Origin: Marinomonas arctica | GTDB taxonomy: Bacteria > Pseudomonadota > Gammaproteobacteria > Pseudomonadales > Marinomonadaceae | DNA length: 64,000 bases | NCBI RefSeq assembly: GCF_003259225.1 | Contig: NZ_QHJF01000032.1 | Location: 1-64,000 of the forward strand | Direction: 5' to 3' | In this document: piece after piece, positions 1-64,000 of the stretch | How the letters are laid out: each line of letters starts with the position of its first letter | Position numbering within the stretch: position 1 is the stretch's first letter | Made by a program: the position numbers and the translations under genes | The notes under the pieces: model-generated | Seen by the model: only the letters and a program-made list of their open reading frames with translations | Databases searched by the model: none | What the model was told of the DNA's origin: nothing

Positions 1-15
1 GCTTTATATTAAGAG

Positions 16-49
16 AAACCCCATCCTACTCAGTAGGGTGGGGTTTTTT
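16..49 (+). terminator. Intrinsic terminator at window edge
   Basis: A CCCCATCCTAC arm (19-29) pairs with GTAGGGTGGGG (33-43), with one G-T wobble and a 3-nt loop, and is followed by a run of T. It presumably ends a + strand gene that lies before the window. Confidence 0.8.
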
Positions 50-120
50 CGTTTCAGGGACGTAACATGATCCTTCCCACATGCGTGTGGGGCTCTTTAT
101 CACAGACAAGCATGTGATAA

Positions 121-158
121 TCCCGCAAGGGGATAAGCATCCCGCAAGGGGATAAGCA
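121..158. repeat. 19-bp perfect tandem duplication
   Basis: The unit TCCCGCAAGGGGATAAGCA occurs twice head to tail (121-139 and 140-158) without mismatch. Each unit holds a short inverted repeat (TCCC GCAAG GGGA), so each copy could form a small hairpin. It lies between two terminator-like hairpins and in no convincing gene. Confidence 0.85.
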
Positions 159-187
159 TAGGTCGTCATCAAGCTTTACATTTAAGA

Positions 188-222
188 AGCCCTGATAGCT
201 AACGCTGTCGGGGCTTTTTTTC
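188..222 (+). terminator. Intrinsic terminator-like hairpin
   Basis: AGCCCTGATAGC (188-199) pairs with GCTGTCGGGGCT (204-215) with G-T wobbles, followed by seven T. No gene is recognisable between this and the terminator at 16-49, so a small untranslated transcript or a second stop for an upstream unit are both possible. Confidence 0.65.
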
Positions 223-459
223 GTCTGTAGAAAATGCCATCTTGTCATTGCATTTGCTTGCGCCTGTTTCGCACGCTCAACGCGTCAGCGCGACTCCAAC
301 ACCAAGGTGAAAATAAAGCCTCGCTGCTTTTTGTCGGCTTACTATTTTTCAGGGTAAATCACGGCCTATATTAATGAAGGTGAAGGCTTCAATAAGCGCC
401 CGTTTTTCGTTAAATTCATTTTGTTACGATCAAAAAAATGAAATGAACAAAAGAGGCCT
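223..459. other. Intergenic DNA without recognisable gene
   Basis: No ORF with a plausible start, RBS or known motif was found on either strand. This is the flank between the terminator hairpin and the transposase remnant. Confidence 0.5.
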
Positions 460-750
460 ATGGATACTTTGAAAACTAAATTTAGCTCAAACGCAAGTTG
501 TGGTTGATCAGCTAACTGTCGTGGTCTAATAAAACCGCCCAACCTGATGACTTAAAGAAGTCCATGGAGATAGTGTTCAAGAGTTTGATGAGGTCTGAGC
601 GATCCGCCTATCTTGAAGCTGCTCAATCCGGTAATAAAGCCAATGGCTATCGTCCTATCATTTGTATGGATTCGGTATCGGATTCATTGGGACTGCAAAT
701 ACCAATTGACTGTCTGAGTCTCTTTGAAACGAGGTTACTCGATACTAATT
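460..750 (+). pseudogene. Remnant of IS256/Mutator-type transposase N-terminus
   Basis: Conceptual translation in three successive frames gives pieces of a Mutator-type transposase start: MDTLKTKFSSNASCG from 460, then a frame carrying VVVDQLTVVV followed by stops, then from about 531 a frame with KTAQPDDLKKSMEIVFKSLM, SAYLEAAQSGNKANGYRP and LGLQIPIDCLSLFETRLL. The core order (AYLEAAQSGNKANGYRP, then LxLQIPRDRLSLF) is typical of that family, but conserved Arg residues have become Ile and Cys, at least two frameshifts are present, and similarity fades near 750, so the catalytic DDE region is missing. It is a dead fragment. The 78-aa open frame starting at 564 is part of it, not an independent gene. 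Confidence 0.6.
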
Positions 751-797
751 ATTGCATAATGAATGTCTTGTTAACGCTTATTTGTATAAAAATCGCA

Positions 798-824
798 TAA
801 AAAACGGCCCATTTAGGACCGTTG
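798..824 (-). terminator. Terminator of uraA
   Basis: Read on the minus strand, ACGGTCC pairs with GGGCCGT across a short loop (804-822, one G-T wobble) and is followed by a T run. It lies 24 bases past the uraA stop codon. Confidence 0.8.
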
Positions 825-847
825 AATTTGAACTGTTTCTTATAGTG

Positions 848-2083
848 CTAGTTTTCTATTTGTGCTTTATCGACGATGTGGTTATCACCAATGTCTTTTG
901 GCAGTATTAAGTTCAGCACAATGGCGACGATACCACATAGGCTGATGCCTTGTAGGCTGAATTCGCCAATGCCAAAGGCCATGCCGCCGATACCAAATAC
1001 CAGCGTTACACCAACAATAATTAAGTTGCGTGATTTATGAAGGTCGACTTGATTTTTGATTAGGGTGTTTAGACCCACTGCAGCGATAGAACCAAACAAT
1101 AGAATCATAATGCCACCCATGACAGGTAATGGTATCGTTTGCAGGGCTGCGCCTAGTTTCCCTACCCAAGCCAGTACAATAGCGGCAATGGCGGCCCATG
1201 TCATGATGACAGGGTTGAATGCCTTGGTGAGCATCACTGCGCCAGTGACTTCACTGTAAGTCGTATTTGGTGGTGCGCCTACCATAGCGGCTGCCATGGT
1301 AGCGATACCATCACCGGTAATGGTGCGATGTAGTCCCGGCTTTTTAAGATAGTCTTTTCCCGTTACGTTCGAGATGGAGAGAATATCACCTACGTGTTCA
1401 ACCGCTGGTGCAATTGCAACAGGTAGCATGAATAATATAGCGTTAATGTTGAACTCGGGTGCGGTAAAGTTTGGCATAGCAAACCATGCTGCATTATGAA
1501 TGGGTTGGAAGTCGACAATGCCGAAGAATAAACTTAATGCGTAGCCGACGATAATACCACCGAAAACAGGCAGTAGCCTAAATAGCCCTTTTGCAAAAAC
1601 ACTTATTAGTATGGTGGTCAACAAAGAAGCAAGGGCTATCCAAATAGCAATGTCAGCGTCAATAGCTTGTACGTCACCTGCTTTTCCAAGGGCCATATTG
1701 ACCGCAACAGGCGCTAAACCAAGACCTATTACCATAATGATTGGGCCGATAACAACGGGTGGTAGTAGGGTGTGAATGAAGCCTGCACCTTTCAGTCGAA
1801 TCAAGCCACCGAGTACAACATAGACAAATCCTGCTGCGATTAATCCTCCCATTGTAGCTGGGATTCCCCATGTTTGAACGCCGTACATGATGGGGGCAAT
1901 AAAAGCAAAAGAAGAGGCTAGAAAAATGGGGACAGTGCGTCGTGTGGTTAATTGAAATAACAGTGTTCCAACGCCTGCACCAAAAAGAGCGACGCTAGGG
2001 TCCAGGCCCGTTAATAGCGGGACAAGCACAAGAGCGCCAAATGCAACAAACAGCATTTGAATGCCTAAGACGGCATTTTTCAT
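848..2083 (-). CDS. uraA: Uracil permease (NCS2 family)
   Basis: This inner-membrane nucleobase:proton symporter brings uracil in for salvage. The 411-aa protein (E. coli UraA has 429) starts with a segment close to UraA: GIQMLFVAFGALVLVPLLTG, then SSFAFIAPI. It is very hydrophobic along its length, as expected for the 14-segment UraA fold, and contains the conserved PAVEHVGDI stretch (helix 8; the Glu binds uracil) and GAPPNTTYSE (helix 10). The ATG at 2083 follows an AAGGA ribosome site. The upstream neighbour on the same strand is an unrelated c-di-GMP gene 82 bases away. No upp gene is next to it. A xanthine permease of the same family is a less likely alternative. Confidence 0.92.
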   Translation of the reverse strand: MKNAVLGIQMLFVAFGALVLVPLLTGLDPSVALFGAGVGTLLFQLTTRRTVPIFLASSFAFIAPIMYGVQTWGIPATMGGLIAAGFVYVVLGGLIRLKGAGFIHTLLPPVVIGPIIMVIGLGLAPVAVNMALGKAGDVQAIDADIAIWIALASLLTTILISVFAKGLFRLLPVFGGIIVGYALSLFFGIVDFQPIHNAAWFAMPNFTAPEFNINAILFMLPVAIAPAVEHVGDILSISNVTGKDYLKKPGLHRTITGDGIATMAAAMVGAPPNTTYSEVTGAVMLTKAFNPVIMTWAAIAAIVLAWVGKLGAALQTIPLPVMGGIMILLFGSIAAVGLNTLIKNQVDLHKSRNLIIVGVTLVFGIGGMAFGIGEFSLQGISLCGIVAIVLNLILPKDIGDNHIVDKAQIEN

Positions 2084-2165
2084 AATTTTAATCCTTGGAA
2101 TGGTTTAAGTACGGGAATTTTATAGACAAGTCGATGCGAGCGCCATGGCGATTTAATCCCATCTG

Positions 2166-4349
2166 TCAATTCTTGGATTTGATATTTGCTTCAAGAAAGT
2201 GGCGGGTAAATTCGTCGGCAGGAATGGGACGACTAATGTGGTAGCCTTGAATGTCATCACAGCCAAGCTGTTTGAGTAAATCGAGCTGTTCTTTAGTTTC
2301 GACGCCTTCTGCAATGGTGGTCATCTCTAACTGTTGAGCCAAAAGAATAATAATGCCAACAATAACATAGTCATTTTTATTGGTTGTCATATTGCGTATA
2401 AAAGATTGATCTATTTTGAGTTTATAAACAGGGAAGCGTTGTAGGTAGCTTAAGGATGAGTAACCTGTACCAAAATCATCAATGGCAGTTTTTATACCGT
2501 ATTGCTGGAAAGATTCTAGTATTGTAATAGTGTGCTTGGGGTTTTTGGTGGCAATACGTTCTGTTAGTTCCAGTTCTAGATATTTTGCAGATACGTCGTA
2601 TTCATTGAGAATAGCGCTCACAATCAAAGGAAGGTCATTTGCTTGGAATTGGGCATAAGATAGGTTGACTGCTATTCTAACAGGCTCGATTCCGTCATCG
2701 AGCCATTGCTTAATCTGACGGGCTGTTTCTCGTAACACCCATTCACCAATGGCCAAAATTTGTCCACTTTCTTCTGCAAGCGGAATAAATTCAGCAGGGC
2801 TTACATCACCAAGTGTCTTGCTATGCCATCTAATGAGAGCCTCTGCGCCTATTATTTTGCCTGTTGATAGGGAGACTTGTGGCTGGTAATACAAGGAAAA
2901 CTCAGCTTGATCTAAGGCGTCATGGAGAGCGTTGCCTAGAGTGAGGGCGCGTGTGGAAATAGCCTGCATTTCTTCGCTAAAAAAAGCGTACTGATTTCGG
3001 CCCGAGCGTTTTGCATAGTACATTGCTGTGTCTGCTCGTTTATACAAGGTATCGAAGTCTTTGCCGTTTTTTGGGTAAAGACTCACACCAATTGAAGGTG
3101 TGATGAAAAATTGATGTTGATCAATATGATAACGAGCAGCCAAGCTCTCTTTAATTCGAGTGATTCTTGTGATGAGTTGTGTTTCTTGTTCAGCGGGTAG
3201 CAGAATAATGAATTCATCTCCACCTTGCCGAGCAACATAGCCGTCAGAAGCGACTAAGATACGCATCCTGTCTGCCGCGGCAAGTAAAAGTTGATCACCG
3301 ATCGAATGACCAAGGGAATCGTTGATGTTTTTAAAGTGGTCTAAATCGATAAACAGTAAGGCCAGCTTGGTATCAGGCGTCATAATTTTATGGAAGGTCT
3401 TATGGAGTGCGACTCTATTGAAGAGTTTGGTTAGGGGGTCATGATGAGCCAGCCATTCTACTTGAGAGTGTGCTTTTTGAATATCGTCAATATCGATACG
3501 AACACCCAGCATACGTGATGGTTTGTCTTCTTGATCAAACTCAGTCACGATACAGCGTACGCTAATCCAGCGATAGTCTCCGTTATTGTGTCGAATTCGG
3601 GCTTCGTATTTGTAATAGTTCGGAGTGGCTTTGCTGTTTAAGATACTTTTAATGGTATTGAATACGCGCTCACGATCGTCTGGGTGAATTTTTTCCAATT
3701 CAGCTTGTCTATCTGCTGGACCTTTAATCGGTACATAGCCAAGCATGGTAAAATAAGAAGGCGTTGCAAACCAAACATCTGTTGCCACGTTCCACTCCCA
3801 AATGCCAACTTTGGTGAGTTTGAGTGCTTCATTTACTCGAATCTCTGCTTCAATAAGTTCACTTTCTCTTTCTTTGAAAGAGGTGGTTTTTTGCGCGTGG
3901 CCGATGGATGAAAAAAATTGTCCGGATGCATTGTAGGTTTGAGCGATTTTTATTTGAAAATAATCTATTCTTCCGCAGGGTAAGCAGACATATTCTTCCG
4001 TTGTGCCTGTTGTCTTTTTTGAGGTTATATTAGGAATGATGTGTTGGTTGTTCTGGGAGTAAATATCTTCGTCTTTATAGCCGATTATCTCGGTTTTTGA
4101 GAGATCAAGTAGGCGTTCAAATGACGCGTTACAATATAGATAGGCTTGGTTTTCATCTTTGATCCAAATCGGATCAGAAAGACTATCGAGAGACGATGTT
4201 AATTGGTTTGCATAATGCTCGTAGTGCGCAAGCTTTTGCAGAATAGTACCATTGTGCGTTTTCATCCTAAGGTAGGTTTTTACAAATGTAAATATAAAAC
4301 ATAAGGTTAAAAAGCAACCTAATATTGCTATCCAATGATATAGCGTCAT
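2166..4349 (-). CDS. PAS-PAS-GGDEF-EAL cyclic-di-GMP signalling protein
   Basis: This 727-aa membrane-anchored protein should make and/or degrade cyclic di-GMP. A hydrophobic N-terminal segment (about residues 5-25) is followed by a PAS domain (about 45-150), a second PAS/PAC domain (about 170-300), a GGDEF domain with an intact GGDEF motif near 375 and an EAL domain with EALIRW near 500. The EAL motifs needed for phosphodiesterase activity are all visible: EAL, DDFGTGYSSL, KIDQSFI and EGVET. No RxxD inhibitory site stands five residues before GGDEF. Both active sites look intact, so net activity cannot be told from sequence. The signal sensed by the PAS domains is unknown. The start at 4349 puts the transmembrane segment at the very N-terminus. 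Confidence 0.9.
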   Translation of the reverse strand: MTLYHWIAILGCFLTLCFIFTFVKTYLRMKTHNGTILQKLAHYEHYANQLTSSLDSLSDPIWIKDENQAYLYCNASFERLLDLSKTEIIGYKDEDIYSQNNQHIIPNITSKKTTGTTEEYVCLPCGRIDYFQIKIAQTYNASGQFFSSIGHAQKTTSFKERESELIEAEIRVNEALKLTKVGIWEWNVATDVWFATPSYFTMLGYVPIKGPADRQAELEKIHPDDRERVFNTIKSILNSKATPNYYKYEARIRHNNGDYRWISVRCIVTEFDQEDKPSRMLGVRIDIDDIQKAHSQVEWLAHHDPLTKLFNRVALHKTFHKIMTPDTKLALLFIDLDHFKNINDSLGHSIGDQLLLAAADRMRILVASDGYVARQGGDEFIILLPAEQETQLITRITRIKESLAARYHIDQHQFFITPSIGVSLYPKNGKDFDTLYKRADTAMYYAKRSGRNQYAFFSEEMQAISTRALTLGNALHDALDQAEFSLYYQPQVSLSTGKIIGAEALIRWHSKTLGDVSPAEFIPLAEESGQILAIGEWVLRETARQIKQWLDDGIEPVRIAVNLSYAQFQANDLPLIVSAILNEYDVSAKYLELELTERIATKNPKHTITILESFQQYGIKTAIDDFGTGYSSLSYLQRFPVYKLKIDQSFIRNMTTNKNDYVIVGIIILLAQQLEMTTIAEGVETKEQLDLLKQLGCDDIQGYHISRPIPADEFTRHFLEANIKSKN

Positions 4350-4689
4350 TTTTCACCTTAAGGATTTAATTGTATAGTAGAAGCCGTGTTCGAAGTGCCT
4401 ACTTGAATGATTTTGTGGTCAGTTTAATCTAAAGTAGGCTTATCGGTTGTATAGCATGTGATGCTACTCTGTAGTCTTATGTAACCTGAGTGGCTGTTTT
4501 GAATTAATAAGAGCGTGTTGTCATAAAACATAATATTGATTAGCACAGACAAAGATCCCAAACAAACTGTAAGGTTTTATGCTGAATTTTCCATATGAAT
4601 ATATTAAATATTTACTCTATCTGAACACTCGGTATGGTCGTAATTAGCTAATATAGATATTAATTTTTTAATTGATAGGGTCATGTTAT
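4350..4689. other. AT-rich intergenic region between divergent genes
   Basis: No gene is visible here. The stretch separates the c-di-GMP gene (minus) from opgG (plus) and must hold both promoters. Two inverted repeats are present: GCCTACTT (4397-4404) with AAGTAGGC (4432-4439), and TAGCAT-gtg-ATGCTA (4452-4466), the latter with operator-like geometry. No regulator can be named. Confidence 0.5.
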
Positions 4690-6405
4690 ATGCTTCCTCA
4701 TTGTTTCTCTGAGTCCACGAAGGATTCAAGTTCGGTTGTGCCACAGATAATGCATAATCCCCATAAAATAGATGCCTCTAATCGTTTACAAAGATTAGTG
4801 AGTCGGTCACTGGTTGCCGTTGGCGTGTTGTTTAGTCTCACAGCTTGCGCCGCTCAGTCACAAACGTCACTGTCTCAGGCCTCACAATCTGCCGCTCAGC
4901 CGGAAGAAGGGCAGGCATTCAGCTATGCTTGGTTAAAAGGATATGCCCGCCAATTGGCGACAAAACCCTATCAAAGTCACCAAGGTGAATTGCCAGATAG
5001 CTTAAAGCGCCTTGACTGGGATGATTACCAAGAGATTCGTTTTAACAAGGAAGCGGCACTTTGGCGTGATCAAAAGTCAGAATTTCGTACAGAGCTTTTT
5101 CATCTTGGTTTAGGTTTTGATACGCCCATTCATATGAATGAGTTGGAAAATGGTAAATCAACGCCGATTCCTTACATGCCTTCTGAATTTACCTACGGTA
5201 AGTCTAAAGTGGATGGTAATAAGCTTCCTAAGGATCTTGGCTTTGCCGGTTTTAGAATGCAATTTGCCACAGACTGGCAGCGTGATGTTGTCGCCTTTTT
5301 AGGGGCGAGTTACTTCCGTGCGGTAGGTAGCGAAATGCAATATGGCCTTTCTGCTCGTGGTCTAGCGATTGATACGGCGATGCCGCACCCTGAAGAGTTT
5401 CCAATTTTTACGGACTTTTGGTTAGAGAAGCCAACGCCAGGCTCGGATCTAGTGACGGTGTACGCATTAATGGACTCTCCAAGTGTGACAGGTGCCTATC
5501 GTTTTGATATGTCACCAGGTGAACCGTTTAAAATGCGAGTAGATTCGGCCGTTTACCCACGTAAATCGGTTGAGCGTTTGGGTGTTGCGCCAATGACCAG
5601 TATGTTTATGGTCGGCGAAAATGATCGTAGAACCAATTACGATTGGCGTGCAGAAATTCATGACTCCGATGGCCTTGCTATGCAAACAGGAAGTGGGGAA
5701 TGGATCTGGCGCCCGTTAGCGAATCCTGCCAATTTGCAGTTTAATGCTTACAGTGATGAAAATCCTAAAGGGTTTGGGTTATTGCAACGTGATCGTAACT
5801 TTGACCATTACCAAGATGACGGTGTTTTCTATGAGAAGCGCCCAAGTTTGTGGATTGAACCGATTGGTAATTGGGGGAAAGGATCTGTGCAATTGGTAGA
5901 GATTCCAACGCTCGATGAAACGTTCGACAATATTGTCGCTTTCTGGAATCCAGCGGCACCAGTTGAAGCCGGACAAGAGTTGCTTTACAGCTATAATATG
6001 TATTGGGGCAGTCATCCTCCTGTACAATCTAACCGCGCTCGTGTTGTCGATACCTTTACAGGTATTGGCGGTGTGATTGGTAAGAAGCGTCAGTATTACA
6101 GCAAGCGCTTTGTGGTCGACTTTGCTGGCGGCTCTTTAGCAATGCTAGGCAATGACACGAAAGTAAAAGCCGTTATTACCTCTTCTGAAGGACGAGTAGA
6201 GATTGAATCTGCTCGACCGCTGCATTCTATTGATGGTTATCGAGCGATGTTTGATTTGGTGCCACCAAAAGGTGAGCCTAAGCCGATTAACTTGCGGGTT
6301 TATTTAGAAGCCAATGGTCAGCCGTTGACTGAGACTTGGCAGTACCAATGGACTCCGCCAGCAGAGAATGACAGAGAGCTTCATAATGCAGGCCATTTGA
6401 AGTAG
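4690..6405 (+). CDS. opgG: Periplasmic glucan biosynthesis protein, OpgG/OpgD (MdoG) family
   Basis: Family members shape osmoregulated periplasmic glucans. Domain features include WLKGYARQLATKPY, FHLGLGFDTPIHMNE, PSEFTYG, FAGFRMQF, FLGASYFRAVG and YGLSARGLAIDT, all typical of MdoG. The N-terminus has a basic region, a hydrophobic stretch and LFSLTAC, which fits a lipobox, so the mature protein may be a lipoprotein rather than a soluble Tat- or Sec-exported one. An upstream TTG at 4672 is also in frame; the ATG at 4690 is preferred because AGGG lies 9 bases before it, and an ATG at 4750 is a third choice. No opgH glucosyltransferase lies beside it, unlike the usual opgGH operon, so OpgD-like function is possible. 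Confidence 0.85.
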   Translation: MLPHCFSESTKDSSSVVPQIMHNPHKIDASNRLQRLVSRSLVAVGVLFSLTACAAQSQTSLSQASQSAAQPEEGQAFSYAWLKGYARQLATKPYQSHQGELPDSLKRLDWDDYQEIRFNKEAALWRDQKSEFRTELFHLGLGFDTPIHMNELENGKSTPIPYMPSEFTYGKSKVDGNKLPKDLGFAGFRMQFATDWQRDVVAFLGASYFRAVGSEMQYGLSARGLAIDTAMPHPEEFPIFTDFWLEKPTPGSDLVTVYALMDSPSVTGAYRFDMSPGEPFKMRVDSAVYPRKSVERLGVAPMTSMFMVGENDRRTNYDWRAEIHDSDGLAMQTGSGEWIWRPLANPANLQFNAYSDENPKGFGLLQRDRNFDHYQDDGVFYEKRPSLWIEPIGNWGKGSVQLVEIPTLDETFDNIVAFWNPAAPVEAGQELLYSYNMYWGSHPPVQSNRARVVDTFTGIGGVIGKKRQYYSKRFVVDFAGGSLAMLGNDTKVKAVITSSEGRVEIESARPLHSIDGYRAMFDLVPPKGEPKPINLRVYLEANGQPLTETWQYQWTPPAENDRELHNAGHLK

Positions 6406-6442
6406 TTTTCTATCAAATACTCATTGCTAATGAAGTGATAAA

Positions 6443-6478
6443 TAAAAACGCCCGATGTCATACGTCGGGCGTTTTTTA
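6443..6478. terminator. Bidirectional terminator between opgG and the GH1 gene
   Basis: ACGCCCGA (6448-6455) pairs with TCGGGCGT (6465-6472), with A runs before and T runs after, so it can stop transcription from both converging genes. Confidence 0.85.
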
Positions 6479-6501
6479 TTCAATAATATGTGCCTTAATT
6501 G

Positions 6502-7845
6502 CTAACCTTTGCGGCTATTTAGAAAATCACGGTATGCATAACCACTCTGTTTTATGGTTCTTTCCTGAGTTTGATAATCAACGTAGATGAGGCCAAAACG
6601 CTTGCTGTAGCCCTCAGCCCATTCAAAGTTATCCATCAAGCTCCAAGCAAAATAACCTCGAATATCAACACCATTTTCAATGGCTTTATTCACCGCGTTT
6701 AAATGGCCATCTAAATAGCGTACGCGTTGCTCGTCGTTGACTTCGCCATCCACTATGTGATCCGCGCAAGCGGCGCCATTCTCGGTAATGTACATAGGCG
6801 GTAAGTGATATTGTTTGTGTAGATTCACTAATAGTTCGGTAAAAGCGTGTGGTGCGATTTCCCAGCCGATATCAGTGTACTCAACCGCTTGGCTATTTTT
6901 TACATTTTTGAACAGGTTATCCGCGTCGTAAGCGTTATGATTACAGGTGTAGAAGTTCATGCCCAAGAAATCAATCGGTTGAGCAATGATGTCCATGTCA
7001 CCTGGCAAAACCGTTGGTAGGTACTGCGGTGCGACGGTCTTGAGTAATTTTGGGTACTGGCCTGTCATCAGAGGCTCAATGAAGAATTGGTTGTCCAAAG
7101 TGTCACGCATTAAGCAAGCGAATTGATCTTCGGCCTTTTCGCTGGCGGCATAGGAGCGATTCATATTGAGCACAATGCCCACTTGTGAGTTTGGGGCGTT
7201 TTTACGGATGACGGGTAAAGCCAAACCATGGGCCAGTAAAATATGGTGAGCGGCTTGTCTGCCGTATTCTGGCTTGCTTAAACCGGGGGCGTGTATGCCC
7301 AGTTCATAACCTAAAATGGCAGCGCAGAAAGGTTCATTGAATGTCGCCCAACTGTCGACCCATTCAGCGAGTTCTTGGGTCACTAAATCGGCGTATTTTT
7401 TGAATTGATAGGCGGTTTCTCTATTTAACCAGCCACCTTTGTCTTCTAAGTGTTGTGGCAGGTCCCAATGGTAGAGAGTGACAAAGACGGTTAGTCCTTC
7501 TTCTTTAAGTTTTTTGAGTAAATGGCGATAAAAGTCGAGCCCAGCTTGATTCGCTTTGCCGTTTTCGTCCATGACGCGAGGCCATGCAATCGAGAGCCGA
7601 TAAGCATCAACACCGAGTCGTTTGATCAACTGGATATCTTGCTCCCACAATTGGTAGTGATTGCAGGCTATGTCGCCATTATCCATGTCTTTTACTTTGC
7701 CGGGCGTAGCGCAAAATGTGTCCCAAATAGAGGGCAGACGATTATCAGATTGGGTCGCGCCTTCGATTTGAAACGCCGCTGTCGCTACGCCAAAAATAAA
7801 ATCTTGGCTTAGCATTTTCGAGTTTGTAGGTAAGGTGATAGACAT
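6502..7845 (-). CDS. Beta-glucosidase, glycoside hydrolase family 1
   Basis: The 447-aa enzyme hydrolyses beta-glucosides, probably in the cytoplasm since no signal peptide is seen. The GH1 signature FIFGVATAAFQIEGA is at the N-terminus. The acid/base glutamate is in TFNEP (about residue 168) and the nucleophile in YITENG (about 353); W-E-x-A-E-G-Y near the C-terminus (DNFEWAEGYSKRFGL) matches the aglycone/glucose-binding segment. Length is normal for bacterial BglA/BglB. No PTS EII gene or sugar ABC transporter lies next to it, and no 6-phospho-specific feature was seen, so the exact substrate is open. Confidence 0.93.
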   Translation of the reverse strand: MSITLPTNSKMLSQDFIFGVATAAFQIEGATQSDNRLPSIWDTFCATPGKVKDMDNGDIACNHYQLWEQDIQLIKRLGVDAYRLSIAWPRVMDENGKANQAGLDFYRHLLKKLKEEGLTVFVTLYHWDLPQHLEDKGGWLNRETAYQFKKYADLVTQELAEWVDSWATFNEPFCAAILGYELGIHAPGLSKPEYGRQAAHHILLAHGLALPVIRKNAPNSQVGIVLNMNRSYAASEKAEDQFACLMRDTLDNQFFIEPLMTGQYPKLLKTVAPQYLPTVLPGDMDIIAQPIDFLGMNFYTCNHNAYDADNLFKNVKNSQAVEYTDIGWEIAPHAFTELLVNLHKQYHLPPMYITENGAACADHIVDGEVNDEQRVRYLDGHLNAVNKAIENGVDIRGYFAWSLMDNFEWAEGYSKRFGLIYVDYQTQERTIKQSGYAYRDFLNSRKG

Positions 7846-7984
7846 GATTTCCTCGGTATTCTTATTGGTTTCTTATGGCAAGGTCAGTAATGTTCTCAAA
7901 GGTACTGGAGGATAGGAAAAAGGGTCAACAATGATCGAAGTATTTTAGTAATTTAAGGTATTTTAAGTGCTTTTTAAGTCTGTT

Positions 7985-8422
7985 TTAGCGGAGAATATAG
8001 CGCATAGGTGTAATGCTTCTGCCTTGAGCTGTGTAGGCTTGAAAACGTTTTTGGAGTTCTGCTGGTAACATTTCGACGCTGATAGTCGTAAAATGATTTG
8101 CATGATAAAAAGGCACCAAATGGGTGAAGGCGAAGCAATAAGTCGGTCTGTCACTTAACGCAGAATGAATGTTGTTGATTAGGTGACTGCCGAGGCCGAT
8201 GTTTCGATGGCTTGGTTCGGTCACCATGGCGGTGAGCAGTTGATATTCTGCAATCCGTTTGAGCCGAAGGGCACAAAGAATGGCGTTTTTATGGTTGCGT
8301 ATGACCCAAATTGGGTCTGCTTTATTAGGTTTTCCACTTGGGTAATGGGACTGGTAAAATTTTTTCACCAGTGGAAACCAAAGAGAAAGTACTTGTTCAG
8401 CATCAGGGTAAGGTCTTTTCAT
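7985..8422 (-). CDS. GNAT-family N-acetyltransferase
   Basis: A 145-aa single-domain protein with the GNAT acetyl-CoA motif A: VTEPSHRNIGLGSHLI (about residues 66-81), followed by the typical AFTHLVPFYHANHF segment. The acceptor substrate cannot be inferred. It is transcribed alone, divergently from the hydrolase gene at 8524. Confidence 0.75.
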   Translation of the reverse strand: MKRPYPDAEQVLSLWFPLVKKFYQSHYPSGKPNKADPIWVIRNHKNAILCALRLKRIAEYQLLTAMVTEPSHRNIGLGSHLINNIHSALSDRPTYCFAFTHLVPFYHANHFTTISVEMLPAELQKRFQAYTAQGRSITPMRYILR

Positions 8423-8523
8423 ATGGAATAGATGTGATGATCAAATATTGAATGTTAGCATAGTTTGCTGTGTGCAAAAAAAACATGGGTTAGATTGAAT
8501 TACTTAATAATGAGAGGATTGGT

Positions 8524-9720
8524 ATGTGGCAAAAAGTTATGTTGTGGAGCGTGTGTCTTTTGACATTGCCCATTTCTGGGATGTTAAATGCGGCGGAGAA
8601 ACAAACAGCATTTGTTTTTGCAGCAGGCGAGTCATTTGAGCAATACCTAGTGCGTGCAGAAGAGTATCTTATAAAAAATAAGCGATGGCTCAATCCTGCT
8701 AATAAGTTTAGAGAGCTGGATGCTGTGATGCCTTTTGAATTGCTACCGGACCCAGAGTTGTGTGCTGGACGAGCTAATATTGGTGTACTTTTATCTCATG
8801 GCTTATCGGATTCTCCTTTTTCGATGCGTGACCCAGCCATTGCGTTACAAGCGGCTTGTTATCATGTTCGTGTGATTTTATTGCCAGGACATGGTACGAA
8901 AGCAGAAGATTTATTGGATATATCCCGTGATGATTGGCGTGCTACCTTCCAAAATGCGGCTGATGGATTCAGTAAGGAAGTAGATACCTTATATGTGGGC
9001 GGCTTTTCTACAGGTGGTGCATTGGCGACAGAGTACGCTTGGCAGCATGCTGATCAAGTTGCAGGGACTATCTTGTTTTCGCCCGTATTCAAAGTAAACA
9101 GCAGTATAGATTGGCTTGCGCCTTGGTTGGCGTTAGTGAAAGACTGGTTAGACAATGACCCCAGTGATGATTTTGCAAAATACGCTTCAATCCCTCTACC
9201 AGCCATTGCCGAGGTGTACGAATTATCAGCGGAAGTGCGTGATTTAGTGTTGGATCAACCTAAGCGTTTACCCGTATTCATTGCCTTGTCTGAAGATGAT
9301 CAGACAGTTGATTCCTCTGTCACCGAGGAGGTATTTAATGAAGGGATGATAAGCTCCAAGAGTCAAATGGTGCTGTACAGTAAAGATCAAATGGGTGCGA
9401 ATACTGACCGAATCAAGGTTTACAATACCAATTGGCCTAAGGATAGAATTCTCGGTCTGTCACATATGGCCGTACATGGTAATCCTGAGAACACGTATTA
9501 TGGTGAGTCTGGTGTCTATCGTGTCTGTGGCTGGTACGTGTCGGATGAGGATTTATATCAGAGTTGTCGTACTGATCAAGCGAATTGGTTTGGCGAAAAA
9601 TCGGATGCTTTGCTAGAAAAAAGCCCCCATGCCGCAAGGGTTTCTTGGAATCCTCATTTTAACACATTAATGCAAGAAATCGTGTTCTTCATAAAAGCCA
9701 ATGCAGACAGCAATGGGTAA
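8524..9720 (+). CDS. Exported alpha/beta hydrolase (esterase/lipase type)
   Basis: A 398-aa protein with a Sec-type signal peptide (about residues 1-23, ending near LNAAEK). The alpha/beta-hydrolase elements are LLSHGLSDSPFSMRD, the nucleophile elbow GGFSTGGA (Ser about 162), an acid in ALSEDDQTVD (about 256) and a His in GLSHMAVHG (about 312). It resembles monoacylglycerol lipase/lysophospholipase-like proteins but no specific substrate can be named. Eleven bases separate it from the dioxygenase gene downstream, so they are probably co-transcribed. Confidence 0.8.
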   Translation: MWQKVMLWSVCLLTLPISGMLNAAEKQTAFVFAAGESFEQYLVRAEEYLIKNKRWLNPANKFRELDAVMPFELLPDPELCAGRANIGVLLSHGLSDSPFSMRDPAIALQAACYHVRVILLPGHGTKAEDLLDISRDDWRATFQNAADGFSKEVDTLYVGGFSTGGALATEYAWQHADQVAGTILFSPVFKVNSSIDWLAPWLALVKDWLDNDPSDDFAKYASIPLPAIAEVYELSAEVRDLVLDQPKRLPVFIALSEDDQTVDSSVTEEVFNEGMISSKSQMVLYSKDQMGANTDRIKVYNTNWPKDRILGLSHMAVHGNPENTYYGESGVYRVCGWYVSDEDLYQSCRTDQANWFGEKSDALLEKSPHAARVSWNPHFNTLMQEIVFFIKANADSNG

Positions 9721-9731
9721 AGGGAAGGTAT

Positions 9732-10619
9732 ATGATGAATCAAATAGATCGTAAGCTTAACGCTATTAAACTTACTCAGTTCCAAGTGGATCAATATCAT
9801 AATAACGGATACCTGGTATTGGAATCGGTTGTACCGGAGTCAATCTGTGATGCATTGAAATCCCGTATGGCACAGCTAATGACAGCGTTTGAGCCAGAAG
9901 TGGTGCGCTCTATTTTTACAACGAATCAACAGTCTCGTCATACCGATCGTTATTTTATGGAGTCAGCCGATAAAGTGTCTTTTTTCTTTGAAGAGGAAGC
10001 CTTTGACGAAAGGGGGGAGCTGAAACAGCCGCTCGAATTGTCTATCAATAAAGTGGGCCATGGTTTGCATTCCCAAGATACCTTGTTTAGCGCGTTTTCA
10101 TTGTCTCCGGTATGGGCGGCTCTGTTACAACAGTTAGGCATGAAAGATCCGCGAGCAGCACAATCTATGTACATCTTTAAGCAGCCTGGAATTGGGGGAG
10201 AAGTCAATTGTCATCAAGACAGCACGTTTCTTTATACCTCGCCAATGAGTGTGATTGGGCTGTGGTTTGCTATCGAAGAGGCGACACTGGAAAATGGCTG
10301 TCTTTGGGGAATACCAGAAGGGCATAAGCAAGGGTTATTAAAACGATTTGAGCGTACGCATCCGAGGGCAATTGAAACCCAAATGGTGACGCTGAAAGAA
10401 CATAGTTGGGATTCTGATTCCCTAGTAGCACTACCTGTCCCTAAAGGGTCTTTGGTCATCCTCAATGGTGAGTTTCCACATCTTAGCTATGCAAACCGTT
10501 CCGATCGCTCTCGTCATGCTTATGCTATACATGCTGTTGATCACGTTTGTGAATACCCTGAATTGAATTGGCTACAGGCACAACAGGGCCAATCGTTTTT
10601 GCCCTTTCGGCAGGTTTAG
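9732..10619 (+). CDS. Phytanoyl-CoA dioxygenase (PhyH) family protein
   Basis: A 295-aa Fe(II)/2-oxoglutarate oxygenase of the PhyH family. The iron ligands are visible as the HxD in NCHQDSTF (about residues 161 and 163) and a distal His in GEFPHLSYANRS (about 249), followed by an Arg in RSRHAY that fits 2-oxoglutarate binding. The N-terminal FQVDQYHNNGYLVLESVVP is typical. The substrate is unknown; PhyH enzymes act on acyl-CoAs, amino acids such as ectoine, and many others. The start is ATGATG at 9732 behind AAGGGAAGG; the second ATG (9735) is equally possible. It follows the exported hydrolase gene and precedes birA. Confidence 0.82.
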   Translation: MMNQIDRKLNAIKLTQFQVDQYHNNGYLVLESVVPESICDALKSRMAQLMTAFEPEVVRSIFTTNQQSRHTDRYFMESADKVSFFFEEEAFDERGELKQPLELSINKVGHGLHSQDTLFSAFSLSPVWAALLQQLGMKDPRAAQSMYIFKQPGIGGEVNCHQDSTFLYTSPMSVIGLWFAIEEATLENGCLWGIPEGHKQGLLKRFERTHPRAIETQMVTLKEHSWDSDSLVALPVPKGSLVILNGEFPHLSYANRSDRSRHAYAIHAVDHVCEYPELNWLQAQQGQSFLPFRQV

Positions 10620-10651
10620 CCCTTAATATACAGACAAATTGGAGAGCGTCG

Positions 10652-11605
10652 ATGCAAGCCGTTTTAGCGCTGCTTAGTGATAACGAATTTCACTCTGGTG
10701 AAGAGCTTGGGGCCGCATTAGGCGTGACTCGTGCTGCCGTGTGGAAAAAGCTGAAAAAGCTTGAGTCTATAGGGGTGAACGTTCACTCCGTAAAGGGACG
10801 TGGCTATCGGTTGCCATCACCTTTTGAATTATTGTCGGAAGAGGCGCTGCGTAAGAATGGTGTGCCGGATGAGGTCGCGATTAACCTAGCGTTTGAAACG
10901 GAATCTACAAATGGTGATGCAAAGCGTTATATTTCGCAGGGGGCTTCATTACCTGTGTTGATTTCGGTTGAGCGTCAGACTCAGGGAAAAGGGCGTCGTG
11001 GTCGACAATGGGAATCCGGTGTTGCTAAAAATATTACCTTTTCGTTTGTGTGGCGTTTTGATAATGGTCCAAGCGTTGTGGAGGGATTAAGCCTTGCGAC
11101 AGGAGTGGCTGTTGCTCGGGTGTTAAAAAAACTAGGCGTACCAAACCCTGGATTAAAGTGGCCAAACGATGTTCAGGTTGATGGTCAGAAAATCTGCGGA
11201 ATCTTACTAGAAATGGTTGCGGATCAGGATGTTTGCCATGTCATTATTGGCATCGGTCTTAATGTCGAGATGGATAAGAGTGTGATGACGCACGTCGATC
11301 AGCCATGGACAGATCTTGTTTCTCGATTAAAATCAAGGCCTAGCCGAAACCTGATATTGGCTGAGCTTACTAGGGAGCTTATCGATGTTTGTAAGCTCTT
11401 CGAAGAGGGGCACGGCATGAAGCACTTCCAACACCATTGGCAAGCATATGACGTGTTATTTAATCAATCAGTCACAGTAAGCAGTGTGTCTCAGCAACGC
11501 CAAGGCATTGCCAGAGGGATTGATCAAAAGGGTGCGCTGCTACTGGAAGAAAATGGTGAGCTGGTGGCGTTGCATGGGGGAGAAATTAGTGTCCGTCGAG
11601 TCTAA
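10652..11605 (+). CDS. birA: BirA bifunctional biotin-protein ligase and biotin repressor
   Basis: BirA makes biotinyl-5'-AMP and transfers biotin to acetyl-CoA carboxylase; with the adenylate it represses biotin genes. At 317 aa it matches E. coli (321). The N-terminal winged helix is present (VTRAAVWKKLKKLESIGV), so it is the repressor-type enzyme. The nucleotide/biotin loop GKGRRGRQW is near residues 112-120 and KWPNDV is intact. The open frame extends upstream to 10568, but the ATG at 10652 has GGAGAG before it and gives the normal N-terminus. It overlaps coaX by 17 bases. Confidence 0.93.
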   Translation: MQAVLALLSDNEFHSGEELGAALGVTRAAVWKKLKKLESIGVNVHSVKGRGYRLPSPFELLSEEALRKNGVPDEVAINLAFETESTNGDAKRYISQGASLPVLISVERQTQGKGRRGRQWESGVAKNITFSFVWRFDNGPSVVEGLSLATGVAVARVLKKLGVPNPGLKWPNDVQVDGQKICGILLEMVADQDVCHVIIGIGLNVEMDKSVMTHVDQPWTDLVSRLKSRPSRNLILAELTRELIDVCKLFEEGHGMKHFQHHWQAYDVLFNQSVTVSSVSQQRQGIARGIDQKGALLLEENGELVALHGGEISVRRV

Positions 11606-12323
11606 TTTACTGGTGGTTGACGCAGGTAATACGAGTATTAAATTTACTGCTTTATTGGGTGGCCAAGTGTTATGGGTTAGTCGCGGTGACACTTATCCTG
11701 TTGATACAGACTTTGTGCCAGATGTGATTTATTTTGCCAGTGTTCGCTCCAAAGAGTTGAGCGCTTTGTTGCGTGCCGACATTCAGGCAGAGTTTCCGCA
11801 AAGCCAGTGGTTGACATTAAAGAGCCAAGATTACGCGTGTGGTGTTCGCAATGCCTACGTTGAGCCTGAGCGCTTAGGCATAGATCGTTGGTTAGGTGTT
11901 ATTGCGGCACATCATTTGGTAAAAGGTGATGTGGTAATCGTCGATGCGGGAACCGCGATTAAAGTGGATGTCGTTAACCAGGCTGGTGTGCACCTTGGCG
12001 GCTACATTGCTCCAGGGCTCGCTATGATGGAAGATGCCCTACTTTCTAAAACAGCGCGTATTCGTTATGAGGCGCATGAAGTGGTCGCTGGGCAAGGCTT
12101 ACCTAATTCAACGGCCAGAGCGGTAACGGAGGGATGCCATGAAATGGCACTAGGTTTCTTGGAGCGTATTTATCGTCGTTACTCTACCTTCAAATGGGTG
12201 GTGACGGGGGGAGATGCCCAAAGATTACTGGATGTATTGGGTGTTGCGTTGGAGTGTCAGCCCAATCTTGTCGCTCTGGGTGCGAAGCTGGTGGGTGATG
12301 AGCGTTTGAGAGGCGATAAATGA
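11589..12323 (+). CDS. coaX: Type III pantothenate kinase
   Basis: CoaX phosphorylates pantothenate in the first step of coenzyme A synthesis. The chosen GTG start gives 244 aa, beginning near the phosphate-binding motif VVDAGNTSIKF, behind GGGGGAG. Other family motifs are ERLGIDRWLG, the second phosphate motif VIVDAGTAIKVDVV, GGYIAPG and VVTGGDA. The ORF is open further upstream inside birA, but that part has no family similarity. The birA-coaX pair is common in gammaproteobacteria lacking coaA. The last bases overlap the SPOR gene. Confidence 0.93.
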   Translation: MSVESNLLVVDAGNTSIKFTALLGGQVLWVSRGDTYPVDTDFVPDVIYFASVRSKELSALLRADIQAEFPQSQWLTLKSQDYACGVRNAYVEPERLGIDRWLGVIAAHHLVKGDVVIVDAGTAIKVDVVNQAGVHLGGYIAPGLAMMEDALLSKTARIRYEAHEVVAGQGLPNSTARAVTEGCHEMALGFLERIYRRYSTFKWVVTGGDAQRLLDVLGVALECQPNLVALGAKLVGDERLRGDK

Positions 12324-13024
12324 AGTGGCTATTTTTGTGTGTGGTGTTGCTTAATGCGGGTTTTCTTAGTTGGCATGGTTTTGTAAAAGATAGGCCAAAG
12401 GTGGCTCAAGAATCTATTTACGGTCCACCAGTAAGCGAGAAAATTCATTTATTGTCCGAGACGCCAGTGATTCATGAACAAGATTCCAGTGCGAATACGA
12501 CTTCGAATGAAAGCTTAGAAGAGGCGCTGAATCGAGTCATAGATCAAACAGTTGCGAAGTCGCCTGCATTATTGTGCCCGCGTCTGGAGACAGAGCGACA
12601 AGAGGATAAAAAACAAATCACCCAAGTGCTGACAGATTTTGGTTGGGCTTATAAAGAGCAAGAAGCGACAGGTAAGCGCCCTAAGTTTTGGCTGTACATT
12701 GCGGCACCTGACACACCTGCCACAGCGGCAAAAATTGTCAAAGATCTTGCGTCCAAATCGGTTGATAGTTTTGTTATTAACCGTGCTGAGATGAAAAACC
12801 GCATATCGTTAGGTTTGTATTCTTCGCAGGAGAGAGCGGATCAAGCGAAGCAGCGAATACAAAATATTTCTGGTTACACTGTTGATGTCTATGAACATAT
12901 GCGAAATGTATCCATTCAGCAGATTGATATAGCTCAGCCGGTCAGTGAGAAAGACTGGGAACGGTTTGTCTCACGCTTGGATCTGACCAAGATGATGATA
13001 AAATTAGAAAAAAATCCTTGCTAG
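12320..13024 (+). CDS. SPOR-domain protein
   Basis: The 234-aa protein has an N-terminal membrane anchor or signal (MKWLFLCVVLLNAGFLSW), a low-complexity linker, a Cys-containing segment and a SPOR-like region (about residues 110-185: KFWLYIAAPDTPATAAKIV, then ISLGLYSSQERADQAKQRI). SPOR domains bind denuded septal peptidoglycan. Its ATG overlaps the coaX stop (ATGA), a translational-coupling arrangement. The specific role is unknown. The same birA-coaX-SPOR order is familiar from pseudomonads. Confidence 0.75.
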   Translation: MKWLFLCVVLLNAGFLSWHGFVKDRPKVAQESIYGPPVSEKIHLLSETPVIHEQDSSANTTSNESLEEALNRVIDQTVAKSPALLCPRLETERQEDKKQITQVLTDFGWAYKEQEATGKRPKFWLYIAAPDTPATAAKIVKDLASKSVDSFVINRAEMKNRISLGLYSSQERADQAKQRIQNISGYTVDVYEHMRNVSIQQIDIAQPVSEKDWERFVSRLDLTKMMIKLEKNPC

Positions 13025-13027
13025 TGC

Positions 13028-13055
13028 TTGCAATTGGCAAAGCGATTCATATAAT
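13028..13055 (+). promoter_or_regulatory. Promoter of the tRNA-Tyr/Gly/Thr unit
   Basis: TTGCAA (13028-13033) and a perfect TATAAT (13050-13055) are 16 bases apart, overlapping the end of the SPOR gene. A G/C-rich discriminator (GGCTCCC) follows, as in stringently controlled stable-RNA promoters. Confidence 0.7.
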
Positions 13056-13098
13056 GGCTCCCACCTTTTGGGGTGTTGCGTTGTAGCGCTGAGTACGT

Positions 13099-13182
<84 letters not shown>

Positions 13183-13185
13183 ATT

Positions 13186-13260
13186 GCGGGTATGGTATAG
13201 TGGCTATTACCTCAGCCTTCCAAGCTGAAGAGGCGGGTTCGATTCCCGCTACCCGCTCCA
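13186..13260 (+). tRNA. tRNA-Gly (TCC)
   Basis: The acceptor GCGGGTA pairs with TACCCGC, the anticodon loop CTTCCAA sits between TCAGC and GCTGA, the T-arm is GCGGG-TTCGATT-CCCGC, and CCA is encoded. It lies three bases after tRNA-Tyr. Confidence 0.96.
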
Positions 13261-13261
13261 G

Positions 13262-13337
13262 GCTCATGTAGCTCAGTTGGTAGAGCACACCCTTGGTAAG
13301 GGTGAGGTCGGCAGTTCAAATCTGCTCATGAGCTCCA
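13262..13337 (+). tRNA. tRNA-Thr (GGT)
   Basis: The acceptor GCTCATG pairs with CATGAGC, the anticodon loop TTGGTAA lies between CACCC and GGGTG, and CCA is encoded at 13335-13337. In many gammaproteobacteria tufB follows this gene; here it does not. Confidence 0.96.
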
Positions 13338-13357
13338 GCATTTTCAATGCAAAAGAT

Positions 13358-13379
13358 AGGTGGGTTAGCCGCCTTTTTT
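13358..13379 (+). terminator. Terminator after tRNA-Thr
   Basis: AGGTGG (13358-13363) pairs with CCGCCT (13369-13374) with one wobble, followed by a T run. It ends the three-tRNA transcript at the place where tufB would normally begin. Confidence 0.7.
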
Positions 13380-13405
13380 ATTGTCTGTTTTTTGGGCAGA
13401 TACCC

Positions 13406-13434
13406 TTGCTAAGTTTAGCTTGTTCAGGTATCAT
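13406..13434 (+). promoter_or_regulatory. Promoter of tRNA-Trp-secE-nusG
   Basis: TTGCTA (13406-13411) and TATCAT (13429-13434) are separated by exactly 17 bases, and tRNA-Trp begins 20 bases after the -10 element. Confidence 0.7.
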
Positions 13435-13453
13435 CCTCCGCCCATATGAATGT

Positions 13454-13529
13454 AGGCCAATAGTTCAATTGGTAGAGCACCGGTTTCCAAAACCGGCTGT
13501 TGGGGGTTCGAGTCCCTCTTGGCCTGCCA
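13454..13529 (+). tRNA. tRNA-Trp (CCA)
   Basis: The acceptor AGGCCAA pairs with TTGGCCT, the anticodon arm CCGGT-TTCCAAA-ACCGG carries CCA, and the 3' CCA is encoded (13527-13529). It stands immediately before secE, as in Pseudomonas. Confidence 0.96.
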
Positions 13530-13569
13530 TCTTTCGTATCCTATTTCTTAGTTAGGGATCACCTGAAGT

Positions 13570-13938
13570 ATGAGTTCGAGTACTGAAGCTCAAGCGTCTC
13601 GCGGAGATGTGTTTAAGTGGGCAATTGTTGTTCTACTAGTTGCGGTAGGCGTGATTGGTAATAACTATTATTCTGCTGAGTCACTATTGTATCGTTTAAT
13701 CGCTATTTTGGTGTTGGCCGGTGTCGCTGGTTTCGTTGCGTTACAAACTGTTAAAGGTAAGGCTTTTTTTACTCTTGCGAAAGAAGCTAAAACTGAAATT
13801 CGCAGAGTTGTATGGCCAACAAGACAGGAAACTGTGCAAACGACCTTGATCGTGTTAGCGGTTGTTGTTTTTATGTCTCTCGTGCTATGGGGGGTGGATT
13901 CGCTCCTTGGCTGGATCGTTTCCTCGGTAATTAGTTAG
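13570..13938 (+). CDS. secE: Preprotein translocase subunit SecE
   Basis: SecE clamps SecY in the inner-membrane Sec translocon. The 122-aa protein (E. coli 127) has three hydrophobic segments (about residues 17-35, 40-60 and 90-115), the gammaproteobacterial form, and the conserved amphipathic stretch AKTEIRRVVWPTRQETVQTT before the last helix. The partner SecY is encoded in the spc operon at 39305. nusG follows after nine bases. Confidence 0.95.
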   Translation: MSSSTEAQASRGDVFKWAIVVLLVAVGVIGNNYYSAESLLYRLIAILVLAGVAGFVALQTVKGKAFFTLAKEAKTEIRRVVWPTRQETVQTTLIVLAVVVFMSLVLWGVDSLLGWIVSSVIS

Positions 13939-13947
13939 GAGTTGCTC

Positions 13948-14481
13948 GTGACCAAACGATGGTATGTAGTACAGGCGTACTCAGGGTACGAAAAGCACGT
14001 AATGCGTTCGCTTATTGAGCGAGTGCAGGTTATGGGGCAGGAAGAGAATTTTGGTGACATTTTGGTGCCGACCGAAGAAGTGGTTGAAATCCGAGATGGT
14101 AAAAAGCGCAAGAGTGAAAGAAAGTTCTATCCAGGTTATGTGTTGGTTCAAATGGATATGAATGATGCCTCTTGGCATTTGGTTAAAGGCACATCTCGCG
14201 TATTGGGTTTCATTGGTGGTACGGCTGATAAGCCATCACCCATTACCAGTCGCGAAGCGGATGCCATTCTGCAACGTGTTAGTGACGGTGTTGATAAGCC
14301 TCGTCCTAAAACCTTGTTTGAGGTGGGTGAGGTTGTTCGTGTTAACGAAGGCCCATTTGCTGATTTTAATGGTGTTGTGGAAGAAGTGGATTACGATAAA
14401 AGTCGAATCAAGGTGGCAGTGCTTATTTTTGGGCGCTCAACGCCAGTTGATTTGGAATTTAGTCAGGTTGAAAAAGCCTGA
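13948..14481 (+). CDS. nusG: Transcription termination/antitermination factor NusG
   Basis: NusG binds RNA polymerase, increases processivity and links it to Rho and to the ribosome (S10). The protein has 177 aa (E. coli 181): an N-terminal NGN domain ([16 protein letters not shown]) and a C-terminal KOW domain ([20 protein letters not shown]). The GTG at 13948 is chosen because AGGAG lies 6 bases upstream and it gives the usual MTKRWY start; a TTG at 13942 is in frame but has no spacing for an RBS. Confidence 0.95.
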
Positions 14482-14492
14482 TTTTGTTGAAC

Positions 14493-14515
14493 GGGTAGCC
14501 TTCGGGCTGTGACCC
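14493..14515 (+). promoter_or_regulatory. Candidate L1-binding autoregulatory hairpin before rplK
   Basis: GGGT (14493-14496) and AGCC (14497-14500) pair with ACCC (14512-14515) and GGCT (14505-14508) around a TTCG loop, with a GTG bulge on the 3' side. The order AGCC-loop-GGCT-TGACCC resembles the L1 mRNA target before E. coli rplK. It lies 16 bases before the rplK start, where bound L1 could block translation of L11-L1. The assignment rests on remembered consensus, not alignment. Confidence 0.6.
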
Positions 14516-14530
14516 AATTGGAGTTAAAAA

Positions 14531-14965
14531 ATGGCTAAGAAAGTCCAAGCTTATATCAAGCTGCAAGTTAAAGCGGGTCAAGCGAACCCAAGTCCACCAG
14601 TTGGTCCAGCACTTGGTCAACACGGTGTGAACATCATGGAGTTCTGTAAAGCGTTCAATGCGAAAACTCAAGGTCTAGAGCCTGGTCTTCCAACGCCTGT
14701 TATTATCACTGTATACAGTGACCGTAGTTTTACATTCGAAACGAAATCTACTCCTGCTGCCGTGTTGCTTAAAAAAGCAGCTGGCTTGAAGAGTGGTTCT
14801 CCACGTCCAAACACTCAAAAAGTGGGTACGGTTACTCGTGCTCAACTAGAGGAGATTGTTGTTGCTAAGCAGGCTGATTTGACTGCTTCTAACATGGATG
14901 CAGCAGTTCGTACTATTGCTGGTAGCGCACGCGCTATGGGTCTAGAAGTTGAGGGTGTTAACTAA
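14531..14965 (+). CDS. rplK: 50S ribosomal protein L11
   Basis: L11 is part of the GTPase-associated centre of the 50S subunit and is required for RelA activation and release-factor function. At 144 aa it is near E. coli length (142). The N-terminal proline-rich segment [19 protein letters not shown] and the RNA-binding C-terminal domain ([16 protein letters not shown]) are intact. Its TAA overlaps the rplA ATG by one base (TAATG), giving coupled translation with L1. Confidence 0.97.
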
Positions 14966-15666
14966 TGGCTAAATTAACGAAACGCGCTCGCTTGATCGCT
15001 GAAAAAGTAGAAGCAACTAAGTTTTACTCTGTTGAAGAGGCTGTTGCTCTATTGTCTGAGCTTTCTACTGTTAAGTTCAAAGAGTCTATCGACGTATCTG
15101 TTAACCTAGGCGTTGACCCACGTAAATCTGATCAGGTTGTTCGTGGTTCTACTGTATTGCCTCACGGTGCAGGTAAAGATGTTCGTGTTGCTGTGTTTGC
15201 ACAAGGTGCAAATGCTGAAGCGGCGAAAGCGGCTGGTGCGGATGTTGTAGGTTTCGAAGATTTGGCTGAACAAGTTAAAGCTGGTAACCTTGATTTTGAC
15301 GTTGTTATTGCTTCTCCTGATGCAATGCGTATCGTTGGTCAGCTAGGTCAGATCTTAGGCCCACGTGGTCTAATGCCTAACCCTAAAGTTGGCACAGTAA
15401 CGCCTGATGTTGCGACTGCAGTTAAGAATGCTAAAGCAGGTCAAGCTCGTTACCGTACAGATAAAAATGGTATCATCCATGCTGCTGTTGGCTCTATCGA
15501 GTTTGCTGCGGATGCTATCAGAGGTAACCTTGAAGCGCTTCTAACCGACCTACGTCGTGCTAAGCCAGCGTCTTCAAAAGGTGTTTACCTGAAAAAAGTG
15601 ACTTTGTCCTCTACAATGGGACCTGGTCTACAAATTGATCTAGGTGCGCTTAACTCAACTAAGTAA
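14965..15666 (+). CDS. rplA: 50S ribosomal protein L1
   Basis: L1 forms the mobile stalk at the tRNA E site and represses its own operon by binding the mRNA leader. The 233-aa protein (E. coli 234) carries the L1 signature with [18 protein letters not shown] and the C-terminal [17 protein letters not shown]. It is co-transcribed with rplK and probably coupled to it by the TAATG overlap. Confidence 0.97.
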
Positions 15667-15895
15667 GCATCTAAATCATGAGCTTTGGGGTCTGCCTTCA
15701 TTTTTTGTTGAGCAGGCCGTCAAAGACCGCAGGAACCTAACGGTTTAATAACAACGTTGAAAAATGTTTGTCCTGCGCAGATGGTGTGGCCCGATTCAGA
15801 TATACTTGGATCTAACTCACCAGCAAGTACTTCGAGTAATCGGAGAGTTGGTAAAAATAGGGGAATTTATTCCCTGCTAATCCAGGAGAAAACCA
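15667..15895 (+). promoter_or_regulatory. L10 leader (rplJL autoregulatory region)
   Basis: This 229-base gap carries the gammaproteobacterial L10 leader. CGCAGGA (15728-15734) pairs with TCCTGCG (15771-15777), and the CCTGCGCAGATGGTG stretch matches the well-known L10(L12)4 target near E. coli rplJ. A second hairpin GGGAAT/ATTCCC (15861-15874) stands just before the AGGAG of rplJ. Bound L10-L7/L12 complex would reduce rplJ translation. A promoter for rplJL is expected here too, but no clear -35/-10 pair was identified. Confidence 0.75.
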
Positions 15896-16396
15896 GTGGC
15901 ATTAGGTCTAGAAGACAAAAAAGCCATTGTCGCCGAAGTTAGCGAAGCTGCTAAAACTGCATTGTCTGCGGTAGTTGCTGATTCTCGCGGTGTTACCGTG
16001 AGCAATATGACAGCGCTACGTAAAGAAGCGCGCGAAGCAGGTGTTTATGTACGTGTAGTACGTAACACTTTGGCTCGCCGTGCAGTTGAAGGCACTGACT
16101 TCGAATGTCTAACTGAGAGCTTTGTTGGTCCTACGTTAATTGCTTTTTCTAACGAACACCCGGGTGCGGCTGCTCGTTTGTTGAAAGCATTTGCAAAAAC
16201 GAACAGCAAGTTTGAAGTAAAGGCGTTGGCGTTCAACGGTGAGTTGATCCCAGCTGGCGACATTGATCGTTTGGCAACACTGCCTACATACAACGAAGCT
16301 ATTGCGAAACTGATGAGTGTTATTCAGGGCGCAACAAGCAAGTTGGTACGTACTCTTGCAGCGGTTCGCGATCAAAAAGAGCAAGAAGCGGCTTAA
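15896..16396 (+). CDS. rplJ: 50S ribosomal protein L10
   Basis: L10 is the base of the ribosomal stalk: it binds 23S rRNA and anchors L7/L12 dimers with its C-terminal helix. The 166-aa product (E. coli 165) starts with GTG at 15896 behind AGGAG and reads [15 protein letters not shown], the standard N-terminus. The conserved [14 protein letters not shown] segment is present. rplL follows after 82 bases, the classical rplJ-rplL pair. Confidence 0.97.
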
Positions 16397-16478
16397 TACG
16401 GTTTACCGTATCCCTTCTTGATAAATATTTTGTTTTATTACCTTCGGGTAATTTTAAAGAATGCTAGGAATCTGAGTC

Positions 16479-16850
16479 ATGGCTCTAACTAAAGAAGATA
16501 TCATCAATGCAGTAGCAGAAATGTCTGTGATGGACGTTGTTGAACTAATTTCTGCAATGGAAGAAAAATTCGGCGTATCTGCAGCAGCTGCTGTAGCTGC
16601 GGGTCCAGCTGCTGACGCTGGTCCAGCTGCTGAAGAACAAACAGAGTTTGACGTTGTTCTTACTGCTGCTGGCGACAAGAAAGTAAACGTAATCAAAGCA
16701 GTTCGTGCAGCGACTGGCCTAGGCTTGAAAGAAGCTAAAGCAATCGTTGACGGCGCTCCAATGACTGTTAAAGAAGCTGCTTCTAAAGAAGATGCTGCTG
16801 CTCTTAAAGCGGCTCTTGAAGAAGCTGGTGCATCTGTCGAAATCAAGTAA
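16479..16850 (+). CDS. rplL: 50S ribosomal protein L7/L12
   Basis: L7/L12 recruits and stimulates translational GTPases. The 123-aa acidic protein (E. coli 121) has the N-terminal dimerisation domain, an Ala/Gly/Pro-rich hinge (about residues 36-52) and the C-terminal factor-binding domain with [20 protein letters not shown]. Codons are strongly biased, as expected for one of the most abundant proteins. Confidence 0.97.
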
Positions 16851-16869
16851 TGATACTTGCATTTCCAGA

Positions 16870-16920
16870 TTTCGACCAATAGTCGAAATGGCTGGTGACA
16901 TTATTGTCACCGGCCTTTTT
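16870..16920 (+). terminator. Tandem hairpins between rplL and rpoB (attenuator/processing site)
   Basis: Hairpin one: TTTCGAC (16870-16876) with GTCGAAA (16882-16888), perfect. Hairpin two: GGCTGGTGACA (16890-16900) with TGTCACCGGCC (16905-16915), one wobble, then five T. The second has the form of an intrinsic terminator and would reduce read-through into rpoBC, matching the partial attenuation between rplL and rpoB in E. coli; the first could be an RNase III target. Confidence 0.75.
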
Positions 16921-17038
16921 GGGTTTCTGAAACTCAAATAAACCTTAAAAGAATTTTCAAATGGGAGATAATGCTCCCATATATGGTAAGGCCTGATTTG
17001 GGCCTTTTGCGTCAATGTGCACAAGCTGGGGAATGCTG

Positions 17039-21139
<4,101 letters not shown>

Positions 21140-21204
21140 GCACGAATCACATTTGACCTGCTGGGGAGCAAGACTCCCCAGCCTTACGAGTGGGGCGAAT
21201 ATCC

Positions 21205-24200
21205 ATGAAAGACTTATTAGGTCTTCTAAAATCACAGGGACAATCTGACGAGTTTGATGCGATCCGCATTGGCTTGGCATCACCAGATATGATTCGTTCA
21301 TGGTCTTACGGTGAAGTTAAAAAGCCAGAGACCATCAACTACCGTACGTTCAAACCAGAACGTGACGGGTTGTTCTGTGCAAAAATCTTTGGTCCTATCA
21401 AGGACTATGAGTGCTTGTGTGGTAAATACAAGCGTTTGAAACACCGTGGTGTTATCTGTGAGAAGTGTGGCGTTGAAGTGGCTCTGTCTAAAGTGCGTCG
21501 TGAACGCATGGGTCACATTGAGCTTGCATCGCCTGTTGCACACATTTGGTTTTTGAAATCTTTACCGTCTCGTATTGGTCTTATCCTTGATATGACACTG
21601 CGTGACATTGAGCGTGTTTTGTATTTTGAATCTTTCATCGTGATCGATCCAGGTATGACGACGCTTGATAAAGGCCAATTGCTAAACGACGAGCAGTACT
21701 TTGAAGCGCTAGAAGAGTTCGGTGACGAATTCGATGCCCGTATGGGTGCGGAAGCGGTTCAGATGTTGCTTCGCGATCTAGACATGCCTGTAGAAATCAA
21801 CAGCATGCGTGAAGAGCTAAACAGCACGAATTCAGAAACTCGCATTAAGAAGCTTTCTAAGCGTCTTAAGCTGGTTGAAGCATTTTATCATTCTGGTAAC
21901 AACCCAGAGTGGATGGTGCTTGACGTATTGCCTGTTCTTCCGCCAGATCTTCGTCCATTGGTACCACTTGAAGGTGGCCGTTTTGCGACGTCTGATTTGA
22001 ACGATCTTTACCGTCGTGTGATTAACCGTAACAACCGTCTAAAGCGCCTGTTAGAGCTTTCTGCTCCAGATATCATCGTACGCAATGAAAAGCGTATGTT
22101 GCAAGAATCTGTTGATGCATTGCTTGATAACGGTCGTCGTGGTCGCGCCATTACTGGTTCTAACAAGCGTCCTCTAAAATCTTTGGCTGATATGATCAAA
22201 GGTAAGCAAGGTCGTTTCCGTCAGAACTTGCTAGGTAAGCGTGTTGACTATTCTGGTCGTTCTGTAATCACTGTAGGTCCATCACTGCGTCTACATCAGT
22301 GTGGTCTACCTAAGAAAATGGCACTTGAGCTATTCAAGCCATTCATTTTCTCTAAACTTGAACTTCGTGGCATGGCGACGACGATCAAAGCAGCGAAGAA
22401 AATGGTTGAGCGTGAAACGCCGGAAGTGTGGGATATCCTTGATGAGGTTATCCGCGAACATCCAGTGATGTTGAACCGTGCACCAACACTTCACCGTTTG
22501 GGTATCCAAGCGTTTGAACCAATGTTGATCGAAGGTAAGGCTATTCAGTTGCACCCACTAGTGTGTGCGGCATACAACGCTGACTTCGATGGTGACCAAA
22601 TGGCGGTTCACGTTCCGTTGACGATTGAAGCACAGCTTGAAGCTCGTGCCTTGATGATGTCTACGAACAACATCTTATCGCCTGCCAACGGCGAGCCGAT
22701 CATCGTGCCTTCTCAGGACGTTGTATTGGGTCTGTACTACATGACACGTGAGAAAATCAATGCCAAAGGCGAAGGCATGGCATTTTCTGACATCAAAGAA
22801 GTACACCGTGCGTATGGTGCGAAACAAGTTGAATTGCATGCCAAGGTAAAAGTACGTATCAGCCAAGTGGATACTACTCTTGATGGCGAAAAAGTGCCGT
22901 CTACTTTTATTGCCGATACAACGGTTGGTCGTGCTTTGCTGTTTGATATTGTTCCTGATGGCCTACCGTTCTCCGTGGTTAACCAAACCATGAAGAAGAA
23001 GGCAATCTCTAACTTGATCAACGAGTGTTACCGTAAAGTGGGCTTGAAAGAAAGCTGTATCTTTGCTGACCAATTGATGTACACAGGTTTTGCTTACGCA
23101 ACGGCGTCAGGTTCTTCTGTAGGTGTTGATGACTTTGTTATCCCGCCAGAAAAAGCCGCGATTATTGCCAAAGCGGAAGCGGAAGTTAAAGAAATTGAAT
23201 ACCAATACGCGGATGGTCTTGTAACGCAAGGCGAGAAGTACAACAAGGTAATCGATTTATGGTCTCGTACTAACGAAACCGTAACAGAAGCCATGATGAA
23301 AAACTTGGCGAAAGAGATGACTGTCAACAAAGCAGGTGAAACGGTTGAACAACAATCCTTCAACTCTGTATACATGATGGCTGACTCTGGTGCCCGTGGT
23401 AGTGTTGCTCAGATGCGTCAGTTGGGCGGTATGCGTGGTTTGATGGCGAAACCAGATGGTTCCATCATCGAGACGCCAATCACTGCAAACTTCCGTGAAG
23501 GTCTATCTGTACTTCAGTACTTTACCTCCACTCACGGTGCTCGTAAGGGTCTTGCTGATACGGCGTTGAAAACAGCGAACTCCGGTTACTTGACGCGTCG
23601 TCTCGTAGACGTAGCGCAGGATTTGGTTATCACTGAAGTAGATTGTGGCTCTACAAACGGTATTTCCGTTGCGGCCATGATTGAAGGCGGTGACGTTGTT
23701 GTTCCGCTCGGTCATCGCGTATTGGGTCGTGTTGTGGCTCAAGACGTTATTGACGGTAAAGGCGACTTCGTCCTCGCTGCTGGTACTTTGATTGATGAGC
23801 ATGATGTTCGTACTATCGAAGCGGCTGGTGTCGACGAAATGATCATTCGTTCTGTTATCACTTGTAATACGCGTCATGGTGTATGTGCCAAGTGTTACGG
23901 TCGTGACTTGGCTCGTGGTCATCAGGTTAACATTGGTGAGGCGATTGGTGTTGTTGCAGCACAGTCTATCGGTGAGCCAGGTACACAGTTAACAATGCGT
24001 ACCTTCCACATCGGTGGTGCCGCTTCTCGAGCGTCTGCCGTTGATAGTGTTCAAGTGAAGAGTGCAGGTACGGTTCGTTTTAACAAGATGAAGAGTATCG
24101 AGCGCCACACAGGGCATCTAGTGGTTGCCTCTCGTTCTTCTGAGTTGGCTATTGCTGACGAAGCGGGTCGTGAGAAAGAACGTTATAAACTTCCTTATGG

Positions 24201-25407
24201 TGCGGTATTGAGTGTACGTGAAGGCGATCAAGTAACGGCGGGTCAAATCGTCGCTAACTGGGATCCACATACACACCCAATCGTATCTGAGATGGAAGGT
24301 CGTCTTGAGTTCAGTGGTATGGAAGAGAACGTGACTATTCGTCGTCAATCTGACGAAATGACGGGCTTGACTACGATTGAAGTTATGGAGATGCGTGACC
24401 GTCCTGCTGCTGGTAAAGACATACGTCCGATGATTGCCGTTGTTGATGCAGAGGGTAACCCTGTATTAATTCCTGGTACTGAATCTCCAGTACAGTACAT
24501 GCTTCCTGAAAAAGCATTGTTAAGCCTAGATCATGGTGCGACAGTGAAATCCGGTGAGGTTCTTGCGCGTATTCCTCAAGAATCTATTGGTAACAAGGAT
24601 ATTACCGGTGGTTTGCCACGTGTGGCCGACCTATTTGAAGCGCGTCGTCCGAAAGATCCTGCTGTTATGGCAGAGACAAGCGGTGTGGTTAGCTTCGGCA
24701 AAGAGACAAAAGGTAAGATTCGTTTGGTGATCACACCACAAAATGGTGATGAGCCAGTTGAGACATTGATTCCTAAATGGCGTCAAATCAACATCTTTGA
24801 CGGCGAAGAAGTGGCAAAAGGTGAAATTATCGCCGATGGTCCATTGAGCCCTCATGACATTTTGCGTCTTCAAGGTGTAGAGGCTTTGGCTGATTACATC
24901 ACGAATGAAGTGCAAGAAGTTTACCGCTTACAAGGCGTAGTAATTAACGATAAGCATATCGAAGTTATTGTTAACCAAATGTTGCGTAAAGTGGAAGTTG
25001 GAGAGTCTGGTGATACGGATCTTATCCAAGGTGATCAGGTTGAGTTTACTCACCTGCTAGATGCAAACGAAAAAGCAATCGCTGAGGGTAAATTCCCAGC
25101 GAAGTATGAGCGCGTGCTTCTAGGTATCACGAAAGCTTCTTTGGCTACTGAGTCCTTTATATCAGCAGCATCTTTCCAAGAGACAACTCGTGTTCTTACG
25201 GAAGGTGCGGTAACTGGTAAGAAAGATCACTTACGTGGCTTGAAAGAAAACGTTGTTGTAGGTCGTTTGATACCAGCAGGTACAGGCTTGGCTTACCACA
25301 ATGAGCGCAAGAGAAAGAAAGAGCTTGCGCAAGCAGCAAAAGAAGGAAGTTCAACAGTGAGTGCATCCGATGTGGAAGAAGCATTGAGTGCCGCACTGAA
25401 AGACTAG
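21205..25407 (+). CDS. rpoC: RNA polymerase subunit beta'
   Basis: RpoC holds the active-site magnesium: [15 protein letters not shown] is intact. The 1400-aa protein (E. coli 1407) has the N-terminal zinc ribbon ([20 protein letters not shown]), the second zinc site near the bridge/trigger region ([15 protein letters not shown]) and the trigger-loop start [12 protein letters not shown]. The ATG at 21205 gives the normal MKDLLGLLK start; a GTG at 21190 is in frame but atypical. Confidence 0.98.
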
Positions 25408-25427
25408 TTATTTGCTGTTAAATCGTA

Positions 25428-25916
<489 letters not shown>

Positions 25917-25966
25917 GCAAAAGCTACTTAATTCATCGTTTAGACATAATTTTTTAATACAGTAAG

Positions 25967-25994
25967 GCCGAGCAATAATTAAATTGTCTCGGGC
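25967..25994 (+). promoter_or_regulatory. Candidate S7-binding hairpin between rpsL and rpsG
   Basis: CCGAGCAAT (25968-25976) pairs with ATTGTCTCGG (25983-25992) with one bulged T. It lies in the 99-base rpsL-rpsG gap, the place and size of the S7 autoregulatory site in E. coli, and is followed by the GGGCGAA context that I recall from that site. The evidence is position and fold only. Confidence 0.5.
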
Positions 25995-26015
25995 GAACCT
26001 GAAGAGGATGTAGAT

Positions 26016-26489
26016 ATGCCTAGAAGACGTGTCGTCGCTAAGCGTGAAATCCTTCCGGATCCTAAACACGGAAGCCAACTTCTCGCTAAATTTATTAACC
26101 ATGTAATGGTTAGTGGTAAAAAATCTGTAGCAGAAAGCATTGTTTACAATGCGTTGAACACTGTTGCAACACGCGCTAAAACAGAAGAGCCGATGGCTAT
26201 CTTCGAAAAAGCACTAGAATCTATCCAGCCAATGGTTGAGGTTAAATCTCGCCGTGTTGGTGGTGCTACTTACCAAGTTCCTGTTGAAGTACGTCCTGCT
26301 CGCCGCGCAGCATTGTCTATGCGTTGGTTGGTTGATGCTTCTCGTAAGCGTGGTGAAAAATCCATGGCTCTACGTCTTGCAGGCGAAATCTTAGATGCTG
26401 CCGAAAACAAAGGTTCTGCTGTTAAGAAACGTGAAGACGTTCATCGCATGGCAGAAGCTAACAAAGCATTCTCTCACTACCGTTTCTAA
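26016..26489 (+). CDS. rpsG: 30S ribosomal protein S7
   Basis: S7 initiates assembly of the 30S head and contacts E-site tRNA. The 157-aa protein begins [20 protein letters not shown] and has [18 protein letters not shown] and the C-terminal [15 protein letters not shown], all canonical. The length agrees with the short form of S7. The RBS is GAAGAGGA. Confidence 0.97.
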
Positions 26490-26510
26490 TCATCCAGAGA
26501 AGGATACACA

Positions 26511-28604
26511 GTGGCACGTAAAACCCCTATCAACCGCTACCGTAATATCGGTATTTGTGCGCATGTTGATGCAGGTAAGACGACGACAACTGAACGCGTT
26601 CTTTTTTACACTGGTCTGTCTCATAAAATTGGTGAAGTGCACGATGGTGCCGCCACCATGGATTGGATGGAGCAGGAGCAAGAGCGTGGTATCACGATAA
26701 CTTCAGCGGCAACAACGTGCTTCTGGAGTGGAATGAACAAGCAGTTTGAAGAGCACCGTATTAATATTATTGATACACCTGGGCACGTAGACTTTACTAT
26801 CGAAGTAGAGCGTTCTTTGCGTGTTCTAGATGGTGCTGTTGTTGTGCTTTGTGGTTCTTCGGGTGTGCAGCCTCAAACTGAGACGGTTTGGCGTCAGGCG
26901 AATAAGTATGAAGTGCCTCGTATGGTCTTTGTTAATAAGATGGATCGTACGGGTGCTAATTTCTTTTCGGTCGTGCGTCAGTTAAAAACGCGACTCGGGG
27001 CAAATGCTGTTCCCATTCAGATTAACATTGGTGCTGAAGAAGATTTTAAAGGCGTCATTGATTTAGTCTTAATGAAAACAATAATGTGGAATGAAGAAGA
27101 TCAGGGGATGACTTTCTCTTTAGAGGAAATTCCTGAAGATTTGCTTGATGAAGCGTTAGAGTGGCGTGAGCAGATGGTGGAGGCCGCAGCGGAAGCGAAT
27201 GATGAATTGATGGATAAGTACCTTGAAGAAGGTGAATTATCTGTTGATGAGATTAAAAGCGGCTTGCGAATTCGTACGTTGTCCAATGAGATTGTCTTGG
27301 TTACGTGTGGTTCGGCCTTTAAAAACAAAGGTGTTCAGGCTGTTTTGGATGCGGTTGTTGAATATTTACCTTCTCCGCTTGAAGTAAAAGCGATTGAGGG
27401 GACGCTTGAAGATGGTGAAACGGTTGTGACTCGAGTGGCAAATGATGAAGATCCTTTTTCGTCATTGGCTTTTAAGATCGCAACGGATCCATTTGTGGGC
27501 ACATTGACATTTATTCGTGTGTATTCAGGTGTGTTGCGTTCTGGTGATGCGGTTTATAACTCTGTTAAGCAGAAGCGTGAGCGTATCGGTAGAATGGTAC
27601 AGATGCATGCAAATAATCGTGAAGAGATCAAAGAGGTTTTAGCGGGTGATATTGCTGCTCTCGTAGGTATGAAGTTTGCAACTACGGGTGATACTCTTTG
27701 TGATATGAATGATGTTGTTGTGTTAGAGCGTATGGAGTTTCCTGAGCCAGTTATCTCTGTTGCGGTTGAGCCTAAATCTCAAGCGGATCAAGATAAAATG
27801 GCTGTTGCGTTAGGTAAATTGGCGCAAGAAGACCCTTCTTTCCGTGTGGAGACGCATGAAGAGACGGGGCAAACTATTATTTCTGGTATGGGTGAACTGC
27901 ACCTTGATATTCTTGTTGACCGTATGCGTCGTGAGTTTAAGGTGGAGGCTAACATTGGTAAGCCTCAGGTTTCCTACCGGGAGAAAATTCGCAAAGAAGT
28001 GGTGGTTAATCACAAGTTTGTGCGTCAATCCGGTGGTCGTGGTCAATACGGTCACGTCGTAATGAAGCTAATCCCAACTGAAAAAGATGGGCTTGAGTTC
28101 GTTAACGAGATTGTTGGTGGTGCTATTCCTAAAGAATACATCCCTGCAGTAGAAAAGGGTGTTTCAGAGCAAATGAAGAATGGTGTAATCGCTGGTTACC
28201 CATTATTGGGTATCAAGGTTGTACTGATCGATGGTTCATTCCATGATGTTGACTCTAACGAAATGGCCTTTAAAATTGCAGCTTCTCAGGGGCTAAGAAA
28301 AGGAGCGGTAGATGCTGATCCTTGCGTTCTTGAACCTGTAATGAAAGTGGAAGTTGTAACTCCTGAAGAATACATGGGTGATGTGATGGGTGACCTGAAT
28401 CGTCGTCGTGGTCTTGTTCAGGGGATGGACGATTCCCCGTCAGGGAAAATTATTCGTGCTGAAGTTCCTCTCGGGGAGATGTTCGGATATGCAACTGACG
28501 TGCGTAGCTTGTCGCAAGGGCGTGCAAGTTATGCAATGGAGTTTGAGAAATACGCTGAAGCACCGGCTAGTGTGGCAGACGCGATCATCAAAAATGAAGA
28601 TTAA
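26511..28604 (+). CDS. fusA: Elongation factor G
   Basis: EF-G is the GTPase that drives translocation and, with RRF, ribosome recycling. The 697-aa protein (E. coli 704) begins at GTG 26511 behind AGAAGGA and has G1 [12 protein letters not shown], the G2 region [15 protein letters not shown]3 DTPGHVDF and G4 NKMD, followed by domains II-V ending [16 protein letters not shown]. Codon choice over roughly the first 1.4 kb is clearly less biased than in rpsG and tuf (many AAT, ATT, GAT, TTA and GGG codons), which is unexpected for the str operon; the final part is more biased. It may be one of two EF-G copies in the genome. Confidence 0.95.
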
Positions 28605-28639
28605 TCATCATACTTACTAATTCTTAAGGTGTATGTATC

Positions 28640-29863
28640 ATGGCAAAGAGTAAATTCGAACGTAATAAACCACACGTTAACGTTGGCACTATCGGTCACG
28701 TTGACCATGGTAAAACAACACTAACAGCAGCATTGACTCGTGTATGTGCAGAAGTATATGGCGGTACAGCCGTTGCTTTTGACGGTATCGATAATGCTCC
28801 TGAAGAGCGTGAGCGTGGTATCACAATCTCTACTTCTCACGTAGAGTACGATTCTCCAGTTCGCCACTATGCGCACGTAGATTGTCCTGGACACGCCGAT
28901 TATGTTAAAAACATGATCACTGGTGCTGCTCAAATGGACGGCGCGATCCTAGTTTGTGGTGCGACTGACGGCCCAATGCCTCAGACTCGTGAACACATCC
29001 TTCTTTCTCGTCAAGTAGGTGTTCCTTACATCGTTGTTTTCTTGAACAAGTCTGACTTGTTGGCTGAAGACTGTGGTGGTGCGGATTCTGAAGAATACGC
29101 AGAGATGCTAGAATTGGTTGAGATGGAATTGCGTGACCTTCTATCTGAATACGACTTCCCAGGTGATGATACTCCAATCATCCCAGGTTCTGCGCTAATG
29201 GCGTTGAAAGGCGAAGACGACAACGAAATGGGTACAACGGCTGTTCGTAAACTAGTTGAAACACTAGATTCTTACATTCCTGAGCCAGAGCGTGCTATCG
29301 ACGGTGCATTCTTGATGCCTATCGAGGACGTATTCTCTATCCAAGGTCGTGGTACAGTTGTTACTGGTCGTGTTGAGCGCGGTATCATCAAGATCCAAGA
29401 AGAAGTTGAAATTGTTGGTATCGTGAATACTATCAAGACTACTTGTACTGGTGTTGAGATGTTCCGTAAGCTTCTTGACGAAGGTCGTGCTGGTGAGAAC
29501 TGTGGTATTCTTCTGCGTGGTACTAAGCGTGAAGACGTTCAGCGTGGTCAAGTATTGGCTAAGCCTGGTTCAATCACTCCTCACACTACGTTTGAAGCAG
29601 AAGTGTATGTGTTGGGTAAAGATGAAGGTGGTCGTCACACTCCATTCTTCAAAGGTTACCGCCCACAGTTCTACTTCCGTACAACTGACGTAACTGGTGC
29701 ATGCTCTCTTCCAGAAGGCGTAGAAATGGTTATGCCTGGTGATAACATTCAAATGACTGTTGAACTAATTCACCCAATCGCGATGGACGAAGGTCTACGT
29801 TTCGCGATTCGTGAAGGTGGTCGTACAGTTGGTGCCGGTGTTGTAGCTAAAATCCTTAAGTAA
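28640..29863 (+). CDS. tuf: Elongation factor Tu
   Basis: EF-Tu delivers aminoacyl-tRNA to the ribosome. G1 is GHVDHGKT (residues 19-26), G3 DCPGH and G4 NKSD (Ser where E. coli has Cys). At 407 aa it is longer than E. coli EF-Tu (394), mainly through extra acidic residues just after NKSD ([16 protein letters not shown]). Codons are highly biased. It is the last gene of the str operon, and the only tuf in the window. Confidence 0.97.
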
Positions 29864-29895
29864 TTAGATAGTAATATCTGCTTACTTTGATTTGG

Positions 29896-29928
29896 AAAAG
29901 GCCACTCGCATATCGGGTGGCCTTTTTA
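29896..29928 (+). terminator. Terminator of the str operon
   Basis: AAAAGGCCACTCG (29896-29908) pairs with CGGGTGGCCTTTT (29914-29926), one wobble, followed by more T. It lies 33 bases past the tuf stop. Confidence 0.92.
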
Positions 29929-29965
29929 TTTTATGGTTTATTTTGTTTGTTCAGAAATTGGTTAC

Positions 29966-29994
29966 TTGACAACCAGTTTTTGAATGGCTAATAT
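29966..29994 (+). promoter_or_regulatory. S10 operon promoter
   Basis: A consensus TTGACA (29966-29971) and TAATAT (29989-29994) are exactly 17 bases apart, directly after the tuf terminator. Transcription would start near 30001, leaving only about 70 bases of leader before rpsJ, much shorter than the E. coli S10 leader. Confidence 0.85.
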
Positions 29995-30070
29995 TCGCCG
30001 TCCTTAAAAAAGGATTGTGGCTTAATAAATGTACAGTTAAGTCATTAAAACATTGTATTTGGAGTTGGAA

Positions 30071-30382
30071 ATGCAAAGCCAAAAAATCCGTATTCGTCTG
30101 AAAGCGTTTGATCACCGTCTGATCGATGCTTCAACACAAGAAATTGTGGACACAGCGAAACGTACAGGTGCGCAAGTGCGTGGACCGATTCCACTTCCTA
30201 CTCGCAAAGAGCGTTATACAGTATTGATTTCTCCACACGTAAACAAAGATGCGCGTGATCAGTATGAAATCCGTACACACAAACGTGTTCTAGACATTGT
30301 TGAGCCAACTGAAAAAACAGTTGATGCGCTAATGAAGTTAGATCTTGCGGCAGGCGTGGAAGTACAAATTTCTTTGGGTTAA
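30071..30382 (+). CDS. rpsJ: 30S ribosomal protein S10 / NusE
   Basis: S10 is part of the 30S head and, as NusE, of the antitermination complex with NusB. The ATG at 30071 gives 103 aa, exactly the E. coli length, starting [19 protein letters not shown] and containing [15 protein letters not shown]. The frame is open 18 bases further to a TTG, but GGAG-type sequence before 30071 supports the later start. Confidence 0.97.
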
Positions 30383-30510
30383 TAGCTCAAAGTTTGGGGT
30401 GCGACAACCGGCTGGTTATCAGTCGGCTATATGCACAATAGTGGAATGATCTGGAATGATCAGCCGTAGCGGGTGATAGCCCCATACACAACTGGCAAAT
30501 GAGGTAAAAA
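30383..30510 (+). promoter_or_regulatory. Structured gap between rpsJ and rplC
   Basis: This 128-base spacer is unusually long for the S10 operon. It can fold: CCGGCTG pairs with CAGTCGG (near 30407-30425), TGATC pairs with GATCA (around 30447-30462), and GGGG near 30396 can close the whole element with CCCC near 30480. It includes a perfect tandem repeat TGGAATGATC (30442-30451 and 30452-30461). It ends just before the GAGG of rplC. A ribosomal-protein autoregulatory element is a reasonable guess. Confidence 0.45.
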
Positions 30511-31149
30511 ATGGCTATTCAATTAGTCGGACGCAAAGCCGGAATGACACGTATCTTCACTGAAGAGGGTGTATCCGTGCCAGTAACCGTCATCGAGGTT
30601 GAACCGAACCGCGTTACTCAGGTGAAAACAGCAGAAACTGACGGCTACCAAGCTGTTCAAGTGACTGTAGGTTCTCGCCGTTCGAGCCGCGTTAACAAAG
30701 CTGCTGCGGGTCATTATGCAAAAGCGAATGTTGAAGCAGGTCGTGGTTTGTGGGAGTTCCGCCTGTCTGGTGATGAAAAAGAAATCAATGTTGGTGATGA
30801 GCTAACTGTTGCTGATTTCGAATCTATCCAAATGGTTGATGTAACTGGTCAATCAAAGGGTAAAGGGTTTCAAGGTGCCATTAAGCGTCACAATTTCCGT
30901 ACGCAAGATGCTACACATGGTAACTCATTGTCTCACCGTGCACCTGGTTCTATCGGCCAATGTCAAACACCTGGTCGTGTTTGGAAAGGCAAGAAGATGG
31001 CTGGCCATATGGGTGCTGCACAAGTCACTACGCAATCACTAGAAGTGGTTCGTGTAGACACAGAACGTAACCTTATCCTTGTGAAAGGTGCCGTACCTGG
31101 TGCAGTAAATGGTGATGTTATTCTTCAATCAGCTGTTAAAGCTCGCTAA
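30511..31149 (+). CDS. rplC: 50S ribosomal protein L3
   Basis: L3 is an early assembly protein near the peptidyl-transferase centre. The 212-aa product (E. coli 209) begins [16 protein letters not shown] and contains [15 protein letters not shown] and [15 protein letters not shown] with the Gln that PrmB methylates in E. coli ([20 protein letters not shown]). It lies 12 bases from rplD. Confidence 0.97.
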
Positions 31150-31161
31150 GAGGGGTAGACA

Positions 31162-31767
31162 ATGAACTTGAATCTAACAGGCGCTGAAGGAACTGTTGAA
31201 GTTTCTGATGTAGCCTTTGCTCGTGAATATAACGAAGCGTTGGTTCACCAAGTAGTTACATCTTACTTGGCAGGCGCTCGTCAAGGCTCACGTGCACAGA
31301 AGACACGCTCTGAAGTAGCAGGTGGTGGACGCAAACCTTGGAAACAAAAAGGTTCTGGTCGTGCACGCGCAGGTACTATCCGTAGCCCTCTATGGCGCTC
31401 TGGTGGTGTTACTTTCGCTGCTAAACCACAAGATCACTCTCAGAAAGTGAACAAGAAGATGTACCGTGCAGCAATGCGCACCATCTGGTCTGAACTTGTA
31501 CGTCAAGACCGTCTTGTTGTTGTTGAAGAACTTAAATTGGAAGCTCCAAAAACTAAGCTCTTCATAGCAAAAATGGCAGAATTGAATATTGAGAACGCTT
31601 TGATTGTTTCTGATCAATTAGATGACAATTTATTCTTAGCGGCTCGCAACATTCCTAACGTAGATGTACGTGATGCAGCGTCTATCGACCCTGTTAGCTT
31701 GATTGCTTACGACAAAGTGTTGGTGACAGTTGGTGCTCTGAAACAAGTTGAGGAGGCACTAGCATGA
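31162..31767 (+). CDS. rplD: 50S ribosomal protein L4
   Basis: L4 lines the peptide exit tunnel and, in E. coli, represses the S10 operon. The 201-aa length equals E. coli. The tunnel loop [19 protein letters not shown] (the region where macrolide-resistance changes arise) looks wild type. It overlaps rplW by four bases (ATGA). Confidence 0.97.
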
Positions 31768-32060
31768 TCGGCGAACGTATTTATAAAGTTCTGTTGGGTC
31801 CGCACATTTCCGAAAAAGCAACGATCGTAGCCGAAGGCAATGGTCAGTATGTTTTTCGCGTAACTGGTGATGCAACGAAACCTGAAATCAAACAAGCTAT
31901 CGAAGCGCTTTTTGAAGTCAAAGTTGAGTCTGTTCGCACGTTGAACCATAAAGGTAAAACAAAGCGTACAGTTCGTGGTCTAGGTAAACGTAAAGACGTG
32001 AAAAAAGCGTATGTACGTTTGGCTGAAGGTCAAGACATTGATTTCATGGTCGCTGAATAA
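31764..32060 (+). CDS. rplW: 50S ribosomal protein L23
   Basis: L23 sits at the tunnel exit and is the docking site for trigger factor and SRP. The 98-aa protein (E. coli 100) starts [19 protein letters not shown] after Met and has the extended loop [12 protein letters not shown]. Translation is probably coupled to rplD by the ATGA overlap. Confidence 0.97.
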
Positions 32061-32074
32061 GGGGAGATAGGTCA

Positions 32075-32899
32075 ATGGCTGTTGTTAAAAGTAAGCCAAC
32101 GTCTGCAGGCCGTCGTCACGTTGTTAAAGTTACCAACAACGATTTGCACAAAGGCGCGCCATATGCACCTTTGCTAGACACAAAAAGCAAATCTGGTGGA
32201 CGTAACAATAACGGACGCATCACTACGCGTCACGTAGGTGGTGGTCATAAGCAGCATTACCGTATGGTTGATTTCCGTCGTAACAAAGATGGGATTTCTG
32301 CGGTAGTTGAGCGTTTGGAATATGATCCAAACCGTTCTGCAAATATTGCATTGATTAGATATGCTGATGGTGAGCGTCGTTACATTATCGCTTCCAAAGG
32401 TATGGTTGCTGGCAATGTTGTTTTTAGTGGTGCAGATGCGCCTATCAAATCAGGTAATACTTTGCCTCTGCAAAATATTCCAGTTGGTAGTACCGTACAC
32501 TGTGTCGAGCTTAAGCCAGGTAAGGGTGCACAAGTTGCGCGTTCCGCTGGTGCTTCTGCTCAGCTAGTTGCTCGTGAAGGTCGTTACGTTACTCTTCGCC
32601 TACGTTCAGGTGAAATGCGTAAAGTATTGACAGAATGTCGCGCTACTTTAGGTGAAGTATCAAACTCTGAGCATAGCTTACGAGTTCTTGGTAAAGCTGG
32701 TGCTACGCGTTGGCGTGGTGTTCGTCCTACCGTTCGCGGTGCGGCGATGAACCCAGTGGATCACCCACATGGTGGTGGTGAAGGTCGTAGCAAAGGTGGT
32801 CGTCACCCAGTTACGCCATGGGGTGTGCCTACTAAAGGGTACAAAACGCGCAGCAACAAGCGTACTGATAAACTTATTGTACGTCGCCGTACTAAGTAA
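32075..32899 (+). CDS. rplB: 50S ribosomal protein L2
   Basis: L2 is a primary 23S rRNA-binding protein required for subunit association and peptidyl transfer. At 274 aa it matches E. coli (273). It carries [18 protein letters not shown] near the start and the invariant [10 protein letters not shown] segment in the C-terminal domain. The RBS GGGGAGA lies 7-13 bases before the ATG. Confidence 0.97.
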
Positions 32900-32914
32900 T
32901 AAGAGGAAACGACT

Positions 32915-33190
32915 GTGCCACGTTCACTAAAAAAAGGTCCTTTTATCGACCTTCATTTGTTGAAAAAGGTAGAGGCTGCGGTAGAGAAAAATGATCGTCG
33001 TCCAATTAAAACTTGGTCACGCCGTTCTACTATCTTCCCTGATTTTGTAGGGTTGACTATCGCTGTCCATAATGGTCGCCAGCATGTTCCAGTTCTAGTA
33101 ACTGAAGATATGGTCGGTCATAAATTGGGTGAGTTCGCTCCGACCCGTACATATCGTGGTCATGCTGCGGACAAGAAAGCCAAACGGTAA
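32915..33190 (+). CDS. rpsS: 30S ribosomal protein S19
   Basis: S19 belongs to the 30S head and forms a complex with S13. The 91-aa protein (E. coli 92) uses a GTG start at 32915, behind AAGAGGAAA, and begins [19 protein letters not shown] after Met. The [19 protein letters not shown] and [12 protein letters not shown] segments are canonical. Confidence 0.97.
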
Positions 33191-33204
33191 TAAGGGGTAT
33201 TAAC

Positions 33205-33537
33205 ATGAGTGAAGTAAGCGCTTCATTGAAGGGTGCTCGCCTCTCAGCGCAGAAGGCCCGTTTGGTTGTAGATCAAATCCGCGGCAAATCTGTTAGCGAA
33301 GCACTGAACATTTTAACGTTCAGTCCTAAAAAGGCGGCAGTAATTGTCAAGAAAGTACTAGAGTCTGCTATAGCTAACGCTGAGCATAACGAAGGTGCTG
33401 ATGTAGATGACTTGCGTGTGTCTACGGCTTACGTTGATGAGGCAATGACTCTGAAACGTATTATGCCACGTGCCAAAGGCCGTGCTGACCGTATTCTAAA
33501 ACGCGGTTGCCATATTACAGTTAAAGTCGCTGACTAA
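33205..33537 (+). CDS. rplV: 50S ribosomal protein L22
   Basis: L22 extends a hairpin into the exit tunnel. At 110 aa it equals E. coli L22. The C-terminal [17 protein letters not shown]-type tunnel hairpin (here [19 protein letters not shown]) has no insertion or deletion of the kind linked to macrolide resistance. Confidence 0.97.
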
Positions 33538-33551
33538 TTAGGAGAAACCCA

Positions 33552-34232
33552 ATGGGTCAGAAGGTTCATCCAACTGGTATACGCCTAGGGATAGTTAAAG
33601 ATCATACTTCTACTTGGTATGCGAATAATCAAAACTACTCTAAGCTGTTATTAAATGATCTTCGAGTTCGTGAGTACTTGGAGAAAAAATTGGTTCAGGC
33701 TTCTGTTTCTCGTATCGAGATTCAGCGTCCTGCTCAGACAGCCCGCATTACAATTCACACTGCCCGTCCGGGTATCGTGATTGGTAAGAAAGGCGAAGAT
33801 GTTGAGAAACTACGTAATGCAGTTTCTGAAATGATGGGCGTACCTGTCCACATTAACATCGAAGAAATTCGTAAGCCTGAAATGGATGCGAAATTGGTTG
33901 CGCAAAATATTGCAAGCCAACTTGAGCGTCGCGTTATGTTCCGTCGTGCTATGAAGCGCGCAGTACAAAATGCTATGCGTGCAGGCGCAAAAGGGATCAA
34001 GGTTCAGGTAAGTGGTCGTTTAGGCGGTGCAGAAATTGCACGTGCTGAGTGGTACCGTGAAGGCCGTGTGCCTCTACACACTCTACGCGCTGACATTGAC
34101 TACGCTACTTATGAAGCAGCTACAACTTACGGCATCATTGGTGTTAAAGTGTGGATCTTCAAAGGCGAAATCTTGGGCGGTATTGAACAAGTGCGAGCTG
34201 ACAAAGGCGCACAAAAGAAGAAGTCTAAGTAG
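33552..34232 (+). CDS. rpsC: 30S ribosomal protein S3
   Basis: S3 forms the mRNA entry pore with S4 and S5. The 226-aa protein (E. coli 233) begins [20 protein letters not shown] and contains the KH-domain motif [13 protein letters not shown] and the C-terminal [20 protein letters not shown]. It lies 10 bases before rplP. Confidence 0.97.
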
Positions 34233-34242
34233 GGGGTAAGTC

Positions 34243-34656
34243 ATGTTACAACCGAAACGTACTAAGTTCCGTAAGATGCAAAAAGGCCGTAACCGCGGTC
34301 TTGCTCTTCGCGGAAACCAAGTTAGCTTTGGTGAATTCGGATTGAAGTCCACTGAACGTGGTCGTCTTACTGCTCGTCAAATTGAAGCGGCGCGTCGTGC
34401 AATGACTCGTCACATCAAACGTGGCGGTAGAATCTGGATTCGTGTGTTCCCTGATAAGCCGATTACTCAGAAGCCTCTTGAGGTTCGTCAGGGTAAAGGT
34501 AAGGGTAGCGTAGAATACTGGGTTGCGCAGATCCAACCTGGAAAAATGCTTTATGAAGTTGAGGGCGTTTCAGAGCAGTTAGCACGCGAAGCGTTTGCGT
34601 TAGCTGCAGCTAAGCTTCCTCTGTCCACAACTTTCGTAACGCGTACGGTGATGTAG
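34243..34656 (+). CDS. rplP: 50S ribosomal protein L16
   Basis: L16 helps form the tRNA-binding A site of the 50S subunit. The 137-aa protein (E. coli 136) begins [19 protein letters not shown] and has [17 protein letters not shown] and [17 protein letters not shown], including the Arg that YcfD-type oxygenases hydroxylate in E. coli. Its stop is directly followed by the rpmC ATG. Confidence 0.97.
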
Positions 34657-34848
34657 ATGAAAGCAAAAGAAATGCAAGAAAAGTCTGTAGCTGAGCTACA
34701 AGCGACCTTGATTGAACTGCTACGTGAGCAATTTACTCTGCGTATGCAGAAAGCCACTGGTCAGTTAGCGCAAACTCATTTGCTCTCGCAAGTTCGCCGC
34801 AATATCGCACGTGTTAAAACCGTGCTAAATGATAAGGCAGGTAACTAA
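34657..34848 (+). CDS. rpmC: 50S ribosomal protein L29
   Basis: L29 contacts L23 at the tunnel exit. At 63 aa it has exactly the E. coli length and the two-helix pattern [20 protein letters not shown]. There is no gap after rplP (TAG then ATG), so coupling is likely. One base separates it from the rpsQ start. Confidence 0.96.
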
Positions 34849-34849
34849 G

Positions 34850-35110
34850 ATGGCAGAAACAAAAGCGCGTACCGCTACTGGTAAAGTAGTTAGCGACAAG
34901 ATGGATAAAACCATTACGGTACTAGTTGAGCGTACAGAGAAACACCCTTTATACGGTAAGTTTGTCCGTCGTTCGACTAAATTACACGCTCATGATGAAA
35001 ACAATGAATGTCAGATCGGTGATATCGTTAAGGTTGTGGAAACACGTCCTTACTCTAAGTCTAAGACTTGGAATCTGGTTCAAGTTGTTGAGAAAGCAGC
35101 AGCTGTATAA
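34850..35110 (+). CDS. rpsQ: 30S ribosomal protein S17
   Basis: S17 is a primary 16S rRNA-binding protein with an OB fold. The ATG at 34850 gives 86 aa (E. coli 84) with [19 protein letters not shown] and [15 protein letters not shown]. The frame is open 21 bases upstream inside rpmC, but that extension is not part of the family. Confidence 0.96.
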
Positions 35111-35161
35111 GCTGCTCCTTCCTTCGTGAGACTTGTTATCTAATTTGATTGGAGAGCAGAA

Positions 35162-35530
35162 ATGATTCAAACAGAATCGATGCTTGATGTTGCAGATAAC
35201 AGCGGCGCAAAGCGTGTTCAGTGTATTAAAGTACTGGGTGGCTCACATCGTCGTTATGCTGCTATCGGTGACATTATTAAGGTCACAGTGAAAGAAGCGA
35301 TCCCTCGTGGTCGTGTTAAAAAAGGGCAGGTTCTTAACGCAGTTGTCGTTAGAACTAAGAAAGGTGTTCGTCGTTCTGATGGCTCAGTAATCCGTTTTGA
35401 TGTAAACTCTGCGGTTCTATTGAATGCTTCAGGACAGCCTATTGGTACTCGTATCTTTGGCCCTGTAACACGTGAATTGCGTACAGAGCAGTTCATGAAA
35501 ATTGTTTCTCTTGCACCTGAAGTGCTGTAA
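35162..35530 (+). CDS. rplN: 50S ribosomal protein L14
   Basis: L14 lies at the subunit interface and forms bridges with 16S rRNA. The 122-aa protein (E. coli 123) starts [19 protein letters not shown], the standard sequence, and is the first gene of the spc group. A 51-base gap separates it from rpsQ; no strong promoter was recognised there, so it is probably read from the S10 promoter as well. Confidence 0.97.
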
Positions 35531-35547
35531 GAGGGAGAGGGGACATT

Positions 35548-35865
35548 ATGCGTAAAATCAAACGTAACGACGAAGTTATCGTGATTGCTGGCAAAGACAA
35601 AGGCAAGCGCGGTAAAGTTGTTAAGGTAGTAGACGAAAACCGAGTTCTAGTTTCTGGCATTAATACTGTTAAGAAACACGAGAAACCAAACCCTATGAAG
35701 GGTTCAACTGGTGGTATCGTTGAACAAGAAGCACCTATCCAGGTTTCCAATGTAGCCATTTTTAACAGTGCTACGGGTAAAGCGGATCGCGTCGGCTTTA
35801 AATTGAACGAAGACGGTACGAAAGTGCGTGTTTTTAAATCAAATAGTGAAGCGATCGACGCCTAA
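35548..35865 (+). CDS. rplX: 50S ribosomal protein L24
   Basis: L24 starts 50S assembly and flanks the tunnel exit. The 105-aa protein (E. coli 104) has the KOW motif [20 protein letters not shown] and [12 protein letters not shown]. It lies 17 bases before rplE. Confidence 0.97.
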
Positions 35866-35882
35866 GAGCGAGAATTATAGCC

Positions 35883-36422
35883 ATGGCGAGACTTAAGCAA
35901 GTTTATAAAGATCAAGTTGTAGCAAAACTTACAGAAGAGTTTGGTTACAAAAACGTGATGGAAGTGCCTAAAATCACTAAAATCACTTTAAATATGGGTG
36001 TTGGTGAAGCTATCGCAGACAAGAAACTTCTTGAGCATGCGGTAAATGATCTTCAAGCACTTAGCGGCCAGAAAGTAGTAGTAACTAAGGCTCGTAAATC
36101 AGTAGCAGGCTTTAAAATCCGTGACGGTTACCCGATCGGTTGTAAAGTAACGCTACGTGGCGACCGTATGTGGGATTTCTTTGACCGTTTGGTTGATGTA
36201 GCTATCCCACGTATTCGTGACTTCCGTGGACTTAATCCTAAGTCTTTCGATGGTCGCGGTAACTACAGTATGGGTGTTAAAGAGCAAATCATCTTCCCTG
36301 AAATCGACTACGATAAAGTGGACCGTGTACGTGGTATGGATATTACCATTACAACGACTGCTCGTACCGACGAAGAAGGTCGTGCTTTGCTAGCCGCCTT
36401 TAGTTTCCCTTTCAAGAAATAA
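35883..36422 (+). CDS. rplE: 50S ribosomal protein L5
   Basis: L5 binds 5S rRNA and contacts P-site tRNA. At 179 aa it equals E. coli L5. The signatures [35 protein letters not shown] and [20 protein letters not shown] are intact. In E. coli the S8 repressor site is at the start of this gene; I did not recognise an equivalent fold here. Confidence 0.97.
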
Positions 36423-36434
36423 GAGGTAGGAATC

Positions 36435-36740
36435 ATGGCTAAAGTATCAATGATTCAGCGCGAAGCAAAACGTACCAAATTAGTAGCTAAGTTCGCTGAA
36501 AAGCGTGCAGCTCTAAAAGCGATCATTAGCGACGTTAATGCATCGGACGATGAAAAGTGGGAAGCAACGCTTAAATTGCAAGCGCTTCCACGCGATTCAT
36601 CTTCTTCTCGCCAGCGTAATCGTTGCCAAATTACAGGTCGTCCGCACGGTGTATACCGTCGCTTCGGTCTGTCTCGTATCAAACTGCGTGAAGCAGCGAT
36701 GCGCGGTGACGTACCAGGCTTGAAGAAAGCTAGTTGGTAA
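36435..36740 (+). CDS. rpsN: 30S ribosomal protein S14
   Basis: S14 helps assemble the 30S head. At 101 aa it is the long, zinc-free form found in E. coli: no CxxC pair is present. The conserved [20 protein letters not shown] and [19 protein letters not shown] are there. A large hairpin starts right after its stop codon. Confidence 0.97.
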
Positions 36741-36837
36741 GCAAGTAGAGCGCGATCATAATACATGGCAGTGAGTGGGGTGTCTAAATACTGGACATTC
36801 TGCTCGCTGCTGTGTACTATGCGCGAGCTCTATTTGC
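36741..36837 (+). promoter_or_regulatory. 97-nt long hairpin between rpsN and rpsH
   Basis: Almost the whole rpsN-rpsH gap folds on itself. The outer stem GCAAGTAGAGC (36741-36751) pairs with GCTCTATTTGC (36827-36837); the middle stem TACATGGCAG (36762-36771) pairs with CTGCTGTGTA (36807-36816) over ten pairs with two wobbles; GAG (36773-36775) pairs with CTC (36803-36805); and GTGTC (36780-36784) pairs with GACAT (36794-36798). No T run follows, so it is not a simple terminator. It ends about 32 bases before the rpsH start. Confidence 0.75.
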
Positions 36838-36869
36838 TGCACAATGGTTTTTAAATTAGGAGCTCTTAA

Positions 36870-37262
36870 ATGAGTATGCAAGATACCCTTGCGGATATGT
36901 TCACACGTATTCGTAATGCTCAGATGGCTGCAAAGTCTTCTGTGAGTATGCCTTCATCAAAAATGAAGGCATCGATTGCTGCGGTTCTACGCGAAGAAGG
37001 TTACGTAGGTGACTTCTCTGTAGATGCAGCGGTGAAACCAACGCTTACAATCGAGTTGAAATACTACGAAGGTAAGCCAGTTATCGAACAAATCAAACGC
37101 GCATCTCGTCCAAGTTTGCGTCAATACAAAGGCACAGCGACTCTACCTAAAGTAGAAGCTGGTCTTGGTGTTGCAATCATCTCTACCTCTAAAGGTGTGA
37201 TGACAGACCGTGCAGCTCGTGCTGCTGGTATCGGTGGCGAAGTAATCTGCACAGTATTCTAG
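36870..37262 (+). CDS. rpsH: 30S ribosomal protein S8
   Basis: S8 binds helix 21 of 16S rRNA and is the repressor of the spc operon in E. coli. At 130 aa it matches E. coli exactly, with [18 protein letters not shown] and the C-terminal [22 protein letters not shown]-binding segment. The long hairpin just upstream makes S8 a natural candidate ligand. Confidence 0.97.
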
Positions 37263-37270
37263 GAGTTAGT

Positions 37271-37804
37271 ATGTCTCGAGTTGCTAATAGTCCCGTGACG
37301 CTTCCTAGTGGTGTAGATTTGACCCTAAATGGACAAACTGTCGTTGTTAAAGGCGGTAAAGGTTCTTTAGAGTTTAATGTTCACACAAGCGTACAAGTGT
37401 CTAAAGAAGAAAATGTTATTACCTTCGCTGCGCGCGATGGTGCAAAACAAAGCCGTGCCTTAGCTGGTACAACTCGTGCATTGGTTAACAACATGGTTGT
37501 TGGTGTTAGCCAAGGTTTCGAGAAAAGATTGCTTCTTCAAGGTGTTGGTTACCGTGCTGCGCTGAAAGGCAACGTGCTTAACCTATCTCTGGGTTTTTCT
37601 CACCCAGTTGATTACGAACTACCTGAAGGCATAACAGCTGAATGTGCTTCTCAAACAGAAATCGTGATCCGTGGCGTTGATAAACAAGCCGTTGGTCAGG
37701 TTGCTGCAGAAGTTCGCGGTTTCCGTCCACCAGAGCCATACAAAGGCAAAGGTGTTCGCTATGCTGACGAGATTATTCGTCGTAAAGAAGCTAAGAAGAA
37801 GTAG
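37271..37804 (+). CDS. rplF: 50S ribosomal protein L6
   Basis: L6 lies near the sarcin-ricin loop and supports factor binding. At 177 aa it equals E. coli. It shows [21 protein letters not shown], the GYRA-type segment [20 protein letters not shown] and the C-terminal [13 protein letters not shown]. Eight bases separate it from rpsH. Confidence 0.97.
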
Positions 37805-37814
37805 GTAGGCATTC

Positions 37815-38165
37815 ATGAACACTAAAAAACAATCTCGGATTCGTCGTGCACGTCGTGCTCGTTTGCATATTCGTGACTTAGGTGCGAATCGTCTTACTGT
37901 ACATCGCACACCACGCCATATGTATGCTCAAGTGATTTCTCCTTGTGGTAGCAAAGTGCTAGCAAGCGCTTCTACACTTGAAGAGGCTCTTCGTGGCTCA
38001 GCGACTGGTAACAAAGCAGCGGCTAAAGAAGTCGGTACTTTGATTGCTGCTCGCGCTAAAGAAGCAGGTGTCACTTCGGTCGCTTTTGACCGTTCTGGCT
38101 TCAAATATCATGGTCGCGTTCAGGTTCTTGCTGACGCTGCACGTGAAGCCGGTCTAGAGTTCTAA
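37815..38165 (+). CDS. rplR: 50S ribosomal protein L18
   Basis: L18 binds 5S rRNA together with L5 and L25. The 116-aa protein (E. coli 117) has an Arg-rich N-terminus ([16 protein letters not shown]), [12 protein letters not shown] and the C-terminal [20 protein letters not shown] signature. Confidence 0.97.
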
Positions 38166-38175
38166 GGGGTAGCAA

Positions 38176-38676
38176 ATGGCAGTTAATGATCAACAAACTA
38201 GCGACCTCCAAGAGAAGCTAGTACAAGTAAACCGCGTTGCTAAAGTAGTGAAGGGTGGTCGTATCTTCTCTTTCACAGCTTTGACAGTCGTTGGTGATGG
38301 TAAAGGTAAGGTTGGCTTCGGTCGCGGTAAAGCACGTGAAGTTCCTCAAGCTATTCAAAAAGCTATGGAACAAGCTCGTCGTAACATGATTTCTGTTAAG
38401 CTTGATGGTGATACGCTTCAGTATCCAGTTAAAGCAAATCATGGTGCGTCTAATGTTTACATGCAGCCTGCGTCTCAAGGTACTGGTATCATTGCCGGTG
38501 GTGCAATGCGTGCGGTTCTAGAAATCGCTGGCGTTCACAACGTGTTGGCAAAATGTTACGGTTCTACAAACCCAGTAAACGTAGTTCGCGCTACGATCAA
38601 AGGTTTGCAGGATATGAAAGCACCTGAGCAAATCGCGGCTAAACGCGGTAAGTCAGTCGATCAAATTTTGGGGTAA
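38176..38676 (+). CDS. rpsE: 30S ribosomal protein S5
   Basis: S5 shapes the mRNA entry channel and affects fidelity. The 166-aa protein (E. coli 167) carries [20 protein letters not shown], including the loop where spectinomycin-resistance changes occur (wild type here), and [17 protein letters not shown]. Confidence 0.97.
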
Positions 38677-38682
38677 TGTGTT

Positions 38683-38868
38683 ATGGCGAATAATACCATC
38701 ACAGTTCAACTAACCCGCAGCCCGATCGGTCGTCTTCCAAAGCACCGTGAAACTGTTAAAGGCTTGGGTTTGCGTAAAGTTGGCCAAACTCGTCAGTTGG
38801 AAGATACTCCTTCTGTACGCGGTATGGTTAATAAAGTTTATTACATGGTTAAAGTGGTAGGGGAATAA
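38683..38868 (+). CDS. rpmD: 50S ribosomal protein L30
   Basis: A small 50S protein of 61 aa (E. coli 59) with [20 protein letters not shown] and [21 protein letters not shown] split across its two helices. One base separates it from rplO. Confidence 0.96.
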
Positions 38869-38869
38869 C

Positions 38870-39304
38870 ATGTTCTTAAATACACTTCGTCCTGGCGAAG
38901 GTAGCAAACATGCTCCTAAACGTGTTGGTCGCGGCATTGGTAGCGGCTTGGGCAAAACCGGCGGACGAGGCCATAAAGGTCTTAAATCTCGCTCTGGTGG
39001 CTCAGTAAAACCTGGTTTTGAAGGTGGTCAAATGCCTTTGCAGCGTCGTCTGCCAAAATTCGGTTTTACTTCACGTCAGGCAAAGTATGTTGCTGAGGTT
39101 CGTTTAAACGAGCTTGCTGCTGTAAATGCTGAAGTTGTAGATTTGGCTGCTCTTAAAGGCGCCGACATTCTTGGTCATCAGATTAAGACAGCTCGTGTAA
39201 TCTTGTCAGGCTCAATCGACAAAGCGGTTACCGTTCGTGGTCTTAAAGTGACTAAAGGTGCTCGTGCCGCTATTGAAGCAGCTGGCGGAAAAGTCGAGGA
39301 ATAA
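38870..39304 (+). CDS. rplO: 50S ribosomal protein L15
   Basis: L15 is a late-assembly 50S protein that binds 23S rRNA through its Gly/Arg-rich N-terminal half. At 144 aa it matches E. coli. [20 protein letters not shown] and [13 protein letters not shown] are typical. The secY ATG follows its stop with no gap. Confidence 0.97.
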
Positions 39305-40636
39305 ATGGCAAAGCGTGGCTCACTACCAGCTGGAATGCAAAACGGATTAGGCGAGCTTTGGGCTCGTATCCGTTTCGTATTTTTAGCGATTATTGTATAC
39401 CGAATTGGTGCACATATTCCTGTTCCGGGTATTAACCCTGATAGGTTATCAGCACTGTTTGATCAAAATGAAGGCACTATTCTGAGTTTATTTAACGTAT
39501 TCTCAGGGGGCGCGCTCGAACGCATGAGTATTCTTGCGCTTGGGATTTTGCCCTACATTTCTGCTTCTATTATCATGCAGTTATTGACGGTTGTGAGTCC
39601 GCAGCTAGAGCAGCTTAAGAAAGAGGGTGAAGCGGGTCGTCGTAAGATTACTCAGTACACTCGTTACGGTACGGTGCTTCTTGCTCTGATCCAGTCCGCC
39701 AGTATGGCGGTTGGTTTAGCAAGTCAAGGTATCTCGTTTAGCAGTGGTATGGAATTCTATGCTGTTGCTGTCGTGACGCTTGTTGCTGGTACTGTTTTCT
39801 TAATGTGGTTAGGTGAGCAGGTTACTGAGAAAGGGATTGGTAATGGTATTTCCATATTGATCTTTGCTGGTATCGTTGCTGGCTTGCCTTCTGCTTTAGG
39901 TCGTTCGTTTGAATCGGCTCGTCAAGGCGATATTAATATTTTAGCTTTGTTGCTGATTGGTATATTGGCCATTGCGACGATTGCGTTCGTTGTTTTCATC
40001 GAGCGTGGTCAGCGTCGTATAACGGTTAATTATGCTAAGCGTCAGCAAGGCAAAAAGGTGTTTGCCGCACAAAAGAGTCATTTGCCACTTAAAGTGAATA
40101 TGGCCGGTGTTATTCCGCCTATCTTTGCTTCAAGTATCCTTCTATTTCCTGCTTCGATTGGCCAATGGTTCGGTCAAGGTGAGGGGATGGAATGGTTGCA
40201 AAATACCTCTTTGGCTCTAGCTCCTGGGCAACCGCTCTATGTGCTGTTGTTTGCGATAGCAATTGTATTCTTTTGCTTCTTCTATACAGCGCTAGTGTTC
40301 AATCCTAAAGATGTGGCAGATAACTTGAAAAAATCCGGTGCGTTTTTACCGGGTATTCGTCCAGGCGATCATACAGCTCGATATATTGATGGTGTAATGA
40401 CTCGTTTGACACTGTTTGGTGCTTTATACATCACGCTTGTGTCACTGATGCCTCAGTTCTTTGTTGTTGCGTGGAATGTCCCATTCTACTTTGGCGGTAC
40501 CTCTATGTTAATCGTAGTGGTTGTTGTCATGGACTTTATGTCGCAAGTTCAAAGTCATTTGATGAGTCAGCAATACGAATCATTAATGAAGAAATCTAAT
40601 CTGACTGGTTATGGTCCAAATGGCCTAATGCGCTGA
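39305..40636 (+). CDS. secY: Preprotein translocase subunit SecY
   Basis: SecY is the protein-conducting channel in the inner membrane. The 443-aa protein has exactly the E. coli length and about ten hydrophobic segments. [21 protein letters not shown], the plug-region [10 protein letters not shown], the cytoplasmic loop [17 protein letters not shown] and [15 protein letters not shown] are conserved. It works with SecE (13570). Confidence 0.97.
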
Positions 40637-40656
40637 GCGTAAGGTTGGAGTTGAAC

Positions 40657-40770
40657 ATGAAAGTACGTGCATCTGTAAAGAAAATCTGTCGTAACTGCAA
40701 AATCGTTCGTCGTAACGGTTCAGTTCGAGTGATTTGCGTTGAACCTCGTCACAAACAGCGTCAAGGTTAA
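40657..40770 (+). CDS. rpmJ: 50S ribosomal protein L36
   Basis: A 37-aa protein, too short for many gene finders. It begins [19 protein letters not shown] and ends EPRHKQRQG. Cys11, Cys14, Cys27 and His32 form the zinc-binding set, so this is the zinc-containing (C+) form. GGAG precedes the ATG, and it lies between secY and the alpha-operon leader, as in E. coli. Confidence 0.96.
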
Positions 40771-40898
40771 TCGCGAGTTTGCTTGATGACAGGAAAGGGT
40801 GGTTGATTTATGGCCTAAAGATAGGCATAATCAGCCGCCCTCATGAAAGTAAAGTGATGAATTATCATTTAATCATCAATAACAACGGAGTAAAATGA
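40771..40898 (+). promoter_or_regulatory. Alpha-operon leader (candidate S4 autoregulatory structure)
   Basis: In the 128-base rpmJ-rpsM gap a long hairpin runs from 40796 to 40841: AGGGTGGTTGATT pairs with AATCAGCCGCCCT (13 pairs, two wobbles), extended by ATG/CAT and CCT/AGG around an AAAGAT loop. A second stem TGATGA...TCATCA lies between it and the CGGAG ribosome site of rpsM. E. coli S4 represses this operon by binding a pseudoknot here; the position agrees, but a pseudoknot was not modelled. Confidence 0.6.
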
Positions 40899-41255
40899 AT
40901 GGCTCGTATAGCCGGTGTCAATATTCCTGACAATAAACATGCGGTCATTTCTCTGACTTACATCTTCGGAATTGGTCGCACACGTTCGCGCGCTATTTGC
41001 GCCGCTACAGGTGTTGCAGAGACTGCTAAAATCGGTTCTCTAAGCGATGACACGCTTGACCAACTTCGTGGCGAAGTTGCTAAGTATACTGTAGAGGGTG
41101 ACTTACGTCGTGAAGTCAGTATGTCCATCAAACGTTTGATGGATTTAGGTTGCAACCGCGGGATTCGTCATCGCCGCAGCCTACCAGTTCGTGGTCAACG
41201 TACCAAAACGAACGCCCGTACACGAAAAGGCCCTCGTAAGCCTATTCGTAAGTAA
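40899..41255 (+). CDS. rpsM: 30S ribosomal protein S13
   Basis: S13 joins the 30S head to the 50S subunit. At 118 aa it equals E. coli. [20 protein letters not shown] and [20 protein letters not shown] are the family signatures. Two overlapping ATG codons exist (40895 and 40899); only 40899 is in this frame. Confidence 0.97.
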
Positions 41256-41319
41256 TTTAAACGCGTTTCGCTCTAGTCACAAGTTCACTAGAGCTGAGCA
41301 TTAAATAGGAAAGTGCAAT

Positions 41320-41712
41320 ATGGCTAAGCCAGCTACGCGCAACACCAAGAAAAAAGTCAAAAAGACGGTCGTCGACGGTGTTGCTCATGTACACGCGTCA
41401 TTTAATAATACGATCGTGACTATCACTGACCGCCAAGGCAATGCTTTGTCTTGGGCTACTGCCGGTGGTTCTGGTTTTCGCGGATCTCGTAAAAGTACTC
41501 CTTTCGCAGCTCAAGTAGCCGCGGAACGTGCCGGTGCTGTCGCACAAGAGTTCGGCCTTAAAAACGTTGACGTAATGATTAAGGGCCCAGGTCCTGGTCG
41601 TGAGTCCGCAGTTCGTGCATTGAATGCATTGGGCTTGCGTATCAATAACATCACAGATGTGACGCCAATTCCGCACAACGGTTGCCGTCCACCTAAGAAA
41701 CGTCGCGTTTAA
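41320..41712 (+). CDS. rpsK: 30S ribosomal protein S11
   Basis: S11 forms part of the 30S platform near the mRNA exit. The 130-aa protein (E. coli 129) contains [39 protein letters not shown] and the C-terminal [18 protein letters not shown]. Confidence 0.97.
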
Positions 41713-41728
41713 TTGAGGAGACAGATAC

Positions 41729-42349
41729 ATGGCTCGTTATATAGGTCCAACTTGTAAGTTGTCTCGTCGTGAAGGTACCGACTTGCAATTGAAGAGCGGT
41801 TCACGCGCTCTTGAGTCGAAATGTAAAGTAGAGACGGTTCCTGGTGTGCATGGTGCACGTCGCGGTCGTCTTTCTGATTACGGCTTGCAGTTACGTGAGA
41901 AACAAAAAGTACGTCGTATGTACGGTATTCTAGAAAAGCAATTCCGTAACTACTACAAATCTGCTGCTCGTCTTAAAGGCGCAACAGGTGAAAACCTTCT
42001 GCAACTTTTAGAATCGCGTCTAGACAACGTTGTATACCGCGCAGGTTTTGGTTCTACACGTGCGGAAGCTCGTCAGCTAGTAGGCCATAAAGGCATTCTA
42101 GTAAATGGCGCTACGGTTAACATTCCGTCTTACCAAGTGAAAGCTGGTGACGTTGTGTCAATTCGTGAAAAAGCTAAGAAGCAATTGCGTGTACAAAGCG
42201 CATTAGAGCTATCTAAAGGTCGTGCACCGATCCATTGGATCGAAGTTGATTCAACTAAACTGGAAGCAACTTACAAAGCTGTTCCAGAACGTGCCGATTT
42301 ATCAGCTGAAATTAATGAGAACCTAATTGTCGAACTTTACTCTAAGTAA
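41729..42349 (+). CDS. rpsD: 30S ribosomal protein S4
   Basis: S4 nucleates 30S assembly, lines the mRNA entry pore and represses the alpha operon in E. coli. At 206 aa it equals E. coli. [19 protein letters not shown] and the S4 RNA-binding domain ([20 protein letters not shown] and [10 protein letters not shown]) are intact. Confidence 0.97.
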
Positions 42350-42382
42350 GTTGGTAATTAGGATTAAGAAATAGGTGGATCT

Positions 42383-43387
42383 ATGCAGCGTTCAGTGAGC
42401 GAATTGTTAACCCCACGCAACATTGAAGTTCAGGAACTAGGCAACTGTCGCGCTAAAGTTACACTACAACCGCTAGAGCGTGGTTTTGGTCATACTTTGG
42501 GTAACGCTTTGCGCCGTATCCTGCTTTCTTCAATGCCAGGTTGTGCGATTGTTGAAGTTGAAATCGACGGTGTATTACACGAATACAGCGCAATCGAAGG
42601 GGTTAAAGAAGATGTAATTGAAATTCTTCTTAACCTGAAAGGAGTTGCGATCGCTCTACACGGGCAAGATGAAGCAACTCTTACTCTAAGTAAAAAGGGT
42701 CCCGGTATCGTAACAGCTGGAGATATCCAGTTAGTTGCTGATGCAGAGATCGCTAACCCGGATCATGTTATTGCGCACTTAGATGATACTGCTGAGTTAA
42801 CCATGCAGATCAAAGTCGCTCGTGGCCGTGGTTATGAGCCTGCTGATGCTCGTGTTGCTGGCGACGATGAGACTCGTCCAATCGGTCGCTTGCAACTGGA
42901 TGCCTCATTCAGCCCTGTTCGCCGTGTTGCGTACAGTGTCGATAATGCTCGTGTTGAGCAGCGTACAGATTTAGATAAGTTAGTCTTAGACATCGAATCT
43001 AATGGTACAATCGATCCTGAAGAAGCAATCCGTCGTGCAGCGACTATTTTGCAACAGCAAATTGCTGTGTTCGTCGCCCTTGAAAGCGAGAGCGAAGCGC
43101 CTGTTGTAGAAGAAGAGGATGAGATTGATCCAATTTTGCTACGCCCGGTTGATGATCTTGAATTGACCGTTCGCAGTGCTAACTGTTTAAAAGCAGAGAA
43201 CATTTATTACATCGGTGATTTGATTCAACGCACTGAGGTTGAGCTTCTTAAGACGCCTAACCTAGGTAAGAAGTCGTTAACTGAAATCAAAGATGTTTTA
43301 GCACAGCGTGGTTTGTCTTTGGGAATGCGTTTAGAGAATTGGCCACCGGCTAGTTTGAAAGACGATAGCAAAGTTCTAGCTCGCTAG
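42383..43387 (+). CDS. rpoA: RNA polymerase subunit alpha
   Basis: The alpha dimer scaffolds polymerase assembly and its C-terminal domain binds UP elements and activators. The 334-aa protein (E. coli 329) has the N-terminal domain ([19 protein letters not shown]), an acidic linker ([10 protein letters not shown]) and the C-terminal domain with [19 protein letters not shown] and [13 protein letters not shown]. Confidence 0.98.
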
Positions 43388-43429
43388 GTCATTGTTCCCT
43401 GACCACCGTAGTTTGGTAAGGAATGTAAA

Positions 43430-43807
43430 ATGCGTCATCGTAAGAGTGGACGTCACTTAAACCGTACTAGCTCACATCGTAAAGCGATGTTTAAGAACAT
43501 GGCTGCTTCTTTGTTCGAACACGAAGTTATCAAGACTACGTTGCCGAAAGCCAAAGAACTACGTCGTGTTGCTGAGCCGTTAATCACATTGGCGAAAGTT
43601 GATTCTGTTGCGAATCGTCGCCTTGCCTTTGCTCGTACTCGTAGCAAAGACGCAGTAGGTAAATTGTTCACTGAGCTTGGTCCTCGTTACCAAGCTCGTC
43701 CTGGTGGTTATGTTCGCATTCTTAAATGTGGCTTCCGCTCAGGCGACAATGCGCCTATGGCTTATGTTGAATTGGTCGATCGTCCAGTTACAGAAGCCGC
43801 TGAGTAA
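43430..43807 (+). CDS. rplQ: 50S ribosomal protein L17
   Basis: L17 is the last gene of the alpha operon. The 125-aa protein (E. coli 127) begins [20 protein letters not shown] and ends with the normal core [21 protein letters not shown] perfect terminator follows. Confidence 0.97.
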
Positions 43808-43821
43808 TATCAGTTTGTAAT

Positions 43822-43858
43822 AAAAAGCCGAGCTAGATAACTAGCTCGGCTTTTTTTT
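43822..43858 (+). terminator. Terminator of the alpha operon
   Basis: AAAAGCCGAGCTAG pairs perfectly with CTAGCTCGGCTTTT around an ATAA loop, followed by further T. It closes the long ribosomal-protein block. Confidence 0.96.
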
Positions 43859-43887
43859 GCATATAAATTAACGCTTTGTCAGCAGAT

Positions 43888-43925
43888 AAAAAAACACCCA
43901 ATAAACTATGTCTTATTGGGTGTTT
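43888..43925 (-). terminator. Terminator of uvrA
   Basis: AAACACCCAATAA (43892-43904) pairs perfectly with TTATTGGGTGTTT (43913-43925). Read on the minus strand it is followed by a T run, and it lies 19 bases past the uvrA stop. Confidence 0.9.
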
Positions 43926-43943
43926 GTCTTTAACCGGCAGTCA

Positions 43944-46766
43944 TTAGTTGAGCATCAGTTTTAAAAATCGCCCTGTATGTGACTTTTCTGCTTTTGCAAT
44001 GTCCTCAGGGGTGCCTTCTGCGATGATATAGCCACCGCCACTGCCTCCTTCCGGTCCTAAATCGACAATCCAGTCAGCGGTTTTTATGACATCAAGATTA
44101 TGTTCAATGACCACCACCGTATTACCATGGTCTCTTAAGCGATGAAGGACCTTCAAGAGCTGTTCTATGTCGGCAAAGTGCAGTCCTGTTGTTGGTTCGT
44201 CAAGGATATAGAGCGTCGTTCCAGTGTCTCTTTTAGACAGCTCTTTGGCGAGTTTGACGCGCTGCGCCTCGCCACCAGACAATGTTGTCGCGGCTTGGCC
44301 AAGACGAATATAGCCTAAACCGACATCCATTAAGGTTTGTAATTTTCGAGCGATAGAGGGGACAGGGTCAAAGAACTCACGTGCATCCTCGATGGTCATT
44401 TCAAGACATTCGTGAATGTTTTTGCCTTTATAGTGTATTTCTAAGGTTTCACGGTTATAACGTTTCCCTTTGCAGGTATCACATGGGACGTAAATATCCG
44501 GCAAAAAGTGCATTTCTACCTTGATGACACCGTCACCCTGACAAGCCTCACAGCGTCCACCTTTGACGTTAAAGCTGAAGCGGCCTGGTTTGTAGCCCCG
44601 TGAGCGCGATTCTTGCGTTCCTGAGAATAGCTCTCTCATAGGGGTGAAAATACCAGTATAAGTCGCTGGGTTTGATCTTGGGGTGCGTCCAATTGGGCTT
44701 TGATCAATATCGACGCATTTATCGAATAAATTGAGCCCTTCAATACGCTCATGCGGTGCCGCTTTAAGTGTTGTGGCGCCATTAAGCGCGGTAGCGGCAA
44801 GCGGATACAAGGTGCCATTTATTAACGTTGACTTGCCTGAGCCAGATACACCAGTAATACAGGTCATTACCCCGACAGGAATCTTTAAATCGACGGTATT
44901 TAAGTTGTTGCCTGTGGCGCCAATAAGAGTAAGAAACTGTTTGTCTTTGGCGGTGTGTCGAATGGCAGGGATTTCAATTTTTCTTTTGCCAGTTAAAAAC
45001 TGTCCTGTTATGGATTCTGGGCAGTTCATTATGTCTTGTGGGGTGCCGCTGGCGATAATTTGTCCACCATGAACCCCTGCGCCAGGTCCGATGTCAACGA
45101 CGAAATCCGCAATACGGATGGCGTCTTCGTCATGCTCGACCACAATGACGGTGTTACCCAAGTCTCTGAGTCTGGTTAATGTGGCAATGAGTCGTTCGTT
45201 GTCTCGTTGGTGTAAGCCAATTGAGGGTTCATCTAGTATGTACATTACACCGACAAGGCCGGCACCTATTTGGCTGGCAAGACGAATGCGCTGCGCCTCC
45301 CCTCCAGACAGTGAGTCGGCTTTACGATCTAGTGTTAGATACTCTAAGCCAACGTTTACTAAGAAGGTTAATCGGTCACGAATCTCTTTAAGAATTTTAG
45401 AGGCGATCTCTCCGCGTGATCCTGGTAGTTCAAGCGCTTCGAAATATTTTAAGCATTCGGCAATCGGATAGGTCACCACTTCTGGTAATGTTTGTTCCGC
45501 AATAAACACATTTCTGGCGGACCGATTGAGTCGAGATCCATGACAATCTGGACAAGGCTGAATGCTAATGTATTGCGAAAGATCGTCACGTACACTGTCA
45601 GATTCTGTTTCATGGTAGCGGCGTTGTAGATTAGGGATAACACCTTCAAACGCATGCGCACGCGTCATTTTGTCGCCGCGTTCATTGATGTAAACAAAAT
45701 CTATCTTGTCTTTCCCCGAGCCTTGCAGAATGCGTTTTTTGAACTCGCTCGGTATGTCTTTGTATTTTGCTTCTATATCAAAGCCGTAATGTTTTGCTAG
45801 GGCGGTAAGCTGTTGATAGTAGAAAATGCTACGTCTGCCCCAGCCTCGGATAGCGCCTTCCGCTAAGGTCAAGGTTTCATCTTGAATGATGCGTTCAGGA
45901 TCAAACATTTGATGTGTGCCAAGGCCATCACAGGTCTGACAAGCACCATTCGGATTGTTAAATGAAAAGAGGCGGGGTTCCAACTCGGTCAGGCTGTAAC
46001 CGCAAACGGGGCAGGCGAACTTACTGGAAAAAATGTATTCCTCTTTTTCATCATCCATATTGATGACTTTGGCAATGCCATCGGATAAGCCAAGACAGGT
46101 TTCAAACGATTCTGCCAAGCGCAATTGCAGGTCAGAGCGAACTTTGAAACGGTCAATGACGACTTCGATGGTGTGCTTTTTGTTTTTTTCTAAGGTAGGT
46201 GCATCATCAAGATCGACAACAATGCCATTGATTCGCGCGCGAATGAAACCTTTTGAGAGTAAATCGCTGATAGTGTGTAGGTGCTCGCCTTTACGATCCT
46301 TTATAATAGGCGCAAGCAGCATCATCTTTGTGTCTTCTGGTAGCGATATAACTTTATCGACCATTTGTGATATGGTTTGTGCCTCTAGCGGTTCGCCATG
46401 ATCTGGACAGCGAGGTTGCCCTGCACGAGCAAATAACAATCGTAGATAATCATAGATTTCTGTTATTGTACCGACTGTTGATCGAGGGTTATGGGACGTT
46501 GATTTTTGTTCGATAGAGATAGCAGGGGAAAGGCCTTCAATGTGGTCTATGTCTGGCTTCTCCATCATCGACAAAAATTGTCGAGCGTAAGTAGACAATG
46601 ATTCTACATAGCGACGTTGACCTTCCGCATAGAGTGTATCGAACGCAAGAGAGGATTTACCCGAGCCGGATAGGCCAGTAATCACCACTAGTTTGTCTCT
46701 TGGTATGTCTAGGTCCACATTTTTTAGATTGTGAGTGCGGGCCCCGCGTATGGTAATGGTATCCAT
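43944..46766 (-). CDS. uvrA: Excinuclease ABC subunit A
   Basis: UvrA is the damage-sensing ATPase of nucleotide excision repair and works with UvrB and UvrC. At 940 aa it equals E. coli. It has two ABC modules: Walker [13 protein letters not shown] (residues 31-42) and [10 protein letters not shown] in the second half, ABC signatures LSGGEAQRI and [12 protein letters not shown], and zinc modules CPVCGYS...CQTCDGLG and CEACQGDG...CDTCKGK. It is divergent from the MFS gene, 157 bases away; no clear LexA box was identified in that gap. Confidence 0.98.
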
Positions 46767-46923
46767 GAGTCTCCAATGTGAAGTCGATCAACAGAAAGTA
46801 ATCTGCTAATAAATTAAATAACTGTCTATTTTTACAGTAGTTGAAATGGAGCTTCAACGGTATTTTTTGTAAAATTGACAATCTTTTTTCTTAATACCCA
46901 AGTTAAACGGTTTAAACCACTTT

Positions 46924-48282
46924 ATGGATCTACTCGAACGTCGTTCAGTTCTTGCTTTAGCGCTGATTTATTTGTTCAGAATGTTGGGCTTATTTCTCAT
47001 TATGCCTGTTATAAGTGTCGCCGCCGATGGTCTAACTGGCGCGGACGCCGCTTTAATTGGAGTCGCGATTGGTATTTATGGTTTGACTCAGGCGAGCCTG
47101 CAAATTCCGATGGGTATGTGGTCTGACAAGATAGGCCGTAAACGCGTCATTATTATCGGGCTGCTATTGTTTGCCGTAGGGAGTTTGATTTGTGCCAATG
47201 CGAATGACATAACGACTTTAATTGTTGGGCGAGCGGTTCAGGGAGCCGGCGCGATTGCTAGCACCTTGATGGCATTATTAAGTGATGTGACAAGAGAGCA
47301 AAATCGAACGAAGGCGATGGCTATCGTTGGTATTAGTATCGGCGCGTCGTTTATGTTGTCTTTGGTGTTAGGGCCTTGGATTTTCGCTTTAGTTGGTCTT
47401 TCAGGACTCTTTTACTTATCTTTCGCGCTTTCTTTACTGGGTATTGCCTTGATCGTTTTTGCTGTGCCCAATATTGTACAGCATACCTTTAGGCGGGATA
47501 CGACACCCAGCCTTCAGGCGCTAGGTTTGGTGTTAAAAGATGCAAAACTGCGCTTCTTGAACGTGAGTGTGTTGTTGCTGCATGCAAGCCTGACGGCGCT
47601 ATTTGTCACTGTGCCAAATTTACTGATTCAGCAGTTTGGCTTGCCTTTGTCGCAACATAGCTGGCTATACTTAGCCATCATGGGTTTTGCTTTCGCAGGT
47701 ATGCTACCATTAGTGATTATTGCTGAATCCAAAGGTAAGACAAAAGCCATCCTTATTACGGTGATGATACTGTTGGGGTTGAGCGCGATATTATTGCAAT
47801 GGGCGCCCTACTTATGGGTATTTGGCGGATTATTATGGGTGTATTTTGTCGGCTTTAACTCACTAGAAGCGGTGTTGCCTTCGCTTCTTAGTAAATTGGC
47901 ACCAGTCGGTTATCGCGGTACGGCAATGGGCGTGTTTTCTACCCATCAATTTATGGGGTCATTTTTGGGTGGTGTTGGCGGCGGTTGGCTGCTTCAGAAT
48001 TACTCGAATAGCGGTGTCTTTTGGGTCGTTGGTGTGGTGTTCTTGGCTTGGTCACTTGTATGTATGGCTCAGCCTGCACCGCGCCAATTGAGTAGTCTAG
48101 CGTTTAGCTTGCCCAATATGACGGATGAAGAAATAACGAAGTTGGCGGATCAACTTTATGACATTCAAGGAGTAGAAGGTATGCAAATTTTTAAAGATGA
48201 GCAAACGGCTTATCTGAAAGTCGATAAGAAAGTATTAGACAAAGAAGCTCTTGTGCGCATAGCACCGCAAGTGCGTCTTTAA
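46924..48282 (+). CDS. MFS transporter with C-terminal YAM-like domain (YajR type)
   Basis: A 452-aa inner-membrane major facilitator with about 12 hydrophobic segments and the MFS loop motif GMWSDKIGRKRVI between helices 2 and 3. After the last helix a soluble tail of about 60 residues (LPNMTDEEITKLADQLYDIQ to the end) resembles the ferredoxin-like YAM domain of E. coli YajR (454 aa). The substrate is unknown. The uvrA-MFS-ssb order is also seen in Pseudomonas. Confidence 0.85.
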   Translation: MDLLERRSVLALALIYLFRMLGLFLIMPVISVAADGLTGADAALIGVAIGIYGLTQASLQIPMGMWSDKIGRKRVIIIGLLLFAVGSLICANANDITTLIVGRAVQGAGAIASTLMALLSDVTREQNRTKAMAIVGISIGASFMLSLVLGPWIFALVGLSGLFYLSFALSLLGIALIVFAVPNIVQHTFRRDTTPSLQALGLVLKDAKLRFLNVSVLLLHASLTALFVTVPNLLIQQFGLPLSQHSWLYLAIMGFAFAGMLPLVIIAESKGKTKAILITVMILLGLSAILLQWAPYLWVFGGLLWVYFVGFNSLEAVLPSLLSKLAPVGYRGTAMGVFSTHQFMGSFLGGVGGGWLLQNYSNSGVFWVVGVVFLAWSLVCMAQPAPRQLSSLAFSLPNMTDEEITKLADQLYDIQGVEGMQIFKDEQTAYLKVDKKVLDKEALVRIAPQVRL

Positions 48283-48320
48283 TTAAACACTATTCTATCT
48301 TTTAGTTGGAGAAAAACGTC

Positions 48321-49058
48321 ATGGCACGTGGAATAAACAAAGTAATCTTGATCGGTAACGCAGGCAACGATGCCGAAGTGCGTTTTATGCCGTCCGGCGC
48401 CGCCGTTGCAAACGTTAACTTGGCAACAACAGAGAGCTGGCGCGATAAGCAGACCGGTCAAATGCAAGAGCGCACAGAGTGGCACCGTGTGGCTTTTATG
48501 GATCGTGGTAACTTCCGTCTTGGTCAAATTGCAGGCGATTTTATTAAGAAGGGCTCTAAGGTATACGTTGAAGGTTCGTTGCGTACTCGTGAGTGGGAAA
48601 AAGATGGCATTAAGCGCTATACCACTGAGATCGTTGCGAATGAAATGCAATTGCTAGATGGTCGTGGCGATGGTGCTGGACAGCAAAGTGGTGGCTACGA
48701 CTCTATGCAAGGTGGTGGCGGTTATGGCAGTGCTCCACAACAATCTGCTGCCCCACAACAAGGCGGCTACGGTCAAGCGCCTGCGCATCAGGCGCCACAA
48801 CAGCATGCACCTCAAGGCGGGTTTAATCAGCCTCAAGGTGGTTATGGTCAAGCACCACAACAACCCGTGCATCAACCAGCGGCGCCACAAGCACAACCAC
48901 AATCTTTTGGTAGCTGGGGCAATGCGCCACAGCAAGCGCCCGCTCAAGCCGCACCGCAACAACGCGCGCCTCAGCAGCCAGCGCCACAGCGTGCCCCTGA
49001 GCCAAAACCTCAGCCAGCGCCAAACTTTGATGACTTCGACGACGATATTCCGTTCTAG
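48321..49058 (+). CDS. ssb: Single-stranded DNA-binding protein
   Basis: SSB coats single-stranded DNA in replication, repair and recombination. The ATG at 48321 (GGAG 8-12 bases before it) gives [20 protein letters not shown]; a frame extension to 48306 is not needed. The OB fold covers residues 1-110. The tail ends DDFDDDIPF, the tip that recruits partner proteins. At 245 aa it is much longer than E. coli SSB (178) because of a linker of about 125 residues rich in Gln, Pro, Ala and Gly with repeated GGYGQAP- and QQAPQ-like units. Confidence 0.96.
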
Positions 49059-49093
49059 GTCCTACATAAATTAGAACTGTTGATTTTGACTTC

Positions 49094-49121
49094 AAAGCCT
49101 CATATACACGGGGCTTTTTTT
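49094..49121 (+). terminator. Terminator of ssb
   Basis: AAAGCCTC (49094-49101) pairs with GGGGCTTT (49110-49117), one wobble, followed by T. It lies 36 bases past the ssb stop. Confidence 0.88.
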
Positions 49122-49137
49122 GCTCTGATAAATATAG

Positions 49138-49236
49138 GTTGGTCTCTAGTCCAACAGCAAACTACGCATTTTAAGGCGTAGGGCAGTATGAGCGAGGTAC
49201 GAGCGTAATCTGCCGTTCTGAAAGCAATCAGAACGG
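49138..49236. repeat. Chain of four adjacent hairpins
   Basis: GTTGG/CCAAC (49138-49142, 49151-49155), CTACGC/GCGTAG (49162-49167, 49176-49181), GGCAG/CTGCC (49182-49186, 49210-49214) and CCGTTCTGA/TCAGAACGG (49213-49221, 49228-49236) follow one another almost without spacing. No ORF or T run accompanies them. They could be a structured RNA, part of a mobile-element end or a REP-like element. Confidence 0.55.
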
Positions 49237-49293
49237 TTGTAATAGCTTCTTTTATTTCTCGCTTTTAATTGTGTCTGGCGAAAAATAATATAC

Positions 49294-49321
49294 TTGACAA
49301 ATAAGTCGAATAGATTAGTAT
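49294..49321 (+). promoter_or_regulatory. Promoter of the NYN leader RNA
   Basis: A consensus TTGACA (49294-49299) is followed after 16 bases by TAGTAT (49316-49321, four of six matches). Transcription would begin near 49328. Confidence 0.6.
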
Positions 49322-49327
49322 TTAAGG

Positions 49328-49404
49328 TAACAACTAATCCTATGCAGGTGGTGAGGCTTGACCCCATTTCATAGGAAGAAAAAGCCGACTCATGTCGGTT
49401 TTTT
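49328..49404 (+). ncRNA. Candidate small RNA or attenuator leader before the NYN gene
   Basis: About 77 bases between the promoter and an intrinsic terminator. TCCTATG (49338-49344) pairs perfectly with CATAGGA (49370-49376), enclosing a G/C-rich loop with GGTGGTGAGGC and GACCCC. Then AAAGCCGAC (49381-49389) pairs with GTCGGTTTT (49394-49402, one G-T wobble) around TCAT, with six T. GGCTT (49355-49359) could pair instead with AAGCC (49382-49386) and open the terminator. The next gene starts 24 bases after the T run. This is either a free small RNA or a regulated transcription-attenuation leader. It does not match any riboswitch class I recognise. Confidence 0.5.
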
Positions 49405-49427
49405 CGTATCTGAAGGATTGGAAAAAG

Positions 49428-50381
49428 TTGAAAACGAGAGTTTATATTGATGGTTATAATCTTTACTATGGCTGTTTAAAAAATACACCGTATAAGTGGT
49501 TAGATCTTAAAGCATTATTTGTAAATCACGTTTTGCCCAGTGTGTATCATGAAAACTCTCATCCTCAGTTACTTCCTCAAGGTGTTAAATTTTTTACTGC
49601 TAAAATTGTGGAAAAGGCTGCACTTGGTACCAATTCAACTAAAGACCAACAAACTTACCACAATGCCCTCAAAAAACATCTCGGGGATGGCCTTTGCTTA
49701 TATGAAGGCTACTATGCTATCAATAAAGTGCATGCTTTTCAGGTTCAAGGAAACAATCTGCCGCGTGACTGCGATAGAGTAGAAATCTGGAAATTAGAAG
49801 AGAAGCAAAGTGATGTAAATCTTGCAACGGAAGCCCTTTTTGATTCCGTCGTTGAGCAAGAGTTAGAGCAAATTGTTTATGTTAGCAATGATACTGACAT
49901 TGCTGCCTCAATGATAAAGGTCCGCGAGTATAACTCTGTACGGCTTAGTAAAGGGTGGAATTCGATCAGAATTGGTCTTGTTATTCCTACCAAGTCGTCT
50001 GAGTCTAATGATGATGAGGCTAGACGTGCAAATAAAACCCTCTCCGATCTTGCTGATTGGACTGTTAAGTGCATCACACGAGATTGGTTAGAAAAGTCTC
50101 AACTTCCTCACAAAGTTCCAAATGGTCGTAGGCCAGCCTTAATACCAATTTCTTGGCATCCTGAATCAGAAATATTTAAACTTATCATGTTAGAGCTAGG
50201 TAAGGTTCATAAACTCAGTGAGTCTTGGCAATGGTTGGAACAAACAAAGCCCTATGTAGATGGTCTTATGGATCTTACATCGACTACACCTTTAGAAGCA
50301 TTGTGTACTTCAGATGGGGCTGTTGGTGTTTATGAGCATGCAAAGGCATACATTAGCTGGAAACTTTCTTTACCAGAATAA
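49428..50381 (+). CDS. NYN-domain (PIN-like) putative ribonuclease
   Basis: The N-terminal half is a NYN/LabA-type PIN-like domain: TRVYIDGYNLYYG with the first catalytic Asp, EEKQSDVNLATEALFD with the second acidic pair, and IVYVSNDTDIA with the third. Such domains are metal-dependent nucleases acting on RNA. The C-terminal 80 residues hold a WLEQ...TPLEALCTSDGAVGVYEH pattern that recalls the MbcA/ParS (DUF2384) fold; this is a weak resemblance. The start is taken as TTG 49428 (MKTRVYIDGYNLYYG, AAGGA ten bases before, 317 aa). An ATG at 49392 is in frame but lies inside the terminator hairpin loop. It stands alone between ssb and smr. The cellular role is unknown. Confidence 0.75.
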   Translation: MKTRVYIDGYNLYYGCLKNTPYKWLDLKALFVNHVLPSVYHENSHPQLLPQGVKFFTAKIVEKAALGTNSTKDQQTYHNALKKHLGDGLCLYEGYYAINKVHAFQVQGNNLPRDCDRVEIWKLEEKQSDVNLATEALFDSVVEQELEQIVYVSNDTDIAASMIKVREYNSVRLSKGWNSIRIGLVIPTKSSESNDDEARRANKTLSDLADWTVKCITRDWLEKSQLPHKVPNGRRPALIPISWHPESEIFKLIMLELGKVHKLSESWQWLEQTKPYVDGLMDLTSTTPLEALCTSDGAVGVYEHAKAYISWKLSLPE

Positions 50382-50499
50382 AGTTAAATTCGGAGTGAGT
50401 GCAGTTTTTTTAATCATACTTTCCCTGTTCTATTTCCTTATCGTCTTTTAACTTACATATAACGTGTATCTGTAAAGTGCCGTCACGTCGCTATGCTGC

Positions 50500-50602
50500 T
50501 ATAATCCACTCATATTAAGGTATGTAGGCTACTAAGACAGGTTGAAGTGACTACGAACTGAAAAATAAAAAATGTGTGTGGGCTCTTTCGGGAGCCTTTT
50601 TC
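50500..50602 (+). ncRNA. Candidate small RNA upstream of smr
   Basis: An extended -10 element TGCTATAAT (50497-50505) with a poor -35 (GTGCCG, 50477-50482, 17-base spacing) precedes about 90 bases without an ORF that end in a terminator: GGCTC (50581-50585) with GAGCC (50592-50596), then T. The predicted RNA begins near 50512. It may be an independent small RNA or a leader of smr, which starts 52 bases later. Confidence 0.5.
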
Positions 50603-50653
50603 ATACTTGGTAGTCTTAGTATGCATGGTGAATGGGTTTTGAGGTGAGTGATT

Positions 50654-51232
50654 ATGGATGAAGATGAAACGTCTTTGTTTGCTCAAGAAGTGGCGGGTAT
50701 TAAGCCGCTTGAAAAAAGCGAAGTATATCTAGGCAAAAAAGGCCCCATGGTCGACTTTGCGGCTCGCCAAAAAGCGGCGTTGATCGCGAAGGAGGCGGAC
50801 CGGAATCACTTGTCGCAGGATTATGTGGAGAAAGTGGAGCCTAATGATGTGCTTGAGTATAAGCGCTCTGGTGTTCAAGACGGGGTGTTTAAGCGTCTTA
50901 GGCAGGGCAAGTATGGTATTGAGGCGCGCTTAGACTTGCATCGTCATACGGTGGCTCAGGCACGGGAGCACGTCTATCAATTTACAGATGATTGTATGCG
51001 TCATGATATCCGCGTCGCTATCATAGTGCATGGTAAGGGGGATCGTACACCGGATCCAGATAGCCAAGCGATGATCAAAAGTCATATCAATAAATGGCTC
51101 AGAGAGTTGGACGCTGTGATGGCCTTTCATAGTGCTCAGCGGCATCATGGTGGTTTGGGGGCGGTGTATGTATTGTTTAAAAAAACAGAAAAAGCGCGTT
51201 TAGATGATTGGGAAAAACACCAAAAGCGTTGA
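50654..51232 (+). CDS. Smr-domain endonuclease-like protein
   Basis: A 192-aa protein with a C-terminal Smr domain: the DLHRHTVAQAREHV motif (LDLHxxT), VHGKGDRT and HHGGLGAVYVLFKK. The N-terminal half resembles E. coli YdaL/SmrA-type proteins (FAARQKAAL). Smr domains nick branched DNA or cleave RNA, and those in proteobacteria are also linked to rescue of stalled ribosomes (SmrB); which applies here is unclear. The ATG at 50654 is placed 6 bases after GAGGTGA and preferred over GTG 50648. Confidence 0.85.
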   Translation: MDEDETSLFAQEVAGIKPLEKSEVYLGKKGPMVDFAARQKAALIAKEADRNHLSQDYVEKVEPNDVLEYKRSGVQDGVFKRLRQGKYGIEARLDLHRHTVAQAREHVYQFTDDCMRHDIRVAIIVHGKGDRTPDPDSQAMIKSHINKWLRELDAVMAFHSAQRHHGGLGAVYVLFKKTEKARLDDWEKHQKR

Positions 51233-51400
51233 TGCTTTGTGTGGTTTGAAATGGGCGTGTCTACGTTAGTTCGTGCAGTAAAAGCCATATTTTTGCTATA
51301 ATCCCGCCACTTTGCAGTCTTGGGCTTATGTTGTCTTGAGTGTACCCAAGCTGCCCCAAAACATTGTAATGATCGTATTCTAATTCTATCGAGGTAGAGA

Positions 51401-54328
51401 ATGGCAAATAGCACCGCGCACCATCCTGCGTTTACGTTTCTTCGCAGTGAATATATCGATGCTCTTAACGTTACCGTTCAAGAGTTTGAGCACGCCGTAA
51501 CGGGTGCTAAGCATTTTCATATCGCGTCTGAGAATGACGAAAATGTTTTTTTAGTGGGTTTAAAAACGGTTCCGATGGATTCGTGTGGTGTGGCGCATAT
51601 TCTTGAACACACCGTACTATGTGGTTCTGAGCGATTCCCAGTACGTGATCCGTTTTTTATGATGATTCGTCGTTCGTTAAACACGTTTATGAACGCGTTT
51701 ACTTCTTCAGACTGGACGGCTTATCCGTTTGCTAGCAAGAACAAAAAAGACTTTCATAATCTTTTGGATGTGTACTTAGATGCGGTGTTCTTTTCGCGTC
51801 TAGATGAGTTGGACTTTTCACAAGAAGGCCATCGTTTAGAGTTTGCTGAGCCTGATAATGCAGAGTCAGATTTGACCTTTAAGGGTGTGGTGTTCAATGA
51901 AATGAAAGGAGCAATGAGCTCTACCACGTCCGTATTGTGGCAAACGCTCACCAAATATTTGTTCCCAAATAATACGTATCACTTTAATTCTGGTGGCGAG
52001 CCAACAGACATTCCAGATTTGTCCTACCAGGACCTACTGGCATTTTATCGTACCCATTACCATCCTTCTAATGCGGTATTTATGACCTTTGGCGATATTC
52101 CGGCTGAAACATTACAGGCTGAATTTGAAGCGAAAGTATTGAGCCGTTTTGAGCGCTTGCCAGTTGAAGATCAAGTGAGCGTACCGAATGCCAAACGTTA
52201 CTTCTCGCCTGTGCGTGTGGAAGAAGGCTATGCGGCTGACGAAGTGAAAGAAGATGGCAGTCATGTGGTAGTGGGCTGGTTATTGGGTGAAAGCACAGAC
52301 TTAAACCAACAGTTTGAAGCACAATTGCTGTCTAGTGTTTTGCTGGATAACAGCGCGTCGCCTTTATTGCGCGTATTGGAGAACAGCGACCTTGGCCGTG
52401 CACCCTCACCAATGTGTGGTCTTGAAGACAGCAATAAAGAAATGAGCTTCATGTGTGGCTTGGAAGGCGTTAAACGAGAAGATGCACCAAAGGTAGAGGC
52501 ATTAGTCTTGTCGACATTAGAGAGCATTGTCGAAAAAGGCGTGCCACAAGACATGGTGGATGCCATGCTGCATCAATTAGAATTAAGCCAGCGCGAGATC
52601 GGCGGTGGTAGCTATCCTTATGGCTTGCAATTAATATTGGCCGGTTTGTCGACCGCCGTGCATGCTGGTGATGTAATTGCTCAGCTTGACCTTGATCCTG
52701 TTATCAATGCGATGCGTGAAAAAGTGCAAGATCAACAATATATTCCAAATTTGATCAAGAGCTTGCTGCTAACGAATGCGCACCGAGTGACGTTAACGTT
52801 AAGCCCTGATGATGCGCTTGAAGCACGTCGCAATCAGGCGGAAAAAGACCGTCTTAGTAAAATAAAAGCCGCCTTGTCGGATGCCGAGAAACAGCAGATT
52901 ATTGCTCGTAGTGCCGCCTTAAAAGCGCGTCAATCGCAAGTAGATGACATGAGTATTCTGCCGAAAGTAGGCTTGGAAGATGTTCCAGCGCGTTTGCCAG
53001 AATATGAAAATGACAAAGTAGCGGGTGAATTGCCAATTACCTTTTATCCACAAGGTACAAATGGTTTGGTTTATCAGCAACTGGTTATAGACCTGCCCGA
53101 ATTAGATGAAGAAGAAACCGAGCATTTGCCTCTGTTTTCTTCGATGATGACGGAGCTGGGGATTGGTGAGGCAGACTATCTTGCTGTTCAAGAACGCCAA
53201 GCTCAGGTCTGTGGTGGTCTAGGTGCGTCTAATTCTATTCGTGCGACGATTGAAGATCGCCAAGCACTAAATGGCTATTTTATTTTGTCATCCAAAGCCT
53301 TGGTGCCAAATGTGAAAGCCATGAGCGAGTTGTTGAAAGACACTATGCTGAATGTGCGCTTTGATGAAGCCAGTCGAGTAAAAGAGCTGGTGGCGCAACG
53401 TCGTGCTCGTCGTGAACAGTCGATCACAGGTCAAGGACACTCGCTGGCGATGACCGCGGCTTCAAGTGCAATCTCTGGTTTGGCGGCACAGCAGGAAAAA
53501 TGGAGTGGTATGTCTGGCATTCGTGCTGCGATTGCATTGGATGATGCGATAAAAGCGGATGGCAAAACAGCGGACAATATTTTGGCTATTTTTACGCGTT
53601 TGCATGAAAAATTATTGCAAGCGAACAAGCAGCTTTTATTGGTTGCAGAACCTCAGCATGAGGTCAATGTATTGCAAGAGGTTCAGTCTGTTTTTGCCGA
53701 CTTGCCTGCTGGTCGTGTACAAACTAAGTTCGCTATGCCATCCGTTGACGCTAAAGTAAATGTCGCTTGGTTGACATCAACTCAGGTGAGTTTCTGTAGT
53801 AAAGCGTTCCGTACTGCGTACGGAGATCACCCTGATGTCGCGGCTTTGACCGTGTTGGGTGGCTTTCTGCGCAATGGCTTTTTGCACCGCGCAATCCGTG
53901 AGCAGGGTGGTGCTTACGGTGGTGGTGCATCATTTGATGGCAGTACTGGGTCGTTCCGTTTTTACTCTTATCGTGACCCTCGTTTGACAGAAACCTTGTC
54001 CGATTTCGATGCGTCTATTGAGTGGGTGTTAAACGAAACACATACTGAAGAGGCGTTGGAAGAGGCCATTTTGGGCGTGATTGGCTCCATGGATAAGCCA
54101 AGTTCACCAGCGGGAGAAGCACAAAGTGACTTCTATGTGCATTTGCATGGTCGTAGTTTGGCTTATCGAGAAGCGTTCCGCGCTAAAATTTTAGCGGTCA
54201 CGATTGAGCAGTTGAGACAGGTTGCTAAAACATACTTAACGAAAGAGAATGAAAGTGTTGCTGTGGTGACCTCAACGTCAAAACGTGGAGAACTAGAAGC
54301 ATTGGGCTTTGACATTCAAACCCTTTAA
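51401..54328 (+). CDS. Presequence-protease-like M16C metalloprotease (PreP type)
   Basis: A 975-aa zinc protease of the M16C family, in which both halves form one chamber that degrades peptides. The inverted zinc motif HILEH is at about residues 66-70 (AHILEHTVLCGSERFPVRDP), and RSLNTFMNAFTSSDWTAYPF follows as in PreP/PITRM1. The C-terminal half has LGGFLRNGFLHRAIREQGG, the substrate-clamping Arg/Tyr region. No signal peptide is visible, so it is probably cytoplasmic. A perfect TATAAT (51297-51302) about 100 bases upstream is a likely -10 element. It could degrade free signal or transit-like peptides. Confidence 0.92.
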   Translation: MANSTAHHPAFTFLRSEYIDALNVTVQEFEHAVTGAKHFHIASENDENVFLVGLKTVPMDSCGVAHILEHTVLCGSERFPVRDPFFMMIRRSLNTFMNAFTSSDWTAYPFASKNKKDFHNLLDVYLDAVFFSRLDELDFSQEGHRLEFAEPDNAESDLTFKGVVFNEMKGAMSSTTSVLWQTLTKYLFPNNTYHFNSGGEPTDIPDLSYQDLLAFYRTHYHPSNAVFMTFGDIPAETLQAEFEAKVLSRFERLPVEDQVSVPNAKRYFSPVRVEEGYAADEVKEDGSHVVVGWLLGESTDLNQQFEAQLLSSVLLDNSASPLLRVLENSDLGRAPSPMCGLEDSNKEMSFMCGLEGVKREDAPKVEALVLSTLESIVEKGVPQDMVDAMLHQLELSQREIGGGSYPYGLQLILAGLSTAVHAGDVIAQLDLDPVINAMREKVQDQQYIPNLIKSLLLTNAHRVTLTLSPDDALEARRNQAEKDRLSKIKAALSDAEKQQIIARSAALKARQSQVDDMSILPKVGLEDVPARLPEYENDKVAGELPITFYPQGTNGLVYQQLVIDLPELDEEETEHLPLFSSMMTELGIGEADYLAVQERQAQVCGGLGASNSIRATIEDRQALNGYFILSSKALVPNVKAMSELLKDTMLNVRFDEASRVKELVAQRRARREQSITGQGHSLAMTAASSAISGLAAQQEKWSGMSGIRAAIALDDAIKADGKTADNILAIFTRLHEKLLQANKQLLLVAEPQHEVNVLQEVQSVFADLPAGRVQTKFAMPSVDAKVNVAWLTSTQVSFCSKAFRTAYGDHPDVAALTVLGGFLRNGFLHRAIREQGGAYGGGASFDGSTGSFRFYSYRDPRLTETLSDFDASIEWVLNETHTEEALEEAILGVIGSMDKPSSPAGEAQSDFYVHLHGRSLAYREAFRAKILAVTIEQLRQVAKTYLTKENESVAVVTSTSKRGELEALGFDIQTL

Positions 54329-54335
54329 AAATATT

Positions 54336-54368
54336 GAGACCTGTGCGTACTCGTTGTGCGCAGGTCTC
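54336..54368 (+). terminator. Hairpin after the M16C protease gene
   Basis: GAGACCTG pairs with CAGGTCTC and the stem continues inward with G-T wobbles through TGCGTA. Only a short T run (ATTT) follows, so termination may be weak. Confidence 0.5.
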
Positions 54369-54413
54369 ATTTGATAACAAAAAAACAAAACAGTTTTACT
54401 GACGGAAAATTAA

Positions 54414-55520
54414 ATGGATCAGTTTCACGATATACGCCCCTACAACGACGATGAGGTCGCCGAGGTGTTGAACAATCTGGTCGAAACACCAGATTTTATA
54501 AATACAATTATTGGTTTTCGTTTCGCGCAATGGCCTAAGTTTTTACGTGCGCCCTTGGCGTTCTGCGTTAAATTGGCGTTAAAACGCCAAATTGCCAATA
54601 TATCAAATGTTCATGCGTTTCAAATGCGCGTCGCAAGCTATATGGAGCGCATGATAAAAACCACGACAACGAATGTTGAGTATCGGGGTATTGAAAAACT
54701 AGAAAAAGGTGTGGGTTATTTATTTTTGTCGAATCATAGAGACATTGCGATGGACCCTGCTTTTGTGAACTATGGTCTGTACCTAGCGGGATTGGATACG
54801 GTGCGGATTGCCATAGGTGATAACCTATTGCGTCGCCCATTTGTGTCTGATTTGATGCGCTTAAATAAGAGCTTTATCGTCAAGCGTTCAGCGAACGGCA
54901 TTCGGGAAATGATGGCGGCCTTTGGGCAGTTGTCTGCTTATATCTCGGATTCGTTAATGAAAGATCAGGCTAACATTTGGATTGCTCAAAAAGAGGGGCG
55001 TGCGAAAGATGGCTTGGATCAGACTGATCCTGCGATTATTAAGATGTTCTTTATGAGCCAGAAAAAAGAAAAGATCCCATTTTCTGACGCTATGGCGAAT
55101 TTGAAAATTGTGCCTGTTTCCATTGCTTATGAATACGATCCATGTGCCTTTGATAAAGCGCGTGAATTGCATCAAAAATCGACAACGGGCTCTTATGAAA
55201 AAGCCGAGTTTGAAGACATAGACAGCATTAAAAATGGCATTGTCGGTCAAAAGGGTAAAGTGGTGGTTACTTTTGGTGATGTCATCAAAGAGGGTTTTGA
55301 GACGCCAGAAGAATTTGTTGCGGAAGTCGACCGTCAAATCATTACCAACTATGCGATTCAGTCTACTAATAAAGCGGCGCTTGCTTTGCAGCAGGGTTTA
55401 CCTTCGAGCGACAGTGCATTTTCGAATTATCTTGAGCGTTGTCCTGACAATCTAAAAGACACTGTGTTGGCAATGTATGCAAATCCATTGAAGCAGCAAC
55501 AAAAATATCTTAATGAGTAG
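54414..55520 (+). CDS. Glycerol-phosphate acyltransferase family protein
   Basis: A 368-aa PlsC-superfamily protein. The catalytic block reads LSNHRDIAMDPAF, where the Asp is six positions after His (HX5D, not the usual HX4D); the NHRDI form is seen in a distinct acyltransferase group. IWIAQKEGRAKDG corresponds to the acyl-acceptor EGR motif, and LKIVPVSIAYEYDPCAF to the following strand. The likely reaction is acyl transfer to a glycerol-phosphate-type acceptor for phospholipids. It lies 21 bases before a second acyltransferase. Confidence 0.75.
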   Translation: MDQFHDIRPYNDDEVAEVLNNLVETPDFINTIIGFRFAQWPKFLRAPLAFCVKLALKRQIANISNVHAFQMRVASYMERMIKTTTTNVEYRGIEKLEKGVGYLFLSNHRDIAMDPAFVNYGLYLAGLDTVRIAIGDNLLRRPFVSDLMRLNKSFIVKRSANGIREMMAAFGQLSAYISDSLMKDQANIWIAQKEGRAKDGLDQTDPAIIKMFFMSQKKEKIPFSDAMANLKIVPVSIAYEYDPCAFDKARELHQKSTTGSYEKAEFEDIDSIKNGIVGQKGKVVVTFGDVIKEGFETPEEFVAEVDRQIITNYAIQSTNKAALALQQGLPSSDSAFSNYLERCPDNLKDTVLAMYANPLKQQQKYLNE

Positions 55521-55541
55521 GTTATGGGGAGCAATCGATTA

Positions 55542-56294
55542 ATGAATATCGGGGCGTTTTTACGATCTTGGGTCGGTTCAACAATATTCTCCATTTATTA
55601 CATGGTATCCACCATCATATTTGGTGTGCTTGCGCCTTTTGCGACAGTCTTACTGCCAAAAAATTATCGTCAACCCGTTTTAAACTTGCACAATAAAGGT
55701 TTGTTGTTTGTTTTTCGTGTGTTTTGTGGCGTAAAAGTCGAGATTATTGGTGTAGAGCATATCAATAAAAGCCGTCCTGTGGTGTTGGTGGCGAACCATC
55801 AAAGTGAATGGGAAACCTATGTTCTGCAAGTGTTGATGGCACCGGTTTCAACGGTACTAAAGAAAGAGTTGTTGTCAGTGCCTTTCTTTGGCTGGGGATT
55901 GAGGATGGTGCAGCCAATTGCCATTGATCGTTCACAGCGTACCAATGCGTTGAAGCAAATAATCAGCCAGGGTAAAGAGCGTTTAGACGATGGCCGTTCG
56001 GTGCTGATTTTTCCGGAAGGCACGCGAATCGCACCGAATGAAGAGCAAGCCTTTAACAAGGGTGCTGCCATGTTAGCGACTTCGGCGGGCGTGCCCATTT
56101 TACCTGTGGTACATAATGCTGGTTACACTTGGCCTGGTAAGCGTTGGCGTAAATTTCCAGGATCCATTAGGGTGGTTATTGGGCCGATTATTGAGTCTGA
56201 AGGCAAGAAAACCTCAGCATTACATGAAGAAATGGATGTTTGGATGCGAGCAGAAATGGCGAAACTTCCGAAAGGAAATGACTTTCTGTTTTAG
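55542..56294 (+). CDS. 1-acyl-sn-glycerol-3-phosphate acyltransferase (PlsC family)
   Basis: PlsC enzymes make phosphatidate from lysophosphatidate at the inner membrane. Two N-terminal hydrophobic segments are followed by VLVANHQSEWETY (HX4E in place of HX4D, a variant known from many proteobacterial members) and IFPEGTRIAPNE. The ATG at 55542 has GGGGAG nine bases before it and gives 250 aa; the ATG at 55524 adds six residues and is possible. It follows the first acyltransferase and is probably co-transcribed with it. Confidence 0.82.
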   Translation: MNIGAFLRSWVGSTIFSIYYMVSTIIFGVLAPFATVLLPKNYRQPVLNLHNKGLLFVFRVFCGVKVEIIGVEHINKSRPVVLVANHQSEWETYVLQVLMAPVSTVLKKELLSVPFFGWGLRMVQPIAIDRSQRTNALKQIISQGKERLDDGRSVLIFPEGTRIAPNEEQAFNKGAAMLATSAGVPILPVVHNAGYTWPGKRWRKFPGSIRVVIGPIIESEGKKTSALHEEMDVWMRAEMAKLPKGNDFLF

Positions 56295-56317
56295 TTAAAT
56301 CGCATGTTAAGTTGACA

Positions 56318-56349
56318 TGAAAAAGCCGCATCAATGATGCGGCTTTTTT
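56318..56349. terminator. Bidirectional terminator between plsC-like gene and fabB
   Basis: AAAAGCCGCATCA pairs perfectly with TGATGCGGCTTTT (about 56321-56347) with flanking A and T runs, serving both converging genes. Confidence 0.93.
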
Positions 56350-56366
56350 GTTGCTCAAGACTATTT

Positions 56367-57581
56367 TTACGCTGTGTATTTTTTGAATACTAAGCTGGCG
56401 TTGGTGCCGCCGAATCCGAAGCTATTAGACATAATCATGTTCAAGTTTGCATTGTCTTTGCGAGTGGTAACGACTGGAATGTTACCTGCCGCTGGATCAA
56501 GCTCATCAATGTTTGCCGATGCTGCAATGAAATCGTTTTCCATCATTAGTAAGCAGTAGATGGCTTCATGAACGCCAGCAGCGCCCAAAGAGTGGCCAGA
56601 TAGCGATTTTGTTGAGCTGATTAATGGGATCTTGTCGCCAAACGTTTCATTAACCGCTTGAAGTTCTTTCATATCGCCAGCAGGTGTACTAGTACCATGA
56701 GTGTTGATGTAGTCAATGTCGCCATCAATCGTACTCATTGCCATCTGCATACAACGCACCGCGCCTTCACCAGAAGGGGCCACCATGTCATAACCATCAG
56801 ATGTAGCACCGTAACCGACTAGTTCGGCATAGATCTTAGCGCCACGAGCTTTTGCATGTTCTAATTCTTCGATAACCAACATACCACCGCCACCGGCAAT
56901 AACAAAACCGTCACGATTCGCATCGTAAGCACGAGACGCTTTCTCAGGGGTGTCATTATATTTAGAAGACAACGCGCCCATCGCATCAAACATACATGTT
57001 TGGGTCCAGCTTTCTTCTTCACCGCCACCGGCAAAAACGATATCTTGTTTGCCTAGCTGGATAAGTTCCATGGCGTTACCGATACAGTGTGCACTGGTAG
57101 AACAAGCAGAGGTGATAGAGTAGTTAACGCCTTTGATTTTGAACGGTGTCGCCAAACAAGCAGAAACGGTACTGCCCATGGTTTGAGTGACGCGGTATGG
57201 ACCAACGCGTTTAACGCCTTTTTCACGTAGTGTGTCTGCAGAGTCAACTAGGTTTTTGGCTGAGGCGCCGCCAGATCCCGCGACTAGGCCTGTGCGAATA
57301 TTGGATACTTGGTCTTCAGTTAAGCCAGCGTCAAGAATGGCTTGTTGCATGGAGACATAAGCATAGGTTGCCGCATCGCCCATGAAGCGACGAATTTTGC
57401 GATCAATACTTTCTGCATCTAAATCAATACGACCACAAACGTGGCTACGAAAGCCATGTTCTTTATAGTCTTCAGCGAAACGAATGCCTGACTGACCTTC
57501 ACGTAAGGAGTTTAGAACGCTCTCTTTGTCATTGCCTAGGCAGCTGACAATGCCAAGACCTGTTACTACTACACGACGCAT
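56367..57581 (-). CDS. fabB: 3-oxoacyl-ACP synthase I (KAS I)
   Basis: FabB elongates acyl-ACP and is essential for unsaturated fatty acids. The 404-aa protein (E. coli 406) has the nucleophile in [13 protein letters not shown] (Cys about 163) and the two catalytic His in [10 protein letters not shown] and [10 protein letters not shown]. It starts [16 protein letters not shown] behind AGAGG. It follows fabA by 26 bases on the same strand, forming the fabAB operon found in Pseudomonas. Confidence 0.96.
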
Positions 57582-57607
57582 AAATGTGCCTCTTTCATTC
57601 TTAATCT

Positions 57608-58123
57608 TTAGAAGTTATCAGTTGAAGTGAATAAGCCTACACGCAAGTCTTTTGCGGTGTAAATTTCACGGCCGTCAACTTTCACACTTCCGTCTGCAAT
57701 TCCCATCACCAACTTGCGCTCAATAACGCGTTTCAAGTTGATATGAAAAGTAACTTTTTTCGCGGTAGGAAGAATTTGTCCAGTGAATTTCACTTCACCA
57801 GAGCCTAATGCGCGCCCGCGGCCTTTGTTGCCTTTCCAGCCAAGAAAAAATCCTACTAGCTGCCACATCGCATCTAAGCCTAGGCAGCCAGGCATAACTG
57901 GATCGCCAGGGAAGTGACAGGCAAAAAACCACAGGTCAGGATGTATGTCTAGCTCAGCAATAATTTCGCCTTTGCCGTGTTCCCCGCCTTCAGTCGAGAT
58001 GTGAGTAATGCGATCCATCATTAGCATATTGCCAACAGGAAGTTGGGCATTGCCTGCACCAAACATTTCACCGTGGCCGCATTTTAATAGTTCGTCTTTT
58101 TCAAAAGATGAAGCTGTAGTCAT
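57608..58123 (-). CDS. fabA: 3-hydroxydecanoyl-ACP dehydratase/isomerase
   Basis: FabA dehydrates 3-hydroxydecanoyl-ACP and isomerises the product to cis-3-decenoyl-ACP, the branch point to unsaturated fatty acids. The ATG at 58123 (AGGA upstream) gives 171 aa, against 172 in E. coli; the frame is open to 58270 without similarity. The active-site His is in [14 protein letters not shown] and the Asp in CLGLDAMWQ. The upstream region has GTTTGAA-type repeats near 58218-58250 that could be a FabR/DesT-like operator, but no full palindrome was confirmed. Confidence 0.96.
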
Positions 58124-58420
58124 TATAGTCCTATATCCACATCCAGCCGATGACTTAAAATAGTCTGGCGGATTGTCGTGGTCCAGTTTGCAGTAGAAAA
58201 TCCAACTGATTATATCGGTTTGAAACCCTAATATGAATGTTTGAACGGAAAAAAACCAAATTACCTGCATGAAAAGTGATCATTTTTACGTTGTTTGTCG
58301 TGTTTGAGCGGAGAGATTGAAGATAAGGGCGGTTTTTGCCTCGATTTGTTCATGTCATTTGCGATGATTTTTTCTGCTAAGATGCTTTTTTACGATGTCT
58401 TGATTGTGTTGGATGTCCTT

Positions 58421-59317
58421 ATGAGTTCAAAAAGAAAGCAAAATTTGTCTTCGTGGCAGTACAAGGTTGATGATGGTTATATTCAAGGATACCTTGGAGA
58501 AATAGAGGAGCATCGGCCAACCATTCATTTTCTTCATGGCAACGGTTTTTCGGTGAAAACCTATTTATGCTTTTTAGAGAAGGTGACGGGATATAACTTG
58601 ATTATGCAGGACGCCGCAGGTCACGGTGAATCAACGCCAGGCAACGCCTTTATTGGTTGGAATGCAACCGCTTCTCGGTTTGTCGAGTCTCTCAAGGCGC
58701 AACGTGTTGCCTTGCCAAAAACTGAATTGATCGGTATGGGGCATAGTTTCGGTGGTTGTATGACCGCATTGATGGGAGAGCAGGACGCCACTCTGTTTGA
58801 CCGTTTGATCTTGTTGGATCCTGCGCTTTTTCCACCGCGTTTAATTTGGATGATGCGTGGTGCTAAGCTGGCGGGGTTAAAGAGTCAGATTCCATTGGCT
58901 AAGCAGGCCAAACGACGACGTACGCAATGGGAAAGCTTTGCGCAAGTGAAGAGTAATTTTTTTGAAAGAGGGACATTTAAGGGTTGGGAGCCGAGTTGCC
59001 TTGAAGATTATATCGATTCTTCAATTAAGTGTGATGAAAAAGGGCATTATCAACTGGGTTGTCCGTCTTGGATGGAGGCGGCTATCTTCTCAAGCTACCC
59101 TAAAGGTCTGTGGCGCACCATATCGAACATATCTGTGCCGACTTATATTATTCAAGGTAAAGATACCTTTGGGTATTTCAAAGAGGCTTATCAATTGGCA
59201 GCAAGATTAAACCCAAACATTAACGTGATCGAGGTTGAAGGCGGGCATTGCTTTATGCAGCAGGATTCTTCTATGTCGGCTCAGGTCGTCATGAATGTAT
59301 TGAATAAAACGGTATAG
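58421..59317 (+). CDS. Alpha/beta hydrolase
   Basis: A 298-aa cytoplasmic hydrolase with HFLHGNGFSVKTY (oxyanion region), the nucleophile elbow GMGHSFGGCMTAL (Ser about 108) and the His in VEGGHCFMQQ near the C-terminus. The substrate is unknown. The frame is open from 58295, but the ATG at 58421 gives a normal N-terminus. It is divergent from fabA and converges on ispB. Confidence 0.78.
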   Translation: MSSKRKQNLSSWQYKVDDGYIQGYLGEIEEHRPTIHFLHGNGFSVKTYLCFLEKVTGYNLIMQDAAGHGESTPGNAFIGWNATASRFVESLKAQRVALPKTELIGMGHSFGGCMTALMGEQDATLFDRLILLDPALFPPRLIWMMRGAKLAGLKSQIPLAKQAKRRRTQWESFAQVKSNFFERGTFKGWEPSCLEDYIDSSIKCDEKGHYQLGCPSWMEAAIFSSYPKGLWRTISNISVPTYIIQGKDTFGYFKEAYQLAARLNPNINVIEVEGGHCFMQQDSSMSAQVVMNVLNKTV

Positions 59318-59330
59318 ATGGGTCGCACTA

Positions 59331-59374
59331 CTTAAGCCAAACACCTATTTGTGTTATCTGTGTTTGGCATTAAG
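59331..59374. terminator. Long hairpin between converging hydrolase and ispB genes
   Basis: CTTAAGCCAAACAC (59331-59344) pairs with GTGTTTGGCATTAAG (59360-59374) over 14 pairs with one bulged base. There is no T run on either side, so it may stabilise 3' ends or act with Rho rather than be an intrinsic terminator. Confidence 0.5.
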
Positions 59375-59396
59375 TAATGCGCTTATTAGCCATTCG

Positions 59397-60377
59397 CTAG
59401 TTACGGCGTTTCACTGAGGCGTTCGCGAGTGCGATAAGAGCCAGTTTGTAATCAGACTCTGGTAAGGGGGCAATGGCTTCAATGGCGAGGTCAGCCTGTT
59501 CTTGAGCTTTTTTCTGCGTGTATTCAATGGCTCCACAGCTTTGTACATCATTGATAATGGCGTCTAGTTGGTCGAGTCCACCGGTTAGTATGGCTTGTTT
59601 TACGCGTTCGGCGGCATCTACTGAGCCATGCTTCATGGTAAAAATAAGTGGTAAGGTAGGCTTGCCTTCGGCGAGGTCATCACCAACACTTTTGCCCATT
59701 TCTTCGGCTGTGCTGGTGTAATCCATCACATCATCAATGAGTTGAAAAGCGGTACCAACATACATGCCAAATTGTCTTAGAGCTTCTTGGTATGTGCTGT
59801 TTGCGCCGGCGACAACGGCGCCACAAAGTGCAGCACCTTCAAACAGTTTTGCTGTTTTGTATTGAATGACTTTCAGATAGCTGGCTTCTGTCGTATCTGG
59901 GTCGCCACAGTTGATGAGTTGTTGCACTTCGCCTTCGGCAATAATATTGGTTGTTTTGGCTAAAATACTCATGCATTGCATGCTGCCAACATCCACCATT
60001 ATTTGAAAAGCGCGAGAATAGAGAAAGTCACCGACGAGTACACTGGGCGCATTGCCCCATTCTTCGTTGGCGGTTTTTTTGCCACGACGCATATCGGACT
60101 CATCGACGACATCATCATGTAATAAGGTTGATGTGTGGATAAACTCAATGATCGTTGCCATTTGAATGGCTTGTTCGAGTTTGGTTGCGTCGAGTTCAGC
60201 ACTCGCCTTTGCCGCTAATAACACCAATAGTGGCCTGAGCCGCTTTCCACCATTACTAATGATGTAGTAGCCGATTTGCTCTATGAGTGGGATGTCACTG
60301 CTAAGTTGTGACACAATATAATCGTTCACTTGGCCAAATTCATTGGCCACAACATCATGTATTTGTATAGGTTGCAT
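59397..60377 (-). CDS. ispB: Octaprenyl diphosphate synthase
   Basis: IspB makes the long prenyl chain of ubiquinone from FPP and IPP. The ATG at 60377 gives 326 aa (E. coli 323) starting MQPIQIHDVVANEFGQVND. The first Asp-rich motif is LLHDDVVDESDMRRG and the second LIDDVMDY; FIHTSTLLHDD and GKRLRPLL are typical. It is divergent from rplU-rpmA-obgE, the same arrangement as in E. coli and Pseudomonas. Confidence 0.95.
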   Translation of the reverse strand: MQPIQIHDVVANEFGQVNDYIVSQLSSDIPLIEQIGYYIISNGGKRLRPLLVLLAAKASAELDATKLEQAIQMATIIEFIHTSTLLHDDVVDESDMRRGKKTANEEWGNAPSVLVGDFLYSRAFQIMVDVGSMQCMSILAKTTNIIAEGEVQQLINCGDPDTTEASYLKVIQYKTAKLFEGAALCGAVVAGANSTYQEALRQFGMYVGTAFQLIDDVMDYTSTAEEMGKSVGDDLAEGKPTLPLIFTMKHGSVDAAERVKQAILTGGLDQLDAIINDVQSCGAIEYTQKKAQEQADLAIEAIAPLPESDYKLALIALANASVKRRN

Positions 60378-60493
60378 GCAATTTCCGAAGCTAAATAATC
60401 TCAAGCTGATCAGCAAGTGTGCCTCATGCTAGGTAAGGCTTGTGTCAGGGTCAACCCACATTGCGAAAAATGTATAAAGAGATTGCTTTTAGC

Positions 60494-60522
60494 TTGTATT
60501 AGGTGGTGTGATTTTGTACAAT
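60494..60522 (+). promoter_or_regulatory. Candidate promoter of rplU-rpmA
   Basis: TTGTAT (60494-60499) and TACAAT (60517-60522) are 17 bases apart in the ispB-rplU divergent gap (60378-60658). The -35 match is weak. Nothing else was recognised in the gap. Confidence 0.45.
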
Positions 60523-60658
60523 CTTGCGTCCGATTTACCCACATTTTGCTCCCTATCATATGGTTAGCAATTTTTGTCCAATTTGGGCAGAAGTTTTTGC
60601 CACTAGAAGTAGGTCAAATTCAATTTCAGTAGCCGGGTAAATCTCATTGGAGAAGAAC

Positions 60659-60967
60659 ATGTTTGCAGTGATCAAAACTGGCGGTAAGCAATACCGTGTA
60701 GAAGAAGGCCAAACCCTTAAGGTTGAGAAATTAGCTGTTGAAGAAGGTGGCGCGATTCAATTCGATGACGTTCTTCTTGTATGCAATGGCGACGACATTA
60801 AAGTTGGTGCACCAGTTGTAGAAGGCGCGAAAGTAACAGCTGAGGTTGTTGCTCACGGTCGCGGAGACAAAGTGAAAATTTTGAAATTCCGTCGTCGTAA
60901 GCACTCTATGAAGCGTATGGGTCATCGTCAGTGGTTCACGGAAGTGAAAATTACTGGCATTAACTAA
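60659..60967 (+). CDS. rplU: 50S ribosomal protein L21
   Basis: L21 binds 23S rRNA in the presence of L20. The ATG at 60659 gives 102 aa (E. coli 103) starting [18 protein letters not shown] behind GGAG; the TTG at 60647 overlaps the ribosome site and is not a start. The C-terminal [20 protein letters not shown] is canonical. Confidence 0.97.
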
Positions 60968-60998
60968 GCGCTAACTATTCAAATTTAAGGAGTAAGTC

Positions 60999-62556
<1,558 letters not shown>

Positions 62557-62582
62557 TCTGATTGGTGGGAATAAGTAGTATC

Positions 62583-63707
62583 ATGGAAATGCGAGAAAAA
62601 ATAGCAAAGGCGCAGCGTGTCGTTGTCAAGATAGGCAGTGCTTTATTGACAAACGATGGTCAAGGATTGGACGTCGCTCGAATTGGTCTGTGGGTTGCTC
62701 AAATTGCGCAATTGCGATCACAAGGTAAGGAAGTTGTTTTAGTGTCTTCTGGCTCTATTGCGGCCGGTATGAAGCGCCTTGGTTTTTCTTCTCGCCCCAC
62801 GCAGGTTAATGAATTGCAGGCGGCGGCGGCCGTTGGTCAAATGGAATTGGTAGGCGTTTATGAGTCTCATTTTGAGAAGCATGGCTTATGCACGGCGCAG
62901 ATTTTATTGACTCATGATGATTTATCCAATCGTCGACGCTATTTAAACGCGCGTTCTTCATTGCGGACTTTGCTTGGCTTCGGTGTTGTACCCATAATCA
63001 ACGAAAATGACACCGTTGTAACCGATGAGATTCGTTTTGGTGATAACGACACTTTAGGGGCTCTGGTGGCTAACCTGATCGAAGCCGATGTGCTGATTAT
63101 TTTGACGGATCAGCAGGGATTGTTTAATAAAAATCCACGCGATCATCAAGATGCAACATTAATCTCGCATATTTCTGCTTCGGACGATCGTTTGGAGTCG
63201 ATGGCCAGTGGTGGTGCTGGTGTGTTGGGCAGTGGGGGGATGCTTACTAAGGTGCGGGCGGCGCGTTTGGCGGCGCGTTCTGGTGCTGATACTCTGATTG
63301 CCTCAGGACGTGAGAAAGACGTGATTGTACGAGCGGCGTCGGGCGAAATGCTGGGCACGTGGCTGCAACCGGAGCATGGTCGAGTGGCGGCGCGTAAGCA
63401 GTGGTTGGCTGGACATTTGAAGAGTCGTGGCGCATTGATTTTAGATGATGGTGCGGTGAAGGCTTTGCGTCAAGGTGGTACGAGTTTACTATCGGTTGGT
63501 GTGAAAGACGCGCAGGGCACTTTTTCGCGCGGTGATATGGTTATTTGTGTGGATCTGCATGGTGGTTTGGTGGCGCGTGGTTTAGTGAACTACAGTGTGG
63601 CGGAAACTTTGAAATTGCTTGGTCAGCCTTCGTCTAATATTGGTGAGATTTTGGGTTACAAAGGTGAGCCAGAGCTTATTCACCGTGATGATTTGGTTAT
63701 TATTTAA
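62583..63707 (+). CDS. proB: Glutamate 5-kinase
   Basis: ProB phosphorylates glutamate in the first, proline-inhibited step of proline synthesis. The ATG at 62583 gives 374 aa (E. coli 367): an amino-acid kinase domain ([43 protein letters not shown]) and a C-terminal PUA domain ([20 protein letters not shown]). The obgE-proB order is common in gammaproteobacteria. The gap to obgE is 26 bases, so co-transcription is likely. Confidence 0.96.
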
Positions 63708-63719
63708 AAAGAGGTTGTC

Positions 63720-64000
63720 ATGGCAAAACCAGGTAAAGTGGGTTTAGATCGTGTATTGAGTGCTTCGAAATATTCCTATCAAGGTTTGCGAGCTCAATGG
63801 AAGCATGAAGCCGCGTTTCGTCAAGAGGCGGTTTTGTTTTTGATCTCTTTACCTTTTGCTATCTGGCTTGGTGATACGGGGCTTGAGCGTGCTGTGCTGA
63901 TTTTTTCGGTGGGATTGGTGTTGATCGTTGAGACGCTCAACTCTAGTGTCGAGGCGGTGGTTGACCGAATTAGTAGTGAGCATCATGAGCTGTCTGGTCG
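63720..64000 (+). CDS. dgkA: Diacylglycerol kinase DgkA (partial, cut by window end)
   Basis: DgkA recycles diacylglycerol from membrane-derived glucan synthesis back to phosphatidate. The first 93 codons are present. AAFRQEAVLFLISLPFAIWL and LIVETLNSSVEAVVDRIS with HHELSGR match E. coli DgkA, including the catalytic Glu and Asn of that helix. The start is ATG 63720 with GAGG eight bases upstream. Its link to OpgG-type glucans fits the opgG-like gene at 4690. Confidence 0.92.
   Translation, partial: MAKPGKVGLDRVLSASKYSYQGLRAQWKHEAAFRQEAVLFLISLPFAIWLGDTGLERAVLIFSVGLVLIVETLNSSVEAVVDRISSEHHELSG

Follow-up and report, generated by a model that had tools for sequence, protein, structure and literature searches.

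The 64,000-nucleotide stretch of Marinomonas arctica DNA analyzed here (the window) carries a small structured RNA directly upstream of a gene for a NYN-domain nuclease. From sequence comparison, we propose that this locus is a type III-like toxin-antitoxin module consisting of an RNA antitoxin, a leaky terminator and a NYN nuclease toxin, a reading to which we give a probability of roughly two in three. The RNA and its terminator recur before NYN genes in several bacterial phyla, the RNA stem pairs covary, and RNAs persist at loci without the NYN gene.

Promoter, RNA and terminator upstream of the NYN gene

The features of the locus are as follows.

49294..49321, + strand: sigma-70 type promoter of the RNA, with -35 TTGACA (49294-49299) and -10 TAGTAT (49316-49321)
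49330..49405, + strand: conserved structured RNA of subtype A, putative RNA antitoxin, from covariance-model matches
49338..49376, + strand: hairpin 1, from the predicted fold and covariation among relatives
49378..49405, + strand: intrinsic terminator between the RNA and the NYN gene, with a 12-bp stem and a T run at 49399-49404
49413..49417, + strand: Shine-Dalgarno AAGGA in the conserved post-terminator stretch, also present in L002, L004, L006 and L009
49428..50381, + strand: NYN-domain ribonuclease of 317 aa, long form with a C-terminal extension, putative toxin (HEC-09, Pfam NYN, AlphaFold)

The promoter hexamers match the consensus at 10 of 12 positions and are separated by a 16-bp spacer (49294-49321). 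The RNA is composed, in order, of a conserved 5' single strand (ACAACTAA), hairpin 1 and the terminator hairpin. Hairpin 1 has a 7-bp outer stem, TCCTATG/CATAGGA (49338-49344 / 49370-49376), and an inner stem that closes a GGCTTGACC loop, and the terminator (49378-49405) reads GAAAAAGCCGAC-TCAT-GTCGGTTTTTTC. A 79-nt stretch with the RNA has a predicted folding energy of -32.5 kcal/mol, compared to a mean of -15.3 for 200 shuffled sequences (z = -5.8), and none of the 200 shuffles folded as well. The NYN frame begins with a TTG codon at 49428, 24 nt past the T run, and the position of this start is common to the homologues L002 (TTG) and L004 (GTG). The first-pass annotation of this DNA had placed the promoter, the 7-bp stem, the terminator and the start codon correctly. 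We also considered a longer NYN frame from ATG 49392, which was rejected because it begins within the terminator and is not conserved. Expression of the NYN gene apparently needs read-through of the terminator.

The same arrangement was seen at homologous loci. A terminator-like hairpin lies upstream of the NYN gene in 99 of 100 such loci, and in 57 of 74 loci the best match to a -10 hexamer begins 12-14 nt 5' of the RNA. The mean match at those sites is 4.5/6, compared to 3.0/6 at random places (74 loci). With a -10 box 12-14 nt before its first base, the RNA probably starts at its own transcription start.

Conservation and covariation of the RNA

We compared the layout upstream of NYN homologues from relatives, plasmids, the 80 named-genome loci and viral contigs. 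The RNA and NYN gene occur together in Gamma-, Beta- and Alphaproteobacteria, on a Leptospira plasmid, on small and large enterobacterial plasmids and on viral contigs. Their common layout is a promoter, ACnACUnA, hairpin 1, a short joint, the terminator, a CAUUUCUGG-like stretch with a ribosome site and the start codon, and the stretch between terminator and start is strongly conserved. Dozens of unrelated genomes have this RNA in front of this gene, which is far beyond chance.

There are at least three RNA subtypes. Subtype A, the window type, has a GGCUUGACC loop and accompanies long NYN proteins. Subtype B (CUUCCACGCGUGG), from Marinomonas, Pseudoalteromonas and Photobacterium, also accompanies the long form; at the subtype-B loci of Marinomonas the distance downstream to the NYN gene is greater by more than 100 nt, and the RNA is unchanged. 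In subtype C, which accompanies short NYN proteins, a covarying stem closes an AUUnAGUU loop. Shorter, diverged forms were found in Leptospira, Desulfobacteraceae, Nitrospirae and others. Subtype A has 50 double-change cells, compared to 17.2 +/- 2.9 in shuffled alignments and at most 12 in slid controls, and subtype C has 49, compared to 15.2 +/- 2.6 and at most 10. One hairpin 1 pair in subtype A is UA in 10 sequences, GC in five, AU in four and CG in one, and is broken in none. Such covariation indicates that the RNA structure is under selection. The first-pass annotation had named conservation of the stem pairs in NYN-bearing relatives as its own test, and the pairs are conserved with covariation in subtypes A and C.

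We built covariance models from subtype A (R1) and from subtype C (R2, which contains no subtype-A sequence), and the window RNA scored 70.2 bits with R1 and 46.8 bits with R2. At the loose threshold of E 0.01, whole-genome scans returned mostly terminators with scores of 27-39 bits, so matches from genome scans were accepted only above ~45 bits or when the full layout was confirmed by eye. No conserved small reading frame was found in 20 subtype-A RNAs, in which ATG frames are either missing or differ in position, length and sequence, and this leaves a leader-peptide attenuator unsupported. No candidate pseudoknot helix was seen in subtype A. In subtype C the ACU of the tail could pair with the AGU of the loop; 82% of cells are paired, with no covariation. 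We saw no variable, spacer-like segment in the RNA, and the unpaired ACnACU tail and the AUUnAGUU loop are conserved.

At gathering score, no Rfam 15 family matched the RNA, abiF (RF03085) included, in agreement with the first-pass view that it matches no recognized riboswitch class. The only Rfam matches in the window and homologous loci were RNAI of Col plasmids and tRNAs, and relaxed thresholds added only sub-threshold noise, chiefly terminator matches. sRNA-Xcc1 is a mobile sRNA family; identity with it was considered and dropped because there is no Rfam match. A literature search, exclusive of preprints, found no paper on a NYN nuclease with an RNA antitoxin, and a report that escaped us is possible. 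As far as these searches reach, the RNA-NYN pairing is described neither by Rfam nor by any paper found.

The NYN protein

The window protein matches the profile of the PADLOC candidate defence family HEC-09 with an E-value of 2.4e-20, and relatives match it more strongly (5e-49 for L252, 3e-34 for L251 and 8e-43 for Leptospira). Its match to Pfam NYN (E 0.002) falls below Pfam's own cut-off, which relatives exceed, and no NCBIfam model matches it. The AlphaFold model is confident (mean pLDDT 95.1), and among structures in the PDB it most resembles the MARF1 NYN domain (E 7.7e-4, TM 0.59 by target length). We conclude that this is a divergent member of the NYN nucleases, which have the same fold class as PIN nucleases and, like them, an acidic active site. 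The acidic residues D8, E125, D129, D155 and D157 are retained in all 48 aligned homologues, save one gap at D8, and an active nuclease is therefore expected.

The C-terminal extension of the long form (window 50100-50378) corresponds to an Xre/MbcA/ParS toxin-binding domain in L016, L017 and L022 (E 4e-9 to 2e-8), so these relatives combine a nuclease and a domain of antitoxin type in one protein. A profile of the extension matches PDB 6gw6 with an E-value of 0.0023, and the window copy aligns with the Xre/MbcA/ParS region yet stays below the Pfam threshold. Several NYN homologues (L017, L018 and plasmid matches H2, H11, H14 and H67) are labeled 6-hydroxy-3-succinoylpyridine 3-monooxygenase (nicB/HspA) or Xre antitoxin, which is likely a misannotation spread via plasmid records. 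Some genomes with an intact NYN gene contain fragments of a second one, at L012 and L165 (G023:C1:155338-155517) and at L164 (G431:C17).

Linkage of RNA and NYN gene

Eighty genome loci were chosen solely by NYN protein similarity. The NYN gene is intact in 72 of them, and all 72 have the RNA. The covariance model (E < 0.01) detected it directly upstream in 66 cases, and in the remaining six (L067, L078, L081, L092, L095 and L101) it was recognized by its two-hairpin layout. Among the 80 loci there is no intact NYN gene without the RNA. The RNA is kept beside a broken NYN gene in six loci (L032, L034, L052, L061, L075 and L080). At L037 an element is inserted within the RNA's terminator and the NYN gene is frameshifted, and at L056 the RNA is missing together with the start codon of NYN. 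Some of the broken frames may be sequencing errors.

A scan of 369 genomes of the class with R2 (E <= 1e-8) gave matches only in the window's own genome and in G225, G294 and G338; in each of the last three the RNA stands directly before a NYN gene. Within the genus, 11 of 48 genomes carry the NYN gene and all 11 carry the RNA. The RNA occurs without the gene in nine genomes of the genus (G006, G011, G014, G015, G019, G423, G427, G428 and G429), which, with a second copy in the window's own genome, makes 10 solitary RNAs. That copy (G000:C52:96643-96718, minus strand; loci L139/L142) is of subtype C, scores 72 bits and has one mismatch in the P1 stem. In G019 only the first NYN codons are left after the RNA. 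This one-way dependence, as read from the genomes, agrees with an RNA that neutralizes a toxic nuclease.

The six solitary subtype-C RNAs retain a -10-like region. When these were aligned with three NYN-linked RNAs, 99% of pairs were kept, and the terminator showed double changes from C-G to U-A and from G-C to A-U. The overall identity of the solitary RNAs is no higher than that of the flanking DNA, so long-term selection on them is suggested rather than proven, and some RNA-only loci may be recent remnants. The solitary RNAs L143, L145 and L153 (G006, G019 and G427) resemble recombination joints; the upstream flank in G427 is shared with G019 (95-99%) and the downstream flank with G006 (about 91%). 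At L146 (G015:C103:185-265), the position of the NYN gene directly after a solitary subtype-B RNA is taken by a HigB/HigA-like type II toxin-antitoxin pair. On the Mycobacteroides plasmid pGD19 (L250), a HEC-09 NYN gene adjoins ParA and has no recognizable RNA or terminator upstream, which is possibly an exception or a different kind of control.

Tandem-repeat RNAs and mobility

The window and most relatives have a single RNA unit. Two units, 53 nt apart, were found at L014 on Klebsiella/E. coli Col plasmids, and two units, 68 nt apart, at L188 on a viral contig. The 4.6-kb E. coli plasmid pRHB09-C23_3 (L251) carries four 33-nt hairpin units (L251:210-360), followed by a terminator and a HEC-09 NYN gene, and would make a convenient laboratory version of the system. 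Tandem repeats, a terminator and a nuclease gene form the arrangement by which type III antitoxins are recognized (PMC5086642, PMC8860590).

In the window genome, the RNA-NYN module occupies about 1.6 kb of inserted DNA between ssb and smr, genes that adjoin each other at the empty site in G018, G006, G008 and G011. NYN homologues are present in 405-446 plasmid records, about half of them from Klebsiella, and the carriers range from 4 kb Col types to IS26-flanked IncR/IncFIA plasmids and include Klebsiella resistance plasmids. As judged from these genomic contexts, the module is horizontally mobile. In Photobacterium a NYN homologue adjoins CRISPR-Cas. Homologues are rare in sequenced phages (two records).

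Discussion

We propose the following mechanism. Sequence and comparison indicate that one promoter gives rise to a ~76-nt RNA ending at the intrinsic terminator, and the layout suggests that occasional read-through would produce the mRNA of a NYN-fold endoribonuclease. The terminator implies an excess of RNA over nuclease, and this RNA would bind the nuclease directly and keep it inactive. The RNA would be short-lived and lost when transcription stops or the RNA is degraded, as may happen during phage takeover or plasmid loss, and the freed nuclease, by analogy with ToxIN and AbiF, would cut cellular RNA. Such a module could have a phage-related or plasmid-maintenance role. An RNA that restrains the nuclease is consistent with the layout and the excess of RNA as well as with the one-way dependence and the repeat forms. 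The antitoxin reading is favored because RNAs persist without the gene, because no intact gene lacks the RNA in the 80 loci and because tandem-repeat versions exist. Covariation, the intact acidic residues and NYN fold, mobility and the RCd22-AbiF precedent of Clostridioides difficile also count in its favor. Against it stand the single RNA unit of most copies, the lack of covariation for a pseudoknot, the RNA-only loci that may be recent remnants and the Mycobacteroides plasmid relative (L250).

The RNA could instead act only in cis, as a leader whose terminator sets or senses how strongly NYN is expressed, and have no role in trans; a variant is that the nuclease possibly regulates itself by cutting its own leader. 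The order of promoter, RNA, terminator, ribosome-binding site and gene, with its need for read-through, suits this explanation, as does the strong conservation between terminator and start. The first-pass annotation had proposed a transcription-attenuation switch with a GGCTT/AAGCC antiterminator. The window does contain these complementary segments, but their pairing shows no covariation and three of the five pairs vary only by breaking, which leaves a switch based on this helix unsupported. In addition, RNA-only loci retain promoter, hairpin and terminator, repeated units ahead of a terminator are hard to explain in a simple attenuator, and the RNA is unchanged at the Marinomonas subtype-B loci with a more distant NYN gene. 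We consider a purely cis-acting role unlikely, and comparison indicates that the module is not a plain attenuator. The same annotation had also offered the alternatives that the RNA controls the nuclease or is its substrate or partner, and the evidence favors a partner.

A partner RNA need not be an inhibitor. As a guide or activating cofactor of a ribonucleoprotein effector, it would account for the tight linkage, for the way RNA subtype tracks NYN form (A and B with long, C with short) and for the repeat arrays on some plasmids, and a required cofactor would explain equally well why no intact NYN gene lacks the RNA. However, the RNA shows no variable spacer-like part and conserves its tail and loop, a cofactor would have no use at RNA-only loci, and a terminator that keeps RNA above protein answers an antitoxin's need. 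This makes a cofactor quite unlikely. It is likewise distinctly improbable that the NYN protein forms an RNA-directed ribonucleoprotein and that the tandem 33-nt arrays on E. coli plasmids represent a primitive form of repeat array, so that NYN would parallel the path proposed from AbiF to Cas13. An independent base-pairing sRNA that acts in trans and lies upstream of NYN by coincidence would fit the ~76-nt length, the promoter and terminator typical of many sRNAs, and the RNA-only loci. Yet the RNA accompanies a single gene family in different phyla and at many integration sites, and its class-wide matches beyond the genus all adjoin NYN, so that such coincidence is highly improbable. A chance hairpin and terminator without function, for which nothing speaks except that terminators are common, is refuted by the covariation and cross-phylum conservation, and we regard its probability as negligible.

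Many genomes carry this candidate RNA-controlled nuclease module, as do common plasmids of Klebsiella and E. coli. The RNA lacks annotation, and records list the protein under "NYN domain-containing", under the name of a nicotine-pathway enzyme or simply as a candidate defence gene. Should the RNA prove to be an antitoxin, a further nuclease fold would come under type III control, after ToxN and AbiF, and natural variants of one to four units would make the step from hairpin to repeat array testable. Defence screens that cloned HEC-09 without the upstream RNA could have misjudged it.

Comparison with known systems

The window protein belongs to the HEC-09 model of PADLOC, but that entry is a protein model alone, without an RNA partner. 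Type II systems with VapC/PIN toxins differ in having a protein antitoxin, VapB, whereas no small protein gene lies upstream of NYN here.

By analogy, the closest precedent is AbiF-RCd22 of Clostridioides difficile, in which one promoter drives a ~100-nt structured RNA that ends at a Rho-independent terminator, with read-through into the gene of a toxic protein, and in which RCd22 neutralizes AbiF in cis and in trans through direct binding (PMC12373285). The RNA-NYN module shares the single promoter, structured RNA, terminator and apparent read-through to the protein gene. It differs in its protein, which is NYN rather than a member of the Abi_2/AbiD/F family, and in its RNA, since RCd22 has two abiF motifs and the window RNA does not match RF03085.

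The ToxIN, CptIN and TenpIN (AbiQ) systems are type III systems that are plasmid-borne and tied to phage defence (PMC5086642, PMC8860590). They resemble the RNA-NYN module in having an RNA gene, an intrinsic terminator and an endoribonuclease gene in one operon, in plasmid carriage and, for L251, L014 and L188, in a tandem-repeat RNA. The module differs in its nuclease, which has a NYN rather than a ToxN fold, and in its RNA, which mostly has one unit and no Rfam match. A pseudoknot is general in ToxIN and CptIN, whereas no covariation supports one in the RNA-NYN module. We saw no homology between the window protein and ToxN in Pfam, PADLOC or structure comparison, and the module is therefore not filed under the three named families. 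It does share the layout of type III systems in the broad, functional sense, namely an upstream non-coding RNA gene, an intrinsic terminator and a nuclease gene under one promoter. By analogy, the module appears to work like the named type III families while standing outside them by homology, and it probably represents a type III-like toxin-antitoxin family that is both new and widespread and has a NYN toxin.
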